A stretch of DNA of 64,000 bases from Bradyrhizobium sp. sBnM-33. Lineage in GTDB: Bacteria > Pseudomonadota > Alphaproteobacteria > Rhizobiales > Xanthobacteraceae. The translations under genes and the position numbers were made by a program. Positions within the stretch are counted from its first letter, which is position 1, and each line of letters begins with the position of its first letter. Under the pieces are notes generated by a model. It was not told where the DNA came from. It saw only the letters and a list, made by a program, of their open reading frames with translations, and ran no database searches. Shown one piece after another: positions 1 through 64,000 of this stretch. The stretch spans positions 6,200,001 to 6,264,000 of the forward strand of contig NZ_CP136624.1 of assembly GCF_032917945.1 (NCBI RefSeq). The letters run 5' to 3'.

Positions 1-1168
1 GCGGTCATGGCGCAACGCAGAATAGCGGATTGCCGCGCTCGACATCTTGCGCCTCCAACACCCCTGACTCCCATGCCGCAATGTGGTATGCTTCGACCTG
101 GATTTAGCGTGGTCCTGAGCCTCCTTGGAGGGCTGCATGAGACGGCGCGATTTCATCGGTCTTCTTGGCGGTGCGGCGGTGGCATGGCCGCTCGCTGCAG
201 CGGCACAGCAGAGCACCAATAGCAAGCGTCTTGCTATCTTCAGCCCATCACAGCCAAGCGCGGACCTGCATGAACATAGCGAAAGCAAAGGTTGGCGAGC
301 CTTATTCGCTGAGCTTCGGCGGTTAGGACAGATCGAGGGACAAAACCTCAATGTCGAAAGTTACGGCCGAGAGCAAAGCACCTCCGGCCCCGAAGCCCTG
401 GCGACGGAAATCGTTCGAAGCAACCCGGACGTCATCTTCGTCGTTGGCCCTGGCGCAGTCATCTTCAAAAAACTAACATCGCGTATTCCCATCGTAGCGA
501 TAACTGGTGACCCCGTTAAGACGGGGATCGCCGACAGTCTGGCGCACCCGGGCGGCAATTTCACGGGAGTTAGCGTCGACGCCGGTCCATCCATTTATGG
601 AAAACGGATCGCACTGTTGCGCGAGATGTTCCCGACCATGTCGAAACTTGGCTGTCTCATTCTTCGATTGCAATGGAATGTAACCCAAGGCCCCGCAATC
701 CGCGCAGCGGCCGAAACGGCAGGCCACCCTCTCGCGGTGTCTTTAGTGGAAATGGGTACCAGCGAAGCAGGCTATCGGGCGGCGGTCGAGAGCATCTCTC
801 GCGACGGTGCAGATGCGGTCATGGTCGTCGAGTCGCCTGAGACCGAACAAAAAGGCGCTTTGATCGCCAAGTTGCTCGGCGACGCGAAGCTTCCGGCGAT
901 TTTTTCGTTTACCGAATCCGTCGAGGCCGGGGGCTTAATGGCCTATTCCTTCGACCTGATCGAATTGTATAAGCGCTCCGCACATCCTATCGACGCAATT
1001 CTCCGGGGAGCAAAACCCGGCGACATCCCGTTCTACCAAGTAATTAAATTCGAGTTGTCCATCAACCTCAAGACAGCTAAGCAGCTGGGGCTTTCCGTAC
1101 CTCCTGCGCTCGTCGCGATTGCCGATAAGGTAATTGAGTGAACAAGCAAAGGTCCGGTTATTGCACTT
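1..1168 (+). repeat. Segmental duplication, copy 1 (gene plus its upstream region)
   Basis: This stretch, including the 136 bases upstream of the first gene, is nearly identical to 8111-9281. Both begin GCGGTCATGGCGCAACGCAG and stay collinear through the ribosome binding site, the gene and about 25 bases past the stop. The offset is a constant 8110 bases up to the genes, with one extra codon in copy 2. The upstream regions are about as similar as the coding regions, so the whole cassette was copied, probably recently. Confidence 0.9.
137..1141 (+). CDS. ABC-type substrate-binding protein, PF04392 family (array gene 1)
   Basis: A periplasmic binding protein of the ABC_sub_bind (COG2984, TrpX-like) family, 334 aa; ligand unknown. 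The N-terminus has a Tat-like twin-arginine signal (MRRRDFIGLL, then a hydrophobic stretch and AAAAQQ). The mature part shows the family landmarks: RRLGQIEGQNL near residue 60, HPGGNFTGVS near 140, GGLMAYSFDLIELYKR near 265, and the closing block KFELSINLKTAKQLGL. I start at ATG 137 because TTGGAGG sits just upstream; the longer reading from TTG 125 would consume that site. It is first in a same-strand array with no permease or ATPase, so transport is not proven. Its closest relative here is 8247-9254. Confidence 0.93.
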   Translation: MRRRDFIGLLGGAAVAWPLAAAAQQSTNSKRLAIFSPSQPSADLHEHSESKGWRALFAELRRLGQIEGQNLNVESYGREQSTSGPEALATEIVRSNPDVIFVVGPGAVIFKKLTSRIPIVAITGDPVKTGIADSLAHPGGNFTGVSVDAGPSIYGKRIALLREMFPTMSKLGCLILRLQWNVTQGPAIRAAAETAGHPLAVSLVEMGTSEAGYRAAVESISRDGADAVMVVESPETEQKGALIAKLLGDAKLPAIFSFTESVEAGGLMAYSFDLIELYKRSAHPIDAILRGAKPGDIPFYQVIKFELSINLKTAKQLGLSVPPALVAIADKVIE

Positions 1169-1389
1169 TTCGGAAGTGGTGGTCCCGATGCGTGATGTCC
1201 GCAGTTGAGGGAAGACCGGAAGTGATCAGTGGTCGGCCGAACCGACGCGATTGACCCAACTGAGACATGGGCGGCTCAAGACTTTTGCGGCGCAATGCGC
1301 CTAAGCGTGGTACAAGTGCCCCTATTGAATTGTGTGGACCCGACCTCCCGCCCAACTAATTCAGCGCGGCGCAGGAAAGGAGACCAATC

Positions 1390-2412
1390 ATGTGGCGCAA
1401 GACGGTGTGGCTCATCGCGATCCTGACCCTCAGCATCTTCGTCGCGCCGGTCGCCTCGGCGCAGAAACCTGGAAAGGTACATCGAGTGGGCATGGTGTTT
1501 ATCCGACCGCCCAATCTTCTCCCGCCTAATATTCCGCAGCCGTCGTTTGGGAAAGGTGGATTTGCCCGCGCGTTTCTGGATCGGCTGGCCGACCACGGCT
1601 ACATTCAGGGAAAGAACCTCGTCATCGAAGCGCGGTACGGAGGATACGAGCGATTGGCGGAACTTGCAGCTGAGTTAGTGCGCCTCCCGGTCGACGTCAT
1701 CTACGTTGGCGGCACGAAGGCGGTCCGGATCGTCAGCGCCGCGGTGAAGGAGACGCCGCTGGTGATCCTCTCTTGCGACGCGTTGGCGCACGTCGCTGGG
1801 CTCAACCGACCAGAGGGCAACCTTACCGGAGTGACCTGCCTGTCCACGGAGCTGAGCCCGAAGAGGCTCGAGTTGCTCAAAGAGGCGGTCCCGAACGCGG
1901 TCCGGGTGGTCTACCTTTCCGACCCTGAAGACGCGCCGCCCGGGCTCAAACTGACGCAGGACGCTGCACCTCGCCTGGGGATCAAGCTCCAAGTCACCGA
2001 CGTGCAGGCGGCGGACCGCCTGCAGACCTGGGGCGAGTCCGATCTTAGGACCGTCTTGAGCGCGGTCGCGAAGGTGAACCCCGACGCGTTGTTCGTCTAC
2101 CCCGACCCGATCCTCATAGCGCAGGGGAAGCAGGTCGCGGAGTTCGCGATGACGAATCGCTTGCCCACGATGTTCGCGTTCCGTGAGTCCGTCGACGCTG
2201 GCGGCCTCATGTCATACGGGGCCAGCCTCAACGGGATGGCAGCCTCGGCCGCAGTGCTGATCGCGAAGATTCTGGACGGCAAGAGACCGAGTGAGCTGCC
2301 GGTCGAACAACCGATCAAGTTCGAGCTGGTGATTAACCTCAAGACCGCAAGAGCGCTCGGCCTCACCATTCCACCCTCGCTGCTCGCCCGTGCCGACGAG
2401 GTGATTGACTAA
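1390..2412 (+). CDS. ABC-type substrate-binding protein, PF04392 family (array gene 2)
   Basis: 340 aa, same family as the preceding gene but clearly diverged. It is the only array member with an ordinary Sec-type leader (MWRKTVWLIAILTLSIF, then VASAQ) instead of a twin-arginine leader. Family landmarks are GYIQGKNLVIEARYGG, PEGNLTGVTCLS, GGLMSYGASLNG and the closing SELPVEQPIKFELVINLKTA with LLARADEVID. The start is supported by AGGAAAGGAG ending 8 bases before ATG 1390. Third-position GC looks higher than in array genes 1 and 3. The 248-base gap to gene 1 has no other gene. Ligand unknown. Confidence 0.93.
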   Translation: MWRKTVWLIAILTLSIFVAPVASAQKPGKVHRVGMVFIRPPNLLPPNIPQPSFGKGGFARAFLDRLADHGYIQGKNLVIEARYGGYERLAELAAELVRLPVDVIYVGGTKAVRIVSAAVKETPLVILSCDALAHVAGLNRPEGNLTGVTCLSTELSPKRLELLKEAVPNAVRVVYLSDPEDAPPGLKLTQDAAPRLGIKLQVTDVQAADRLQTWGESDLRTVLSAVAKVNPDALFVYPDPILIAQGKQVAEFAMTNRLPTMFAFRESVDAGGLMSYGASLNGMAASAAVLIAKILDGKRPSELPVEQPIKFELVINLKTARALGLTIPPSLLARADEVID

Positions 2413-2431
2413 AGCTGGTAATTGCTGCGGT

Positions 2432-2544
2432 GCATGAGTCCGTTGTTGGCACTTCTCGGACCTGACAGGCCCGGCTGGCGACAGTCTGTTCTTGAGGGTA
2501 CAGCGGGCTGCCCTGTTGCGCGCCCGGACTTCCGAATTTGACCC
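2432..2544 (+). repeat. Array spacer element (boxes at constant spacing)
   Basis: Begins 20 bases after the stop of array gene 2. Box 1 is GCATGAGTCCGTTGTTGGCA (2432 on); box 2, starting at 2526, contains GGACTTCCGAATTTGACCC. The boxes are 94 bases apart, against 92 in the 3680 copy and 93 in the 10333 copy. GTCCG and CGGAC in box 1 could pair as a short hairpin. Confidence 0.6.
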
Positions 2545-2682
2545 AAACCGGGCTTATCCAGAGAGGCCGACCGGCTTAGTTGACTTCTCGCGCTGCGACC
2601 TTCTTTCACGGATCACGAGCAGGACATGCGTGTATTCGTGCCGTTGCAACGGCGTAAAGCGCGCCTTCAGGAGGACCGTCGC

Positions 2683-3660
2683 ATGATCGATAGACGAAGC
2701 CTCGTTATCAGTGGAGTTACCACTGTGCTCGTGCCGCCATCGGTTAGAGCGCAGCGATCAGGAAAAGTGTGGCGAGTTGTTTTCTTTTCAGTTGCGGCAG
2801 GTCCGAACCCTCTTGCTGACTCCTTCAGGCGAGGATTGAACGAGTTAGGTTATAGTGAGGGGTCCAACCTGTCCATCCAGTACCGTTGGATGGCTGGTCA
2901 AGAAAGCCAATACGACGATGTAGCGCGCGAGTTGGCCCAAAGTGAGCCGGACGTGATTGTCACGGCAGGCCATCCCCCGGCTGTTGCTGCCAAGAAAGCT
3001 ACAGCACAGTTACCAATCGTCGCGCTTGCGGTTGTTAATCCCGTAGGAGGTGGCCTAGCCGCCAGCATCTCCCATCCTGGTGGCAACTTGACCGGCTTTT
3101 CTTTAGAGGTCACGCCGGAAACAAACGCGAAAATGCTCCAGCTTCTGCACGAAGCAGCCCCTAAAATCACCCGAATTGGTGCGCTTTGGAATTCTGCAAA
3201 TCCTGGCAGCCGTTTCTACCTCGATGCGGTAAGCCACGCAGCACGATCGGTAAACCTCACTCTCAAGGATTATGATGTGCGCCGGGCCGAGGATATCGAT
3301 GTTGTGTTCCATTCGCTTCGCGGAAGCGTTGACGGGCTCATTGTTTTTCCAGAGGGTCTGCTGTGGACGTATCGACGTAATATCGTTGATGCTGCGCGAG
3401 AGGCGCAACTAGCCACGATTTTTGGTTATCGCGATGCTGTCGAGATGGGAGCGCTGATGAGCTACGGCCCCGACCTCGTCGATCTCTTCAAGAGAGGCGC
3501 TGCCTACGTAGACAAGATCATCAAAGGCGCCAAACCTGCCGAACTTCCCATCCAACAGCCGGCAAAATTCGAGTTGGTGATCAATGTAAAAACGGCTAAT
3601 GCCCTGAACATCGGTGTGCCTCCAACATTGCTCGCCCGCGCGGACGAGGTGATTGAATAA
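2683..3660 (+). CDS. ABC-type substrate-binding protein, PF04392 family (array gene 3)
   Basis: 325 aa periplasmic binding protein of the same family. The leader MIDRRSLVISGVTTVL with a VRAQ cleavage region is Tat-like but short. Landmarks: LNELGYSEGSNLSIQYRW, HPGGNLTGFSLE, GALMSYGPDLVDLFKRGA and the end block AELPIQQPAKFELVINVKTA, then LLARADEVIE. ATG 2683 is chosen because CAGGAGGA lies 8 bases upstream; an upstream in-frame ATG at 2626 would give an implausible basic extension ahead of the signal. The sequence is AT-richer than gene 2, so the array members were not all copied from one another recently. Ligand unknown. Confidence 0.93.
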   Translation: MIDRRSLVISGVTTVLVPPSVRAQRSGKVWRVVFFSVAAGPNPLADSFRRGLNELGYSEGSNLSIQYRWMAGQESQYDDVARELAQSEPDVIVTAGHPPAVAAKKATAQLPIVALAVVNPVGGGLAASISHPGGNLTGFSLEVTPETNAKMLQLLHEAAPKITRIGALWNSANPGSRFYLDAVSHAARSVNLTLKDYDVRRAEDIDVVFHSLRGSVDGLIVFPEGLLWTYRRNIVDAAREAQLATIFGYRDAVEMGALMSYGPDLVDLFKRGAAYVDKIIKGAKPAELPIQQPAKFELVINVKTANALNIGVPPTLLARADEVIE

Positions 3661-4176
3661 ATGTGTTATTCGCCGCGGTGCATGAGTCCGTTGTTGGCAC
3701 TTTTCGGACCTGCGGTGCCGGGGCAGGGATGTCCGTTCACGGCGTCAAAACGGACCTTGTCCTTACTTGCGCCGACTTCCGAAAATGACCCCGAACCCGA
3801 CGTGCGTCGCTGCTTCTAGTCGCAACCCGCTGTCCGCGATGCAAGCGGACCAATGCGTGGCATAACCCCGAGGAACTGGAGTGCCCGCCGGGTCGGCGCT
3901 CACATCGGTTTGGCGCGCCGAGCAGGATAGGCGCGGTGTCCCAAACTCTGAGCGACTTCACCACATCTTGCGTGGCCTGAAATGAGCCGTCTCGAAACAG
4001 GACTCATACGCATCTACGTGTGCTTACAGCTCGAGCGGCGAACGAGTCGGCCAGAACGGCCGTGATCGTGAACCGGTGTATCCAGTTTAGCACGCCCGCC
4101 CTCATTCCGACGTGATAAGATAGCGCAAGTTAAAGCGCTGTTACGCTCCCGGCTCAGGAGCCAAGGAGGGGATCAA
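3661..4176. other. Intergenic region within the array (516 bases)
   Basis: Holds the 113-base spacer element described below and then about 380 bases in which I see no convincing gene. The reverse-strand open frame at 3737-3964 has no ribosome binding site and no family resemblance. The last 40 bases carry AAGGAGGGGATCAA, the ribosome binding site of the next gene. Confidence 0.6.
3680..3790 (+). repeat. Array spacer element
   Basis: Second copy of the spacer element, again starting 20 bases after a stop codon. Box 1 is GCATGAGTCCGTTGTTGGCA, identical over these 20 bases to the copy at 2432. Box 2, CCGACTTCCGAAAATGACC, starts at 3772. The sequence between the boxes is not well conserved. Confidence 0.6.
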
Positions 4177-5181
4177 ATGAGGCGCCGCGCGTTCATTGCC
4201 GGTCTCGTTTGCACCGCCGCGCTCAGCCGCGCTGAGGCGCAGCAGGCGGACAAGGTTTACCGCATTGCCATTGCCCATCCGTCGTACCCCGTGTCCGAGA
4301 TGAACGAGGCGAGCGACCGTCTCCCGTGGTTCCCCGCGTTCTTCGCGGAGCTTCGCCGCCTCGGCTATATCGAAGGCCAAAACCTACGTGTCGAGCGATA
4401 TTCCGCCGAGGGGCGGACCGCGCAATATGCCGATCTGGCCCGTGAGGTTGTAGGTCGCAGGCCAGACGTGATCCTGTCGGGAAAGAACGAAATGATTTTG
4501 TTGCTAAAAGCCGCCACCCTAACCATGCCGATCGTCGGCATTTCGGCCGATCCGGTCGCTGCCGGCATTGCGACGAGCTTGGCGCGACCTGGTGGTAACA
4601 TTACGGGAGTCAGTGTCGACGCTGGTCGAGAGGTTTGGGGGAAGCGTCTCGAACTGTTGAAAGAAGCTATCCCTGGCCTCTCCCGCATAGGCTTCCTTGC
4701 GGACCACGAGACTTGGGACTCGTGGTACGGGCCGGCCCTTCGGGAGGCTGCGCAACGGCAAGGCCTGAACTTTGTTGGGCCGCAGCTTCATGGTTCTCTT
4801 CAGGAGCCAGAGTATCGCCGAGTCATCCTGGCGATCGCCGATGCAGGCGCGCAAGCGCTCCTCGCGAGCGATCAGAGCGAGAACATCGCAAACCGCGGGC
4901 TTATCTCCGAGCTGGCAACGGCCGCCCGCCTGCCGGCGATGTACGCCTATCCGGAGTTCGTCTCTTCCGGCGGGTTAATGGCCTACGGCATCAAGCTCTC
5001 CGAAGCCTATAGAGGCGCGGCCGGGCAAATCGATCAGATTTTGCGCGGAACCAAGCCGGGCGAAATTCCGTACCAGCAAGCGACCAAGTTCCTCTTCGCC
5101 ATCAACCTCAAAACCGCAAAAACGCTCGGCTTCGAAATCCCGCCAAATGTTCTCGCACGCGCCGATGAGGTCATCGAATAG
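4177..5181 (+). CDS. ABC-type substrate-binding protein, PF04392 family (array gene 4)
   Basis: 334 aa. Twin-arginine leader MRRRAFIAGLVCTAALS with an AEAQQ cleavage region. Landmarks: LRRLGYIEGQNLRVERYS, RPGGNITGVSVDAG, GGLMAYGIKLSEAYRGA and KPGEIPYQQATKFLFAINLK, ending VLARADEVIE. AAGGAGGGG lies about 7 bases before ATG 4177. Together with the next gene and the duplicated pair (137, 8247) it forms a sub-family sharing an RYSAEGR or RYSGEGR-type segment after the first conserved block, so these four probably bind related ligands. That last point is inference; no ligand can be named. Confidence 0.93.
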   Translation: MRRRAFIAGLVCTAALSRAEAQQADKVYRIAIAHPSYPVSEMNEASDRLPWFPAFFAELRRLGYIEGQNLRVERYSAEGRTAQYADLAREVVGRRPDVILSGKNEMILLLKAATLTMPIVGISADPVAAGIATSLARPGGNITGVSVDAGREVWGKRLELLKEAIPGLSRIGFLADHETWDSWYGPALREAAQRQGLNFVGPQLHGSLQEPEYRRVILAIADAGAQALLASDQSENIANRGLISELATAARLPAMYAYPEFVSSGGLMAYGIKLSEAYRGAAGQIDQILRGTKPGEIPYQQATKFLFAINLKTAKTLGFEIPPNVLARADEVIE

Positions 5182-5200
5182 AGAGGCTGTTTGCTGCGGC

Positions 5201-5313
5201 GCATGAGTCCGGTTATGGCCCCAAGCCGACCAACTTCGTCGCCTGCCGCTAGTCCGGTATTTAGGGTAATCCGGACTCCGCATCAGGGATCGCGACCGCC
5301 GCTTGTGTGACCC
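5201..5313 (+). repeat. Array spacer element (diverged copy)
   Basis: GCATGAGTCCGGTTATGGCC begins 20 bases after the stop of array gene 4. TGACCC of box 2 is found at 5308, exactly 107 bases after the start of box 1, the same distance as in the 2432 copy. The rest of box 2 has changed. Confidence 0.5.
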
Positions 5314-5382
5314 GAAGCGGCCGTCGCAGAAAGGTGCTAGGCTCTCATCCACCCACAGACGTGATCCTTGTAGGAGGGACAC

Positions 5383-6381
5383 ATGCGACGGCGTGAGTTC
5401 ATCGCGTTCATGGGTTTAGGAGTCATGCTGCCGTTTAGCGCACGAGCGCAGCAATCGACGAAGGCGTACCGGATCGCGATACTGCATCCATTGTGGCCGG
5501 TCGCCGAGCTGACCGATCGTAGCAGCAACCGGTATTGGCGCGAGCTTTTCCAGGAAATTCGCCGGCTCGGCTACGTCGAAGGGCAGAACCTCGTGATCGA
5601 GCGTTATTCCGGCGAGGGGCGTGCGGAACTCTACCCCAAGCTCGCCCGCGATGTCGCAAACAGCAATCCCAATCTTATCTTAGCGTTTACGAATCGGACG
5701 GTGGTCCCTCTCAAAGAGGTAACGTCCACCATACCGATCGTTGCGATGACTAGGGATCCGGTCGGTTTTGACCTTGTGCCGAGCATGTCACGGCCGGGTG
5801 GCAACATCACGGGCGTCAGCATCGATGCCGGATCGGACCTTTGGGACAAACGGCTTGAGCTTTTCCGGGAAGCCGTGCCAACAATATCGAAGCTGGCAAT
5901 TCTGGGTCTGCGACAAGGCCTGGACGCGGCCTCAATGCAGGCGGCGGCCGAGAAAGCAGGCATCGCGGTCGTGGGTCCCTCCTTTCTCGAGGATGCGAGC
6001 GAGGCAGAGTATCGTCGTGTGTTCGCCTTCATGTCGCAGGAAGGTGCCGACGCGCTCTTCATCGACAGTAGTCCGGAACTCATTACGAAGGCACAACTGA
6101 TCGGCGAGTTGGCTAAGAAATACCGGTTGCCAGCCATTTATCCATTTCGCTCGTATATAGAAGACGGCGGCGGGCTTATGGCCTATGGCATCGATTTTGT
6201 GGAGCTCTTTCACCAAGTCGCTCGTTCTATCGACAAAATCCTCAAGGGTGCGAAGCCCGGTGATATTCCCTACTATCAACCGACGAAATTTGAACTGGTC
6301 ATCAATCAGAAGGCTGCCAAGGACCTCGGACTGGTAATTCCCGAGTCGTTGCTCGCCCGCGCTGACGAGGTGATCGAATAG
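5383..6381 (+). CDS. ABC-type substrate-binding protein, PF04392 family (array gene 5)
   Basis: 332 aa. Twin-arginine leader MRRREFIAFMGLGVM ending near ARAQQ. Landmarks: IRRLGYVEGQNLVIERYSGE, RPGGNITGVSIDAG, GGGLMAYGIDFVELFHQVA and KPGDIPYYQPTKFELVINQK, ending LLARADEVIE. GTAGGAGGGACAC precedes ATG 5383. The spacer behind it starts with AATGAGTCCG 20 bases after the stop, but is then interrupted by the IS1182-type insertion. Most similar within the array to gene 4. Ligand unknown. Confidence 0.93.
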   Translation: MRRREFIAFMGLGVMLPFSARAQQSTKAYRIAILHPLWPVAELTDRSSNRYWRELFQEIRRLGYVEGQNLVIERYSGEGRAELYPKLARDVANSNPNLILAFTNRTVVPLKEVTSTIPIVAMTRDPVGFDLVPSMSRPGGNITGVSIDAGSDLWDKRLELFREAVPTISKLAILGLRQGLDAASMQAAAEKAGIAVVGPSFLEDASEAEYRRVFAFMSQEGADALFIDSSPELITKAQLIGELAKKYRLPAIYPFRSYIEDGGGLMAYGIDFVELFHQVARSIDKILKGAKPGDIPYYQPTKFELVINQKAAKDLGLVIPESLLARADEVIE

Positions 6382-6465
6382 TATGCTGTTTTGTGCGATG
6401 AATGAGTCCGGAAGTGGCACTTTTGAGGCATGCTGAGCGGTTCGCAAATTGTCCGCTTAAGGGGT

Positions 6466-8057
6466 GATTGTGTTGCAAAACTCGGCAGGTCTCGATTGCA
6501 GAGCTTGGCGAAGAGTTTTAGCCGGCCCTTTGTTTGCGCCCTCCCTTGTGTCGGCTGCGGTGCCTATTCGCTGGTATCTATACAAGACAAGCGGCTCCGA
6601 GAGGTAGCGGGGCGCGGCAGAGAAGCTTGGCCAGCCGCCTTAGGTTCTGTGCCGTTGCGGTGAGCAGCACTTCGTCTCTGGCACCACCCAAGCCCCGCAG
6701 CCGAAGTCGGTCGAGCCTAAGAATCCGTTTCATATGCGCAAATCGCATCTCGACCTTCTTCCGCTCGCGGCGAGACTGCTGAAAGGCTTCTGTATTGGCC
6801 AATGCACGGACGCGATCGCGCACATCCTCGTTGAGGTCGCGGGTGATTTTGCGCACGACCGCCGTCGTGCATTTCGGCTTCAGTGAACACTGCGAGCAAT
6901 CGCTCTTACTGGCCCTGTAGTAAACGATATGGCCTTGATCGATATTGCCTGTGCTGGTCAGTTCCGCACCGCCTGGGCAAACATAGATGTTGCGCTCTGG
7001 ATCGAAGACGAAGTCGGCGCGGCTAAAGGTGCCATCGGCGCGTGCCGACTTGTCCCACACAGGTACGTGCGGTGTGATGTTGCGATCCACTAGCCACTTG
7101 AGCAGTCGTACTGCGCCATAAGCCGTGTCGCCTGCGAGCCTGCGGGGCCGCAGATCGAAGCGGCGCTCAACACGATCCACCATAGCCTGCGTGACAGCAA
7201 TCTCCACGGCGCGGTTCGCGCGAGTGCCTGCCGCATCAAGGATAATCCCGACCTTGTTGTCGATCAGGTAGTTCGCGTCATAGGCAAAGAACGGGTCCAG
7301 GCCGGGTCTCGCAACCCATGTCGCTTGCGGATCGGTAAGCGAGACCTCTTTGGGAGGCTTGCGTCGATCGCCGCCTTCGCTCGCCCCGTCACCGACTCCA
7401 CTACGATCCTCATCGCCGCCGGCATCGAGGGCTGCAAGGTACTCGCGAACCGCATGGGAAGCTTCCTCTGCCTTCGGCCATGCAAACGGCTGATCGCCGG
7501 GGATCCGCTTCTTCCTGTCCACGTCCGCCTTGATCAGGCTCGCATCGATCGAGAATGCTTCGCCCCCAACCAGCCCGGCCGCGATGCTCATCGCCACCAC
7601 ACCCTCGAATACTCGGCGCAAGGTATCGCTTTCTCGTTCGCGCCGCGCACGGCAGAATACAGAGTGATCGGGAATCTTGTCTTCGATGCCGAGCTTGCAG
7701 AACCAGCGATAGGCAAGGTTCACCTGAACCTCGGCGCAAATCCGTCGTTCGGAGCGGATTGCAAACACATAGCCGACGAGGAGCATCCGGATCATCAGCA
7801 CCGGGTCAATCGACGGCCGTCCCGTGTGCGAGTAATAAGGCGCCAACTCCTTGTGCACCCAACTCAGATCGAGCAAACCGTCGATCTGCCGGACTAGATG
7901 ATCGGGTGGAACCACCTCGTCGAGATCAAACGAATAGAAAAACTGTCCCTGCCCAGTTTCCCGCCGCCCCATCATGCGCTGCTCCCGCTGATGCCCTCTC
8001 TCCACCAACGGAATCACGGATCGTGAGTCGTCTCAACGAGAGTTTGGCAACACAATC
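6466..8057 (-). mobile_element. IS1182-family-like insertion sequence
   Basis: Bounded by 18-base inverted repeats with one mismatch: GATTGTGTTGCAAAACTC at 6466-6483, and the complement of GATTGTGTTGCCAAACTC at 8040-8057. The 5-base direct repeat GGGGT lies immediately outside both ends (6461-6465 and 8058-8062), consistent with a target duplication. Length 1592 bases with one transposase on the minus strand. It sits in the spacer behind array gene 5, just before the second copy of the duplicated gene. Confidence 0.88.
6578..8017 (-). CDS. Transposase, IS1182-like (DDE)
   Basis: 479 aa, uninterrupted. The N-terminal region after GQGQFFYSFDLDEVVPPDHL matches the DUF772 type of IS1182 transposases (GRPSIDPVLMIRMLLVGYVF, then EVQVNLAYRWFCKLG). 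The catalytic region includes DPQATWVARPG, then GDTAYGAVRLLKWLVDRNI. A cysteine cluster CSQCSLKPKC near residue 375 fits the zinc-ribbon often present in this group, and the R-rich C-terminus ends in a typical RFAHMKRIL segment. A start at the MMGRRETG methionines (about 7975) is equally possible. It looks functional: both the element ends and the frame are intact. Confidence 0.9.
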   Translation of the reverse strand: MIPLVERGHQREQRMMGRRETGQGQFFYSFDLDEVVPPDHLVRQIDGLLDLSWVHKELAPYYSHTGRPSIDPVLMIRMLLVGYVFAIRSERRICAEVQVNLAYRWFCKLGIEDKIPDHSVFCRARRERESDTLRRVFEGVVAMSIAAGLVGGEAFSIDASLIKADVDRKKRIPGDQPFAWPKAEEASHAVREYLAALDAGGDEDRSGVGDGASEGGDRRKPPKEVSLTDPQATWVARPGLDPFFAYDANYLIDNKVGIILDAAGTRANRAVEIAVTQAMVDRVERRFDLRPRRLAGDTAYGAVRLLKWLVDRNITPHVPVWDKSARADGTFSRADFVFDPERNIYVCPGGAELTSTGNIDQGHIVYYRASKSDCSQCSLKPKCTTAVVRKITRDLNEDVRDRVRALANTEAFQQSRRERKKVEMRFAHMKRILRLDRLRLRGLGGARDEVLLTATAQNLRRLAKLLCRAPLPLGAACLV

Positions 8058-8110
8058 GGGGTTAGACCGGAAGTCGCAAGCGCACGTCAGAACGAAGCGA
8101 ATGCTCCTTA

Positions 8111-9281
8111 GCGGTCATGGCGCAACGCAGAATAGCGGATTGCCGCGCTCGACATCTTGCGCCTCCAACACCCCGGACTCCCATGCCGCGATGTGGTAGG
8201 CTTCGATCTGCATTTAGCGTGGTCCTGAGCCTCCTTGGAGGGCTGCATGAGACGGCGCGATTTCATCAGGCTTCTTGGCGGTGCGGCGGTCGGATGGCCG
8301 CTTGCTGCGGTGGCACAGCAGAGCACCAATAAGAAACGTCTTGCTATCTTCAGCCCATCACAGCCGAGCGCGGACTTACATGAGCATAGCGAAAGCAAAG
8401 TTTCCCCAGCTCTATTCGCTGAACTTCGGCGGTTGGGGCGGATCGAGGGACAAAACCTCAAGGTCGAAAGTTACGGCCGAGAGCAGAACACGTCCGGCCC
8501 CGAAGCCCTGGCGACGGAAATCGTTCGGAGCAACCCAGATGTCATCCTTGTCATTGGCCCTGGCGCAGTCATCTTCAAAAAGCTCACAACGCGCATTCCG
8601 ATCGTTGTGATAACTGGCGACCCCGTTAGGGCAGGGATCGCCGAAAGTCTGGCTCACCCGGGCGGCAATTTCACGGGAGTCAGCATCGATACCGGTCCAT
8701 CCATTCACGGAAAACGGATTGCACTGTTGCGCGAGATGGTTCCGACCATGTCGAAACTCGGCTGTCTCGGTCTTCGATCGCAATGGCATGGGCCAATCAC
8801 CGGTCCCGGAATCCGCGCAGCGGCCGAAACGGCAGGCCTCCCTCTCGCGGTGTCTTTACTGGAAATTGGTGCCAGCGAAGCAGACTATCGGGCGGCGGTC
8901 GAAAGCATCGCCCGCGACGGTGCAAATGCGGTGATGGTCCTCGATTCGCCTGAGGTCGATCAAAACAGCACTCTGGTCGCTAAGTTGGTCGGTGACGCGA
9001 AGCTTCCGGCGATTTTTACGCATCCGCACTCCGTCGAGGTCGGGGGCTTAATGGCCTATTCCTTCGACCTCATCGAATTGTATAAGCGCGTCGCCAACAA
9101 CATCGACGCAATTCTCCGAGGAGCAAACCCCGGCGACATCCCGATCTACCAGGTAACCAAATTCGAGTTGTCCATCAACCTCAAGACAGCCAAGCAGCTG
9201 GGGCTTTCCGTACCTCCTGCGCTCGTCGCGAGTGCCGATAAGGTAATTGAGTGAACAAGCAAAGGTCCGGTTATGGCACCT
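8111..9281 (+). repeat. Segmental duplication, copy 2
   Basis: Counterpart of 1-1168, with the same 136-base upstream sequence, ribosome binding site and gene. The IS1182-type element ends 53 bases before this copy begins. Most differences between the copies are scattered single-base substitutions. Confidence 0.9.
8247..9254 (+). CDS. ABC-type substrate-binding protein, PF04392 family (array gene 6)
   Basis: 335 aa, the near-identical sister of the gene at 137-1141, with a twin-arginine leader MRRRDFIRLLGGAAVGW. Differences cluster in the middle and late parts, for example the region after SKLGCL and the segment before GGLMAYSFD, where contacts with ligand are usually made. That suggests relaxed or changed binding, but this is inference. 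ATG 8247 has the same TTGGAGG site as its sister. The stop is followed by the same AACAAGCAAAGGTCCGGTTA spacer. Confidence 0.93.
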   Translation: MRRRDFIRLLGGAAVGWPLAAVAQQSTNKKRLAIFSPSQPSADLHEHSESKVSPALFAELRRLGRIEGQNLKVESYGREQNTSGPEALATEIVRSNPDVILVIGPGAVIFKKLTTRIPIVVITGDPVRAGIAESLAHPGGNFTGVSIDTGPSIHGKRIALLREMVPTMSKLGCLGLRSQWHGPITGPGIRAAAETAGLPLAVSLLEIGASEADYRAAVESIARDGANAVMVLDSPEVDQNSTLVAKLVGDAKLPAIFTHPHSVEVGGLMAYSFDLIELYKRVANNIDAILRGANPGDIPIYQVTKFELSINLKTAKQLGLSVPPALVASADKVIE

Positions 9282-9355
9282 CCCAACGCGGACACAGCTA
9301 TCCGCCTTTTCTGCGGCGCGGTATCATTAGCGCATCTGAAATCTAAGGTGGGCGC

Positions 9356-10315
9356 ATGAGGAGGCGGGAGTTCATTCTCGGTCTTGCGATGCTCGCCAAC
9401 GTCGACGGCGCGATCGCTCAAGGCCGCGCGCGTCGTGTCGGGTTTCTCATTTCCGAGCCAGGTCAAGGTAGCTTTCTCGAAACCTCCCTCAGAGAGAAGG
9501 GGTGGATACTCGGCCAAAATCTCCAGATCGAGTCTCGAATAACTCGCGGCGATACCAATCTCTCACAGGCATATGCCCGGGAGCTGCTCGCTTTGCAGCC
9601 CGATCTTCTGTTCGTAGCGACCAACACCTCTATGGCCGCTCTGCATGCCGAACATTCTAACATCCCGACCGTCTTCGCGATGGTCAGCGATCCAGTCGGA
9701 ATGCGTTACGTCGAGAGCTTCTCAAGGCCCGGGGGCAACGTGACTGGTTTTACGCCATTTGAACCGTCCCTCGGCGGCAAATGGGTTGCGCTGATTAAGG
9801 AAGTGGCGCCAAACGTCGAGCACATAGGGATCGTATATAACCCTGAACCGGGCAACAATTCCTCAGCGTTTCGCAAATCAATTGATGAAGTCGCGAGCAA
9901 AGAAGGGATTGGCTCGATTGAAACACCGAGCGGCGATAGCTCCGACATTGATCGTCTTATTCGCTCTCTCAAGGATAAGCCGAATAGTGGACTCATTTTT
10001 CTGCCAGATGCGATCACTTCTGTGCGGCGTGTTCAGCTTACTGCGCTGGTTGCAGAGTGCAGTCTACCGGCGATCTACTCGCTTCGCATCTTCTGCGAGG
10101 CCGGCGGCCTAATGTCGTACGGGGTGAAAATCGAGAAGATTTTCGCAGGCGCAGCATCCTATGTTGATCGAATTTTGCGCGGTGCCAATCCTGCCGAACT
10201 GCCTGTTCAAGCCCCAACCGAATTTGAGTTGGTCGTGAACCAAAAAGCTGCACGGCAATTGGGCCTGCAACTGCCGCCCGCGTTGCTCGTTCACGCCGAC
10301 GAGGTGATCGAATAG
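9356..10315 (+). CDS. ABC-type substrate-binding protein, PF04392 family (array gene 7)
   Basis: 319 aa, the shortest member. Leader MRRREFILGLAMLANV with IAQG cleavage region. Landmarks: REKGWILGQNLQIESRI, RPGGNVTGFTPFE, GGLMSYGVKIEKIFAGA, AELPVQAPTEFELVVNQK, and HADEVIE at the end. AAGGTGGGC precedes ATG 9356. The segment between signal and first conserved block is shorter than in the others, which accounts for the length. Only about 100 bases separate it from array gene 6. Ligand unknown. Confidence 0.92.
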   Translation: MRRREFILGLAMLANVDGAIAQGRARRVGFLISEPGQGSFLETSLREKGWILGQNLQIESRITRGDTNLSQAYARELLALQPDLLFVATNTSMAALHAEHSNIPTVFAMVSDPVGMRYVESFSRPGGNVTGFTPFEPSLGGKWVALIKEVAPNVEHIGIVYNPEPGNNSSAFRKSIDEVASKEGIGSIETPSGDSSDIDRLIRSLKDKPNSGLIFLPDAITSVRRVQLTALVAECSLPAIYSLRIFCEAGGLMSYGVKIEKIFAGAASYVDRILRGANPAELPVQAPTEFELVVNQKAARQLGLQLPPALLVHADEVIE

Positions 10316-10332
10316 AGCTCTCTTGCTGCGAC

Positions 10333-10444
10333 GCATGAGTCCGGTCGTGGCCCTCAGCCGAAAAAAGCAATTGTCCTCTCCACGTCGGCTGTCAAAGGTA
10401 AACCAGAAACCAGTCGTGAAGATTTGGACTTCCGAGTCTGACCC
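10333..10444 (+). repeat. Array spacer element
   Basis: GCATGAGTCCG begins 18 bases after the stop of array gene 7, and box 2, GGACTTCCGAGTCTGACCC, starts 93 bases later at 10426. Spacing and order match the copies at 2432 and 3680. Confidence 0.6.
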
Positions 10445-10510
10445 GCAAGAGACGTTTGGCGCGGGAAAAGAGCGGTGGAGCGTCAAGCCGAACTGGTTAG
10501 AGCGGCGCAT

Positions 10511-11815
10511 TCACCGTTCCACTGCAAAGATGCGCCAGTCTCCGGGGACACCCTTGAGCGAATGATTGCCGCGGTCACCAAAACGTAGGCCGGAACCCGC
10601 TACCAGGTCCTTGACCGTGCCCGATACCAACACCTCGCTCGCGCCGGCGAGTGCCGCCACGCGCGCTCCGATGTGAACGGCGATGCCGCCGATATCATCG
10701 CCAATCACTTCGCACTCGCCGGTATGAAGCCCGGCGCGGACCTCAATGCCCAGCGGCCTGATTTCGTCGGCGATGGCGCAAGCGCAGCGCACGGCGCGTG
10801 CCGGACCGTCGAAAGTAGCAAGAACGCCGTCGCCGGTCGTCTTGATTTCGTGGCCGCGAAAACGTGAGAGGGCACGCCGTATCGCGGTGTGGTGAATGTC
10901 AAGGAGGTCGTGCCAGCGATGGTCGCCGAGCGCGGCCGCTTTCTCGGTTGAGCCGACGATGTCGGTGAATAGCACCGTGGCAAGCACGCGGTCGACGGCG
11001 ACGGGCGCACGCGAGCCAGTCAGAAACTCCTCGATCGCATCGGCGATGTCGTCGGCATTGTCGCCGACGAAGGGGAAGTGGTCGACCCCTGGGAACTCGA
11101 GATAGCGAGCGCCGGGAATATGCGTGGCGAGAAACCGGCCGCCCTCGACGCTGATGACCCTGTCGTTCGTCCGGTGGATGACGAGGGTCGGGACCCGGAT
11201 CGTCGAGACGATGTCGCTGACGTCAATCAGACGATTCATGCGCGCGTACGCGGCGGCGCCAGCAGGGCTATTGGACACTCGCTCGTTCTTGCCCCACCAG
11301 CGTTTGAACGCCGAGTCGTTCACGCGGGAAGGCGCAAACCTTCCCACGCTGCCGCCGCTGCCCCAGTCACGCTCGATATAGTCGAGAGACTGCCCCAGCT
11401 TCAACAGAGCAAATGTCGATGCCGGATAGGCGTTGCAGAGCACCAGCGCGCGGCAGCGACTGGGATAGGTCGCGGCGAATAGCGCCGACATCGTGCCGCC
11501 TTCAGAAATGCCGAGAAGCGCCGCCTGTTCCATGCCGGCGGCGTCCATGACCGCCCGCAGGTCGTCCATGCGCTGGTCTAGGCCCGGGAAGTCAGCGACC
11601 CGATCCGACAGGCCCGTGCCGCGCTTGTCGAACATCACCACCCGGGCGTAGCTCGCCAGGCGCAGCAGCCAACGACTCACCTCAGGTTCGTCCCACCAGT
11701 GCTCGACGTTGGTAAAGCCCGGCGGAGCGAAGACAACGTTGAGCGGACCCTCGCCGAAAACTTGATAAGCGATGTGAACGTCGCCGCTCTTGGCGTACCG
11801 GGTGTCTGGCTGCAT
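10511..11815 (-). CDS. Alpha/beta-hydrolase fused to class III adenylate/guanylate cyclase domain
   Basis: 434 aa in two domains. Residues about 1-270 form an alpha/beta-hydrolase: the nucleophile elbow GISEGG puts Ser104 in place, and TNDR and DHF supply likely Asp218 and His246. Residues about 275-434 form a class III nucleotidyl cyclase: FTDIVGST gives metal-binding Asp284 and TTGDG gives Asp328, with Lys325 as the usual purine-selecting lysine. The segment that normally carries the transition-state Asn reads GIAVHIGARV, with His where Asn is expected and the following Arg conserved. The architecture is that of mycobacterial Rv1900c. It runs against the array and is a paralogue of the broken gene at 14282. 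A cAMP or other cyclic-nucleotide product is inferred from the family. Confidence 0.88.
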   Translation of the reverse strand: MQPDTRYAKSGDVHIAYQVFGEGPLNVVFAPPGFTNVEHWWDEPEVSRWLLRLASYARVVMFDKRGTGLSDRVADFPGLDQRMDDLRAVMDAAGMEQAALLGISEGGTMSALFAATYPSRCRALVLCNAYPASTFALLKLGQSLDYIERDWGSGGSVGRFAPSRVNDSAFKRWWGKNERVSNSPAGAAAYARMNRLIDVSDIVSTIRVPTLVIHRTNDRVISVEGGRFLATHIPGARYLEFPGVDHFPFVGDNADDIADAIEEFLTGSRAPVAVDRVLATVLFTDIVGSTEKAAALGDHRWHDLLDIHHTAIRRALSRFRGHEIKTTGDGVLATFDGPARAVRCACAIADEIRPLGIEVRAGLHTGECEVIGDDIGGIAVHIGARVAALAGASEVLVSGTVKDLVAGSGLRFGDRGNHSLKGVPGDWRIFAVER

Positions 11816-12108
11816 TGACGACCCTCACGCTTGCTGGGACTTTCGGCCCGTGCCGGAATTATAGCAACAGCTTTGGTTGTCGGGAACGGCTCAATGTCCC
11901 CTATTTGCCAAATGCGAAGTGCCCTTGGCATTGAGCAAGGTCCGCTTTCACGGGCAATCCGGAAGACATTTGGTCTCACTGAGTTCTTCTCAGTTTGACC
12001 TAAAGCGGACAGTCGTGCTTGGAGCGCTGCAGGGTCCAATATTTGCTGTCCGTCTGCTCGCAAAGTGCTAGGGTTTGCTGTCGGTCGTGCGTGTCTCGCG
12101 GAGGCGCC

Positions 12109-13086
12109 ATGCGACGCCGGGAATTCGTCACATTTGTTGCGCGTGCGGTAGCGTTGTGGCCGGGCGTAGTGCTTGCGCAGCAAGCGACCGGTAGGGGGTG
12201 GCGTGTCGCATACCTTCATCCGGAAAGGCTGGATCATCCCGTGGTCCGTGCGCTATTTGACGTTTTCCGCGCGGAGATGCGGGAGCTTGGCTACATTGAG
12301 GACAAGAACCTAGTCGTCGATGCCAGAAATGCAGAGGGGAAAGCTGAAGTCTTACCTTCGCTGGTAAATGAGCTGATCGCGCGCAGCCCGGATGTTATTG
12401 TTGCTGTCGCAGCCTCGGCCATAGCCGCTGCCCAGCGCGCCACCTCGACCATTCCCATCGTAATGGCCCCTGCCACTGATCCGGTTCGCTCAGGCTTCAT
12501 CAAGAGCTTAGCTCATCCGGGAGGAAACATTACCGGTATGGCCACTATGTCTGGCGAGGCCATCGGCAAGTCGGTTGAACTCCTCCACACGATCCTGCCG
12601 TCCGCCAAACGTGTTGCGGTGCTCATGTCGACCAATCCGACCCATCCGCAGGAATACGAACTGGTGGAAATTGCCGCAAAAACTTTGGACCTTGCGGTCG
12701 TTCGAGTGAAGGCTCCGACGCCTGGCGATCTCGAGGAGGCATTTGACAGGATGAGGCAGGAAAACTGCGACGCTCTGTTTGTCCTAGCCGATCCCACCCG
12801 GCCGAAGATTGTTTCGTTGGCCGCCAAAACAAAAATACCGGCGATTTATCAACTCAGCACTTTTGTTGTTTTGGGCGGACTGGCGAGCTACGGCCCTGAT
12901 CTAAAGCCGGTCTATCGCAAGGTGGCGCATTACGTCGACAAAATCTTTAAAGGAGCCAGCCCGGCTGAACTTCCCGTCGAGCAGCCGGTCGCTTTCGAAT
13001 TTGCTCTAAATCTCACAACGGCCGCGGCGCTTGGCCTAACCATTCCCGACAACCTTATGGCTCGAGCTGACAAGGTGATCGAGTGA
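12109..13086 (+). CDS. ABC-type substrate-binding protein, PF04392 family (array gene 8)
   Basis: 325 aa. Leader MRRREFVTFVARAVALW with VLAQQ cleavage. Landmarks: MRELGYIEDKNLVVDARN, HPGGNITGMATMSGEA, GGLASYGPDLKPVYRKVA and AELPVEQPVAFEFALNL, ending LMARADKVIE. I start at ATG 12109 because GCGGAGGCGCC lies directly upstream; a reading from 12019 would add a Cys-rich tail before the signal. It follows the divergent cyclase gene, and the 293 bases between them hold a TGACCTAAAGCGGAC motif seen in other spacers. Ligand unknown. Confidence 0.92.
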   Translation: MRRREFVTFVARAVALWPGVVLAQQATGRGWRVAYLHPERLDHPVVRALFDVFRAEMRELGYIEDKNLVVDARNAEGKAEVLPSLVNELIARSPDVIVAVAASAIAAAQRATSTIPIVMAPATDPVRSGFIKSLAHPGGNITGMATMSGEAIGKSVELLHTILPSAKRVAVLMSTNPTHPQEYELVEIAAKTLDLAVVRVKAPTPGDLEEAFDRMRQENCDALFVLADPTRPKIVSLAAKTKIPAIYQLSTFVVLGGLASYGPDLKPVYRKVAHYVDKIFKGASPAELPVEQPVAFEFALNLTTAAALGLTIPDNLMARADKVIE

Positions 13087-13185
13087 AATTGAGCAACTTT
13101 CGTTATTGGCACTCGTGAAACACGCGGGGCGGTCCGGGCTGCTATAGATTAGCAATTGCGCAGTCATCTTTTGCGGGTGAGTCAC

Positions 13186-14160
13186 ATGAGGCGGCGCGAG
13201 TTCATAACGCTCATCGGGGTTACGGCGACGTGGCCGATTGCAGCGCGCGCGCAGCAATCCGGTAAAGTCTGGCGGATTGGCTCCGTCTCATCTTCCGAAG
13301 TGGCAGATCAGCTGCTACATGCCCTCACACAGAAGCTCGACGTTCTTGGTTATATTCAAGGGAAGAACATTGTCGTAAGCAGTTTGACTGTGCCGCCGCA
13401 GCCGAAGGCAATCGAGGGCGCTATAACTAGGCTGATTCCCGACATCGATATCCTGGTTGTATGGGGTACGATTGGTGGAGCAGCAGCAAAGCGTATAACC
13501 TCTACCATTCCCACCGTATTTCTGTCAGTCGGCGCTCCCGTCGACATTGGATTGGTTCAAAGTCTCGCTCACCCCGGCGGCAACCTGACGGGGGTTACGT
13601 TTGAGGCGGCGACCGATACCTACGCCAAGCGACTACAGATGCTGAAGGAGATCGTACCAACTCTCGAACGAGTCGCTGTTCTAGGCGCGCATGGTGATCC
13701 GAATGTTTCGTTCGCCATAATATCGCTGGAGAAGGCCGCCCCTGCGATGAATGTCGGATTGATGCCTGTTTATGTCGAGTCCGGAAATGATCTACCCACC
13801 GCATTCGATCAAATGCGGCGAAATCGCATCGGCGGCTTGATCGTGGTTGCGGGCGGACTCACGTTTGTAAATTCAAAATTGATTGCCGAGCTCTCCCTTG
13901 CCCATCGCCTGCCGTCTTGCCACGGGTTTAGGGAATCGATTGTGGCAGGAGGCCTTGTCAGCTTGGGACCGGATCTTTTTGCGATAGCGAGGCAAGGCGC
14001 GGTCTATCTTGATAAGATTATTCGCGGGGCCAAGCCCGCCGACCTCCCGGTCGAACAACCAGATCGATACGAGATTTACATCAACCTCAAAACTGCCAGA
14101 ACATTGGGTCTCGAAGTCCCAGCGCCTCTTCTTGCCCGCGCTGAGGCAGTGATTGAATAG
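13186..14160 (+). CDS. ABC-type substrate-binding protein, PF04392 family (array gene 9)
   Basis: 324 aa and the last member. Leader MRRREFITLIGVTATW with ARAQQ cleavage. Landmarks: LDVLGYIQGKNIVVSSL, HPGGNLTGVTFEAATD, GGLVSLGPDLFAIARQGA and ADLPVEQPDRYEIYINLK, ending LLARAEAVIE. GGGTGAGTCAC precedes ATG 13186. Its spacer begins GCATGAGCCCG 20 bases after the stop, a one-base variant of box 1 without a recognisable box 2. It is separated by about 120 bases from the broken hydrolase behind it. Ligand unknown. Confidence 0.92.
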   Translation: MRRREFITLIGVTATWPIAARAQQSGKVWRIGSVSSSEVADQLLHALTQKLDVLGYIQGKNIVVSSLTVPPQPKAIEGAITRLIPDIDILVVWGTIGGAAAKRITSTIPTVFLSVGAPVDIGLVQSLAHPGGNLTGVTFEAATDTYAKRLQMLKEIVPTLERVAVLGAHGDPNVSFAIISLEKAAPAMNVGLMPVYVESGNDLPTAFDQMRRNRIGGLIVVAGGLTFVNSKLIAELSLAHRLPSCHGFRESIVAGGLVSLGPDLFAIARQGAVYLDKIIRGAKPADLPVEQPDRYEIYINLKTARTLGLEVPAPLLARAEAVIE

Positions 14161-14281
14161 CTCTGCTCTTTGCTGCAGGGCATGAGCCCGCTCCTGACCC
14201 GGAACGGACCTCGCAGTATGCCGGCGGATGTGCTACTTGACATTAATCATAGAACACACTCCGCGGAGGTCCGCCGACCCA

Positions 14282-14700
14282 ATGAGTGATTTGGAACAGT
14301 TGCCTCCCACACGTTATGCGGTCAGCGGCGAGGTCAACCTCGCGTACCAAGCAGTCGGCGACGGACCCATCGATCTCATTATGATCCCGGAATAGTCTCG
14401 CATATCGAGTTCCTGCATGAAATGCCCGGCTATACCGCTTTCCTCCATCGACTTTCAAAATTCGCCCGTGTGATCACGTTTGATAAAAGGGGTCAGGGAC
14501 TGTCCGACAGGATATCTGGTGCGCCATCGCTGGAGCAGCGAATGGACGATGTCCGCGCAGTTATGGACGATATTGGCTCTCGGCGAGCAGTACTGCTGGG
14601 ATTTTCCGAAGGCTGCGCGATGAGCGCAACGTTTGCGGCTTCATATCCAGAGCGCGTGTCGCACCTTATCCTGTTCGGGGGAATGACCCATCATGCCTGT
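14282..14700 (+). pseudogene. Broken alpha/beta-hydrolase (cyclase-fusion paralogue)
   Basis: From ATG 14282 the frame reads MSDLEQLPPTRYAVSGEV and stops after about 37 codons at IMIPE. It resumes one frame over at about 14396 with VSHIEFLHEMPGYTAFLHRL and FDKRGQGLSDR. This matches the N-terminus of the fusion protein at 10511-11815, including the elbow GFSEGC and the block QRMDDVRAVMDD. Homology ends near LILFGGM at about 14690. The rest of the hydrolase and the whole cyclase domain are missing, so it is frameshifted and truncated. Confidence 0.85.
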
Positions 14701-14738
14701 CAAGCAGAACCAATCGACCAGCACGGCGGCTGGTGCGC

Positions 14739-14897
14739 TTACTGCAATACCTCATATTCGAACGCGACGCCCGCGGGATCGCGCTTTAACCAATCGCACA
14801 GAGTGGCGGTAACGCCCTCCGCGTCCTGCTCATGTGCGAAGTACTCGGTGTTGAAGGCGACGGTCGCGCCCATCGAGATGTTTGCCCGCGTCCTCAT
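14739..14897 (-). CDS. Small hypothetical protein with DPxGVAFEYEV motif
   Basis: 52 aa (MRTRANISMGATVAFNTEYF to the C-terminus KRDPAGVAFEYEVLQ). The start is supported by an excellent GAGGAGGTG ribosome binding site 4 bases before ATG 14897. Its C-terminus resembles the 56-aa protein at 24422, which has NDPEGVAFEYEVMG. No function is known to me. It lies just past the end of the broken hydrolase, on the opposite strand, and may mark the junction where that gene was cut. Confidence 0.7.
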   Translation of the reverse strand: MRTRANISMGATVAFNTEYFAHEQDAEGVTATLCDWLKRDPAGVAFEYEVLQ

Positions 14898-15020
14898 TGG
14901 ACACCTCCTCGAGTATGTCAGCTCTACCTCTCGTTGCGACGACATGAATATCACACCAGTGCTTGCTTGACCGAGAATCGCAACTCAGATTCGATGCAGC
15001 TTTCCGCACGGGGGACGGCC

Positions 15021-15158
15021 GTGTCAGACCCTTTCGCCGACTTCATGACTGGGCAACTCTCGGAACGTCATGCCGCGGAGGATCGTCGGGTTTTCCGCTT
15101 TGTGTACGTCGGCCTCGCCGGGCTTGTTGCTTTGGCTTTTGCCAATCTGTTTATCTGA
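15021..15158 (+). CDS. Small single-pass membrane protein (hypothetical)
   Basis: 45 aa from GTG 15021, or 54 aa from ATG 14994. A polar, charged N-terminal half (SDPFADFMTGQLSERHAAED) is followed by one hydrophobic segment at the C-terminus (FVYVGLAGLVALAFANLFI). GGGGGACGG lies upstream of the GTG. This looks like a tail-anchored inner-membrane peptide; no family recognised. Confidence 0.4.
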   Translation: MSDPFADFMTGQLSERHAAEDRRVFRFVYVGLAGLVALAFANLFI

Positions 15159-15369
15159 CTACGTCGGGCACGGCGGCCATCGGCCTGCCGCACGCCGGGC
15201 ACGCCCTCCGGATCGGGTGAAGCGCCGTCATTTGGAATTTCCCCTGCCGTCGCAGCTTAGTGCCGCGATGGCGGCGAACAGCCTCCGCACATCCATCGCG
15301 GGAGATCGGCGAGTCATTAGCGGATATGCAAAGCCTGATGCCCAAGGTCCGCTCCTCCCTGCACTCGTC

Positions 15370-15795
15370 TCATCGCTCCTCATCAGGATGAACCCACTTG
15401 TACGGAGTGATCTCGCGTTGCTCGGTCAACTTGATCATGCGCACAGGCGGCTTGTAGCGGCGCGTGCCGCAAGACCGACATCGGAAGGACGGCTCTAGCT
15501 TCCAGATCGGCGTATCACGCGCCCTGCGGATTGCATCAAGCGGCAGGCTCGCCCTTGTCTTGCATCGGCAGCATTCGATTTCCAGCCAGCCGTAACCACC
15601 TTTCAGGCATTGGCCAATTGTTGGAGACGGCTGGGCCGGACCGCCATAGCCTTCCATGCGCACCGACCATGCTTCTGCCTCGGCACGATCAGCGGCACCG
15701 GCGGCCTTCTTAGCGTTTTGGCGGGCTGTCCGGGCGCGCATATCCGCGCCCATGATCCGGCCGCCCCAAATAACTTCACGTTTCTTCGTGCTCAT
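15370..15795 (-). CDS. Hypothetical protein with C-terminal zinc ribbon
   Basis: 141 aa. The N-terminal third is basic and Ala-rich (RARTARQNAKKAAGAADRA) and probably helical. The C-terminal part holds two CxxC pairs, CCRCK near residue 75 and CRSC near 107, separated by about 30 residues, which would make one zinc ribbon. It overlaps the end of the upstream small gene by 20 bases, suggesting co-translation. I do not recognise a named family; nucleic-acid binding is only a guess from the ribbon. Confidence 0.65.
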   Translation of the reverse strand: MSTKKREVIWGGRIMGADMRARTARQNAKKAAGAADRAEAEAWSVRMEGYGGPAQPSPTIGQCLKGGYGWLEIECCRCKTRASLPLDAIRRARDTPIWKLEPSFRCRSCGTRRYKPPVRMIKLTEQREITPYKWVHPDEER

Positions 15796-15979
15796 GGGTG
15801 GCCATTACAGCGGCATCAAAGCCCCTGAGCAATCCACGAGACCTAGCTGCTAATCGGGCCTGTGCCGCTTTAACTTGGTCAAGCGCTCTCTTGCGTCCGG
15901 CCGGGGCGGCCGCTGGCGGTAGATTGCCTGCGCCTCGGGACCGACCTCGCCAGCGGTAAATTAGGAGGGCGCACAACAT
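15776..15979 (-). CDS. Small basic hypothetical protein
   Basis: 67 aa from ATG 15979: MLCALLIYRWRGRSRGAG, then an Ala/Arg-rich region ending AVMATHEHEET. Its last 20 bases overlap the start of the zinc-ribbon gene downstream. No clear ribosome binding site and no recognised family, so this may be a chance open frame in GC-rich DNA. Confidence 0.35.
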   Translation of the reverse strand: MLCALLIYRWRGRSRGAGNLPPAAAPAGRKRALDQVKAAQARLAARSRGLLRGFDAAVMATHEHEET

Positions 15980-16055
15980 CAGACCGGTGTTGCCTTTCGG
16001 TAACCCGCTCTCTGCTCTCAAAGCGATAAGCTGAGTCGTTTTGGGAGACAGGCAT

Positions 16056-16253
16056 ATGGATGTGTATTTGAACACCAGACGTGATCTGCTCGTTGTGAAG
16101 AAGGGATTTCCGATACCGCCTATTGCGCCGCCGGGAAAATGGCGCAAGAGCAAGAAACGGGTTGTCAAAGTTAGCGAGGAGATTAGGTCAGCGCTTCAGG
16201 CGCAGGGCTACTACATGCGCAAGCTGAGAGACCTGCATACTGATCGAGACTAG
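16056..16253 (+). CDS. Small hypothetical protein
   Basis: 65 aa, basic (MDVYLNTRRDLLVVKKGFPI, then PPGKWRKSKKRVVKVSEEIR). GGGAGA lies 7 bases ahead of ATG 16056, which I prefer over the TTG 15 bases earlier. It ends 32 bases before the interrupted SRAP gene. No known domain; the basic core would suit nucleic-acid binding, which is inference only. Confidence 0.6.
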   Translation: MDVYLNTRRDLLVVKKGFPIPPIAPPGKWRKSKKRVVKVSEEIRSALQAQGYYMRKLRDLHTDRD

Positions 16254-16317
16254 TGGGAAACATCTATCGCAGCAGCCCTCCAGAAATGTGCAATCTCTTG
16301 TCTGATTGCGGTTGCTG

Positions 16318-16529
16318 GCACAAGGGTTCAGCTCGTTACCGACAGCCTGCGAGGCTCGCTCTTGTCTACGAGGTCGACGTTTGCCGCCTCACGATGGTAG
16401 TCCGAAGATCGGGAGCTGCTATCTATTAGCGCGTGCTGCAGGCACAGAGGTTGCAGCGCAGTCACCCCGACCTCGTCCTCGCAGGACGTCGTTCCGCCTT
16501 TTCGGCGGATCCGCTGAATTGCTAATCGA
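16318..16529 (-). ncRNA. Candidate bridge/seeker RNA region of the IS1111-type element
   Basis: The roughly 210-base non-coding segment downstream of the transposase is where IS1111-group elements encode their target-choosing RNA (established for the group). It contains compact hairpins: TCCGCC/GGCGGA at 16493-16509 and GTCCT/AGGAC near 16475-16490. I could not identify guide loops matching the SRAP target by eye, so the RNA limits are unknown. Confidence 0.4.
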
Positions 16530-17564
16530 TCATGCGGTCGCCTCCTCGCGGGTCCATCGGAACTCGCTTCCATCTGCCCAGATCCGATGCATCACGATCG
16601 CTAATTTTCGCGCGACCGCCACGACTGCTCGGCGAAGACCGCGTCGCTTGGCCACCCTTACACCCCAGGCTTTCAATGCAGACCAACGCTGGGTGCGGGT
16701 TAGAAGTGCAAGCGCTGCCTGATAAAGTATGGTCCTGAGCATCACATCGCCGCACCTCGAAATAGCGCCATTCCGATCGGTTTCGCCAGATGCGTATTTG
16801 CGTGGCGTAAGGCCAAGATGCGCGCCAACATCGCGGGAGCGTTGAAAGCGATCCGGGTCATCAATAGTTGTTAGAAAAGTGATTGCCGTCAGTGCGCCTA
16901 CGCCTGGTATCGTCATGAGCCGCTGGCATGTTGGCTCGCGGCGTACTATTTCAAGTACCATCTTGTGTAGGACGCCGTACTGTTCACGCAGCGCGGCTCG
17001 AGCCACAAGCATTGGGCGCAGCATCGCCGCGAGTCGTGGATGGCCATCTGTGAGTTCATTCGTTTGCTGCTCAAACGTTACTTGAGATATACGACCAGAC
17101 AGCTTTAAGCCGAAGACGCGTAAGACGCCCCGAATTTCATTCTCGATATCGATCTGCTTAATCAAAAGCGTCTTGCGATTATTGAGAAGCATTCGTAGCT
17201 CCTGGCTCACGTCACCCTTGATATGAACAACGGTGTACCAGCCGACCCGCATTACCTGCGCAATAGCGCGAGCGTCGTTTCGATCGGTCTTAATCGGCAT
17301 CGTCCTAGTCACGCCGCGCAGTCTTCGGGGATCGATGCAGACTGCGTGTAAGCCGGCAGCACGCAGTTCGCCGTACAGCCAACGAGCGAGACCACCAATC
17401 TCAATCCCGACCTTGGCAAGGGGCAATCCGCTTTCGTTGAGCCAGGCAACAATAGCCTCCGGTTCCGAAAATGTTTTGCCCTCGCGAATGACGACGCCAT
17501 TCTCGTCCACAACACAGATAGCCGTCTCCTTTAGCGAAACATCCAGACCGACATAGTGCTTCAT
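16530..17564 (-). CDS. IS110-family transposase
   Basis: 344 aa, intact. The N-terminal RuvC-like DEDD domain starts [20 protein letters not shown] (first catalytic Asp at residue 8), with IEIGG and then [14 protein letters not shown] carrying the later acidic residues near 95. The C-terminal transposase_20 domain has [15 protein letters not shown] near residue 220 and [13 protein letters not shown], with the serine-containing GAISRCGD typical of the family. It is the only gene of the element. No frameshift, so the element may be mobile. Confidence 0.92.
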
Positions 17565-18291
17565 GTTCCCGCTCCTGCTGCCGCCGGCTCGCCGGCTTCC
17601 CTTCCAGGCTGAGCCTTTCGAGCAGCAACCGCAATCACCCCATCTACAGCATCACGACGAACCAAGAAGCGATGCGCGCGCTCTTCCGCGTTATGAACCG
17701 TTACGTCGGCAACCTGCCCCCCATGCCAGGCGTGTTTCCCGATTATCCCGCGCCCGTCATTCGCAATGCGGGCACCGAACGCGAGTTGACCCTGATGCGC
17801 TGGGGCATGCCACCCCCGCCGCGCACCGGCGGGCCACCCGTGACCAACATCCGCAACACGTCGTCTCCGCACTGGAGGAGTTGGCTCAAGCCCGAGAACC
17901 GCTGCCTGGTGCCGGCCAACAGCTTCGCCGAATACGCGCCGGAGCCGAATCCGGAGATCAAGAAGAAGGACGTCGTCTGGTTCGCGATCAACGGCGATCG
18001 GCCGCTGATCTGCTTTGCCGGCATCTGGACCGAGTTCAAGGGTGACCGCGGGACGAAATCGAAACCAATTCCCGGCCCGCACCAGGTCTACGGCTTTCTG
18101 ACGACGTCGCCGAATGCCGTCGTCGAGCCGATCCATGCGACAGCCATGCCGGTCATCCTGATGACGGATGAAGAACGCGACGTCTGGATGCGCGCGCCGT
18201 GGGATGAGGCCAAGGCGCTGCAGCGGCCGTTGCCCGACGACGCGATCAGGATCGTCGCTCGAGGCGCTGACAAAGAAGACAAGGCGGCCGC

Positions 18292-18546
18292 ATGAAATAC
18301 GCCCGCCCCTATGCCGACCCGGCAAAAGCTGCGCGCCGGATCCTCGAGATCGCAAACGCGGTCGAGCCGGTTCAAGGGCGCATCCACGTCGAGAAAATCA
18401 ACGAGCCATTTCTTTTTCGCGACGGCGGCAGCCCGGCCGAGTACGGCGCTGGCCTCAAGCTCGCGATCGAGCGCGGCTGGCTCACGCTACATGAGTCAGG
18501 GACTTTCGTCACCTTCACGCCCGCCGGCGCCGAGCTGTTCGCCTGA
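18292..18546 (+). CDS. Small conserved hypothetical protein (84 aa)
   Basis: 84 aa, starting in an ATGA overlap with the stop of the SRAP gene, so the two are translationally coupled. It reads like a small winged-helix-type fold: [19 protein letters not shown], then [20 protein letters not shown], ending PAGAELFA. Pieces of this gene recur at 19424, 19841 and 21868, fused to DUF3606 remnants. No function is known to me; the linkage to SRAP suggests a DNA-damage context. Confidence 0.75.
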
Positions 18547-18608
18547 CGCACTAGTCCGGTGCCACCCTTCAACGGTTGAGAGGCTTTTGGTCGGCAAAGC
18601 CGGCCGAT

Positions 18609-18911
18609 TTACTTTTGCTTCCTCTTCGTTTCTTGGTCTGGCGTCTGTACGTCGGCAGGGCTACGGGTTGTGCCGACTGTTGGTGCGGGTGGACCCCCTG
18701 CGCCGGAGGCACCTGACCCGTCGCCACTGCCGCTACCTGCGCCGCCGGCACCGGCGCCTCCGCTACCTGCGCCGCCCGCACCTGCGCCGGCGCCCGCTCC
18801 AGCGCCGCCTGCGCCCCCGGCTCCACCGCCTCCGGCACCACCACCTTGGGCGACAGCCAACGTTGAGCCGAGCGCAAAGAACAATGCTACCGCGATCGCT
18901 GATACTTTCAT
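18609..18911 (-). CDS. Secreted glycine/alanine-rich low-complexity protein
   Basis: 100 aa. Sec signal MKVSAIAVALFFALGSTLAVAQ, then about 50 residues made almost only of Gly, Ala and Ser (GGGAGGGGAGGAGGAGAGAG and onward), then a Pro/Thr-rich tail ending QETKRKQK. ATAAGGAGAACGACC precedes ATG 18911, which I prefer over ATG 18932. Likely extracytoplasmic and unfolded; function unknown. The repeat tract is unstable DNA, so its length may vary between strains. Confidence 0.7.
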   Translation of the reverse strand: MKVSAIAVALFFALGSTLAVAQGGGAGGGGAGGAGGAGAGAGAGAGGAGSGGAGAGGAGSGSGDGSGASGAGGPPAPTVGTTRSPADVQTPDQETKRKQK

Positions 18912-19083
18912 GGTCGTTCTCCTTATAACCATGGAAGCACTAGCAATTTTTCAGGCGCTGCCTTCGTTCCTATTTTTGCTGCGACAAAGTAGGTCGACGG
19001 CGATATCGGCGCCATAGGAACCATTCCTCGCGTAGAACCTAACCAGAGCAGCAATCGCCCGGCGCAACGCAGGGAGGAAGGAC

Positions 19084-19269
19084 ATGACACCGAATTCAAA
19101 GAAGCCACTAAGGCCCGAAGATTTTCCCATGGATGTCGACGGTCAGAAGGTAAAGAAGCAGGACGGGACCCCCATCGCAGATGCGGAGACTCCCGCCGTC
19201 GCTGCCGAAATTGTAGAGCGCCTTAACGAAGACGAAGCCAGGCGCGAAGAAGACAAGTGGTCAGCATGA
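19084..19269 (+). CDS. Small acidic conserved hypothetical protein
   Basis: 61 aa, hydrophilic (MTPNSKKPLRPEDFPMDVDG, then QDGTPIADAE and a Glu/Asp/Arg-rich end EDEARREEDKWSA). AGGGAGGAAGGAC directly precedes ATG 19084, a very strong ribosome binding site. Composition suggests a soluble, partly disordered protein. Right after it begins the mosaic of duplicated modules. Confidence 0.75.
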   Translation: MTPNSKKPLRPEDFPMDVDGQKVKKQDGTPIADAETPAVAAEIVERLNEDEARREEDKWSA

Positions 19270-19281
19270 CGTTCTGCAACC

Positions 19282-19475
19282 CGAAATCGAATTCTGTCGA
19301 GCCGTTACTAACGTCGAGCCGGCGCTCGACCCGCCTACGGCTGGTACGACCTTCTTGAGACCTTCTTCAGCGCGGACGCTGACCTGCCCCTCTTCTTCGC
19401 CTCGTAGCCCACCTCGTAAACCTGCCCGCCGGCTCCGAGCTGTTCGCCTGACCGCAAAATCTGGCTTTCGCACAT
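19282..19475 (-). pseudogene. DUF3606-type remnant fused to a tail of the 84-aa gene (module 1)
   Basis: The minus strand encodes GGQVYEVGYEAKKRGRSASA followed after a frameshift by RTSRRRVERRL, the C-terminal half of a DUF3606 protein. Its upstream part is missing: at CCCGCCGGC the sequence switches to the last codons of the 84-aa gene (plus-strand AELFA and stop, near 19450). The joint lies in sequence shared by both genes. Confidence 0.65.
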
Positions 19476-19509
19476 ACGTGGAACCTGTGGAGGCGAGATC
19501 AGAGCGCAA

Positions 19510-19635
19510 GCCGAAGCATTCCCCCCCGGTAGCAAGGAACGTGAGCGCATGGAGAGAAAGGCGCAAATGGCTGACATCGGGGCTCACATGAATGAATGGT
19601 TGACCTCGCCGGGCCTACAACCGCCGAAATACTGC
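19510..19635 (+). pseudogene. 3' remnant of the 65-aa gene (module 2)
   Basis: Encodes RMERKAQMADIGAHMNEWLT and then SPGLQPPK, matching the C-terminal half of the proteins at 21392 and 22077 (ERKARQAEIGSHVSEWLQSP). The 5' half is absent. It is followed, as in the 22 kb copy, by a hairpin and a convergent DUF3606 remnant. Confidence 0.7.
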
Positions 19636-19646
19636 TGTCCAGAACG

Positions 19647-19684
19647 TAGAAGGGCCTCAGCGGCGACGCCGAGACCCTTCCATC
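19647..19684. terminator. Hairpin (module 2)
   Basis: AAGGGCCTCAGCG and CGCCGAGACCCTT form a long, nearly perfect stem with a 3-base loop. It stands where a shared terminator between the two convergent genes would be and is nearly identical to the hairpin near 22313. Confidence 0.6.
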
Positions 19685-19714
19685 CACAGCCGCACCGGAG
19701 ACACGGTGCTGCTA

Positions 19715-19850
19715 TTCAAAACTCGGATTCTCTCGAGCGGTTCCTAACTTCGAGCCGGCGCTCGACCCGCTTCCGGCTCGTGCCACTTTCATGACCGCCT
19801 TCTTCACTGCAGCCGCCGATCGCTTCGTCTTCTTCTGTTCCGCGACGGCA
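19715..19850 (-). pseudogene. DUF3606-type remnant (module 2)
   Basis: Minus-strand KKTKRSAAAVKKAVMKV, then one frame over GTSRKRVERRLEVRN. The upstream part is replaced at the word TTCTTC by the middle of the 84-aa gene, which then reads on the plus strand from about 19841. Confidence 0.65.
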
Positions 19851-19975
19851 GCAACCCGGCCGAGTACGGCGCGGGCCTCAAACTCGCGATCGAGCGCGGC
19901 CGGCTGATGATGCACGAATCCGGCCCCTTCGTGACGTTCACCCCCGGTGGCGCTATTCCAATAAACTGCGAGTAA
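19841..19975 (+). pseudogene. C-terminal remnant of the 84-aa gene
   Basis: Plus-strand [20 protein letters not shown], then MMHESGPFVTFTPGG, about 75% identical to residues 41-78 of the protein at 18292. The ending differs (AIPINCE and stop). It has no start codon of its own. Confidence 0.7.
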
Positions 19976-20039
19976 GAGAACTCGTGCCAAGCGGGGCGAC
20001 CACTTAAGGCGCCCCGCTCAGCCACGCCCCCCAATATTG

Positions 20040-21128
20040 TTACCGAGGAGCGCTGCTGCCCCCAAGACTGCCGTTGGTACGGCCCTGCTGACCCGTAGTC
20101 CCTGTACCCTCGGAGCGGAAAGCCGGGGCAGCCTCGAGGTCGGCTTTCGTCATGCCACGCAGTACGATGCGATCCGGCTCCATCGTTCCTTGTGCTTGCT
20201 GCTGCCTTCCACTCTGCGAGCGATCAGCTGCGGTGTCGCCGCGACCCGCAGCACCTGTGGTGCCAGTGCCGGTTCGATCGGCGCCGCCACCACTGGTCCG
20301 ACCCTCTACGATCTCGAGCGCATGGAACGGGATCGCAACGTTCTTCTCTCCGATACCGAGAAAACCGCCGACGCCGACGATCACGGCAACCACTCCGCCT
20401 TTGCGATCGACGAGGATATCATTGATCTCGCCGATGTTCTCATCGTTCGCCCCACGAACTTGGGTTCCACGAAGATCCGATCCCAGCATCTGGTTCGGCT
20501 CGGGTGCAGCAATTGCCGCTGCCTTGCCTTTCTGCCCCCGCCCGGCATCACCTGTCTGCGCTTGTTCGCGTTGTGCGGTCCGCGGACTTGTTTGACCGGG
20601 AGCGGCGCCCGTGACCGGCGCTCCGGTCGATTGGGGAAGCGCCTGCGCGTGCTGCAGGTGAGTACGCAGCTGCTGCAAAGTCTTCTGCGCCCAGGATTTC
20701 AGCTCCGCGTTCTCTCCGGTCTTGGCATATTGATCAAAAAGCGACACAGCCGCTTCATGGCCTTGGATCTGATCACTGCGGTAGCGCTGATCGAACTGGG
20801 CGGCTGCTGCAGAGCGGAGCTGATCGAGCTTGCTCTGATGGTCCGCGTCCATTTTGGTGGGAAGCTGAACGCCCTGTACCTTCTGCGCGATCGATTTCAA
20901 TTCTTCGCTCGCTTTCGTGTGGTCATTGACCATCATCCGAGCGAACTGTTTTATCTCGTTATTGTTCGATTTCTCCATCGCAAGCTGGCTGGACTGAATC
21001 TCGAACATGTCGCTGATAGCGGCCTTTTCTACGAACCGCTGGGTGGACGTGCTCTGGTTCTGCGATGACTGCGAATACGCTGGTAAGGCAAGCGCAACGA
21101 GGGCGGCTGCCAGTATGAGCTGTTTCAT
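20040..21128 (-). CDS. Exported DUF4142 / PRC-barrel protein
   Basis: 362 aa. Sec signal MKQLILAAALVALALPAYS. Residues about 30-165 form a DUF4142 helical domain (FVEKAAISDMFEIQSSQLAM, FARMMVNDHTKASEEL, with the HEAAVSLFDQYAKTG helix). A Gln/Ala/Gly-rich linker leads to a PRC-barrel at about 205-275 (MLGSDLRGTQVRGANDENIG, DILVDRKGGVVAVIVGVG) and a long low-complexity tail. DUF4142 proteins are ferritin-like and often stress-linked; PRC-barrels bind partner molecules. The Sec signal suggests an envelope role. It lies between duplicated modules but is not itself duplicated. Confidence 0.85.
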   Translation of the reverse strand: MKQLILAAALVALALPAYSQSSQNQSTSTQRFVEKAAISDMFEIQSSQLAMEKSNNNEIKQFARMMVNDHTKASEELKSIAQKVQGVQLPTKMDADHQSKLDQLRSAAAAQFDQRYRSDQIQGHEAAVSLFDQYAKTGENAELKSWAQKTLQQLRTHLQHAQALPQSTGAPVTGAAPGQTSPRTAQREQAQTGDAGRGQKGKAAAIAAPEPNQMLGSDLRGTQVRGANDENIGEINDILVDRKGGVVAVIVGVGGFLGIGEKNVAIPFHALEIVEGRTSGGGADRTGTGTTGAAGRGDTAADRSQSGRQQQAQGTMEPDRIVLRGMTKADLEAAPAFRSEGTGTTGQQGRTNGSLGGSSAPR

Positions 21129-21391
21129 GGCTGAGCTCCTGTGAGGATCGACGTCTAGGTCTTGATAGGCCGGGCCTTACCACCACAAGTCACTCTAACA
21201 ATCGAAGTTCCTGCGATCCGCATCTTCGATAGGGGTTTCTAACTCCTCTGAAATGCGGCCCGCCGGAACCAGTCCCGAGTGACATACGTTTAGCCTTTTT
21301 CACCGCGCGGCCTCGGCAGTGCGGTCTCAATTGTCGCCGATGAAAGCCCCATGTTCGCTTCTGCCTCCCTCTAACGGAACGGAGTTGCACC

Positions 21392-21592
21392 ATGCAAAAG
21401 CGTCGCCGTTTCAAACAAATCCAGTCCCTCGAACAACGTCTTGCCGAAGAAGCGAAACGGTTACGAGGGGAAGCCGAATTGCTCCCGCACGGCTATCAGC
21501 GCGATGCGGTCGAAAAGAAGGCTCGAGAAGCTGAGACCGGCTCGCGCATCAGTGGTTGGTTGCGGTCGCCTGCGCTGCGAGCGCCGCAGTAA
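21392..21592 (+). CDS. Small hypothetical protein, 65-aa family (module 3)
   Basis: 66 aa, highly charged and predicted helical: MQKRRRFKQIQSLEQRLAEE, then AKRLRGEAELLP and AVEKKAREAETGSRISGWL. ACGGAG precedes ATG 21392. About 65% identical to the gene at 22077 and to the remnant at 19510, so it is one of three copies of a tandemly duplicated unit. No function known. Confidence 0.75.
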   Translation: MQKRRRFKQIQSLEQRLAEEAKRLRGEAELLPHGYQRDAVEKKAREAETGSRISGWLRSPALRAPQ

Positions 21593-21603
21593 GGGATGGT
21601 CGA

Positions 21604-21702
21604 GTGACGCCGCGGGAGCGCAAAGATATGCCATGGCTTCTCATGAGCCTTGGAATCGTCATCGTCGTAATAGTCGGTAGCGCCGTTTACCGTTTGCTTT
21701 AG
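21604..21702 (+). CDS. Tiny membrane peptide (hypothetical)
   Basis: 32 aa from GTG 21604: MTPRERKDMPWLLMSLGIVI, then VVIVGSAVYRLL. One transmembrane segment with a positively charged N-terminus. GGGATGG lies 4 bases upstream. It is inside the duplicated module, between the 65-aa gene and the DUF3606 remnant, and is absent from the other copies. Confidence 0.4.
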   Translation: MTPRERKDMPWLLMSLGIVIVVIVGSAVYRLL

Positions 21703-21734
21703 TTGAAAAAGGCCGCCTTGGTTGACGGCCTGCA

Positions 21735-21880
21735 TCATTGTGAGGGTCGTCCTCGGCCGAGCCGTCGCTCAACTTTCTTCTGGCTGCTTCCGATCGTCTT
21801 GACCACCTTCCTCACGGCAACCGTCGATCTCTTCGTCTTCTTCGCCTCGTAGCTCACCTCGTAATCCTACCCGCCGGCGC
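21735..21880 (-). pseudogene. DUF3606-type remnant with in-frame TAG (module 3)
   Basis: The minus-strand frame reads AGG, TAG, then DYEVSYEAKKTKRSTVAVRK and GSSQKKVERRLGRG. The TAG stands where the other copies have CAG (Gln). Upstream it switches, at CCCGCCGGC, to the 3' end of the 84-aa gene, exactly as in module 1. Confidence 0.7.
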
Positions 21881-22076
21881 CGAGCTGTTCGCCTGACCGC
21901 AAGATCGGGGTAGTGACCGTGACCTATTTCCTGAGCTCTTCTCGCACGTCCCATTGCGGAACCCGCCCCAAGGTATGTACGTTAACTTTTATCACCGCAC
22001 GGTCCCATGGCAGTCATCGGTGATGAGAACGCTCGGTTGCGCTCCCGCCCTCCTCTAACGGAATGGAGCAGCGGCC

Positions 22077-22274
22077 ATGATGCGTCGCCGTTTCAATCAC
22101 ACCCAGTCCCTCGAAGAACGTCTCGCCGAAGAAGCGAAGCGCCTGCATGAGCAAGCCGACTTGCTCCCGCCCGGCGCGCTGCGCGATGCGGTCGAAAGGA
22201 AAGCACGCCAGGCTGAGATCGGCTCGCATGTGAGCGAGTGGTTACAATCTCCCGGACTACGGCCTCCCGCGTAA
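22077..22274 (+). CDS. Small hypothetical protein, 65-aa family (module 4)
   Basis: 65 aa, charged and helical: MMRRRFNHTQSLEERLAEEA, then KRLHEQADLLPPGALRDAVE and VSEWLQSPGLRPPA. AATGGAGCAGC precedes ATG 22077. Sister of 21392. The 3' half of this gene, the hairpin after it and the convergent DUF3606 gene are collinear with 19510-19850. Confidence 0.75.
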   Translation: MMRRRFNHTQSLEERLAEEAKRLHEQADLLPPGALRDAVERKARQAEIGSHVSEWLQSPGLRPPA

Positions 22275-22312
22275 ACGCTGTATGGTGAAACACACCAGTC
22301 CCCAGAACGCGA

Positions 22313-22347
22313 GAAGGGCCTCAGCGGAGACGCTGAGACCCTTCCAT
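22313..22347. terminator. Hairpin between convergent genes (module 4)
   Basis: AAGGGCCTCAGCG, a 4-base loop, then CGCTGAGACCCTT. A 12-13 bp stem with one mismatch placed between two convergent genes, so a bidirectional terminator is likely. Same hairpin as near 19647. Confidence 0.65.
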
Positions 22348-22420
22348 CCACCACATGGACAGCCGCACCGGGGGACACGGTGCTACAATTCACGAAACTC
22401 GGGATTCTCTTGAGCCGTTC

Positions 22421-22635
22421 CTAACGTCCGAGCCGGCGCTCGACCCGATTTCGGCTGGTGCCAACTTTCTGACCGCCTTCTTCACCGCAGCCGCCGATCG
22501 CTGCGTCTTCTTCGCCGCGTAGCGCACTTCGTAGTCCTGCCCGCCGCCAACCCGCGCCCGGTCCTGATTGCGCCCGCGGCTGTACGGGGGTTCTTTGCCC
22601 TCGCCATCTTCAATACCTCCCGATTGCCAAGTCAT
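22421..22635 (-). pseudogene. DUF3606-type protein, frameshifted (module 4)
   Basis: The most complete of the DUF3606 copies: a charged N-terminal part containing RNQDRARV, then GGGQDYEVRYAAKKTQRSAA and AVKKAVRK. One base is missing after AVKKAV; the true continuation GTSRNRVERRLGR and stop is in the next frame, ending at 22421. DUF3606 proteins are about 60 aa, which fits. Function of the family is unknown. Confidence 0.6.
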
Positions 22636-22729
22636 CATGGGCCGGGTTCCAGCCCTGGCAGATCCTTGGAACTTCGGTTGAGAACTCTGGTACGTTGGGT
22701 TCCGGACATGCGATCCTGGGGCGATATAC

Positions 22730-23428
22730 ATGAATCGTTTGATGGCATCCCTGCCGGCAGATGCGCGTGAGCTTCTCGAGAAGGACTTGCGCGTTGTCCG
22801 ACTCAAAAAAGGCGACGTGCTGTACCAGAACGATCAACCTGTCACGCATGTGTTTTTTCCACATGGAGGACTGGTCTCGCTCGTTGTTCCTATGCAATCA
22901 GGAGAAACCGTCGAAGTATCGCTGATCGGTCGGGAGGGACTGGTGTGCTCTGGGGTTGTTCTGGATATCCAGGACGCCATCGATCAGGCGACAGTTGAGG
23001 TTGGCGCGGCGGCATCCCGCATCAGTACGGCGTCATTCATACGTGCATATCGTTCCCACGATAAACTCCGCACCATTCTCAATCGGCACCACGCGATGTT
23101 CATTGCCGAGGGCCGTCAATTGACCGCCTGTAACGCGGTTCACACAGCCACCGCACGTCTATGCCGCTGGCTGGCGAACGCGCAGGACCAATCCGGCATG
23201 GATGATCTCGAAATCACCCAGGAATTTCTTGCCCGAATGGTGGGAGTTGCGCGGTCGACGATCAATCAGTTTTGCGGCGTTCTGCACGCCGAAGGTATCA
23301 TCGACACCGGCCGTGGCCATATCCGTATATTGCAACCGGAGGCTTTGCGGAGCCGCGCGTGCGAGTGCTACGGTATCCTCCGCAAACACTTCGCAAAATT
23401 GTTTCCCGATTGGCCGGGCGACGTTTAA
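22730..23428 (+). CDS. Crp/Fnr-family transcription regulator
   Basis: 232 aa. Residues about 10-130 form a cyclic-nucleotide-binding-type beta-roll (LKKGDVLYQNDQPVTHVFFP, VEVSLIGREGLVC). Residues about 150-215 hold a Crp-type helix-turn-helix (ITQEFLARMVGVARSTINQF, then GRGHIRIL). There is no N-terminal Cys cluster, so it is not an oxygen-sensing Fnr. The phosphate-binding signature of true Crp is weak, so the ligand is uncertain. It reads toward the broken LigD gene 78 bases downstream. Confidence 0.88.
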   Translation: MNRLMASLPADARELLEKDLRVVRLKKGDVLYQNDQPVTHVFFPHGGLVSLVVPMQSGETVEVSLIGREGLVCSGVVLDIQDAIDQATVEVGAAASRISTASFIRAYRSHDKLRTILNRHHAMFIAEGRQLTACNAVHTATARLCRWLANAQDQSGMDDLEITQEFLARMVGVARSTINQFCGVLHAEGIIDTGRGHIRILQPEALRSRACECYGILRKHFAKLFPDWPGDV

Positions 23429-23506
23429 ATACCGGTTTTTCCCGGCTGGAACGATTTGACCTGTGCCAGTTTGAGTCGACGTTGTTCGTGGCGTGGAGTT
23501 TTTGGC

Positions 23507-24422
23507 GTGGCGTTTCAGCGCAAGAAGGCGGCAGCGATCGGCGTCAAGGCGCCCTTCCCCGGATTCGTCGAGCCCGCGCTGGCCACGTCGATCGAAAGGG
23601 TGCCGTCCGGTGATCGCTGGATCCATGAAATCAAGTTCGACGGCTATCGCGTCCAGCTCCACATCCATAATGAGGACATCAAAATCCTAACCCGCCGCGG
23701 CAACAATTGGACCAGGCGCTTTAGCAAAATTGCGGCCGACGCGTACCTGATCAACGCCGGCAGCGCCATCATCGATGGCGAGATCGTCGTGCCCGCCGCC
23801 GATGGCACCACGGACTTTTCCGTCCTGCAGAACGAATTGCGCGGCAAGTCCAACCGGCTCGTCATGATCGCTTTCGATCTGCTCTACCTCAATGGCCCCT
23901 GAGAAAACTGCCGCTTCTCGAGCGCAAGGCGCATCTGAAAAAGCTGATTGAGAAGACGGCCATCCAGTTCAGCGAAAGCTTTGAGGTCGACGGCAAGGAG
24001 ATGTTTGCGCACGCCTGCAAGGTCGGGTTGGAAGGCGTCGTCTCCAAGGTCCGCGACAGCCGGTACCTTTCCGGGCGTGGCCGGGATTGGGTCAAGAAAA
24101 CCTGCGTCCAGCGCGAGACCTTGACGATCGCCGGCTTCGCGCTCGACGGCAACGAATGGGACGGCATTTATGTCGGCCGCCGCAAGGGCAGCGATCTGAT
24201 CTATGCCGGCAAGGTCGACCACGGCTTCGACAAGAAATCCGCCGCCGAGCTGCGCAAGCGTTTAACGCCATTGATCCGCAAGACCAGCCCTACACAAGGC
24301 GCATCGCCCATAAGGGAATCTGGGTCGAACCGGAGCTGATGGCCGAGATCGAATACCGGGCGCAATCGGCCGAGGGCAAGGTGAGGCATCCATTCTTCAA
24401 GGGACTGCGGGAGGACCTGTGA
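23507..24422 (+). pseudogene. ligD: ATP-dependent DNA ligase (LigD-type ligase domain), two frameshifts
   Basis: The adenylation domain starts FQRKKAAAIGVKAPFPGFVE and contains the active-site motif EIKFDGYR with the lysine that takes AMP. The first frame ends at about 23902 after LLYLNGP. The second (23899-24339) carries EGVVSKVRDSRYLSGRGRDW, then the OB-fold. The third ends at 24422 with KGIWVEPELMAEIEYRAQSA and HPFFKGLREDL. About 4 bases are lost at 23897 and one C at about 24284. An intact gene would encode the ligase of bacterial non-homologous end joining without the LigD phosphoesterase or polymerase domains. Confidence 0.88.
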
Positions 24423-24592
24423 TGAATACGGTCTGGATTTACGTTGATACCAGCAAACCGGTTGGCGATGTTGACCACCTCAAGGTGTTCGCAAGGCCGG
24501 GCCTTGCCGATGAATGGTTACAGGAGAACGATCCTGAAGGCGTCGCGTTTGAATACGAGGTCATGGGCGTTGTCGATGACGAAATCGGGTAA
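24422..24592 (+). CDS. Small hypothetical protein downstream of LigD
   Basis: 56 aa, MNTVWIYVDTSKPVGDVDHL, then FARPGLADEWLQENDPEG and VAFEYEVMGVVDDEIG. The ATG overlaps the LigD stop (TGATG), indicating translational coupling. The motif DPEGVAFEYEV also ends the protein at 14739. The same TGATG arrangement behind a LigD tail recurs at 51980 with a different small protein. No function known. Confidence 0.72.
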   Translation: MNTVWIYVDTSKPVGDVDHLKVFARPGLADEWLQENDPEGVAFEYEVMGVVDDEIG

Positions 24593-24625
24593 GGACGCCA
24601 ACGGCATCGCTAAGCCGACCATCAC

Positions 24626-24811
24626 ATGAAATGTCCCGGCTGCGGCCAATGGTACGACATGCGCGATCTCGGCCAGGTGCTGCACGTCCATGACGCCGAG
24701 ATTGAGGTGATCGAGGGCGACGGTCTGCCCTCGCGCCATGAACTAACTCACCGTCTCATCGAGGCCGCCACCGAGCGCCGTACTTCTAGTGCCGCTTCGA
24801 GATTACCTTGA
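24626..24811 (+). CDS. Small hypothetical protein with CxxC motif
   Basis: 61 aa: MKCPGCGQWYDMRDLGQVLH, then VHDAEIEVIEGDG. The N-terminal CPGC with following His residues could bind one metal. It follows the LigD-coupled gene on the same strand and overlaps the convergent DUF6894 gene by about 26 bases. No strong ribosome binding site. Confidence 0.5.
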   Translation: MKCPGCGQWYDMRDLGQVLHVHDAEIEVIEGDGLPSRHELTHRLIEAATERRTSSAASRLP

Positions 24812-25016
24812 TGGTCCTCAGCGGCTTACGTTCCGCGTCCTGGATTTGGATCGACCATTCGGTGCCGACTTCCAGTGAGCCGTCGAGGTCTCTAACGATC
24901 TCTCCGGTGGCTCTCGTGGCTTCGTTCCAAGCAGCCTCCATGTCTGGAAGTTCTATCCCGATATCCGGCTCAACGACCTGTTCGTCGTGCTGAATGATAA
25001 AGAAAAATTGGGGCAT
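24786..25016 (-). CDS. DUF6894-type small protein
   Basis: 76 aa. The start MPQFFFIIQHDEQVVEPDIG, followed by ELPDMEAAWNEATRATGEIV, matches DUF6894 proteins, which open MP.YYF.. and carry the central D-xx-G-xELPDxxAA block. I start at ATG 25016, giving the usual N-terminus, instead of 25028. Such proteins are abundant in rhizobia; their function is unknown. Confidence 0.72.
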   Translation of the reverse strand: MPQFFFIIQHDEQVVEPDIGIELPDMEAAWNEATRATGEIVRDLDGSLEVGTEWSIQIQDAERKPLRTIKVISKRH

Positions 25017-25053
25017 TTGAATTTGCAATCCCGGACTTCATTGCGAGTTCCAG

Positions 25054-25233
25054 CTAATCGGGAGGGATCGCGATCACGTGACGATCTATGCCGGACGCGA
25101 TGTTGACGATCCGGACAGGCCGGAAATCGAGCGCGCTGGCGCTGCCCTGAAAACAAAATGGCCCCAGATTGCTCTGCGGCCCACCGACTAAAATAATTCT
25201 GCCGTGCTGAATTCGTCGCCCTCGGTGCTGCAT
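25054..25233 (-). CDS. Small hypothetical protein
   Basis: 59 aa: MQHRGRRIQHGRIILVGGPQ, later SALDFRPVRIVNIASGIDRH, ending VIAIPPD. AGAGGTGAG lies 7 bases before ATG 25233. It is in line with the DUF6894 gene 37 bases downstream and with the 43-aa frame upstream, so a small minus-strand operon is likely. No family recognised. Confidence 0.55.
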   Translation of the reverse strand: MQHRGRRIQHGRIILVGGPQSNLGPFCFQGSASALDFRPVRIVNIASGIDRHVIAIPPD

Positions 25234-25264
25234 ATCGTAGCTCACCTCTGTTTATGCCTTCGAG

Positions 25265-25396
25265 CTAAACTTGAGATCCCCCGAATTCGATCAGCACGCC
25301 GCCCTCGGTATACTCCGTGTTTTTGCGCGCCGCGTTCGCAAGGGTGACGTCAGTACCGCGCATGTCGATCAGATCGCTACCATCGGTTTGCTTCAT
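25265..25396 (-). CDS. Tiny hypothetical protein
   Basis: 43 aa: MKQTDGSDLIDMRGTDVTLA, then NAARKNTEYTEGGVLIEFGG. The composition looks protein-like and it leads directly into the two small genes downstream on the same strand. No convincing ribosome binding site, so the start is uncertain. Confidence 0.35.
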   Translation of the reverse strand: MKQTDGSDLIDMRGTDVTLANAARKNTEYTEGGVLIEFGGSQV

Positions 25397-25626
25397 CCGC
25401 GGTCACGAGCGCGCGCAAACGGTTTGGGGCAAATCGCACAAAATCGTAGTCTGGCGTACAAAATCGTGGCCCGTGGTAGCGGGGGAGCGCTACCAACCCC
25501 CGCGGCAAGGCTTCTGCGTTCTACAGCGGAGCTCCGCGAAGGGCGATGGAGGGCGTGAGGTGCTCCATATTGCGCCGGCTTCGATCTCCATGGTGCAAGT
25601 GCTGTCAGACAAAGCCGGCAACCCGC

Positions 25627-27608
25627 TCAGAGCAAACGCTTCGCACGAGAGGGCTGAGAAAACGGTGCGACCTGCTTCTCCGCCACCCAAGGAATCAGAT
25701 TAACTTCCCGCGGCTGCAGATCAGCCGTGATCGTGGGCAGCTTCATCACAAATTCCAGCAACGTGGCGATCTCGTGCGGCTCGCAGTACCGCTCGCTCGT
25801 TTCGGTATCGCCACCGTGGCCGAGCAGATCGGCGCGATCTTCCACGGCCACCAGCTTCTTCTTCAACTGCGCCCCGAACAGATGCCGCACCGCGTGAGAG
25901 CCCAGCCCCTCCTCCGTCACACCGGCCGCTACAAGGATCGGCTTGAACTGCTTGTAGAAGCGATCGCCAAGAGGCGATCTGCTGGTCGGCGAAAACAGAT
26001 CCGGGAAGAGCAACTTGTACCCCAGCGCCTTGATCGCTTTCACGTAGGCCAGGAAATTCAGCCGGATCACTTCCGGATGCAGCGGTACGTTGCGTTGCGA
26101 TTGGGCGTTCTTGATCCGTCGTCGCTCATTTTTGGCGATGTGCAGATAAGGGGTCTCACGTTTCTCGAAGATCACATCGTCGACCATCGCTCCACAGATT
26201 TCCTCGCGGCGGCACCCCGTGTAATAGATGAGAATCGGCACGAAATAGAGCGCGCAATGGAAGATTTGTTGAGCGCCATCCCCTCCCGGCTTTTCAAGCG
26301 CGTCCCAACTCGCGCAATTGTTGAACGGGGCCGTGCGAAAGATCGCATGAGCGCGATCGATAGGCAGCTTGCGCCTTTCGTCGCGATCACGCGTATCCTT
26401 GTTGCTCTTAGCGCGAAGCTTTGAGAGATCGATCTTGTCGAGGTTCTCCAAGCCGCGAGCGCTGGCGTACTCGAATATCTGACCAAGAAAGGTCAAATGC
26501 CGATTGACAGTTCCGCTGCTAAGACCGCATTCGCCTTTTTTGCCCTGCCCGTGCGATCGTCCCTTCTCGCGAAGCTGTGCAATCGTGAGGTGTTCATCCC
26601 TGACTGATTTGCCATAGTGTTTGTAGATTTCGAAGAAAAGGAAATCGACGAACTTGCCGGCGTGCGACTGGCGCAGGGAATTCAGATCGTGGACACCTTG
26701 GTCTTGAATCATAAACTTGATGAACAGGTTCGAGACGCTCCTCGCCTGCCGCTGCGTCTTTTGGTCCCAGTGACAGTTCTTGTCGTTTAGCTTGATGACG
26801 TCTTCCGCAAATTTCGAGAAGTCCGCCATCGGAACGGCTTGTGGTACGGGCGCAGGCTCGGCCTCCGGTGGATCGCGACGGCGATCCTCGCGGTCGGCTT
26901 CAACCGATGAAACCTGCAGCCGTGGATCGCTCCTCGAAAGGAGGAGGCGATCCACGACGTCGCCATCCTCGACACGCTGCCCTCCATAGCGGCGGTCGAT
27001 TTCGGCGAGTGCAAGCTTCATCCCGCGGAAGTAAGTACCCTGGGCCACGCTGAAATTCATGGCAGTCGGTACGGCTTCCACGCCATCGATCATTTGTCGA
27101 AGGACATGATCCTTCGTCGGGACCAGGTCGTTTTTCCGAAGCATGGTCAGATGACGCTGCACGGCCTCGATATCTGCTTCCGAGAGTCCGTCGGCGACCA
27201 TGCGGATGCGATCCTCCGGGCGCACGGCGGCGGCGGCGCCCTGGGCGTCGAGCAGCGTGTAGGTCCACAATGCCCGCTTGTCGTCCGACCGCGCCTGGTC
27301 GACGTCAAAACCGGACGCGCTTTTCGCCGCGAGCGCCACCCGCTCCAGCTTGGTCAGATGCCGCTCCACGACAGCGCCAAGCATTGTCTCAATTGAGACC
27401 GTGACAGGTGCAGGTCGGTGTTCTCGGCAAGCATCGCAGCATCTTCCAGAATGGCGTCGAGTTGGGCTGCCAGCCGACGCGCCATCACCCGGCTCGTCGT
27501 CCGCAGGCTCAGAAAAACATGCTGGCGGCCTGTGAAAATGGCAAGGGCGCGGGGGGTCCGCCGCCGCCAATAGTAGGTCGCCTCGCGTCGAAAGATGTGG
27601 ACAGCCAT
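25627..27608 (-). pseudogene. Tyrosine recombinase (integrase), one frameshift
   Basis: The frame from ATG 27608 begins MAVHIFRREATYYWRRRTPR (the DUF6538-type N-terminus of such integrases). It runs off-frame at about 27392, where one G of TTGGAG is missing; the rest continues one frame over to 25627, about 660 residues in total. The core-binding region is followed by a catalytic domain with YYTGCRREE (Arg), SHAVRHLF (His-x-x-Arg), LLGHGG and the nucleophile in SERYCEP. All catalytic residues are present, so a single-base repair would restore it. It is adjacent to another decayed gene of the same locus. Confidence 0.85.
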
Positions 27609-27813
27609 GGAAACACGACACCGTGTGCAGCAGGAGTGTGTCGCAGAGCTGTGCATCAGCTCCCCAGCCAGGCCGATTTTTCAGTGTTTTCAAGGGTGGT
27701 CGGCGCACTGGCTGGGGCGGGAGGGACTAGGGCTTGTCGGCGGTCGGGGCGCGCTAATGTCACGTGGCGTGACGAGGCCACGGGTTGCCTCCACCGCTGT
27801 GGACTTGCTGTCC

Positions 27814-29104
27814 TTATCTGTTGCGACGAGGCGCTTTGTCCCGCGAAAACTGCCTCGCGCGCTCGACGTTTCCCACACGCGGGGTCTTGGCGCTGACGAT
27901 GCTGATATAGCCGCGGCGCTTGCGGCCGTGCTGAAGGTAGCCGTACCGGGCCTGCGTGCGGTCGGTACCGTCTCCGGAAGCCGCAGCGACTGCCTCGCCG
28001 GCCCCGAACGTCTTCTTCAAATCTGCGATCAGCTGATGGCGACGCTGGGCGTGATCGTCACGGGACCTTCCGGAAAGGCCAGTTTGCCCAATCGCCTTGC
28101 GCACCGCATTCTTGGACTCGACGCTCACGACCAGCTGTCCGCCCGCCTCGCGGCAGCGCTCGGCAAGGTACTTGGTCGGCGCGTCCGCAATGGTCGGACG
28201 GTGACGTGAGCTCGGTGCCATAAAGGCCGTGGTGCGATTTCGAGGGCATGAAGCTGATTTCGAGGCAGCAAGGCTCAAGCAAGCGGAGGACGACGCCGGC
28301 TGACCAGCCCGTGGCGCGATCACCGGGCGCCATGTCTTCGGGCCGCACGGGCACGGTCAAATGAACTGCCAACTCAAGCAAGTACTGGAATTTGATCTGC
28401 ATTGCCTTGGACCAGAGCTGCTGATCCCAGTCACGGTCCAGCTTTCCAAGAACGTGCTTTTTGCTGTTCGCGCCCCGCGCGGGCATGGTCTCGCTGGTCA
28501 TCTCATGGAAGCGCGAGGCAGGACCTTCCCACGGAAGAGCACTCGGTTTACCGGGAGGGTCGCGGTCGAAAGCGGCCTCGATCTTGTTCACAAGCTGCGC
28601 CAATTTCCGGCTCATTTTTGCCGCCCCGGCATTATCCTGCTGTTCGACTGCGGCGCGAACCCGTTCAGTCAGCTCCCGGAGGACGGTCACTCCTCCAAAA
28701 TGCAGGGCTGCACGCCGGCAGTAAAAGGTGTCGAACGCAATGCCGGGGGCGAACGGATCCAGGCTTCCCGCCTCCCACATCCGCAAGAAGGTCTTCATAT
28801 AGTTCTTCGCCGTCTTCTCGCTGACGATACGCTCCGGGACACGAGCGCAACACCGCTCGGCCTTGGCGATGGTCTCAAGCAGCCCGGGCAGGTCACCCTC
28901 GTTATTGTCGGCCTGAGCGGCGGTGTCTTGTCGGCCGGCCGGGCCGCTATCTTGTCGGCCCTCAGCCTCGCCGTCTTTTCGGCCTTCCCCACCGTCAGCG
29001 GCGTCGGACGACTTGGCCGATGCAGCACCGTCGAGTGGCTGGCCAAAGTCGACAGTTCACGCGTACGGGAAAACGAGGTCGAGCAAGAGGTTGTCGTCGA
29101 ACAT
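27814..29104 (-). pseudogene. Broken hypothetical gene of the integrase locus
   Basis: Starts MFDDNLLLDLVFPYA, hits TGA at 29057-29059, but the same frame stays open for about 280 codons through a Gly/Asp/Gln-rich linker and then SEKTAKNYMKTFLRMWEAGS. At about 28205 it shifts frame and continues PTIADAPTKYLAERCREAGG, then YISIVSAKTPRVGNVERARQ to 27814. Both defects make it a pseudogene unless the sequence has errors. The protein is unknown to me; it lies in tandem with the integrase, 205 bases upstream of that gene's start. Confidence 0.65.
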
Positions 29105-29523
29105 GGTGATCTGTTCCGTTTGGTCGGCGCGCACCTCGGGTGGCGTGTGGTGGCTGCGCTCCGAGGCTTGCGGTGGCCGTTGCCCAATTATGCGCACAGC
29201 GACTGGCAAGGCAGAAATCCGAGCCGTCGCGCCCATGCGGCGACCCTGGCATGGGATCATCGAAAAGCTCCGCCGCGCCTTCCGCTTTAGCGCCCAAATC
29301 GCCTCCGACCGGTGCAATCCGGCCGCTCCGCCGAAATAGGTCCAGGGCCCAAACTGCTGCGCCTTCCGGCTATTTGGACCAGCGAGTTGCATGGTCCAAA
29401 CATATGGTCCAAGTTAGCGATGCAAATCGATCGCCTGCCGAAAAAAAGATAGGTCGATCAGCGTGTTGGGAGTGGCGCGGAGTATGGCTGGGAATCCTAG
29501 TTCCCCAGCCAGTCGCGCTCTCC
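29105..29523. other. Non-coding junction region between integrase locus and P450
   Basis: No gene seen. It contains TTGGACCA at 29374 and two direct TGGTCCAA copies at 29392 and 29405, plus the imperfect palindrome GGCTGGGAA/TTCCCCAGCC at 29486-29510, close to the P450 stop. This is a plausible place for an old attachment site or terminator; neither is proven. Confidence 0.4.
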
Positions 29524-30732
29524 TCAGCCGGTAGCCACCACCGGCAGCTCCGCGATCATGCGAATGCCCGGCCGTCTGCGCCAATGAATCTGCGACGGCT
29601 CGACCGCCAGCTTCAGTCCGGGCCAGCGCGTGAACAGCGCCTGCAGCGCGCAAATTCCCTCGATCCGCGCAAGCTGGTGGCCGAGGCAGAAATGTATTCC
29701 CGTCCCGAACGCGAGATGCCGGTTCGGCCGCCGCTCGAGATCGAGACGTGCGGGACCCTCGTTCGCCTGCGGGTCGAGATTGGCCGCGACAATCATCGCC
29801 ATCACCCTATCACCCTTCTTCAATTTCACGCCGTCGAGACCGACGTCGTGGCGCACATAGCGCGGCTTTGAAAATTGCACCGGCGAGACGAAGCGCAAAA
29901 ATTCTTCCACCGCAAGGCCAGCGCGGCTCCAGTCCGCCGCCAGCCAATCGCGCCGCTCTAGATTTTTCAGCAACTCGAACACCGATCCGCTGATCAGATG
30001 GGTGGTGGTTTCGGAGCCCGCCCCCAGCAAGAGAAACACCATCGAGACCATTTCGTCCGGCGTGATGCGTCCGCCTTCCTTCTCGACCCGCACAAGCTCG
30101 GCGATCAATCCTTCGCCGCCCTGTTCCCGGGCGACCTGCAGACGCACTTTCAGATAGCGCCGCATCCTCATCATTCCGCTGATCAACTGCACAAAGCCCA
30201 ACGCGCTGGTGAGATTCGAGATTGAATTGGCCCAGGCGATGAATTTCGGCCGGTCGGCCGATGGCAGGCCAAGCAGTTCGCAGATCACCGCGAGCGGCAA
30301 CATCCGCGCATAACGCTGCACCAGATCGGCGGGGTTGCCCGCCGCGAACAATTCATCGGCGAGGCGATCGGCGATGGCGCGGATGTGTGGCTCCATGTCC
30401 ATCACTGCTCGGCGACGGAACGCTTCGTCGACGATATCGCGCAGCCGCGTGTGATCCGGTTCGTCCATTGTGAGCATGTTGTTGGCGAGTGACCCGATGA
30501 AATTCGGCATCCACCAAGGCAAACCAACGAGCGAGCCACCCTCCTTGCGCAGCGTGAACGTCGTGCTGTCCTTCAGCACGCGCGCCGCCGCGTCATAGGT
30601 CGTGGTGACCCAGAGCCGGCCTAGAATGGGAAACTTCGTCGCGACGACAGGTCCGGATGACCGCAACAGGGCCACGCCATTCTGGGGATTACGAAGAAAA
30701 GCCTCGCTGGAGAAATCCACAAGCTCGGCCAT
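29524..30732 (-). CDS. Cytochrome P450
   Basis: 402 aa, the normal size of a soluble bacterial P450, with no membrane anchor. The I-helix reads LLLGAGSETTTHLI, the ExxR motif is EEFLR, and the heme loop is FGTGIHFCLGHQLAR with the thiolate Cys near residue 349. The oxygen-activating acid-Thr pair is replaced by GSETT. I start at ATG 30732, preceded by GTGGGTGGG. It is last in the minus-strand aromatic cluster, so it likely hydroxylates or demethylates an aromatic substrate with separate ferredoxin partners, none of which are encoded here. Substrate unknown. Confidence 0.92.
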   Translation of the reverse strand: MAELVDFSSEAFLRNPQNGVALLRSSGPVVATKFPILGRLWVTTTYDAAARVLKDSTTFTLRKEGGSLVGLPWWMPNFIGSLANNMLTMDEPDHTRLRDIVDEAFRRRAVMDMEPHIRAIADRLADELFAAGNPADLVQRYARMLPLAVICELLGLPSADRPKFIAWANSISNLTSALGFVQLISGMMRMRRYLKVRLQVAREQGGEGLIAELVRVEKEGGRITPDEMVSMVFLLLGAGSETTTHLISGSVFELLKNLERRDWLAADWSRAGLAVEEFLRFVSPVQFSKPRYVRHDVGLDGVKLKKGDRVMAMIVAANLDPQANEGPARLDLERRPNRHLAFGTGIHFCLGHQLARIEGICALQALFTRWPGLKLAVEPSQIHWRRRPGIRMIAELPVVATG

Positions 30733-30854
30733 CGACCCACCCACGATGTCACTCGCACGTTCGCTTCAAAATGGTGCGTAACATCGCGGCCGCAAGGCCG
30801 GTCATCTTCCCCATTTTTTAGACGTCCGCTGACCGAGGGCGGGCAAACGTCGCC

Positions 30855-31805
30855 TCACACTGGCGGCGTGCCGTGGGTATGAAACGACTCGATCGTCTTC
30901 AGCCCCCACGCCTGGCCCTTCTTGCGCTCCTCCTCGGTCCAGACGATCGGCTTCCAGTCGGGCGCCAGAATGAGCCGCGCCCCGGCATTGGCGACTTCGA
31001 CGCGGTTGCCACCCGGTTCATAGACGTAGAGGAAGAAGGTCTGGTGGATCGCGTGCTTGTGCGGACCAGTCTCGATGTGCACGCCGTTTTCGAGAAAGAT
31101 ATCGGCGGCCCGCAAAATCTCCTCCCGGCTGTCGAGCGCATAGGTGACGTGATGGAAGCGGCCGGCCTTGCCATAGTGATCGCGGGTATAGGCGAAGTCA
31201 TAGCTCTTGTTCGACATCGTCATCCACATCGCGGCTTCCGTGCCGTCGTTCAGCACGATCTGCTCGGTGGTACGCAAGCCCAGATAGTTCTCGAAGAAGA
31301 GCCGGTTCGCCTTGATGTCGACGGCCAGGCAATTGAGGTGATCGAGCCGGCGAACGTTGATGCCGCGCGCTGGAAAGCGCTGCGCCTGGTTCTTTAGCGC
31401 CGGCTTGAGTTCGGGCGGCGCTTGATACCATTCGGTCTCGTAATAGAGCTCGACGATATGGCCGTCGGGGTCGCGGCAGCGGAATGTCGGCCCCTGCCCC
31501 ATGTCGCCGTCAACCCAGCCGATGTCGAAGCCGGAGCCCTTCAGCGCAGCGACGCGGCGCTCCAGCGCCTGCGGGCTACGCGCGCGCAACGCCATGTGCT
31601 CCATCCCCGATGACTTCGAGGCTGTCAGCTTCAGCGAATAGCGCTCGTAATCATCCCAGCCCCGCAGGTAGACCGACTCGCCCTTCTGGCCGCTGACAGT
31701 CATGCCCATGACGTCGACGAAGAATTTCAGGCTCTCGTCCGGCTTCGGCGTCAGCAATTCCATGTGGCCGAGATGGGCGAGATCGAAGATCGGCTCGGGG
31801 GTCAT
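30855..31805 (-). CDS. Extradiol (catechol 2,3-type) dioxygenase, VOC superfamily
   Basis: 316 aa with two VOC modules, the normal class I extradiol layout. The N-terminal module starts DLAHLGHMELLTP; the C-terminal one carries the Fe(II) ligands His156 (RRLDHLNCL), His218 or 219 (GRFHHVTYAL) and Glu270 (GGNRVEV), with Tyr260 nearby. It would open a catechol-type ring next to the hydroxyls, giving a semialdehyde. Members of the cluster upstream process ring-cleavage products, so this may be the ring-opening step, although classic 4,5-cleavage uses the unrelated LigAB. A 142-base gap holding a REP doublet separates it from the preceding gene. Confidence 0.88.
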   Translation of the reverse strand: MTPEPIFDLAHLGHMELLTPKPDESLKFFVDVMGMTVSGQKGESVYLRGWDDYERYSLKLTASKSSGMEHMALRARSPQALERRVAALKGSGFDIGWVDGDMGQGPTFRCRDPDGHIVELYYETEWYQAPPELKPALKNQAQRFPARGINVRRLDHLNCLAVDIKANRLFFENYLGLRTTEQIVLNDGTEAAMWMTMSNKSYDFAYTRDHYGKAGRFHHVTYALDSREEILRAADIFLENGVHIETGPHKHAIHQTFFLYVYEPGGNRVEVANAGARLILAPDWKPIVWTEEERKKGQAWGLKTIESFHTHGTPPV

Positions 31806-31837
31806 TGTGTCGCTCCTGGTCGCAAGTTTTTCGGATC

Positions 31838-31938
31838 GTCATACCCGCGAAGGCGGGTATCCAGTACGCCGCGGCTTCTCGGCTCAATCACTGCTGTCTC
31901 TGGAATACTGAGTCACCCGCCTTCGCGGATGACGACTC
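31838..31938. repeat. REP doublet, about 101 bases
   Basis: The ends GTCATACCCGCGAAGGCGGG and the complement of GTCATCCGCGAAGGCGGGTG form terminal inverted repeats around about 55 bases that include TCAATCACTGCTGTCTCTGG. The same internal sequence recurs at 46375-46456. Each arm is itself a small palindrome (CCCGC/GCGGG). A REP/BIME-type non-autonomous repeat. Confidence 0.75.
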
Positions 31939-31947
31939 CTGTAAAGG

Positions 31948-32793
31948 CTACCAAAGCGCCCGCGTCACGTCGTCGAACAGTTCGTCAACGCCGAACGCGC
32001 GCGGAATGAGATTCTGCTGCGCGGAATAATCGATAATCAGTTGCAGCGAACGCTGCATTTCGTCCCGGCTGAAACGCGGCGCTCCTGGCGAAGCGGTCGC
32101 GGACTCGGCAAGCAGCCGATGCACCTCCCGCACGACATCCGGATGTTCCTCCGACAATCTCCGGCTCACCACCACCATATGGTTGATCGGCACCGCCCGG
32201 TGCTTTTCGAACCAGGCCTTCTCTTCAGCAGCGACATCGGCAAACAACGGCTTCAAATCCGGATGGTCCGATTTCTCGCCGAGCACCGCATCGAGTTCGC
32301 CGTCGATCAGCATCTGCACGATCTGCTTGCCTGCAGGTGCCCGCCTGGTCGTATCGACGAATTCGGCGACATGGGCGTCCTCGAACGTCACCCACTCGAT
32401 CGAATCGAGATCAACGCCGTACTCGTTGGCAAGGATGCCGCGGAGCCATGCGCCGGTCGTGGTGGTGAAGGAGCGAATGCCGACGCGCTTGCCCCTGAGA
32501 TCGCGGGGCGTGAGCTTGCCTGCCTTCGCATTGTAAAGCGCATGCGCATGCTGGAACCGCGCCAACACGACATCGGGCAGCAGCACCATCGGCTTGCCGA
32601 ACGATTTTGCCATCAGATAGGTGACGATCGCCATCTCCGAGACGTCGAACGCCGCTTCGCGGACCATCGGCTTGAAGCCCTTGTTGGTCAGCGAATACGG
32701 CGCAAAATCGAACGCGACCAGATCCGATCTGATCGAGCCCTTCTTCAGCGCGGCTGTGCCTGGATGGTCGCCGAGCAAGGTGCGCAGGCGCAT
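31948..32793 (-). CDS. 4,5-dihydroxyphthalate decarboxylase-like protein (Pht5 family)
   Basis: 281 aa, cytoplasmic (no signal). Starts MRLRTLLGDHPGTAALKKGS and carries FKPMVREAAFDVSEMAIVTY, then LRGKRVGIRSFTTTTGAWLR and INHMVVVSRR, as in Pht5-type proteins, which share the fold of periplasmic binding proteins. The family is annotated as converting 4,5-dihydroxyphthalate to protocatechuate, which would fit this cluster. A solute-binding function is the alternative and cannot be ruled out from sequence. GAGGAGGACTGAGGTGG precedes ATG 32793; the upstream gene ends 7 bases away. Confidence 0.8.
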   Translation of the reverse strand: MRLRTLLGDHPGTAALKKGSIRSDLVAFDFAPYSLTNKGFKPMVREAAFDVSEMAIVTYLMAKSFGKPMVLLPDVVLARFQHAHALYNAKAGKLTPRDLRGKRVGIRSFTTTTGAWLRGILANEYGVDLDSIEWVTFEDAHVAEFVDTTRRAPAGKQIVQMLIDGELDAVLGEKSDHPDLKPLFADVAAEEKAWFEKHRAVPINHMVVVSRRLSEEHPDVVREVHRLLAESATASPGAPRFSRDEMQRSLQLIIDYSAQQNLIPRAFGVDELFDDVTRALW

Positions 32794-32800
32794 TGCCACC

Positions 32801-33493
32801 TCAGTCCTCCTCGAGTTCGTCGACATAGACGAGTCCGGCCTTCGCCAGCGGCTCGCGCATCTTGTACATGTCGAGCCCGAGCACGCCCGCCGCCAACTGT
32901 TTTCGCTTGCCATCCTCGTCGGCAACACGCTTCTCGCCCTTGGCGACGACATCGGCGGCGTCCTTGCGCCGGATCACCACGACGCCATCATCATCGGCAA
33001 CGACTGCATCGCCGGGCACGACATTGATGCCGGCGCAGACCACGGGCACGTTGACCGCGCCCAGCGTCGCCTTGACCGTGCCCTTGGCCGAGATCGCCTT
33101 CGACCACACCGGAAAGCCCATTTCGCGAAGCGACTTGGCGTCGCGAACGCCGGCATCGATGACGAGGCCCTTGACGCCACGCGCCATCAGCGAGGTCGCC
33201 AGCAGATCGCCGAACATGCCGTCGGTATTATCGGTCGTGCAGCCGACCACCAGGATGTCGCCGGGCTGGCACTGCTCGACTGCAACATGGATCATCCAAT
33301 TGTCGCCGGGCTGCGCCAGCACGGTCACGGCGGTGCCTGCCGTCTCGGCCCCGCTCCAGACGGGACGCATATAGGGCTTCATCAGCCCGAAGCGGCCATA
33401 GGCCTCGTGCGCGGTGGCGACGCCGAGGGCGCCCAGCCGCGTCACGAGCTCGGGTTCGGTGCGCTTGATGTTGCGGACGACGACCGTCTTCAT
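32801..33493 (-). CDS. ligK: 4-carboxy-4-hydroxy-2-oxoadipate aldolase / oxaloacetate decarboxylase, RraA-like
   Basis: 230 aa. RraA-type fold with [20 protein letters not shown] and [20 protein letters not shown]; the R-D pair after DAGV belongs to the metal and pyruvate site of HMG/CHA aldolases. It would split CHA into pyruvate and oxaloacetate, the last step of protocatechuate 4,5-cleavage and of gallate degradation. GATGGAGGAATTGGC precedes ATG 33493, and that ATG overlaps the stop of galB (ATGA). A longer start would run far into galB and is rejected. Confidence 0.88.
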
Positions 33494-34215
33494 GCCAATT
33501 CCTCCATCGCCATCGGGAATAGCCGCTGATAGGCCTCGCCATAGGTCATCGGCTTGCCCGTGTTGCGGCCGCCCTGCACGCCCCGCTGCAGCGCGACCCG
33601 CTCGTAATAGGCCCACAGATGCTTCTGGGCGGCGAGAATTTCGAACGTCTTGCGCTTGATCTCCCAGACCTCGTCGATGTTGAGGATCACCTGCGGCTTG
33701 AAATTGCACATCTCGGGCTGATGCGGCTCGAACAAAAATACCGGCGGCGCTGAATAGGTATATTTGGCGCCGGGCTTATGGCCCATCGCCTGCGCGACCA
33801 CGCGGGTTTCCTGGGCGAAGTGCGCTGCGCTCGGATGATCGAAATTATACGGATCCTCCAGCGCATGCGTGAGCACGAAGGACGGATTGAGCTCGCGGTA
33901 GATATCGACCATGCGGTCGAAATGCGCCTCCGTCAGCCGCAGCGGATAATCGCCGGCGTCGAAGAATTCGATTTCCGCGCCCAGCATCTCCGCCGCACGC
34001 TGCGCCTCGTCGCGCCTTCCGGCCTTCACTTTCTCCATCGTCGCGCCGGCTTCCTTCCAGGCGAACTGGCTCTCGCCGCGCTCACCGAACGAGAGGCAGG
34101 CAATCTTGACGCGATAGCCCTTCTTGGCGTGCAGCGCGATCGCGCCGCCCGCGCGCCAGACGAAATCACCGGGATGCGCCGTAACCACGAGGCCCGCTTT
34201 TCCAGTATTGCTCAT
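33490..34215 (-). CDS. galB: 4-oxalomesaconate hydratase, PIG-L/LmbE family
   Basis: 241 aa. The N-terminal [20 protein letters not shown] carries the AHPxD zinc motif of PIG-L deacetylases, and a late His lies in [16 protein letters not shown]. Within aromatic clusters this family includes GalB, which hydrates 4-oxalomesaconate to 4-carboxy-4-hydroxy-2-oxoadipate. Its neighbour downstream is the aldolase for that product and overlaps by 4 bases, which makes the assignment strong. The unrelated hydratase LigJ is not encoded here. Confidence 0.85.
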
Positions 34216-34270
34216 GATCGGGATTTCCTCCTTCGTTTATTGCACGTTGCCGGCCGCACCGGCAGCATGA

Positions 34271-35274
34271 CTACTGTTTGGCAATTCCTGCCCGCTCGAT
34301 CACCTCAGCCCATTTGCCGATGTCGGCCTTCAGCCGGTCGAGGATTTCGTCGGGCGAACTGGCCTTGGCCTCGATGCCGAGATCGAGCGCGCGCTTCTTC
34401 AGGTCGGGCATATCGAGCACTTCGCGCAGTGCGGCGTTGAGCGTCCTGATCACCTCCGGCGGCGTGCCCTTCGGGGCAAAGATCGCGTTCCAGGACCGCG
34501 CTTCGAAGTCCCCGCCGCCAGCTTCCTTCACGGTCGGCACGTCGGGCAGTAACGTGGTGCGCACGGGTCCTGAAGTCGACACGGCAATCGCCGCCTTGTC
34601 GGCAATGTGCGACTGCACCGCGCTATAGTTTTCAATCGCCATCTGGATATCGCCACGCAATAGCGCGATCAGAACCTCGGGCGAACTGCGGAAAGGCACG
34701 ATGGTGACATCGATGCCGGCGGTCGATTTGAACAATTGCGCGGCGAGGTTCTGCGTCGAGCCGACATTGATGGTGCCGACATTGAGCGCGCCGGGCTTTT
34801 GCTTCGCCGCCTTGATAAATTCCGCCAGCGTCGGATACGGCGAGCCAGCCTGGGTGACAAAGATGAAGTCGAAATAGCCCATGCTCGAAACCGGCACGAA
34901 ATCGGTCACCGGGTTGAACGTCAGGTTCTTGAACAGCGACACGGAAATCGCGGTGCCGTTGCTGAACAGCGCCAGCGTATAGCCGTCAGCGGGGGCGGAC
35001 AGCACGGCGCGCGCCGCGTTGATACCCCCGGCGCCTGGCATGTTTCGATGACGAAGCGTTGGCCGAGCTTTTCGCCGAGTTTTTCGGTAACGAGCCGCGC
35101 CGTGACGTCAGCGACGCCGCCTGCGCCGAACGACAGGATCAACCGCACCGGCTTATTTGGATAATTTTGTGCGTCGGCGATTTGCGGCAGGAACAATGCC
35201 GCCGCCAGCGCAGCGATCGCGGCGAACAACGCGCCGCGCCGGCCCGAGGTATATCGCTCGCGTTTTTCCGCCAT
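34271..35274 (-). pseudogene. Bug/TctC-type substrate receptor, one frameshift
   Basis: Starts MAEKRERYTSGRRGALFAAI with a signal ending IADAQNYPNKPVRLILSFGA. One A is missing at about 35043 (GAAAC for an expected GAAAAC), after RFVIE. The next frame continues MPGAGGINAARAVLSAPADG to 34271. All Bug-family blocks are present: VGSTQNLAAQLFKSTAGID, LLPDVPTVKEAG and a C-terminal KWAEVIERAGI. It would bind a carboxylate in the periplasm. Matching TctAB membrane genes are absent. It sits 14 bases after ligI and 55 before galB, clearly within the operon. Confidence 0.88.
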
Positions 35275-35287
35275 CGCTCGCGCTCCT

Positions 35288-36157
35288 TCAGAACTCGAAC
35301 AGCCGCGCCGGATTATCGACCAGAATCTTCTGCTGCAGTTCCGGCTCCGGTGCAAACAGCGGAATGAGATCGACCAGATCGCCGTCGTTGGGCATCACCT
35401 TCACATTGGGGTGCGGCCAGTCGGTTCCCCAGATCACGCGGTCCGGCGCCGTCTCGACAATATGCCGCGCGAACGGCACCGCGTCGTGGAATGGCGGCCC
35501 GCCGGACGATACCCGCTCGCAGCCGCACACCTTGACCCAGCATTTCTCGTCCCGCTTCATCAGGTCGATCAGCGTCCGGAACGGAAGCTGGTCGAGACCG
35601 TCGGACGCCTTCACACGGCCCATATGATCGATGGTGTAGCGCACCGGCAATTTTGCCAGCGTCTCGGCATATTCGGGCAGATCTATCGCGTCGAAATGCA
35701 GGTCGATGTGCCAGCCGAGCGGCGCGACCATCGCGACGATACGGTGGAACGCCGCCATGTCGGGCACCCCGCCGAGATGCCGCACGAAATTGAAGCGGCA
35801 GCCGCGGAAACCGCCCTCATGCAAGTCGCGAAGGCCGCGCTCGGTGATGGTGTCGTCGATATTGGCGACGGCGCGAAAGGTGCCGTTGCTGACAGCGATC
35901 GCGTCGAGCGCCACGCGGTTATCGATACCGTGCACGCTGGCATTGACGATGACGGCGCGACCGATCCCGAGCTTCCTGTGCAGCCCCCGGAAATCCTCCA
36001 GCGGCGCGTCGGGCGGCGTATAGGGCCGACCGGGCGCGTAAGGGTATTTGTCGCCGGGGCCGAAGATATGGGTATGCGCGTCACACGCCAGCTCCGGAAG
36101 CTTGAATTTCGGCGTTCGTGTATTGGGATCGGGTCCGGGGATGGTCGGCTTGTCCAT
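35288..36157 (-). CDS. ligI: 2-pyrone-4,6-dicarboxylate hydrolase (amidohydrolase family)
   Basis: 289 aa. Landmarks of LigI: ACDAHTHIFGPGDKYPYAPG (metal His pair), HEGGFRGCRFNFVRHLGG, TIDHMGR, and VIWGTDWPHPNVKVMP with the catalytic Asp. It opens PDC to 4-oxalomesaconate, the substrate of GalB two genes downstream. AGAAGGCACC precedes ATG 36157; the in-frame start at 36238 would overlap the regulator. It is 34 bases after the TetR gene, so the regulator is probably co-transcribed. Confidence 0.87.
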   Translation of the reverse strand: MDKPTIPGPDPNTRTPKFKLPELACDAHTHIFGPGDKYPYAPGRPYTPPDAPLEDFRGLHRKLGIGRAVIVNASVHGIDNRVALDAIAVSNGTFRAVANIDDTITERGLRDLHEGGFRGCRFNFVRHLGGVPDMAAFHRIVAMVAPLGWHIDLHFDAIDLPEYAETLAKLPVRYTIDHMGRVKASDGLDQLPFRTLIDLMKRDEKCWVKVCGCERVSSGGPPFHDAVPFARHIVETAPDRVIWGTDWPHPNVKVMPNDGDLVDLIPLFAPEPELQQKILVDNPARLFEF

Positions 36158-36191
36158 GGTGCCTTCTGCGGTGCTCGGTTCGGGCAGGTAT

Positions 36192-36917
36192 CTAGTCGGG
36201 TGGATTTTCTTTCCGCTTTCGAGCGGTACCCACCGCATGCGGTTGTATTGGCTTGGTCCGGCGTGACGCGCCGTCGATGTGATTGATGTCGGGCGCCTGC
36301 AACGAGGCGACCGTCGCCGAGACGAGTTGCTCGATCGCTTCCGCCATATCGGCGCCGTCGGCTTCGCGGCGGGAGAGCCGCGTCACCCGCTCCGGATTGA
36401 CGAGGGTGTAATAGAGCGCGCCGAGCAGGAATTGCGACCGCCACACGATCGTCGTCCGCGGCAGATGCGGCAGGCTTTCCGCGATGGCATCGATGAATGC
36501 GTTGGTGGTGTCGTCGAAGATTTCCGCGATGATTCGGCCCACCACGGCGTTGCCTTCGGCCGACATCACCGCGCGCAGCCGCGTGAACCGCGCCCCACCG
36601 CCGGCAAGATCGCTGCTCGACGAAAACGCGGGCTGCACATAGGCGCGCACAATCGCCTCCAGCCGGTCCTGAACGTCGCGCACGCGCCGTGCCGCCACCA
36701 GCAATTCGATGCGGCGCTTGTTCATCGGCCCGCAGTGGCGCTTGTAGATTTCGAGCAGCAAGCCGTCCTTGCTCTTGAAGTGATAGGTGATGCTGCCGGG
36801 GTTGGCGCCCGCCTCCAGCGCAATGTCGCGGATCGAGACGGCATTGAAGCCGCGCGTCGAGAACAACAGCTCGGCCGCGCTCAGGATGGCTTCCCGCATG
36901 TTCGGGTTTCGCGTCAT
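36192..36917 (-). CDS. TetR-family transcription regulator
   Basis: 241 aa. N-terminal helix-turn-helix at about residues 8-55: MREAILSAAELLFSTRGFNA, then VSIRDIALEAGANPGSITYH and FKSKDGLLLEIY. The C-terminal ligand-binding half is of the DUF1956/TetR_C type with RRIELLVAARRVRD. It is divergent from the Bug gene at 37008 and first in line with the catabolic genes. The palindrome between the two starts is the natural operator, so both directions are probably repressed until an aromatic intermediate binds. Confidence 0.88.
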   Translation of the reverse strand: MTRNPNMREAILSAAELLFSTRGFNAVSIRDIALEAGANPGSITYHFKSKDGLLLEIYKRHCGPMNKRRIELLVAARRVRDVQDRLEAIVRAYVQPAFSSSSDLAGGGARFTRLRAVMSAEGNAVVGRIIAEIFDDTTNAFIDAIAESLPHLPRTTIVWRSQFLLGALYYTLVNPERVTRLSRREADGADMAEAIEQLVSATVASLQAPDINHIDGASRRTKPIQPHAVGTARKRKENPPD

Positions 36918-36940
36918 GGCATTTGCTTTCCGTTCTCGAG

Positions 36941-36960
36941 TTTTGTACGTTTGTACAAAA
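36941..36960. promoter_or_regulatory. Candidate TetR operator (perfect palindrome)
   Basis: TTTTGTACGTTTGTACAAAA: 8-base arms TTTTGTAC and GTACAAAA around GTTT. It lies 24 bases upstream of the TetR start and 48 before the divergent Bug gene, the right size and place for a TetR dimer site. Confidence 0.75.
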
Positions 36961-37007
36961 TATCAGGTCTAGTCAACAAAAACCCTATTCCAGAGGAAGG
37001 CGCCCGC

Positions 37008-37985
37008 ATGTCCGTTTTCAGCAAGATCCTGCGCACCGTATTCGCAGCCGCCACGCTTTCGCTGGCGGCCACACACGCCTCCTCGGAGCAGTTCCCGACC
37101 CGGCCCGTGCGCATCCTGGTGCCCTATGCTGCCGGCGGCGCCGTCGACGTGCTGGCGCGCACGCTCGGGCAATCGCTGTCGAAGACCTGGCGGCAGCAGC
37201 CCGTCATCGAAAATCGGCCGGGCGCTGGCGGAATCATCGCCTCGCAGGCGCTCACGCAATCGGCGCCGGACGGCTACACGCTGATCCTGGTCGCCAGCGG
37301 CCATCCGCTGAACCAGTTCTTCTATCCAAAGCTGCCCTACGACACCTTCAAGGACTTCACCGCCATCAGCGAGATCGCCTACTCGCCGCTCGCAATCGTG
37401 GTGTCCAAAACCAACCCAGTGAAGAATTTGCAGGAGTTACTGGCGACAGCGCGTGCAAAGCCTGAGGCATTGTCGTACGGCATGTCCGGCAACGGCACCT
37501 CGGCGCATCTGGCCGGTGAACTCCTCAACCACATGGCGAAGGTGAAAATCCAGGCGATCCCCTACAAAGGCGGCGCACCTGCCCTCACGGCCGTGATCGC
37601 AGGTGAGATTCCCATGAGCGTCAACCCGCTGCCCGAGGTGGTCGGCCAACTCGAAGGCAATGCGGTGCGCGCTCTTGCCGTGACAACGGCCCAGCGCTCG
37701 AAGGTGTTGCCCGATGTTCCAACGGTCGCGGAAGCCGGCCTGCCCGGCTATGACGCCTCGGTCTGGTGGGGTTTTCTCGGTCCGGCCGGCATGGCGCCTG
37801 ACCTAGTCGCCAAGATCCACGCCGACCTTGCTGCCGCCCTGAAGGATCCGGTGGTGCTCACCGCGCTGGAAAAGATGGGCGCCACGCCGGTCGGCAATTC
37901 GCCCAAGGATTTCGACGCCTTCATGCGCGCCGAAGCTGCGAAGTGGGAGCCGGTGCTGAAAGAGGCGAATATCAAGGTGCAATAA
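37008..37985 (+). CDS. Bug/TctC-type tricarboxylate-transporter receptor
   Basis: 325 aa, intact. Signal MSVFSKILRTVFAAATLSLA with THASSEQ, then FPTRPVRILVPYAAGGAVDV and ENRPGAGGIIASQALTQSAP, LPDVPTVAEAGLPGYD, and a KWEPVLKEANI end, all standard for Bug proteins. AGAGGAAGG precedes ATG 37008. It is divergent from the catabolic operon and shares its control region, so it likely captures the pathway substrate. No TctA or TctB gene follows; the membrane partners must lie elsewhere. Confidence 0.92.
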   Translation: MSVFSKILRTVFAAATLSLAATHASSEQFPTRPVRILVPYAAGGAVDVLARTLGQSLSKTWRQQPVIENRPGAGGIIASQALTQSAPDGYTLILVASGHPLNQFFYPKLPYDTFKDFTAISEIAYSPLAIVVSKTNPVKNLQELLATARAKPEALSYGMSGNGTSAHLAGELLNHMAKVKIQAIPYKGGAPALTAVIAGEIPMSVNPLPEVVGQLEGNAVRALAVTTAQRSKVLPDVPTVAEAGLPGYDASVWWGFLGPAGMAPDLVAKIHADLAAALKDPVVLTALEKMGATPVGNSPKDFDAFMRAEAAKWEPVLKEANIKVQ

Positions 37986-38014
37986 GGACTGCGAGCCGGC
38001 GTTGCGCGATCAGA

Positions 38015-39304
38015 TCACCGCGCATTCGCCGGTGCATGCACGTGCCAGAGATCGGCGCGCCAGTGCAGCACGATCGCGAGCATTAGCGCGAGACCGGCAG
38101 CCGCGTAGAGTGTGCCGGTCGCCGCAAATCCGATCTCGTCGATCAGGCTGCCGGCGGCCAACAGGCCGATCGGCAGGCCGTAGATCACCATCATGCGCAC
38201 GCCCATCACCCGGCCGCGAAAATTCTCGCTCGCGGTCCGCATCAGGATGACGGCGATCGAAATCATGGCGAGGCTTTGCGAAAAGCCTGCTACCACCAGA
38301 CACACGATCGCGGTCGGCACCGTCTGCATCTGCGCAAACACCAGCAAGGTCGCGTACCAGACGACGGTCGCGCCGATCATCAGCCGCGCCACCCGGATGT
38401 CGCGGATCAGGCTCAATACGATCGAGCCGGCCAGCGAGCCGATCGCAAAACTTGCCGACAGATAGCCGAGCCCGGTCTGGTTGGTGCCGTAAATCGTCTT
38501 GGCGATATAGGGCAGCAGGCCGTTGGAAAGCGGATAGGCCGTCAAGTTGGCGAGGAACGCCACCCAGAGCGCGGCCTGCATCCGCGGCGTGGTCCAGACA
38601 TAGGCGACCCCCTCCTTGAGATCGCGCAGCGGCGAGTGCTGCAATGCCCCGCGAGAAGCCTCGCCCGCCGCATCCGGCTTTGCCGGCGCGACGATGCACA
38701 GCGTCAGCGCGGTCGCGATAATATAGAGGGCGACGATCGCCACATAGGCCGGGCCCATGCCGAGCGAGGCAAACAAGCCGGCACCGCTCAGCGCGCCGGC
38801 GATGCGCGCGGTATCCATCGTGGTGCGCGAGATGCTGATTGCCCCAATCAACTGGCCATGCGGCATGATGGTCGCAACTAACGCGCCGCGCACGCCAAGA
38901 TCCGATGGGCGGACGATGCCCATCACGGCCGCGATGACAAAAACGAAAATCGGCGCGAGGTGGCCCGACAGCGCCAAGGTCATCAGCACGGCCGCCAGTA
39001 TCGCGTAGGTCGCGCGCATCATCGCCAGCAGATCGCGATGACCGATGCGGTCGCCGACGACGCCGAACATCGGCGCTACCAACGTACCGACATAGCCGAG
39101 TGAGGCGAACAGAGTAAGCAGCAGGACCGATCCGGTCTCGACCAGCACGTACCAGCCGAGAATCAGCGTTTCCATCTCGAACGCCCACGAGGTGAGCAGA
39201 TCAGCCGGCCACTGAAAACGGTAGTTCCTGACGCGGAATGGTGCGAGCGCGGAGGATTGCGCCGGCTCGCTCAAAGTGCGTTGTCGCGATTCATCGCGGT
39301 CCAC
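38015..39304 (-). CDS. MFS transporter (EntS/MFS_3 type)
   Basis: 429 aa with 12 predicted membrane segments. The N-terminus SALAPFRVRNYRFQWPADLL and GYVGTLVAPMFGVVGDRIGH (the motif A region, loop 2-3) are typical, and RPSDLGVRGALVATIMPHGQ resembles the periplasmic loop of MFS_3 exporters. GTG 39304 follows AGGGCAGG. Earlier in-frame sequence up to 39517 is out of place with the neighbouring GGDEF-EAL gene and is rejected. Substrate unknown; its stop lies 30 bases from the convergent Bug gene. Confidence 0.85.
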   Translation of the reverse strand: MDRDESRQRTLSEPAQSSALAPFRVRNYRFQWPADLLTSWAFEMETLILGWYVLVETGSVLLLTLFASLGYVGTLVAPMFGVVGDRIGHRDLLAMMRATYAILAAVLMTLALSGHLAPIFVFVIAAVMGIVRPSDLGVRGALVATIMPHGQLIGAISISRTTMDTARIAGALSGAGLFASLGMGPAYVAIVALYIIATALTLCIVAPAKPDAAGEASRGALQHSPLRDLKEGVAYVWTTPRMQAALWVAFLANLTAYPLSNGLLPYIAKTIYGTNQTGLGYLSASFAIGSLAGSIVLSLIRDIRVARLMIGATVVWYATLLVFAQMQTVPTAIVCLVVAGFSQSLAMISIAVILMRTASENFRGRVMGVRMMVIYGLPIGLLAAGSLIDEIGFAATGTLYAAAGLALMLAIVLHWRADLWHVHAPANAR

Positions 39305-39371
39305 CCTGCCCTGTTTTTTGTTATGAAGAACTGGATAGCAAGCCGAGCCCTGCGTTTCAAGCAACCGCGTT

Positions 39372-41274
39372 TCAAGCAGCCGACATGGCCCTGGCGCGGT
39401 GCGAGAGCAACAGCCGCCGCACCTCGGCGGCCGATATCGCGGGGCTGAACAAATAGCCCTGCATCTCGGTGCAGCCGAGGATGTACAGCAAGTTCCGTTG
39501 CTGCTCGGTTTCGACACCCTCCGCTGTCGTCGTCATGTCGCTGGCGGCTGCGATGTTCACTACCGCCTGGATGATGGACGAGGATGCGCCGGGGCCTGCG
39601 ATATCCCTGATGAAGGAGCGATCGATCTTGATCTTGTCGAATGGAAAGCGCTGCAGGTAACTGAGCGAGGAGTAGCCGGTGCCGAAATCGTCCAGCGCGA
39701 TCCGGATACCCAGCTTGCGCAACTGGTGCAGCATATCGAGCGCCGCCTCGTCGTCGCGAATGAGCGGTGATTTCGAGCTCCAGCCTGCCCGCAGGAAGGC
39801 CGCACGCGGCGAGCGCCGCGGCTACGTTCAACGCCAACGATTGGCTCCTGAACTGCACCGGCGAGACGTTGACGGCGACGCGGACATGGTCCGGCCAGGT
39901 AGCGGCCTCGGCGCAGGCGGCATTGAGCACCCATGGTCCGAGCTGATTGATCAGACCGCTGTCTTCCGCGATCGGGATGAATTCCGCCGGCGAGATCATA
40001 CCGCGTTCGGGGTGCCGCCACCGCAACAGCGCCTCGCAGGATGAGATCTTGCCGTCCTCGATGTTGACCACCGGCTGATAGTAGGTTTCGAGGCTGCCGT
40101 CGTTGATCGCCTGGCGCAGCTCGAGTTCCAGGCTTCGCCGCGTCTTGGCGCGCTGATCCATGCCGGCCTCAAAGAATCGATGGGTTCGCCGTCCGTCGCC
40201 CTTGGCGCCGTAGAGCGCCAGGTCTGCATTCCTCAACAGATGGTCGAGGTCCACCCCGTCGCCGGGGGCAAGCGCTATGCCGATGCTGGCATCGGTGGTG
40301 ATCAGGTGCCCCATGCATTCAAAGGGCTGCCTGATCGCCGAATAGATTTCATCAACGAGCCGAGTGGTTTCCGAGCGATCCTTGATAGGCATTTGAATGA
40401 CGGCGAACTCGTCGCCGCCGAGCCGGGCCGCCACGTCGGTTTCCCTCAAGCAACCGCGCAGGCGATCGGCGACGCCTTTGAGCAGCTCATCGCCGATCCG
40501 ATGGCCGAGCGCGTCGTTGACGCTCTTGAATTCGTCGATGTCGATATAGAGCACCGCCAATTGCTCGCCTGGCCGGATCGCTGTGAGCGAACGTTCCAGC
40601 CGCTCGCGGAACAGGATCCGGTTCGGCAGGTCTGTCAGACCGTCGTAGTGCGCCAGATGCGCTATCTTTTCTTCCGCACGCTGGCGCTCGGTGATGTCTT
40701 CGATCGTAGCCACCCATCCGCCGCCCTTCAGCGGCCTGTTGATGATCTCGATCGCCCGGCCGCCCGGTGCTTCCGTAAGTTGACGCGTGGCCTTGCCGAG
40801 CGACACTTTCTGGATGATCGCGTTGCAGAATTCATCGACGTCGCCATCGAAGGATCCGGTTTCCTTCCGGTGGGCGATCAGCCGCTGCATCGTGCAGCCG
40901 GGCTTCGCCACGTCGGGCGACAATCCGAACATATCGAGATAGGGCTGGTTGCAAATGATGATCCGTGCGGATGCATCATACAGAACAAGGCCCTGCGGGA
41001 TATTGTTCACGGCGATCGAGAGCTGGCGCCGCTCGGCCACCAGCCGCTGATCAGTCAGTCGGTCGCGCCGCAGCAACAGTCCGGCAACGACGGCCAGAAC
41101 GGCGACGAGCGCCAGCAGGACGCGTTCGCGCAGGCCCCATCCGGAGGTCGCGATGCCGCCGATAACGGCCGCTGCGAGCAGAGCGCAGCATACTGCAAGC
41201 CGCGTGATCGCTCCGGCCCTTTGCGCAGGTCCGGCCGAACCGCTCGACGTTTGCGGGCCGCCGTCGATGTCCAC
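39372..41274 (-). pseudogene. PAS-GGDEF-EAL cyclic-di-GMP enzyme, frameshifted in EAL
   Basis: About 630 residues: two membrane segments near the N-terminus (LAVCCALLAAAVIGGIATS and VLLALVAVLAVVAGLLL), a PAS domain (NNIPQGLVLYDASARIIICN), GGDEF with intact ARLGGDEFAVI, and an EAL domain with EALLRWRHP. A deletion not divisible by three at about 39764, after GRLELEIT, moves the rest (ALDDFGTGYSSLSYLQRFPF and EGVETEQQ) to another frame ending at 39372. The cyclase half could still work; the phosphodiesterase half cannot unless the shift is a sequencing error. GGGGAGGCATCTGG precedes GTG 41274. Confidence 0.85.
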
Positions 41275-41740
41275 CCCAGATGCCTCCCCGCGCGCATGCC
41301 CCGCCAAGATGCCCCGATTTGGCGAGCGGCATGCGCCAGATGAAAAGTTGGCGTGCGGTCGGACTCCAAAACGGAACTTGGCTTTCCGATCGCGCGTTGG
41401 CGATATTGGCGCAGCACTGAGGAAGGCCCGTTACAACTTGCAGTTAGCAATCTCTTACCCTGCACACGACCCGGGTCCGATCCGCAATCTGGAATGGGAG
41501 GTTACCGAGAGGAGGTCATCGGGAGGCTCCTCCCGTTCGAAGTGGTAAATGAATGATTAATCCGCAGCCGGCGTCGCGCCGGGTCGGAAATGCAAGAAAG
41601 CCCTTATTTTCCAGCGCGACAGGCACTCGACGGCACTGGCGAAGTTTCGCTGCAAATACGAATCCTGACCGAGATGCCGCAGATTTAGCTGATACGGAAC
41701 CACGCCGGTTTAACCGTTTCTCTAGTCGGGGGCGCCCATA
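41275..41740. other. Divergent intergenic region (466 bases)
   Basis: Lies between the divergent GGDEF-EAL and HerA-like genes and must hold both promoters. I see no gene, hairpin or repeat that stands out. Confidence 0.5.
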
Positions 41741-43525
41741 ATGCTGGCCAGACCCCAATTCATGAGATCCAGGTTCAACACCGTGACATCCTTCGGACGT
41801 GTGATTTCCGTGCGCGGCTCCCTCGCCCGGGTCGGACTTCTGGCAACGGGCCAGATGCCCCTTTCCGAAGTGCGCGCCACCGTCGGCCGCTTCATCAGTA
41901 TTCGCTGTGCGACATCTACCACCATCATCGCGATGATTACCGAGGTGTCGTGCGAGAATCAGCCAAGTTCTGATGAATACATCGCGACCGCATCGGTCGA
42001 CCTGCTCGGCGAAATTCTCGGCGGCGACCGCCCTAAATTCCAACGCGGCGTCACCAATTATCCGACGATCGGCGACGCCGTCGACCTCGTCACCGCCCAG
42101 GACCTTCGCACCGTCTATGCGCCGAGCGGGTCGGACCAGATCAATGTCGGCACCTTGCAGCAGGACCGCTCGGTGATCGCCTATGTCGACGTCGAGGAGA
42201 TGCTCTCCAAGCACTTCGCGGTCCTCGGTTCCACCGGCGTCGGCAAATCGACCAGCGTGTCGTTGCTGCTCAACGAGATTCTCAAGGCGCGGCCGAACCT
42301 GCGGATTTTCCTGCTCGACGTGCACAACGAATATGGCCGCTGCTTCGGTGACCGCGCGCTGGTAATGAACCCGCGCAATTTGAAACTGCCCTTCTGGCTG
42401 TTCAATTTCGAAGAGATCGTCGACGTGCTGTTCGGCGGCCGCCCGGGCGTGCCGGAAGAGCTCGACGTCCTCGCCGAAGTCATTCCGATGGCGAAGGGCA
42501 TCTATACCCAGTATCAGAACTCCGACCGGCTCGGACTCAAGCGCATGGATCCCAAGTCGGTCGGCTACACCGTCGATACGCCGGTGCCGTATCGCCTCGT
42601 CGACCTGATCTCGCTGATCGACGAGCGGATGGGCAAGCTGGAGAACCGCTCCTCGCGCATCATCTATCACAAGCTGATCTCGCGCATCGAGACCGTACGC
42701 AACGATCCGCGCTACGCCTTCATGTTCGACAACGCCAATGTCGGCGGCGACACCATGGCGGAAGTCATCAGCCATCTGTTCCGGCTGCCTGCCAACGGCC
42801 GGCCGATGACCATCATGCAGCTCGCCGGCTTCCCCGCCGAAGTCGTTGATTCCGTCGTGTCGGTGCTGTGCCGCATGGCGTTCGATTTCGGCCTGTGGAG
42901 CGACGGCGTGTCGCCGCTGCTGTTCGTGTGCGAGGAAGCGCACCGTTACGCTTCCGCCGACCGCAACATCGGCTTCGGCCCGACGCGCAAGGCGGTCTCG
43001 CGCATTGCCAAAGAGGGGCGCAAATACGGCGTCTATCTCGGCCTCGTCACCCAGCGCCCGGCCGAACTCGACGCCACCATCATTTCCCAGTGCAATACGC
43101 TGTTTGCGATGCGCCTTGCCAACGACCGTGACCAGGCGCTGCTGCGCTCGGCCGTCTCGGACGCCGCCGCCAACCTGTTGTCGTTCGTGCCCTCGCTCGG
43201 CACCCGCGAAGTGCTGGCCTTCGGCGAAGGCGTGGCGCTGCCGACGCGGTTGCGCTTCAAGGAGGTTCCGGTCCATCAATTGCCGCGCAGCGAAGCTACC
43301 ATTGCGACAGTGCCGTCGGTTTCCGCCGGCCACGACATGCATTTCGTCTCCGCCGTGCTGGAACGCTGGCGCGGCGCCACCTCGCACCGCGACGTGCCGA
43401 ACGACCCCTCGATCAGCGATCGCCCCGCCGCCCGCGTCATGACGCCGGTCGAAGCGCCGATGCTGCAGCCCTCGATGGGGCTCGATCCCGACCGCTTCTC
43501 GCTGCTTAAAAAGCCGCTGCGCTGA
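41741..43525 (+). CDS. HerA-like ATPase (DUF87)
   Basis: 594 aa. A HAS-barrel-like N-terminus (RFNTVTSFGRVISVRGSLAR) precedes a RecA/FtsK-type ATPase core with Walker A GSTGVGKST at 163-171, LLDVHNEYGR, Walker B PLLFVCEEAH near 390, and a later arginine-rich RKAVSRIAKEGRKYGVYLGL. HerA hexamers translocate DNA, usually with the nuclease NurA. No NurA gene is adjacent, which is common in alphaproteobacteria. The ATG at 41741 has only a weak GGGGGCG; ATG 41762 is an alternative. Confidence 0.9.
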   Translation: MLARPQFMRSRFNTVTSFGRVISVRGSLARVGLLATGQMPLSEVRATVGRFISIRCATSTTIIAMITEVSCENQPSSDEYIATASVDLLGEILGGDRPKFQRGVTNYPTIGDAVDLVTAQDLRTVYAPSGSDQINVGTLQQDRSVIAYVDVEEMLSKHFAVLGSTGVGKSTSVSLLLNEILKARPNLRIFLLDVHNEYGRCFGDRALVMNPRNLKLPFWLFNFEEIVDVLFGGRPGVPEELDVLAEVIPMAKGIYTQYQNSDRLGLKRMDPKSVGYTVDTPVPYRLVDLISLIDERMGKLENRSSRIIYHKLISRIETVRNDPRYAFMFDNANVGGDTMAEVISHLFRLPANGRPMTIMQLAGFPAEVVDSVVSVLCRMAFDFGLWSDGVSPLLFVCEEAHRYASADRNIGFGPTRKAVSRIAKEGRKYGVYLGLVTQRPAELDATIISQCNTLFAMRLANDRDQALLRSAVSDAAANLLSFVPSLGTREVLAFGEGVALPTRLRFKEVPVHQLPRSEATIATVPSVSAGHDMHFVSAVLERWRGATSHRDVPNDPSISDRPAARVMTPVEAPMLQPSMGLDPDRFSLLKKPLR

Positions 43526-43636
43526 GGCGCAACAGCTTCGCGCGATTTCTGCGCGCGCGGCGCTATCCACTTCGTCGCAAAACGCTATATGATTCCGGCA
43601 GCGCCGCATCCCGCGGCCATCAGCTGGAACCCTTTC

Positions 43637-44221
43637 ATGACCAAGCCTGCCGCCAAGCGATTTCAGCCGCCCGCTATCGACAAGCTGCCGGAGGATATCC
43701 GCACGCGAATTCTCGCGGTGCAGGAGAAGTCCGGCTTCGTGCCGAACGTGTTCCTGACGCTGGCCTACCGGCCCGACGAGTTTCGCGCCTTCTTTGCCTA
43801 TCATGACGCGTTGATGGAGAAGGACAGCGGGCTGACCAAGGCCGAGCGCGAAATGATCGTGGTGGCGACGTCCGCCGCCAATCAGTGCCATTACTGCGTG
43901 ATCGCCCACGGCGCGATCCTGCGCATCCGGGCGAAAAACCCCGTGATCGCCGACCAGATCGCGGTCAACTACCGCAAGGCCGACATCACACCGCGGCAGC
44001 GCGCCATGCTCGACTTCGCCATGAAGGTAAGCCGGGCGGCCAATGAAGTCTCCGAGGCCGATTTTGCCGAGGTCGCAAGCCACGGTTTTTCCGAGGACGA
44101 CATCTGGGACATCGCGGCCATTTCGGCCTTCTTCGCGCTGTCGAACCGGCTCGCGAACGTCACCGCGATGCGCCCGAATGACGAATTTTACATGATGGGA
44201 CGGCTGCCGAAACAGGACTGA
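43637..44221 (+). CDS. AhpD-like peroxidase-related protein (carboxymuconolactone decarboxylase family)
   Basis: 194 aa from ATG 43637 (MTKPAAKRFQPPAIDKL). The redox motif CHYCVIAHGAI (CxxC with a distal His) lies at about 92-100 and is preceded by LTKAEREMIVVATSAANQ. This matches the uncharacterised peroxidase-related subfamily of AhpD. It probably reduces hydroperoxides or works as a disulfide carrier; the partner is unknown. The earlier start at 43589 adds a Pro-rich piece without a ribosome binding site. Confidence 0.87.
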   Translation: MTKPAAKRFQPPAIDKLPEDIRTRILAVQEKSGFVPNVFLTLAYRPDEFRAFFAYHDALMEKDSGLTKAEREMIVVATSAANQCHYCVIAHGAILRIRAKNPVIADQIAVNYRKADITPRQRAMLDFAMKVSRAANEVSEADFAEVASHGFSEDDIWDIAAISAFFALSNRLANVTAMRPNDEFYMMGRLPKQD

Positions 44222-44350
44222 GCCCAGCGTCGTTACGGTTCCATCAGACGTTGCGGAGATGGATGGCTGTCCTGCAGTTGGCAAGATTTCATGTTGGAAG
44301 CGCTGCCGCCGTGCTAAAACGGCAGCAGGACTTTTCGTCGGACGAACGCA

Positions 44351-44701
44351 GTGAAAACCCAGCGGCCCATTACCACGGACGATGAGCACGTCGTGCTCAA
44401 GTTCCGGCCGCGTACCTCGGCGCACCCGCCGGGCGGGCGGGAAGAACCTAGCCAAGCCACTCGTCAAGTCAAGGGCCCGCAAACGGCGAACGATCTGTCC
44501 CGTTACGAACGGCCGCGCGATGAGGTTGACGACTTTCGTCATCGCATGCTCGCCAACATCGCAGCGCTCGCATTCACCGTGGCCCTGACCGCGATCGGCA
44601 TCTGGCTCGCCGTGAGCATCGCCGATCTCCGCAAGACCCAGGACTGCGTCCTGATGGGCCGCCGCGACTGCGCAAGGATTTCGGTGGCGCCGCAGGGGTA
44701 G
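44351..44701 (+). CDS. Hypothetical single-pass membrane protein
   Basis: 116 aa from GTG 44351. A polar N-terminal half (Pro, Arg, Glu-rich) is followed by one transmembrane segment, MLANIAALAFTVALTAIGIW, and a short tail with DCVLMGRRDC that has two Cys. A cytoplasmic N-terminus and periplasmic Cys pair is likely. No family recognised; found alone between the AhpD-like gene and the IS4-type element. Confidence 0.65.
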   Translation: MKTQRPITTDDEHVVLKFRPRTSAHPPGGREEPSQATRQVKGPQTANDLSRYERPRDEVDDFRHRMLANIAALAFTVALTAIGIWLAVSIADLRKTQDCVLMGRRDCARISVAPQG

Positions 44702-44883
44702 CAGGGCGTTTCGACATCCAAAACTTTGGACCGCCGTACGCCGCGAGGGCGGCATATCCAGTATGACGCGCCTTCTCCACGCCCTTGCGAGCGAATCCGT
44801 GAGATGGATTGCCTCGCTTCGCTCGCAATGACGGTGAAATAGCGAAGCGCCACAACGATTGTCATACCCCGCGAAGGCGCTAG

Positions 44884-46361
44884 CTGATTCACACATCTTT
44901 GAGGGTCTCCCAGGCGGAAGCCACGCCCAAGAAGTATTGGAGGCCATGCCTCATGGTGATGGGGCCGGGTTTGGTGCGAGGGTATCCATCCCATCCGCCG
45001 AGGCGAGCAATGATCCATGAGGCCCAAGCCAAGGTTTGCGGGCGATGTGGATTGCTTTGGAGTTTGGTTCTGCCTTCGTACTTGGTGGCCAGTGCGGCGA
45101 GCAGCTTGATCTGCTCTTTGTTGAACGCGTTGCTGGCAGGTTCGGCGCTGCGTCCGTCGCGAGCCTGAACCAGTTGCAGGATCACGACGGCAGCCTTGGC
45201 GGCGATCGCGGTGAGCTTGAGCAGCCGATCGGCGGTTTCGATCCGGCTGTCTTCGAGTTGCAGCCCCTGCGTTTTGATCAGGCGGAACAGCTGCTCGATA
45301 ATCCAACGCTTTTTGTACCAGTTGACGATCTGCCAGGCAGACGCGACATCGTTCACGTCATGGGTCGTCAGCAGGTACCAGTGCAGCGGCTCGACGCCCG
45401 CTGGCGGATCGACTTCAACGACCTCGACCAAAGCGAGTTCGACTGTCCGCGGTAAGTCGGCAGACGCGTTCTGCGGCCTTCTGAGGGTGACCCGACCGAA
45501 CCGCAGCACCAGCTTGGCCTGTCGGGCGGGCCGATCGGCACGCGCCACAACGTCGATGGTGGCAGTGTCGACGACGGGCCAACTGCTGGCGGTGGCATAC
45601 ATGCTTGCACCGTCGGCCAGCACGCGATCATGCATGCTCCGCGTCAACAGATGGAAGTTTGAGGCCGATACGCTCGCCCATTTGGCATAGATGTCGCCCT
45701 CGCGATCGTCGATCACCGTGACCATCGTGGCCGCAGAGAGCACCTGCTTGGCTCGATGGGCCGTGCTGATCCAACGTTCCGACTCCTTCTGCTCCAGTGG
45801 CCGCTGATCGTGCGGCACCGTAACCCGGCCCTGGCGCGTCCAAATCTTCCCGCCTACCAGCCCCAGACAGGCGTCACTGGCGGCATCCACGGCGGCCATC
45901 GCATGCAACAGCAAGCCGTGGCTGTTCCCTTTGCCGATCTCACCCAGCCCGCGCCGACGCTCGGGTTGGGTCCTAAAGTTGATCTCGCTTGTATCCTGGA
46001 TCGCCAGCACGTGCCGGCCGGCCGCCGCAACCGCCGTCTGTTCGCCCCAGCCTGCGAGCAGTGCTTCCAAGCTCACGTTCTCATTGGCGAGAAATCGGCC
46101 GTATCGGACTATCTTGGCCCGATCACCATCCGCCGCTCGACGCAAGCACGAGCTGGCGCGCGTGACCATCCCTTCGAGCAGAGCCGCCCCCCTTTATCGA
46201 GACGGCCATCCCCGAACCGACCAAGCCTGAATTGTTCGTTCAACATCTTGGCACCTCAATGGAATCGAAGTGCCAGATACAGAATCACAGCAGACCGTCG
46301 CTGCGGAAGGCCAAATCAAGACATCGAGTCATTCCGTCGCAGCCGGCAATGTGTGCATCTG
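44884..46361 (-). mobile_element. IS4-type insertion sequence in a REP palindrome
   Basis: 1478 bases. The ends CTGATTCACACATCT (44884-44898) and the complement of CAGATGCACACATTG (46347-46361) are imperfect inverted repeats. CTAG flanks both ends (44880-44883 and 46362-46365), a 4-base target duplication. The insertion point is the centre of a REP hairpin. Confidence 0.85.
44889..46246 (-). pseudogene. IS4-family transposase, frameshifted near its N-terminus
   Basis: The long frame (426 aa from 46169) contains the DDE core: HVLAIQDTSEINFRTQPERR, VTVIDDREGDIYAKW, and the YREK signature WYKKRWIIEQLFRLIKTQG. The true N-terminus lies upstream: from ATG 46246 (after GAGGTGCCAAG) the sequence MLNEQFRLGRFGDGRLDKGG matches the Tn5-type DNA-binding start and then loses frame at a run of six C at 46185-46190. 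One missing base there explains it. The C-terminal region resembles the Tn5 dimerisation part. Confidence 0.85.
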
Positions 46362-46479
46362 CTAGCGCGAAGGCGGGGTATCCAGTACGCTGCGGCCTAT
46401 CGGTTCAATCACTGCTGTCTCTGGAATACTGGTCACCCGCTTTCGCGAGTGACGACAACTGAATGCATGTCGGCGTTCT

Positions 46480-46860
46480 CGCGACGTGACCCGCCCGAGG
46501 CTTGCATCCGATTTCCCACCCTCAAAACGAGAGGGCGCAGGGAATGCCGGGTGCTTTGCTGCACCCGCGGTCTCGTGTGCAAGATACACTCAAGAATGCG
46601 CACACGAGCATACAGGTACAGCCGGAGCAGCCCGGCATTCCCTGCGCGATGGTTTGACGGCTTATGCCGCGCTCTCCCTGGAGACGAATTCCTTTTGCCT
46701 CCATCGCCGGCGGATTGAAGGTATCGGAAACCCGGTCGGGTCTCGCAAAAACCTCCGCCGGCTTAACACCAGCCACGGGTGCCAGGACCACACGTCTATA
46801 TTTTGGCATTCGGTGAAACACGCCGAAACTAAGAAAACCCTTTAAAACAAGCGCTTTTCG
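46480..46860. repeat. Dispersed Bradyrhizobiaceae-type repeat
   Basis: The segment contains CCCTCAAAACGAGAGGGCGC and GGAATGCCGGGTGCTTTGC, with a partner GCAGCCCGGCATTCCCTGCG about 105 bases on, so it can fold into long stems. I recognise this type from multi-copy sequences in Bradyrhizobium genomes, often mis-annotated as a 119-aa protein (open frame 46486-46845). I treat it as a repeat, not as a gene. Confidence 0.5.
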
Positions 46861-46997
46861 ACTAGCCTGTTGCGGGCTGTTTCTGCGGGTTTCGCCAAAT
46901 CTAGGGCCCGGCCCTAAGCCTTTCAGTGCCCTCACAACGAACTGAAAGCCCCAAAGCCGAGCCCCTTTGGTCTCAACCCTTAGGAGCCGAAACCGAA

Positions 46998-48386
46998 ATG
47001 GATACTACCATCACCACCGAACCCGCTGGCAAGCGCGCGCGCAATGGCAGCGTCATCCTGACCGACCGCCTCTGCGAAAAGCGGGTCCCCAAGCGGGTCA
47101 AGATTTACGACCGCAAATGTCCCGGCCTCTACGTCAGCATCATCCCGGCCGGCGTCGCGACGTTCTTCTTTAAGTTCACCGACCGGACCACTGGCAGGCA
47201 ACGGTCCAAATGGCTGGGCGTCTATAACCCCGAGACTTTCGCGGTCGAGCAGGCCCGCACCGAGGTCTATGCCCTGAAAACCCGGATCGGCAACGGCGAG
47301 AACGTGGCAGAGAGTTTGCGGCAACAGAAGGCGCAGAAGGCAAAACAGGGCAAGACTGTCGATGAGATCATCGAGGAACGGATCGAGTGGATGAAGACGC
47401 CGGTTCGCAAGCCGGACGGGGAAATGCGCCCCCGGCTGGAAAGCTGGGACAATACCGCCAGCCACTTGCGGCGCTTGGTTAGCCCACGGCTCGGCAAAAA
47501 GCTGCCGAGCGAAGTCACCAAGCACGACATTGCGACGCTCTCGAACGATATCGTTGCGGGTGAGTTCGGGGTTCCCTCGGTCAGCAATGCGCGGCATATG
47601 CGCAAGGCGGTCTCGGGATTGTTCAACTGGGCGGCAGAGGCAGGCCGCGACTATGTAACCGCCAGCCCTTGTGTCAACCTGCCGAAGCTTGACCCGGAGC
47701 ATCCGCGCACGCGCATCCTTTCCGAGGACGAGATCAGGATTTTCTGGCACGGCCTCGATCGTGACGACCTGCCGTGGGATCGCCGAACGAGGCTCGCGCT
47801 CAAATTTGAGTTGGTCACCATGTTGCGGTCGGCTGAACTGCTCGGCGCGCACCAAGACGAACTGTTCGACCTCGACGGCGAAAATCCACGCTTCGACGTC
47901 CCGCTCAAGCGCGTCAAGAAGCGGCGGGTAATCCAGCAGCCGCTTTCCGATCTGGCGGTGGAGATCGTCAAGGAGGCCCTGCGCGGCAGCAACAAGCAGT
48001 TCGTGTTCGCAAGCCCGCTGGGCGATATGCCGATGAACCGAAAGGTCATGGCAACCGCCCTGCGCGGCACGAAGGTCAAGGGCAAGGTGAAAACGCCCGG
48101 CATCTGCGCGCTGCTCGGCCTCAGGCCGTTCACGCCGCACGACCTGCGCCGGACAGCGGCGACTTTGGCTGGCGACCTCGGTTTTGATGATGCCGCCATT
48201 GCCAAGTGCCTCGACCATGCCGTGGTGAAGAAGAACGAGGCCATGGTGCCCAGCGTCACTGGCCGGGTCTACGTTCACAGCGGGCGCATGAAGGAGAAGC
48301 GCGCCGTGCTCGACGGCGTCGCGGCCGAACTGCGGCGGATCATCGGCGGCGAAACGCAACAGGTTGAGGTGCGTATGGCTGCCTGA
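46998..48386 (+). CDS. Tyrosine-type site-specific integrase (DUF4102 N-terminus)
   Basis: 462 aa, intact. The N-terminal DUF4102-type domain (LTDRLCEKRVPKRVKIYDRK, then GLYVSIIPAGVATFFFKF) is that of P4-like island integrases. The catalytic domain shows MLRSAELLGAHQDEL (Arg), FTPHDLRRTAATLAGDLG (His-x-x-Arg), CLDHAVV and RVYVHSGRM with the likely nucleophile Tyr. TAGGAGCCGAAACCGAA precedes ATG 46998; 46926 is a weaker start. It presumably moved the 46.9-52 kb island. I found no tRNA next to it. Confidence 0.92.
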   Translation: MDTTITTEPAGKRARNGSVILTDRLCEKRVPKRVKIYDRKCPGLYVSIIPAGVATFFFKFTDRTTGRQRSKWLGVYNPETFAVEQARTEVYALKTRIGNGENVAESLRQQKAQKAKQGKTVDEIIEERIEWMKTPVRKPDGEMRPRLESWDNTASHLRRLVSPRLGKKLPSEVTKHDIATLSNDIVAGEFGVPSVSNARHMRKAVSGLFNWAAEAGRDYVTASPCVNLPKLDPEHPRTRILSEDEIRIFWHGLDRDDLPWDRRTRLALKFELVTMLRSAELLGAHQDELFDLDGENPRFDVPLKRVKKRRVIQQPLSDLAVEIVKEALRGSNKQFVFASPLGDMPMNRKVMATALRGTKVKGKVKTPGICALLGLRPFTPHDLRRTAATLAGDLGFDDAAIAKCLDHAVVKKNEAMVPSVTGRVYVHSGRMKEKRAVLDGVAAELRRIIGGETQQVEVRMAA

Positions 48387-48413
48387 TCGTCTCAACAAAT
48401 TCTCGGCCAATCG

Positions 48414-48440
48414 AACCCGCCGGAGCCGTCCGGCGGGTTT
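48414..48440 (+). terminator. Rho-independent terminator behind the integrase
   Basis: AACCCGCCGGA and TCCGGCGGGTT pair over 11 bases around GCCG, followed by TT. It lies 28 bases after the integrase stop. Confidence 0.75.
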
Positions 48441-48524
48441 GCCTATTCGCGCCGAGCAGCGCTAAATTAACCCGTTGTCTCGAAGATACGTGTATGATTC
48501 GTCTGTTGCGCTCTGGAGTCGCAA

Positions 48525-49274
48525 ATGGCTAACAGCACCACTATCGAATGGACGGATGCCACGTGGAATCCCGTCACTGGCTGCACAAAGATCAGTGCAG
48601 GCTGTGATCACTGCTATGCGGAACGGTTTTCCGAGCGTTTCCGAGGGACGCCCGGACACCCGTTCGAGAACGGCTTTGATCTGACATTGAGGCCCGAACG
48701 GCTCCAGCAGCCGCTCGGGTGGCGAAGTCCCCGGATGATTTTTGTCAACTCAATGAGCGATTTGTTCCACAAGGAGGTACCGAACGCGTTCATTGGTAGC
48801 GTGTTTGAGACGATGGAGCGCGCGCACTGGCACACGTTCCAGATACTCACAAAGCGGTCCTCGCTGATGCGCAATTTCCTGCGCCGACGCTACGGCCAGA
48901 GCCGAGGTCCGTCCCACATGTGGTTCGGCGTCTCTGTCGAGGACGGCACCAAGAAGAGCCGCATCCGTCATTTGCAGGATGCTCCGGCGGGCGTCCGCTT
49001 TCTTTCGATCGAGCCTTTGATCGGCCCCGTCGGGATCCTCGATCTCACCGGAATCGACTGGGTGATCGTCGGCGGGGAAAGCGGTCCCGGCGCGCGACCC
49101 ATGGAGCGTGAGTGGGTGCGTGAGGTGCGGGATCAGTGCCGCGACCATAAGGTGGCCTTCTTCTTCAAACAGTGGGGCGGGTTACGACCCAAATCGGGCG
49201 GTCGGAAACTCGACGGTCGGGAGTGGAGTCAATTCCCTGAGATCAGACCGGCGTACTCAGTGGCGGCAGAGTGA
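48525..49274 (+). CDS. DUF5131 / phage Gp37-Gp68 three-Cys-motif protein
   Basis: 249 aa. Starts MANSTTIEWTDATWNPVTGC and carries the defining Cys group GCTKISAGCDHCYAERF at 19-35 (Cys20, Cys27, Cys30). Further landmarks are FVNSMSDLFHKEVP, WFGVSVEDGTKKSRI, LSIEPLIGPVG and VIVGGESGPGARPM. The three Cys resemble metal-cluster ligands, but the activity is unknown. The family is regularly adjacent to TcmP, as here, where TcmP begins 1 base after the stop. GGAGTCGCAA precedes ATG 48525. Typical of phages and islands. Confidence 0.9.
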   Translation: MANSTTIEWTDATWNPVTGCTKISAGCDHCYAERFSERFRGTPGHPFENGFDLTLRPERLQQPLGWRSPRMIFVNSMSDLFHKEVPNAFIGSVFETMERAHWHTFQILTKRSSLMRNFLRRRYGQSRGPSHMWFGVSVEDGTKKSRIRHLQDAPAGVRFLSIEPLIGPVGILDLTGIDWVIVGGESGPGARPMEREWVREVRDQCRDHKVAFFFKQWGGLRPKSGGRKLDGREWSQFPEIRPAYSVAAE

Positions 49275-49275
49275 C

Positions 49276-50437
49276 ATGGTTTCCCTCGCTGACTATGCCG
49301 ACCGTGAGCAGGCGTACGTAAAGCACGTCCTTCTTGAGAGCTATCTCGAACGATTGGTCCACAAAGTTGCGAGCAGTTACAACGAAGTGGCGTATGTGGA
49401 TGGATTTGCGGGACCTTGGCAAAGCGCCAACGAAAGGTTCGAGGATACATCATTCGGCGTTGCCGTTGAACGCCTTGCGACGCGCCAAGGCTACATGGAA
49501 GCAGAATGATCGTGACGTAAGAATGTCCGCATTTCTGGTCGAGCGAGACAAAACGGCTCACACTCGATTGGCGCAAGTGCCCGCGAGATATCCGGACGTG
49601 ACGATCAAGACCCATTGTGCAGACTTCCTCAATGTGGTTCCGACGATCCTGGCGGAAATCCCTCCGAGCGCGTTCACGTTCTTCTTGATCGATCCAAAAG
49701 GCTGGCGCGTTCCGCTGGAGACACTTAGGCCGCTGCTCGCCCGCCCCAATTCCGAAGTGATCTTCAATTTCATGTTCGACTTCATCAACCGCGCTGCGAG
49801 CATTAATGAGCCGAAGGTGGTTGCGGGACTGAATGAATTGATCCCGCTCGGAAATTAGCGAGCCACCCTCGCGGGAGAACGTCGAGGCGGACTTTCACCT
49901 GAACATCGCAAAGAGATTTTGCTAAACGCGTTCCGCGATAACCTCGGCCACGTCGGCAGCTATAGATACGTTGCCGAGACCGTCGTGTTACGCCCGGACA
50001 AGGATCGCACCCTGTATTGCCTGTTTTACGGCACGCGAAGCGCAAAAGGCATCGAAACATTCAGAGCATGTCAGATTCCTGCCCTTGAAGAGCAATCGCG
50101 CACACGCGCGGCCGTAAAGATAAAGCGCGCAGAGGCGACCAGCGGCCAAGGCGAGATTTTTCAGTCTCTTCACGAGATGGCACCGGATCGTCAGCTTGTT
50201 GATCTGCGCTTGGAGCGTGACGCGGCTGCTCGGACCATTCTGGAACGAACACCAACACAGCCCAATGCGATTCGGTACGGTCAATTGTGGCCTCAGGTGC
50301 TTGCCCTGCACACTGTAAGCAAAGTTGATGTGAACAAGATCGTCGCGAGACTGCGGGCTGACGACAAGCTGCTCATTCCTGATTGGGAGAAACACAGGCG
50401 TGTCCCGCAGGACGGCTATCGCTTGCAGCGCACTTGA
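49276..50437 (+). pseudogene. tcmP: Three-Cys-motif partner protein TcmP, one frameshift and one in-frame TAG
   Basis: Starts MVSLADYADREQAYVKHVLL with YNEVAYVDGFAGPWQS, the TcmP opening, and ends off-frame at 49509. The reading shifts at about 49465 and continues LRRAKATWKQNDRDVRMSAF, FFLIDPKGWRVPLETLRPLL and FNFMFDFINRAASIN. It meets TAG at 49856-49858 after LIPLGN, yet the same frame stays open (LAGERRGGLSPEHRKEILLN, then YCLFYGTRSAKGIETF) to 50437. The DGFAG and LIDPKGW motifs suggest a methyltransferase-like fold. As written, both defects disable it. Confidence 0.8.
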
Positions 50438-50454
50438 TCGCTGGCGTTCGTCTG

Positions 50455-50626
50455 GCCCGAGCCGATCCATCCGAAGGCGATGCCAGTGATCCAGATGACC
50501 GATGAAGAGCGCGATGTTTGGAGGCGCGCTATGGGATGAGGCAAAGGCGTTGCAGCGACCATTGCAGGATGACACGTTGAAGATTGTGGCGCGTGGGGCT
50601 GACAAGGAAGATCGGACCGCAGCATG
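50455..50626 (+). pseudogene. 3' remnant of a SRAP gene
   Basis: Encodes [20 protein letters not shown], matching the C-terminal quarter of the SRAP protein at 17672-18295 ([20 protein letters not shown]). A small deletion after the Trp codon shifts the frame; the remaining bases still align to the SRAP end (GCTGACAAGGAAGATCGGAC). No 5' part is present. Confidence 0.75.
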
Positions 50627-50637
50627 ATTGAAATGTA

Positions 50638-51282
50638 ATGACAAGTTCCAAGCTGCCACCGCGTCGCTTCAGTCTGTACTGCGATCTGATGGAGGAGATC
50701 AAGAAACGAGGTGACGTTGTTCGCACCATCGTTCAGGGCCGCATACCAGTGCCAAAAAACGTCGCTCTCGAACTTGCGTATTTGCAGCTCAGAATGATCT
50801 GCGAGTTAATCGCTTTGGCCTGCCTGACCGCGCACGGTGACGTACCGCAAACAACAAGCAAAAGGCTGACGAAAGCCTACAATGCCGACCAAATCATGAA
50901 GGCTTTGGGTAACCTCCACCCCGACTTTTACCCCGTTCCAGGGCGGCAAGTGCGCAATCAAGCTGGCAAGGTAGTAGAGGTCGTTCCTGTTGACCAACCG
51001 CACCTGACCAAACGCGAGCTGCAACGATTATATGGAGAGTGCGGCGACTTTCTCCATAGAGGAAACATAGAGCAGCTTATGAAAGGCCGGAGATTGCCGG
51101 ACTTCTCTGAGATCGACACATGGTTCAAGAAAATTACCGTCCTGCTCAACCACCATCAAATTCAGCTGTTTGATAGGCACCGTCAACTGTGGGTAATGAT
51201 GCATGCTGAGAGCGATGGCAAGGTGCACGCCTTTGAGCTTGAAAGACTTGAGGGGCCAATATTGTCACCGCGAAACGCGTGA
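50638..51282 (+). CDS. Hypothetical protein
   Basis: 214 aa, soluble, mostly helical by composition. It has LPPRRFSLYCDLMEEIKKRG, then LAYLQLRMICELIALACLTA, a central LHPDFYPVPGRQVRN and YGECGDFLHRGNIEQLMKG. The paired long helices and the late LHRGN recall HEPN-like helical proteins, but the RxxxxH signature is not evident, so I do not assign it. The start ATG 50638 has only a weak upstream site. Island cargo. Confidence 0.6.
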   Translation: MTSSKLPPRRFSLYCDLMEEIKKRGDVVRTIVQGRIPVPKNVALELAYLQLRMICELIALACLTAHGDVPQTTSKRLTKAYNADQIMKALGNLHPDFYPVPGRQVRNQAGKVVEVVPVDQPHLTKRELQRLYGECGDFLHRGNIEQLMKGRRLPDFSEIDTWFKKITVLLNHHQIQLFDRHRQLWVMMHAESDGKVHAFELERLEGPILSPRNA

Positions 51283-51375
51283 GCCCGCGCCGCGCATCTC
51301 CAACCTCCACAAGGTCGCGAGAGATGAACACCCCAAGCAACGAACCTCTGACGAAAATAACCCCGAGCGCTATTG

Positions 51376-51909
51376 ATGACCGCGCTTGACCTTTTCATCC
51401 GCGATAAAGACCCGATCTCGGTCCAGTGCTTGGCCTGCGGGGGTGGAGAACTCGTCGAGGGGCTTTCCGCTGCTCACGGCGAAGAACCTTTCGCAATGCA
51501 CATCCTGAAAACCCAACCGGATATGGACCGCAAGGCGATCCGAAGGTTGAGAAACCAATGCTGGAACGCGTTTAAACATTTCTCTGACAGACAGGAGCTT
51601 GCGCGCGATGACGATGAGTTGCTCCGCCGTTTCAACGACACCAAGAATGATGTCGCGCTATTTGTCGGCTGGTGGGACTACATGACGATACAGAAAAAGC
51701 TGCCGATCAACGTGCAGGTGTACCAGGTGTGGTGGTACGCGCTTAATGAAGAGAAACTTTCACCGGATGCCGATTTTCATGTCTTCCGGACTGCCTTTCC
51801 TGACATTAGGCACCAGGATAGGGCCGAACAAAAACGACGGCTGCGTAGGTCCGTCGAAAAGTACCGCAACAACCGGGAACTGCTGGCCGATCCCGCTACT
51901 GAAGCATAG
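51376..51909 (+). CDS. Hypothetical protein (island cargo)
   Basis: 177 aa. It opens MTALDLFIRDKDPISVQCLA with CGGGELVEGL, then RRLRNQCWNAFKHFSDRQEL, and ends in a basic helix (RAEQKRRLRRSVEKYRNNRE). The RNxxWNAFKH core resembles a widespread rhizobial family of unknown function (recalled, not verified). ATG 51376 is chosen over the adjacent TTG. It lies about 93 bases after the previous gene on the same strand. Confidence 0.6.
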   Translation: MTALDLFIRDKDPISVQCLACGGGELVEGLSAAHGEEPFAMHILKTQPDMDRKAIRRLRNQCWNAFKHFSDRQELARDDDELLRRFNDTKNDVALFVGWWDYMTIQKKLPINVQVYQVWWYALNEEKLSPDADFHVFRTAFPDIRHQDRAEQKRRLRRSVEKYRNNRELLADPATEA

Positions 51910-51920
51910 TGATGGCGGCG

Positions 51921-51980
51921 AAATCAGCAGGAAGGCAAGTCCGGCATCCGTTCTTCAAGGGCCTGCGGGAGGACCTGTGA
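51921..51980 (+). pseudogene. 3' tail of a LigD gene
   Basis: Encodes KSAGRQVRHPFFKGLREDL and stop, matching the end of the LigD gene at 24422 (VRHPFFKGLREDL). Nothing more of LigD is present. Its stop overlaps the next ATG as TGATG, the same arrangement as at 24420. Confidence 0.8.
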
Positions 51981-52156
51981 TGGATGATGGCGACGAAGAT
52001 TGGACGGCGACGGAAATCGATACCTTAAAAGCTGCGATCGAGGATGGCCTCTCGGTTGAGGAAGCGGCGGAAGTTTTGGACCGCGCAGACCGGATTGACG
52101 AGGTCATCAAAAAGTGCCGGGATCTTGGATTAAAGCCGAAGAAGGGCAATCTCTGA
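51980..52156 (+). CDS. Small hypothetical protein behind a LigD tail
   Basis: 58 aa, acidic then basic: MDDGDEDWTATEIDTLKAAI, then EDGLSVEEAAEVLDRADRID and KCRDLGLKPKKGNL. The SVEEAAEVLDR segment resembles the helix-turn-helix of SANT/MerR-like small regulators, which is tentative. The start overlaps the remnant LigD stop, with GGGAGGACC upstream. Confidence 0.7.
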   Translation: MDDGDEDWTATEIDTLKAAIEDGLSVEEAAEVLDRADRIDEVIKKCRDLGLKPKKGNL

Positions 52157-52221
52157 GCAACATCCCTCGCTATACGGGCCGCGAAGCTCTGATTGATCTA
52201 GCTTCGACCACCAAGCGAAAG

Positions 52222-52250
52222 CCCGGCTGCCAATCAAGGCCGCCGGGCGA
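52222..52250 (+). terminator. Hairpin, possible terminator
   Basis: GCCCGGC and GCCGGGC pair over 7 bases with a 15-base loop, 65 bases after the stop of the 58-aa gene. No T-run follows. Confidence 0.4.
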
Positions 52251-52339
52251 ACGCAAATATAACTTCATGTAAGCTGTGATTATGCGGCGTTTCTAGTGGG
52301 AGTTCTATCTGGGCCAGTACGGTGTTAGGCAGGCGGTGC

Positions 52340-52510
52340 TCAGGCGTGCCCGGCCCCTCGCGCCAGCATCGATTCCCGCCGTACCACCAATCGCAAAATA
52401 GTTTGGCATACCGGGCATTCAAACGACCGGATGTCATGGTCCTTGGTGATAGGTGCAGTGGCTGTGAGCCTGCGCTCCACGTTGCAGGCGGAGCATATGG
52501 GTAACGTCAT
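52340..52510 (-). CDS. Small zinc-ribbon protein
   Basis: 56 aa: MTLPICSACNVERRLTATAP, then ITKDHDIRSFECPVCQTILR. Two CxxC pairs (CSAC at about 6, CPVC at about 32) form one zinc ribbon. GGAGAGCGCC precedes ATG 52510, which is preferred to 52522. Similar short ribbons are frequent in Bradyrhizobium; function unknown. Confidence 0.7.
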   Translation of the reverse strand: MTLPICSACNVERRLTATAPITKDHDIRSFECPVCQTILRLVVRRESMLARGAGHA

Positions 52511-53077
52511 GGCGCTCTCCAATTCGCATTCGAGCGAGACACGCGATCCTACTTCCGTCGGCCAGCACTGCGGTTAATTTTGTGAACCGAGGTAACACCG
52601 TTTCCAGCAAGGGCATTGCGTGTTGCCGTCCGTGCCGCCCGGCGTTGCCAGGATCGCGCCGTCCCTTCACGAAGCGGGGCTCGGCGTGCCTAGGAGCCCG
52701 AGCCCCATAGCCTCAGCAGCCGACGGGGCTGTTCGGTTCACCGCTTGGTTAGCGCGACCAGCAAGCGTGTTCTTGATGTAGCGCAAAGGGAACTCCGCCT
52801 ATTGGCGAGTTGCCGTCGATGGCGTTCGAGACCTGATTGGGAACGAAAGCTCCCGCGACCAGTTCAGCCACTAAGAGGCCGCCGCTCGCCGGTAGACAAC
52901 ACGGCGCAGGTCGCGGGTAGCCAAAGGTCACCAAGACCCGCTGTCGCAAAACAGCGCTCGCGCAGATAGCCAAAAACGGCGGTCTCCGGTTCCATCCGTG
53001 CTTCGATTGAGGATGCGGAAGGGACGAGCGTTGGTTTGTGGGCGAGCGTTCGTTTTTATTGTGACGAGGGCTTCGCG
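52511..53077. other. Mostly non-coding region (567 bases)
   Basis: No gene I can support. It contains the hairpin GGGGCTCGG/CCGAGCCCC at 52676-52706. The minus strand carries a short protein-like stretch around 52750-52900 (NQVSNAIDGNSPIGGVPFAL), possibly a gene remnant without a start. The minus-strand frame at 52550-52620 (LETVLPRFTKLTAVLADGS) faintly recalls an IS5-type transposase. Confidence 0.4.
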
Positions 53078-53266
53078 GTGCGTAAGCGCGTTGACATTGA
53101 CGACAAACACAGCCGGGCCATCGCTCGAAAGATAGGCGAGAGATTGCGCGAGTCGCTGAAACCAGAGCCCGAAGTACCAGCGAGTCTTCAAAAGCAACTA
53201 GACCGGCTCCGCGAATTGGAGGAGCGCTCACCCTCAATCGTTCCCAATGCACCGCGCAAACGGTAG
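53078..53266 (+). CDS. Small conserved hypothetical protein
   Basis: 62 aa from GTG 53078: MRKRVDIDDKHSRAIARKIG, then ERLRESLKPEPEVPASLQKQ and a Pro-containing SPSIVPN end. GACGAGGGC lies upstream of the GTG. Helical and charged. I recognise this pattern from small rhizobial proteins near mobile DNA, but no function is known. Confidence 0.7.
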   Translation: MRKRVDIDDKHSRAIARKIGERLRESLKPEPEVPASLQKQLDRLRELEERSPSIVPNAPRKR

Positions 53267-53321
53267 CCGTTAAAGCCACGCCGGCATTTGCCTTAGCGGG
53301 TCTCGGCGCTGAAGACCCATT

Positions 53322-53423
53322 TCAGAGCAGTCCAATCAGGATGAAAGCAGCAACTTCAGTCAGGAAAGTGGCACTCATAATGGCGACTGTCAGGAACACG
53401 TCGCTCGCCGAAAGAGAGTTCAT
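53322..53423 (-). CDS. Tiny hydrophobic peptide (hypothetical)
   Basis: 33 aa, MNSLSASDVFLTVAIMSATF, then LTEVAAFILIGLL. Almost entirely one transmembrane helix. AGGCACGCC precedes the ATG. Short, so chance is possible. Confidence 0.35.
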   Translation of the reverse strand: MNSLSASDVFLTVAIMSATFLTEVAAFILIGLL

Positions 53424-53758
53424 GGCGTGCCTCGCGGTTTGCGAAGCCCCGAGCCTTAGGCACTAATTCGCCGACGTTCGGAATGTTTCGGTTCCGATGT
53501 GATGCGGTTCCAATTCCTGTCTCTCCGTTTGACTATCCATGACTCTAGGGCGGGAGAACAGCGCAAATGTTCAATCAAAATTCAGTAATTTTACCGGTCC
53601 AGCCCGAGAACCGGCCGTAGGTACTTTGGGGTAGGCATGCGCCGGCGGGTACGCGGGACCCCGGACCTTTCGGATATTTGGCGGCGCCGTTTTCGGCCTT
53701 TGGTTTCTCGATCGGGCCCGCCTTTCCGGGCCATAAACAGACCTACAGGCGGGTAGAG
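53424..53758 (+). other. Region upstream of the ParB-like gene (335 bases)
   Basis: The only candidate is a 39-codon frame at 53637-53756 (MRRRVRGTPDLSDIWRRRFR and on) with GGGGTAGGC before it. It ends two bases before the ParB-like start, so it could be a small leader gene. The rest shows nothing recognisable. Confidence 0.3.
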
Positions 53759-54388
53759 ATGGACGATTTCCCGGATAAACCGGCCGTGGAAACATTGCCG
53801 ATTGACCAATTACGGCCCTATGAACGGAATTCGCGCCGGCACTCGGACGAGCAAATCCGCCAGATCGCGGCGTCGATCCAGCAATGGGGCTGGACGATGC
53901 CGATATTGGCGGCCGATGACGGCATGGTTTTAGCCGGTCACGGGCGCCTAGCCGCCGGCAGGCTGCTCGGACTTACGCAAGTCCCGGTCATCGTCGCGCG
54001 CGGTTGGACCGATCAGCAGAAGCGCGCCTATGTCATCGCCGATAATCGCCTGACCGACGCCAGCGATTAGGATGACGAAATGCTGCGACCCGAATTGGCC
54101 GACCTCGTGGAAGGCGGCTTCGAGATCGCGCTGACCGGCATAACCGAGGACGAGCTATCGCGGCTATCGGTCGGGGTCGGCGAGTTAGAACAGATGCCGG
54201 AATTGCCGGATGGCGATCGGTCGCCGTTCCGCGACGCGACGTTTATTCTGTACGGGGACCAATTCGGGATCGTCCAGCGGGCGATAGCCAAGGCGACCAA
54301 ACCACGTGAGCCGAACAATCCAAATCGATCGCCGCAAGGCAATGCGCTCGCCGCAATCTGCGCCGATTATCTTGGGCGCATGGCATAA
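53759..54388 (+). pseudogene. Phage-type ParB-like nuclease-domain protein with in-frame TAG
   Basis: The frame MDDFPDKPAVETLPIDQLRP with YERNSRRHSDEQIRQIAASI, AGHGRLAAGRLLGL and YVIADNRLTDASD is a ParB/Srx domain as found in phage ParB-like proteins and ParB-linked methylases. TAG at 54068-54070 stands where the family has Trp (ASDWDDE). The same frame continues DDEMLRPELADLVEGGFEIA, then NRSPQGNALAAICADYLG to 54388. The tail also looks phage-derived. In tailed phages such genes precede the terminase, as they do here. Confidence 0.75.
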
Positions 54389-54718
54389 ATCGAGTTTGAC
54401 TGGTGCGGCTTACTTGATGTCCGCTATGCTCCGATACCGACCAAACCGCAGCGCAGCGAAATGACGCGATGGGCGATCAAGCTTCGGCCTGACCTGCGCC
54501 GTGAGGCTCCCACACGTGGGCACATGGACGTGATTGACCACAACGCTCGCTTCCCAGCGAGCGTTGTGACGGCAGCTTCGGATCACAAGCGGCGGTCGAA
54601 GGATCGCTGATGCGAAGTCCTGACTGCCCTAATACCAGACGGCCGCAAGCGACGAAGTTGGTCGGCTTGGGGCCACTAGGAGGTATGTCAATCACTTCGT
54701 TGGCGCGAAGCAGCAGAG
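54389..54718. other. Intergenic region with strong hairpin
   Basis: CACAACGCTCGC and GCGAGCGTTGTG at 54539-54568 form a perfect 12-bp stem with a 6-base loop, probably a terminator between the ParB-like gene and the convergent gene. An open frame without a clear start spans 54389-54610; I do not call it. Confidence 0.5.
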
Positions 54719-55024
54719 TCAGTCGCAGAAGCGGACTTCCCGTATTCTGTAGCCATATCCGTCCCAATAGCTTCGGCGCACGATCCGGCAAATCGGCTCT
54801 TCCACGACAACAGGCGCTGGATAATAGTAGACCGGCGGCGGTGGCGGCGCGTAGACAGGACGACTGGCCAAAGCACCTCCGATCAAGGCACCGCCGATCA
54901 GTCCGCCCGCAATCCCGGCTGCAATCTGACCGTTCTCTGCTCTGGTCGGGCTGACGCTCCACACTAACAGGCTCACTGCCAACGCCCACGTAGTTGGCTG
55001 GCGTACGGTGCCCAGCAAAGTCAT
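54719..55024 (-). CDS. Exported protein with glycine zipper and Pro/Tyr-rich segment
   Basis: 101 aa. Signal MTLLGTVRQPTTWALAVSLL with PTRAEN cleavage, then a glycine-zipper helix GIAGGLIGGALIGGALA, a PPPPPVYYYP stretch and a C-terminal domain with two Cys (EPICRIVRR and EVRFCD). CGGAGAACGCAG precedes ATG 55024. Such proteins are common outer-envelope components of rhizobia; the role is unknown. Confidence 0.75.
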   Translation of the reverse strand: MTLLGTVRQPTTWALAVSLLVWSVSPTRAENGQIAAGIAGGLIGGALIGGALASRPVYAPPPPPVYYYPAPVVVEEPICRIVRRSYWDGYGYRIREVRFCD

Positions 55025-55191
55025 CTGCGTTCTCCGAATGACGCGACAGCCATTTGTCGCCCGAGCCTGGAAGTTGCTGATCCGCTCCTATTAGGATTCA
55101 ACCTAAGCAATTAACGATCGGTTAACAGAGCTCAAATTCTCTACCGATTCGATCCGCAAGGACCGCTTTGGGTCACGTGTGGACGGCGCCC

Positions 55192-55418
55192 TGGCAAGAA
55201 CTTTCTGACGTTTTGCAGCATTGGTCGGGTGCGGTCACGTGTCCGGCCTTTTAATGCGGCAGGTGTGGCCGCTGGCCCTAATGCTCTGCGCGGATCGGGT
55301 CCCAATCGTTCGCATGCACTTGAAAGTGCGTTGACCCAAACGGGCTCTCCCAATCCCCGGAACAACCGTATCTGCATTACGTCGTCATGCCCTCGCCAAT
55401 CGTTGAAACTCCTGTTGT
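55192..55418 (-). ncRNA. Candidate seeker RNA region of the second IS1111-type element
   Basis: Non-coding segment between the transposase stop and the subterminal repeat, the place where IS1111-group elements encode their targeting RNA. The sequence is unrelated to the one at 16318-16529. Limits and guide segments are not determined. Confidence 0.4.
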
Positions 55419-56449
55419 CTATGCTGCTGGCAGCAATCTTGGCTCTTTGAACTGCTCTCCGCGTACCATCATGGCCCAGGCCATGCGCGCGATCTTATTG
55501 GCAAGCGCCACGGCGGCGACCTTGATCGGCCGGCGCTCCATAATATGCGCCAGCCAGAGGCGCCGCGTGCCATGCTGCCGCGCATATCGGATAACGGCCA
55601 TGGCGCCCGTGACGAGCAGCCATCGCAAATACCGATTTCCCTGCTTTGAAATTCTGCCCAACGTTCCTTGCCGCCGGTCGAATGCTGCTTGGGAACAAGC
55701 CCGATCCAGGCCGCCAGGCTTCGTCCGGACGAGAACTCTTTCCAGTCACCGACTTCTGAGACCAGGGCGGTGGCGACGATGGGACCAACGCCTGGGATCT
55801 GCTCGAGCCGGCGACTTTCTTCGCTCGAACGATGCCAGGCATGGATGCGCTTCTCGATAGCTCCGATCTCTGCTGTGATCGCGGCGTGTTGGCCGGCAAG
55901 AACATCGAGGCTGAACCGTGCGGCCGCGGGTATCCGACCATCCTTCTCGTCAGCAATGATCTTGAACAGCTCGGCTGTGCCGTTGCGCCCCTTTGCCGAG
56001 ATAATGCCGAGCTCGGCCAGGTGACCACGGATCGCGTTCGACAGCATCGTTCGTTGACGGACCAGTAGCTGTCGGCTGCGATGCAGCATCAGGCCTGATT
56101 GTTGCTGCTCGCTTTTGGTCGGTACAAAACGCATCGACGGACGTGTCACTGCCTCGCAGATCGCCGCAGCATCATTAGCGTCGTTCTTACTGCGCTTGAG
56201 ATAGGCCTTCACATAACTGGGGGGCATCAGCCGCACCGTATGGCCGAGCGCCCGGAGCTCACGGCTCCAATAATGGGCACTTGGGCAAGCTTCAATGCCA
56301 ACAACGCAAGCCGGCAAAGTCGAGAAGAACTCCAGCACCTTGGCGCGGCTCACACGTTTGCGGATCACAACCGCGCCATCAACATCTGCGCCGTGAACCT
56401 GGAAGACTGACTTCGCAATATCGAGACCAATCGTGCTAACCTCGCCCAT
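55419..56449 (-). pseudogene. IS110-family transposase, one frameshift
   Basis: Starts MGEVSTIGLDIAKSVFQVHG with the first catalytic Asp, then KRSKNDANDAAAICEAV and EQIPGVGPIVATALVSEVGD. At about 55660 one T of a TTT run is missing (after GGKER). The proper end follows in the next frame: GRISKQGNRYLRWLLVTGAM, then KIARMAWAMMVRGEQF to 55419. A restored protein would be about 342 aa, the family size. The defect is in the catalytic C-terminal domain. Confidence 0.88.
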
Positions 56450-56677
56450 GGACGGCTCCCCTCAAAGTGGTTTGCTTCAACGCAACCACCCTATGGCACT
56501 TCGATGCCGCAGAGTGGGCGCCGTCCACAGCATCATTCTCGGCCGGGTCGAGCCAGCAGCAAGTCTGGCAATATCCGCCATGCCCCCAAAGCTGAAGTGA
56601 ATTCAGAGCATTGGCGCCTCCGCGACTTGACGGTACCGCCGCACTCCGGAGCCTCGCTACGAACTCAGTGATCAACC

Positions 56678-57413
56678 ATGGGACAGGCTAAAGAAATCCG
56701 TGTCGCGCCGATCGCGAAGAAAGACGCGGACGCGCTTCATCCGGCTGCATTACAGTCACAAGACGGTCAACAATGCTTTCCTCGCGCTCGGCGTCTTTTT
56801 GAACGGCAGGCTTGAAGGGGCGATGACATTCGGCCCGTCGATGGACAAAAGCCACATCCAACGGCTGGTGCGCGATACCGCATGGAACGGCTTTCTCGAA
56901 TTGAACCGGCTGGCGTTCTCGGAGGCGCTGCCGCGCAACAGCGAAAGCCGCGCGCTCTCGATCGCGCTGCGGATGATCAGGAAGCACTATCCGCACATCG
57001 AATGGGTGATCTCGTTCGCCGATGGATGTCAGTGCGGCGACGGCACGATCTATCGCGCGGCCGGATTCGTCTTGACCGGGATCAAGCTGAACAAAAGTCT
57101 TTTGCGACTGCCCGACGGCTCGGTCACTCACAAGATGACGCAAGTGACCGGAAAGAACCGCGCGGCGCATTTCGCAAAAACCGGAGGTTCATGGTCGGGC
57201 CAGGGCGTGCCGCTCGACGGTTACCAGATGCGATATATCTATTTTCTCAAGCCGGCGGCGCGGGCGCGACTGACGTGCCCGGAAATCCCTTACTCGGAAA
57301 TCGAACGACGGGGGGCGCGCATGTATCGCGGAATTGCGCGTGGTAAGCAGGCGATGGCCGAGGCCCCCTCGGCACAGCGGCGCGGCAGCGGCGACCGCCA
57401 CGCTCCAGCTTGA
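56678..57413 (+). pseudogene. Phage Mom-like protein, frameshifted near the start
   Basis: From ATG 56678 the frame reads MGQAKEIRVAPIAKKDADA, then one extra base at about 56732 shifts it. The main frame gives FIRLHYSHKTVNNAFLALGV, FGPSMDKSHIQRLVRDTAWN, ELNRLAFSEALPRNSESRAL and HIEWVISFADGCQCGDGTIY. This is the GNAT-like fold of Mu Mom and related phage proteins, which modify adenines to block restriction. The conserved Ser-His-K-x-V-N opening and the late aromatic-rich part are intact. It lies between ParB-like and terminase genes. Confidence 0.78.
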
Positions 57414-57555
57414 GCCGACATGTCGGGTTTTGGAAGAGAAGCAGAAATCATGTGCTCATTCCGAGCCTTACGGATATGACCCATAAGAGACGTAGCAGCC
57501 TGACGGCGGCCGGGCTATGGTGAGGCGGAGCCGTTCTGCAATCCAGGAGGAAGCA

Positions 57556-58107
57556 ATGCGGTACCTGCTTAGCACCACCAGCATTTTCCTTATTATGCTG
57601 TCGTTAGGCGCCTCGCTCCATCCGGCTCTCGCCAAAAGCAAGCGCGAAACGGCGGCGCTGCTGGAAGCAAAAGTCTTGCTTTCCGATGCGATTTCCGTCG
57701 CTCAGAAGGAGATCGCTGGAGCAAAACCGGTCGATGCAGATTTGGTGACAACAAAGGACGGTAAAGTCATCTACTCCATCGAACTAGTAAAAGACGACGC
57801 GCACAACTTGCACAAGGTGAGCGTCGATATGCAAAACGGGAGCGTCATCGAGGTCACGCAGAAGAACGTTGCAGCGAAGGATTTGAAACGAGTGGAGGCT
57901 GTTGATCAAGCCAAGGTCACGATGGCTGAAGCAATTGCACTTGCTGAGAAACGGTTTCCCGGCGGCATAATTGCCGCCGCCGAGGCTAAGTCTAGAGGAG
58001 GCCAAGTGGTTTACGTGGTAGACATCGAGCAGAACGGGCTGCACGTTGTGCACGTGGATCCCGACAGCGGCCGCGTGCTCAGCGCAGCACGCAAATTGGA
58101 TGACTGA
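57556..58107 (+). CDS. Exported PepSY-domain protein
   Basis: 183 aa. Signal MRYLLSTTSIFLIMLSLGAS with HPALAKS. Two PepSY repeats follow: SDAISVAQKEIAGAKPVDAD with SIELVKDDAHNLHKVSVD, and AEAIALAEKRFPGGIIAAAE with VYVVDIEQNGLHVVHVDPD. CCAGGAGGAAGCA precedes ATG 57556, preferred to 57517. PepSY modules bind or inhibit peptidases or metals in the periplasm. Another small PepSY protein is encoded at 58324. Confidence 0.85.
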   Translation: MRYLLSTTSIFLIMLSLGASLHPALAKSKRETAALLEAKVLLSDAISVAQKEIAGAKPVDADLVTTKDGKVIYSIELVKDDAHNLHKVSVDMQNGSVIEVTQKNVAAKDLKRVEAVDQAKVTMAEAIALAEKRFPGGIIAAAEAKSRGGQVVYVVDIEQNGLHVVHVDPDSGRVLSAARKLDD

Positions 58108-58147
58108 GCGTGCCATGTGCAGGCGGGGCTTTCTGTCGGGCCCAACG

Positions 58148-58327
58148 ATGGTGAAAGAGACCAAATTCCTCCGCAAGCAGGCCGATAAGGCTGAGCGGAT
58201 TGCCCAGACCGTGACGGATGTCGAGATCTCGCAACGATACATGAGCATGGCGCGGGCGTATCGCAGTCAGGCCGACATTCTAAAAGCAAAGCGGAAAGCC
58301 GCGAAGAAAAAGGAGGCTAAGCAATGA
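58148..58327 (+). CDS. Small basic hypothetical protein
   Basis: 59 aa: MVKETKFLRKQADKAERIAQ, then EISQRYMSMARAYRSQADIL and a Lys-rich tail. It ends in ATGA shared with the next start, so the two are coupled. The start is uncertain (ATG 58100 is possible) for lack of a clear ribosome binding site. Helical; similar short proteins are frequent in Bradyrhizobium. Confidence 0.65.
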   Translation: MVKETKFLRKQADKAERIAQTVTDVEISQRYMSMARAYRSQADILKAKRKAAKKKEAKQ

Positions 58328-58587
58328 ACAAATTGGCGACAGTTGTTTTCACTGCGGCCCTTTCAGCAGTTTCGCTGAACCTCGCCAAGGCCGATCAGCC
58401 GGGACCGGACTGGATGCCTGCCGAACAGGTAAAGCAAAAGGTTCTTCAGTCAGGTTATACGGAGGTCACCAAACTAGAAGCCGACGACGATCAATGGGAA
58501 GGCGAAGGCATCAAGAACGGCCAGAAGATGGACTTTCACGCCGATCCGAAAACCGGCGTAATCACGTCCGAAAAGGTCGACGACTAA
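58324..58587 (+). CDS. Small exported PepSY-domain protein
   Basis: 87 aa. Signal MNKLATVVFTAALSAVSLNL with KADQ, then a single PepSY unit: MPAEQVKQKVLQSGYTEVTK, LEADDDQWEGEGIKNGQKMD, HADPKTGVITSEK. AAAAAGGAGGC precedes ATG 58324 and the ATG overlaps the preceding stop. Probably acts in the periplasm with or beside the PepSY protein at 57556. Confidence 0.85.
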   Translation: MNKLATVVFTAALSAVSLNLAKADQPGPDWMPAEQVKQKVLQSGYTEVTKLEADDDQWEGEGIKNGQKMDFHADPKTGVITSEKVDD

Positions 58588-58699
58588 GAGCGTCGGGTGC
58601 CGCCTCGGTTGACGGACATTCCAAGCCAAACATAGGCGCAACGTCGCCTATTGGCCTGCGTTCGTTAGAAAATGTCAACTATTGTGTCGCTTGTTGGCG

Positions 58700-58978
58700 T
58701 TAAGCGGACATCTTTACGGTTTGAAGGGAAAGCAGTTTTGCGATTAGCGCGGCGGTCAGCAGCGTGGCGTGACCGTCGGCCGCGATGGCGTAGATCATCG
58801 CGCGCCGGGTACAGGCGCGGGGATCGCGTTCAATGTCGCTGGCGGCTTGCATCACCGCGAGAACGGTGTCGCGGCGCTCGACCAGATATTCGCCGCGCCC
58901 AACGAACAGGGTGGCGGTGAAATGATCGGCGGTACGGATGGCTTGGACCGCGCGGGTCTCGATCGGGTCAAACGTCAT
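58700..58978 (-). CDS. Small hypothetical protein (mobile-DNA associated)
   Basis: 92 aa: MTFDPIETRAVQAIRTADHF, then TATLFVGRGEYLVERRDTVL and RRAMIYAIAADGHATLL. I recognise this opening from small genes next to phage and island genes in Bradyrhizobium. Three ATGs in a row (58984, 58981, 58978) follow GCGGAGGTCG; I take the third, which gives the MTFDPIE opening I recall for this family. Last of three minus-strand genes. Confidence 0.7.
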   Translation of the reverse strand: MTFDPIETRAVQAIRTADHFTATLFVGRGEYLVERRDTVLAVMQAASDIERDPRACTRRAMIYAIAADGHATLLTAALIAKLLSLQTVKMSA

Positions 58979-59154
58979 CATCATCGACCTCCGCGAATTT
59001 GCGAATGCCGTTGCCATTGATGTCCAGGGCGTGGCGGAATGTAGCGGTGCTTTTCGACCTGATTGGCGACATCGCGAAGGATACGCGCGACCTCGGCCGA
59101 GCGGTCCTCATTAAACGCGGCATTGTCAGTGCGGATGGTTACGACGAATTTCAT
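58973..59154 (-). pseudogene. Small hypothetical gene, frameshifted
   Basis: Begins MKFVVTIRTDNAAFNEDRSA with EVARILRDVANQVEK, then loses frame in AAAAG at about 59051. The next frame supplies TATFRHALDINGNGIRKFAE and a DDDDV end. The DINGN block is typical of the small family found beside DUF6876 genes. Its end overlaps the start of the gene after it, so the three are an operon. Confidence 0.6.
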
Positions 59155-59156
59155 GA

Positions 59157-59518
59157 TCAGTGCTCACTCGGCAGCAGGATGACATTGCCCTCGACCCAAA
59201 TCGAGATTTGATCGAGAGGGAAATCGGTGAAGTCGATGTCCTCGGAATAGATGGCGGTGCCGTTATCGTTGCCGTCGTCGCAAACGAGACGCGCGGTGCG
59301 GTCATCCATGACGTGCAATCGCCAGACCTGAAATTCCTCGGCCCGAATCTTCAGTTCGAGTTGAAGGCAAGCGATCTTGTCGAGCAGCCAATACGCGCCG
59401 CCCTTCTCGGCGAGAACTGCACGCCTTCGGTGTAGAGCATGCGCCGGTTGAGACCGTGGCGATACCATTCGGCGGTGCCGGTGAAGTGGGCCAGATCGGC
59501 CGGGGTTAGCTTCGTCAT
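59157..59518 (-). pseudogene. DUF6876-type protein, one frameshift
   Basis: Begins MTKLTPADLAHFTGTAEWYR with MLYTEGVQF, then one C is missing at about 59414. The next frame continues LAEKGGAYWLLDKIACLQLE, RLVCDDGNDNGTAIYSEDID and TDFPLDQISIWVEGNVILLP. This is the DUF6876 pattern (FTDFPLD, NVILLPSE). First of three tightly packed minus-strand genes. Family function unknown; common in rhizobial mobile regions. Confidence 0.8.
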
Positions 59519-59653
59519 TTCCACATACGCCTTTCTTTTGCCCCCGGCGGCACCGGCGCGGAAATGGGCCAAAGCCCCGGGGGAACGGCCCAGAACTAGG
59601 CCACTGGTCGGTGGTTGGAAGATCTTTTTGACCCCGTCCCGAGGGAAATAACG

Positions 59654-60331
59654 ATGGAAAATCAAAAGGTTAAAGGCGGGCCCACGGCACCAATAGGGGC
59701 GCCACTGGTGGGCGAGAATTCCGCTGGCGGATCGGGCCGGGCGAGTGCCCAAAACGCGCCCCCGGGGCCGGATACGGGCGCCGGGCGCGGCCAACTGATC
59801 ACATCGGCCCTTGCCGCGCGGCTCCTCATGGTGAGCCCGGAGCGCATCCGGCAACTGTCAAAGGAGGGCTGGATCGAGAGGCAAGGGCGCGACCAGTTTT
59901 TTCTGGTCGATGTCGTGCAAGGCTATATCCGCCTTCGCAATGACAGTGACCGGCGCGCGCAAAAGAGCGCGGCCGACAGCCGGGTGCGCGATGCGCGAGC
60001 GCGCGAAATCGAATTGCGAAACGCGACCCGCGAGCGCCGTTTGATGGAAATCGACGAGGCCATGGCGATCGTCGAGGACATGATCGGACTGTTTCGCGCG
60101 CAGACGGCCGGCCTGCCGGCGCGCGTCACGCGCGACTTGCAATTCCGAAGAACAATCGAGACCGCTGTAAATGACATCCTCGAAAGGGTGGCCGATATTG
60201 CCGCCGAAAGGGGACGCGCTGTGGCAGAAACTCGCGCTGCTAGCGAGGCCGTCGCGTCCAACTCCGCCCGACAAATGGGCGGCGGAGAACCGGATATATC
60301 CGCAGACAGCGGCGGTCCCCGGGCCGCGTGA
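59654..60331 (+). CDS. Phage terminase small subunit (Nu1-like)
   Basis: 225 aa from ATG 59654 (after CGAGGGAAATAACG). A Gly/Pro-rich N-terminal stretch is followed by a helix-turn-helix at about 55-90 (ALAARLLMVSPERIRQLSKE with GWIERQGRDQ) and a long helical part, ARAREIELRNATRERRLMEI. This fits Nu1-type small terminases that recognise packaging sites. It overlaps the large subunit. Confidence 0.8.
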   Translation: MENQKVKGGPTAPIGAPLVGENSAGGSGRASAQNAPPGPDTGAGRGQLITSALAARLLMVSPERIRQLSKEGWIERQGRDQFFLVDVVQGYIRLRNDSDRRAQKSAADSRVRDARAREIELRNATRERRLMEIDEAMAIVEDMIGLFRAQTAGLPARVTRDLQFRRTIETAVNDILERVADIAAERGRAVAETRAASEAVASNSARQMGGGEPDISADSGGPRAA

Positions 60332-61082
60332 CCCGACGCTTACGCCTTACGTCATCGAGCCCGAGCGGATGATCGCCAGCGGCAAGTAGCGCCGCGCGGT
60401 TCTCGTTTTCGGTGCGCAAACCGGCAAGTCGGAATTGATGCTTGATTGCGCCGGGCAGCGGCTCGATCAGCGGCCGGGGCCGATCCTATACGTGGGCCCG
60501 AACAAGCAATTCCTGACCGAGCAGTTCGAGCCGCGTGTCCTGGCGCTGCTTGATCAGTCGCCAACGCTGACAATGAAGCTGGCGCGCGGCAAGCGGATGA
60601 CGAAAACGCGAAAGATGGTCAGCGGCGTGCTGTTTCGTCTCGCGCATTCGGGATCATCGACCGCATTGAAGTCCGATCCGGCGGTGCTGGCGCTGGTCGA
60701 TGAATACGACGAAATGGTTTCGAACGTGAACACGCAAGGCGGGCCACTCGGTCTCGTCGAGCGGCGCGGCGATACCTATGCCGACTTTGTTTGCGTGGTC
60801 ACGTCAACGCCGAAAAAGGGACAGGTCGCGGCGATCGAGGATCAGAAAAGCAAGCTGGTCTTTTGGGACGTTGCCATGTCGGAAGATATCGAAAGCCCGA
60901 TTTGGCAACTCTGGCAGCAAGGCACCCGGCACCACTGGTGCTGGCCCTGTCCTCATTGCGAGGAATATTTCGTCCCGCGGTTCAACCTGATGCGCTGGCC
61001 GCCGAACAGCACGCCGATGGCAGCGGCGCGCGCGGTCTATCTCGGATGCCCGCACTGCGGTGGCGTCATCGAGGACAGCGAT
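60171..61082 (+). pseudogene. Phage terminase large subunit (GpA type), TAG and truncation
   Basis: The frame from 60171 has PPDKWAAENRIYPQTAAVPG and YVIEPERMIASGK, then TAG at 60387-60389 where an aromatic residue is expected, then RRAVLVFGAQTGKSELMLDC (Walker A) in the same frame. LALVDEYDEM with SGSSTALKSDPA is the ATPase region and CPHCEEYFVPRFNLMRWPP the Cys motif. It ends at about 61082, before the nuclease domain, where unrelated sequence begins. It cannot be functional. Confidence 0.85.
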
Positions 61083-61341
61083 CGACGTGCACACCAACGA
61101 CATGCGCCACTGGTTCTCGGCAAAGACCTATGCCGAAACCGTCGCGTGGTCGAAAATCATTGTCGATCAAACCAACGACCGCATTCTCGGCGCGCATTTC
61201 GTCGGGCACGCCGGCCAGGAATTGGTCAACCTGTTCGGCCTAGCGATGCGCTTTGGTCTCACCGCCGCGCAGATTCGCGATAACGTCTATGCCTATCCGA
61301 CGTTTTCATCCGACATCAAGCACATGCTCGGACATGGATAG
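61081..61341 (+). pseudogene. C-terminal fragment of a flavin disulfide reductase
   Basis: Encodes IDVHTNDMRHWFSAKTYAET, then DRILGAHFVGHAGQELVNLF and VYAYPTFSSDIKHMLGHG. This is the dimerisation domain of glutathione/mercuric-reductase-type enzymes, including the GHAGQELVNLF block and the YAYPTFSSD end. It is fused directly to the truncated terminase with no start of its own, so it marks a recombination joint. Confidence 0.82.
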
Positions 61342-61487
61342 CTCATAGCTCGGCGCTATCGATTCCAGAGCCAACCGGCATTTCATTTCGCCGGTGATTT
61401 CCCTGATGGTGATGACGTAGCCGGCCAAATCATTTCGGGCCAAGGCGACTTCAAAGGCGGAAAGCTAACAACAGAGGAGACCACGAC

Positions 61488-61976
61488 ATGTCCAAATCCA
61501 ACTCATCCCGCACGCCCTGGCGGGGTCTCGCGTTTGCCGGCATCATCGCAGGCTTCGTCGCATCGGCTTCGACGGCATTTGCCGGTGAATGCCCGGCCGA
61601 CAAGACGAAGGCCAATGTGCGCGAGAAGGTCGACTACAAGCCGGTCGGCGTCACCGATGTCACGCTCGGCGCGATCAACCTCGAGAAGCAGCCGGCCAAC
61701 ATCAAGGATCGCGAGCTGCGTTTCCGCAAGCTGACGATCGATCCCGGCGGCATCGTGCCGTGGCATAGCCATGATGACCGTCCGGCGCTGATTTACGTGC
61801 AGCAGGGCGAGATCGTCGAATACGCCAGCAATTGCGCCGAGCCGATCATCCACAAGGCCGGCGAGATCCGGCCCGAAGTATCCGGCACTTCGCACTGGTG
61901 GAAGAATCTCGGCAATGAAACCGTCATTCTCTATGTCGGCGACGTCCGCAAGGATCCGCACGACCACAACATGTAA
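61488..61976 (+). CDS. Exported cupin-domain protein
   Basis: 162 aa. Signal MSKSNSSRTPWRGLAFAGII, ending STAFAGE. The cupin motif 1 is GGIVPWHSHDDRPALIYVQQ, with metal-type His and Glu, and motif 2 is in SGTSHWWKNLGNETVILYVG. CAGAGGAGACCACGAC precedes ATG 61488. Metal-dependent, periplasmic; substrate unknown. First intact gene after the phage remnant. Confidence 0.85.
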   Translation: MSKSNSSRTPWRGLAFAGIIAGFVASASTAFAGECPADKTKANVREKVDYKPVGVTDVTLGAINLEKQPANIKDRELRFRKLTIDPGGIVPWHSHDDRPALIYVQQGEIVEYASNCAEPIIHKAGEIRPEVSGTSHWWKNLGNETVILYVGDVRKDPHDHNM

Positions 61977-62085
61977 CGCGCGCCTCTGGCGCCCGTTGCC
62001 TGATGTGACGTCCTCGGATCCCCCGTGTTGCCCCACACGCCCAGGCGTCACATCCCCCTTTCTCCATCGCCCAGCGAGACGCCTC

Positions 62086-63333
62086 ATGACCGACCTATCC
62101 GCGCCTATGAAGCCGCATGCGATGGATATGCACAGTCACTCGCCGGGCGTGGTCCTGCGATCCCTGATCATCGGCCTCACGGCTTTTCTTACCGTGGTCG
62201 ATCTGTTCGCGACGCAGGCGATTCTGCCCTCACTGACCCGGCATTACAACGTCACGCCGGCCGCGATGGGCTTTGCGGTCAATGCCAGCACCATGGGCAT
62301 GGCCCTCGCCGGCCTCGTGGTCGGCTTTCTCAGCCCGCATATCGATCGCCGGCTTGGTATTCTCCTGAGTCTCGTGCTGCTCGCCGTCCCCACCACCTTG
62401 CTGGCGAGCGCGCCCGACCTCACGGTATTCACGGCCCTTCGCGTCCTGCAGGGGCTATGTATGGCCTCGGCGTTCGCCTTGACGCTGGCCTATCTCGGTG
62501 AACAGTGCAGCTCGATGGACGCCGGCGGCGCCTTTGCCGCCTACATCACCGGCAACGTCGCCAGCAACCTGATCGGACGGCTGGTCTCGGCCGCGGTCGT
62601 TGATGCGCTCGGGCTGGCGTCGAACTTCTATTTCTTCGCGCTGCTCAACCTCGCCGGCGCGGTACTGGTGTACTTCACGATCCCGCGCGTCAGGTCGATG
62701 CACACGATCTCCACGACGCAATCGCCTTTCGCGGCGACGGTCACGCATTGGCGGAGCCCGTCGCTGCGCGCCGCCTTTGCGATCGGCTTCTGCATCCTGT
62801 TTGCCTTCATCGGCACCTTCACATTCGTCAATTTCGTCCTGGTGCGCGCGCCGCTGTCACTGGGACGGATGGATCTCGGCTTCGTCTATTTTGTCTTTGC
62901 GCCCTCCGTGATCACGACGATGTTCGCCGGCAAGGCGGTGGCGCGGTTCGGCACCCCGCCTGTGATCTGGGCTGCGCTCGCGGTCGCCGCTGTTGGACTG
63001 CCCCTGATGCTGTCCTCTCATCTTCCGCACGTTCTGATCGGCATGGTGCTGGTCGGCGTCGGCACCTTCTTCGCGCAGGCCTCGGCGACGGGCTTTGTCG
63101 GCCAGGCCGCACACGACAATCGCGGAGTCGCCAGCGGAACCTACCTCGCCTGCTATTTCTTCGGCGGCATGGTCGGCAGCGCCGTTCTCGGCCAATTGTT
63201 CGACCGTTTTGACTGGAGTGCGTGCGTCGCCGGCGTCGGCGCGTCACTCGCGATTGCCGCATGGCTTACCACGCAGCTCAAACTTCCAACAATAGGAGAG
63301 ACGCCAATGATGCCGGCAACGACGGCCGATTGA
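62086..63333 (+). CDS. MFS transporter (YnfM/arabinose-efflux type)
   Basis: 415 aa with 12 predicted membrane segments. LTAFLTVVDLFATQAILPSL is helix 1, SPHIDRRLGILLSLVLL contains the loop 2-3 motif, and LGRMDLGFVYFVFAPSVITT starts the second half. A His-rich start (MKPHAMDMHSHSPG) is unusual and might bind metal. ATG 62086 has a weak upstream site. Substrate unknown; 109 bases after the cupin gene, possibly in one transcript. Confidence 0.85.
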   Translation: MTDLSAPMKPHAMDMHSHSPGVVLRSLIIGLTAFLTVVDLFATQAILPSLTRHYNVTPAAMGFAVNASTMGMALAGLVVGFLSPHIDRRLGILLSLVLLAVPTTLLASAPDLTVFTALRVLQGLCMASAFALTLAYLGEQCSSMDAGGAFAAYITGNVASNLIGRLVSAAVVDALGLASNFYFFALLNLAGAVLVYFTIPRVRSMHTISTTQSPFAATVTHWRSPSLRAAFAIGFCILFAFIGTFTFVNFVLVRAPLSLGRMDLGFVYFVFAPSVITTMFAGKAVARFGTPPVIWAALAVAAVGLPLMLSSHLPHVLIGMVLVGVGTFFAQASATGFVGQAAHDNRGVASGTYLACYFFGGMVGSAVLGQLFDRFDWSACVAGVGASLAIAAWLTTQLKLPTIGETPMMPATTAD

Positions 63334-63444
63334 TCACAGCGATTTGTTCACCACCGTTCGATCGCTGTTCGTAACGAAGGCCGATCGATCGACGTAATCG
63401 AAACAGCGGTTAACCGCGAACAAGCACAACAAAGGGTACTCAAC

Positions 63445-63674
63445 ATGACAAAGACTTTGCGCGCCTTGCTCTCGATTTCCGCTCTCGCTCTCTTGGTGGG
63501 ACTCGCTTCCGCACCTGCAACATTCGCACAGGACAAAATGGGCAAGGACGGGATGGCCAAGGACAGCCTGTCCAAGGACGCGATTCCAAGGATGGCATGA
63601 AAAACGACGGTGCCATATCCAAGGACGGCATGAAGAAGCACGACTTCATGTCGAAGGACAGCATGAAGAATTAG
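63445..63674 (+). pseudogene. Pentapeptide MxKDx-repeat protein, frameshifted
   Basis: Signal MTKTLRALLSISALALLVGL with PATFAQD, then MGKDG-MAKDS-LSKDA repeats. One base is missing at about 63591 (GCGATTCC for an expected GCGATGTCC). The next frame continues KDGMKNDGAISKDGMKKHDF and MSKDSMKN to 63674. The MxKDx repeats identify the family of small exported proteins of unknown function. The written frame ends at 63600. Confidence 0.82.
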
Positions 63675-63792
63675 GCGGACTGCCGAGTTACGCGCCCGGA
63701 CTTACCCTAAGCCGACGTTTGGCCGCGTTAGTCCCTATACACAAACCGCACCGTCATCCTCGAGCTTCCTAGTAGACAGGCAGTCACATCAC

Positions 63793-64000
63793 TTATTTTT
63801 CCTTGAACTCAAACAGTTCAATCAGGTTACCCGATGGATCTTCCAGAAGCCTCGCGCGACCGGCTCCCGCCTCGCTAATTTCTCCTCTAAACTTGGCCCC
63901 ACCAGCGTTCAACCGGCCGATGAGACCGTCTATATCTTTCGTAATAATCATGAACCGATTCCATCCACCAGGCTCCGGATTGCCGCCAGCAGTTCCTCCG
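63793..64000 (-). CDS. VOC/glyoxalase-family protein, 5' part beyond the window
   Basis: The C-terminal 68 residues are visible: GGWNRFMIITKDIDGLIGRL, then GARFRG-like GAKFRGEISEAGAG, then LLEDPSGNLIELFEFKEK and stop. The DPSGNLIELFE end with its metal-type Glu is typical of single-domain VOC proteins. Function cannot be narrowed without the N-terminal half. Confidence 0.75.
   Translation of the reverse strand, partial: GGTAGGNPEPGGWNRFMIITKDIDGLIGRLNAGGAKFRGEISEAGAGRARLLEDPSGNLIELFEFKEK

Follow-up and report, generated by a model that had tools for sequence, protein, structure and literature searches.

An IS1111-group insertion sequence at the first codons of SRAP genes, with a predicted RNA whose guides vary with their targets

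The element that interrupts a SRAP gene in the window (the whole stretch analysed, 64,000 nucleotides of the Bradyrhizobium sp. sBnM-33 genome) is very probably an insertion sequence of the IS1111 group, with a transposase aimed by an RNA from the noncoding region downstream of its gene, as judged from sequence comparison. The element is about 1,345 bp long (approximately 16299 to 17643) and lies between SRAP codons 4 and 5. To its left, positions 16286-16298 read ATGTGCAATCTCT; positions 17643-17650 read TCTACAGC, and the sequence right of the element, TACAGCATCACG..., is read in the SRAP frame. A core CT (or TCT) is common to both sides, and the rejoined SRAP start is MCNLYSITT(NQ). The joint is ambiguous by 3 bases when seen against two uninterrupted sites in the same genome, which read TGCAATCTCTATTCGAT. 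Both of these are in damaged SRAP copies (with stops or frameshifts), and they confirm the empty target. After the insertion, the upstream piece reads MCNLLSDCGCW... and stops after 47 amino acids, and the ORF at 17672-18295 is recognised as SRAP by Pfam (PF02586, E 1.4e-20). Cys2, the catalytic residue of SRAP (YedK/HMCES-like), is cut off from the SRAP domain by the insertion and is not on the same protein. An earlier note on this DNA had described an IS1111-type element splitting SRAP after codon 4, joints that rejoin to a perfect SRAP start (MCNLYSITTNQ), ends fixed to within 3 bases with CT or TCT common to the joints, and removal of Cys2 from the downstream part. Its coordinates and reading are correct: the transposase domains and SRAP are both found by Pfam, the empty sites agree with the ends, and the downstream piece is without Cys2.

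The transposase ORF carries the Pfam domains DEDD_Tnp_IS110 and Transposase_20, and matches IS621 (8wt6, E 1.2e-15) and ISCro4 (9t56, E 3.8e-13) in the PDB. Its length is within the 330-350 aa range of IS1111 transposases, with IS110-type N- and C-terminal domains, and its translation contains the C-terminal motif GL-P----S(t)G, a feature of the IS1111 group (PMC11187229). The subterminal inverted repeats (sTIRs, TGATTGCGGTTGCTG) are exact across 15 bp, in the group range of 7-17 bp, and the left extension beyond the sTIR is 6-8 bp depending on how the CT core is assigned, the group value being 7 bp. Noncoding sequence is longer downstream of the transposase gene (212 bp from its stop to the right sTIR) than upstream of it (58 bp from the left sTIR to its start).

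Table 1. Features of the interrupted SRAP gene and of the inserted element, in window coordinates.
Feature	Position	Strand	Basis
Upstream SRAP fragment: codons 1-4 (MCNL) and first base of codon 5	16286..16298	+	Sequence; like joint in 8/8 genome copies
Core CT, right-end copy, ambiguous by at most 3 bases	16297..16298	.	Comparison with empty sites TGCAATCTCTATTCGAT
Right-end terminal extension, GACA on element strand	16299..16302	-	Between core and sTIR; RNA loop 16359-16367 matches
Right sTIR, 15 bp	16303..16317	-	Exact inverted copy of 17623-17637
Predicted seekRNA / bridge RNA core	16349..16493	-	Covariance model R1, 155.8 bits (training set includes the window's own copy); covariation
Putative donor-end loop AGACAAGAG, copy of right-end extension	16359..16367	-	Tracks right-end extension over 27 elements
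Predicted target guide 2, CUAAUAG	16423..16429	-	AAUAG complementary to CTATT, SRAP codons 4-6, in 4/7 near-complete copies
Predicted target guide 1, UGCAACCUCU, the sense sequence of SRAP codons 2-5	16446..16455	-	9/10 match in the window's copy
IS1111-type DEDD transposase, 344 aa	16530..17564	-	PF01548, PF02371; NF033542, 255 bits (cut-off 140)
Left sTIR, 15 bp	17623..17637	+	Exact inverted partner of 16303-16317
Left-end terminal extension CCCCAT (ATGGGG on element strand)	17638..17643	+	Between sTIR and core; identical in 7/7 near-complete copies
Core CT, left-end copy	17644..17645	.	Sequence
Downstream SRAP remainder from codon 5, without catalytic Cys2	17645..18295	+	PF02586; frame read

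Eight matches to the element were found by DNA search in the 9.18 Mb genome, a single contig: seven near-complete copies and one 229-bp fragment (L008). The right-end joint pattern, defined as sTIR, extension, three free bases and the antisense of TGYAAY, occurs at eight places, all of them element matches, and the reversed control gave 0. The SRAP-start joint is therefore not due to chance. At the opposite end, all seven near-complete copies lead into SRAP codon 5, and their rejoined starts read MCNLYSITT in six cases and VCNLYSMTK (with a GTG start) in one. No intact SRAP gene of the MCNLY-type subfamily was found among the loci examined here; seven are interrupted, and the rest have frameshifts, are truncated or survive as fragments. 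A single canonical SRAP gene, with an MCGRF start (G000:C1:3157075), was found in the genome and is intact. A C-terminal fragment of another SRAP paralog is present at window positions 50456-50624. At L187 (G000:C1:7555211-7557779), approximately 1.9 kb breaks a SRAP copy close to residue 69 of the 220-residue query, and no end of the element described here was found in the fetched stretch.

Downstream of the transposase stop, the noncoding region can be aligned across 15 sequences and has a consensus structure of 35 pairs. Nine of the 35 pairs are changed on both sides, a number reached in 0/500 shuffles. Of the five covariation measures, four lie above every shuffle, and the fifth, further pair types, does not (197/500 shuffles). 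When partners are slid by 1-3 columns, paired cells fall from 95.8% to at most 43.1%. As the consensus was derived from the same 15 sequences, the covariation counts as support, not as independent proof. The single-sequence fold has z = -2.34 and no clear target loop, and the alignment was therefore used for the structure. In the consensus, an internal loop closed by an invariant stem (CUGC/GCAG) carries guide 1 on its 5' strand and guide 2 on its 3' strand, with a hairpin between them. An Rfam scan of 16000-18000 gave no match up to E = 1. The earlier note had expected guides for the SRAP start within 16318-16529 and had proposed a check of that region for structured RNA. Both expectations are borne out: the covarying R1 match falls in this region, and the internal loop has the two predicted guides, with the reservation that guide 2 fits its own copy poorly beyond the core, only UAG (target TAG beside the core) matching in the window's copy. 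Durrant et al. (PMC11208160) predicted donor-binding parts for IS1111 elements. Here, the right-end extension is present near the 3' end of the RNA. Over 27 elements, with right-end extensions that include GACAAG, CACAAG, GAGAAG, CAGAAG and GACGAC, the shared run averages 5.44/6 vs 4.00 when shuffled (0/5,000 permutations as high), a result favoured by the placing of the right ends of distant elements by eye.

In GTDB genomes, a scan turned up 41 loci that encode relatives. Relatives with 60-98% transposase identity occupy SRAP genes with other starts. An exact SRAP joint at the right end is present in 10 of the 41 (L046, L049, L050, L051, L052, L055, L056, L057, L064 and L081), and SRAP lies beside the left end (tblastn) in nine (L046, L049, L050, L051, L052, L054, L055, L057 and L064). 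The SRAP-inserted relatives are from Bradyrhizobium, Phyllobacterium, Pseudaminobacter, Sphingomonas, Rhizobium and Mesorhizobium. L049 and L051 interrupt an MCNLYN start and have guide 2 UUGUAG for CTACAA, L050 and L052 an MCNRYR start with guide 1 AACCGG for AATCGG, and L057 an MCNDYE start with guide 1 AACGAUU for AACGACT and guide 2 UCGUAG for CTACGA. The rejoined start of L055 is MCNLYR. Two relatives have targets other than SRAP: L048 has guide 1 GUUUACCU for flank GTTTACCT, and in L186, a plasmid copy with 62% transposase identity, GAUAAUGUCC and GAUAAAG match its own flanks.

Some loci depart from the usual arrangement. L056/L089 have a right end at a SRAP start and a left flank that is not SRAP (rejoined MCNLY*); their guide 2, CUAGUAG, fits the left flank CTAATAG with one wobble. 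The right-end joint of L087 (G027), GACAAGGTTGCACAT, is short by two bases, and the rejoined SRAP start is therefore out of frame; L090, a second copy in the same genome, has the usual joint. At L093 (G037:C184:37539-37628), both element ends lie in approximately 90 bp beside a SRAP gene, as if this were an internally deleted remnant. More distant IS1111 relatives with TAATTGC sTIRs (L065, L066 and L067, with L078 similar) lie beside repeats with GGGGTC and GACGCCGAT; the repeats by L065, L066 and L067 resemble the sequence adjoining fragment L008.

As scored on the aligned sequences, the predicted guides match their own targets better than swapped ones, less firmly so for the short guide 2. 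For guide 1, the permutation used 10 representatives of 23 tabled loci, 22 of them having a right-end flank (L053, L054, L087 and others are not among the 10), and true pairs average 9.0/10 vs 7.04 for swapped pairs (2/20,000 swaps as high; 54/20,000 with six target classes). L048, L186, L050 and L057 weigh most in this test, and guide 1 of L049 scores 8.0 with its own target and 9.5 against other SRAP starts. Guide 2 is not significant in a free register (1,210/20,000 for 10 elements and 3,370/20,000 for six classes). With the register fixed at the core, a choice made by eye, as were the right-end motifs of distant elements, guide 2 scores 42/69 vs 29.5 over the 23 rows with a left flank (0/20,000), 22/30 vs 14.7 with the 10 least favourable representatives (17/20,000) and 13.5/18 vs 9.9 with six classes (303/20,000). 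Better-fitting representatives (L003 for this genome, L052 for Sphingomonas and L047 replacing L051) give 24.5/30 vs 13.6 (0/20,000), and the conclusions on guide 2 rest on the other three figures. In the fixed register, guide 2 of the window's copy, L087 and L090 scores at most 0.5/3, and that of L050 scores 1/3 (4.0/8 in the free search). The core copies of L050 and L052 are unequal, with GT at the right end and CT at the left. The elements and their SRAP targets are of common ancestry, and the permutation counts are thus not strict probabilities. L053 and L054 (Sphingomonas) have an RNA nearly that of L050, and their right-end flanks fit guide 1 poorly (5.5 and 4.5 of 10). This comes near to what the earlier note had held to speak against RNA guidance, namely copies at unrelated sites despite the same RNA. 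In the Bradyrhizobium genome itself no such copies were found, since all eight are at a SRAP-start joint. With its copies, its empty sites and guides that change with targets in relatives, the element is, as that note had proposed, a natural test case for RNA-guided insertion in the IS1111 group.

The repeated occurrence at SRAP starts could have arisen from one insertion spread by duplication or recombination of SRAP regions, without repeated targeting. Flanks are indeed common to some copies (L003/L006, 96% upstream; L006/L007, 95% downstream; L001/L002, 87% upstream), and a few may thus derive from duplication or recombination. As an account of the whole set this is improbable, however, because the elements are 98.4-100% identical (21/21 pairs) in strongly diverged surroundings: downstream flanks are 68-95% identical (alignable in 20/21 pairs, over stretches of 104-600 bp), and upstream flanks match in only 4/28 pairs. 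In L002 and L003, the elements are 100% identical, the downstream SRAP flanks 73%, and the upstream flanks do not match. Several copies are thus separate insertions, and the same codon position is also occupied by relatives in other genera. It might also be supposed that the SRAP-like joint at the right end is the element's own sequence, so that target homology is part of the element; the joint is nearly constant across the genome copies, and L056/L089 have a SRAP start on the right-end side only. This has almost no probability, given that the joint varies with the host gene (TGC/TGT, AAC/AAT, ATG/GTG), that most upstream flanks differ, that uninterrupted sites exist, and that the right ends of L048 and L186, in non-SRAP genes, are without a SRAP start.

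Recognition of the conserved SRAP start by the transposase protein, with the RNA matches as a by-product of ancestry, would explain the copies of this genome equally well, as transposase, RNA and target are common to all of them and protein and RNA are inseparable there; the L050-like RNAs of L053 and L054 at poorly matching right-end flanks also fit it. Across relatives, however, the guides change in step with the targets, at MCNRYR (AACCGG) and MCNDYE (AACGAUU) starts and at the non-SRAP targets of L048 and L186, and targets determined by RNA have been published for both groups (PMC11187229, PMC11208160). Targeting by the protein is thus very unlikely, and guidance by the RNA is preferred. 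In the mechanism that follows from this preference, an RNA would be transcribed from the noncoding sequence that follows the transposase gene and would form a complex with the transposase. Of the two guides in the internal loop, guide 1 would bind SRAP codons 2-5 on their antisense strand; the partner of guide 2 would be the sense strand, from the core onward into the codons after it. As a separate loop copies the right-end extension, the RNA could hold the donor end too, and a circular form of the element would recombine at the CT core. The catalytic start MCNLY is what codons 1-5 encode in this SRAP subfamily, so that a single guide could find many paralogs, consistent with an element or fragment at eight sites.

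In a search of the genus, the joint pattern with at most one mismatch was found in 10 of 265 genomes, of which 8/265 were kept, this genome included. The matches in G967 and G085 were rejected as chance, with no transposase homologue in the fetched stretches. In a search of the order, the exact joint was found in 1/397 genomes (this one). With strict filters, R1 found outside this genome only distant IS1111 RNAs of at most 50.2 bits, and genomes with matches were 10/397 and 5/385, this one counted. The SRAP lineage is thus rare in the genomes searched. In viral contigs, the joint pattern was not found.

Some relatives carry additional sequence between the RNA and the right end, where the window-type element has only about 40 bp (distance from L002). 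In L055 and L057 this stretch is approximately 0.9 kb and holds a TauE/SafE ORF (L055:4312-5046 and L057:4168-5010; PF01925, E 4.6e-31 and 2.6e-28). In the Sphingomonas relatives it is 0.5-0.9 kb (approximately 4240-5130 in L050, L052, L053 and L054, and 3330-3930 in L081). By blastn, at 85-94% nucleotide identity, L050 has its left end, transposase and RNA in common with L052, L053 and L054, and its transposase end and RNA in common with L081. A right-end piece of 28-54 bp is common to L050 and L052, L053 and L081; it has no blastn match between L050 and L054, the right end of which was located by motif only. Between these parts, the stretches have no blastn similarity to that of L050 (four comparisons, all against L050), and their four ORFs have no Pfam match. 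The stretch from RNA to right end in the Sphingomonas relatives may thus be an exchangeable cargo slot. In a limited search that took in passages of PMC11208160 and PMC7371123, no variable cargo or passenger genes were found reported for IS1111 elements.

Taken over the relatives, the data lean towards an alphaproteobacterial IS1111 lineage specialised on the SRAP catalytic start, with guides re-tuned to codons 3-6 of subfamilies (L-Y-S, L-Y-N, R-Y-R and D-Y-E) and occasional jumps to other genes, and with an exchangeable cargo slot in some branches (for TauE/SafE permeases in Rhizobium and Mesorhizobium, and for various unknown ORFs in the copies from Sphingomonas). If so, nature would have produced a series of RNA-guided transposons that carry cargo and have been reprogrammed. 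No report of SRAP-start targeting, or of guides that follow SRAP subfamilies, was found in a limited literature search (titles and abstract openings, few subscription papers and no bioRxiv preprints). The cargo slot, if borne out, would mean that RNA-guided IS1111-group elements carry exchangeable genes in nature. What makes the case unusually informative is the parallel variation of target gene, guide and element; its numerous copies, a target gene present in diverged versions, the sites still uninterrupted and the co-changed guides and targets of relatives make it a readable natural experiment. It also suggests why such elements persist, in that the active-site codons of a multicopy, apparently dispensable gene would provide recurrent landing sites, the canonical MCGRF SRAP staying intact.

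Tn7 (at glmS) and homing endonucleases likewise target DNA whose conservation stems from the important protein site that it encodes. Those systems are guided by protein, and Tn7 spares its gene; for the SRAP element, an RNA is predicted to recognise the target, and the target gene is broken. Among the closest known systems are the seekRNA elements ISEc11, ISPa11, ISKpn4 and ISPst6 (Siddiquee et al. 2024, PMC11187229), as described there with a DEDD transposase of 330-350 aa, sTIRs and a noncoding region downstream of the transposase gene. As in the IS1111 seekRNA, the top-strand match is 5' of the bottom-strand match (here guide 1, then guide 2), and insertion is in one orientation at one kind of target (PMC11187229). 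The targets named in passages of that study are attC, REP and the ISEc11 site, whereas here they are SRAP start codons, and RNA activity is experimental for the IS1111 seekRNA (PMC11187229) but predicted for the SRAP element. IS621 and its IS110 bridge RNA (Durrant et al. 2024, PMC11208160) share a target loop with two guides that include the CT core, together with a predicted donor-binding part, and guide-target covariation is an argument common to the IS621 study and to this one. However, the IS110 bridge RNA is upstream of the recombinase gene (PMC11208160), whereas the RNA of the SRAP element is downstream and its sTIRs are long. The proposed mechanism is the published seekRNA/bridge RNA one.
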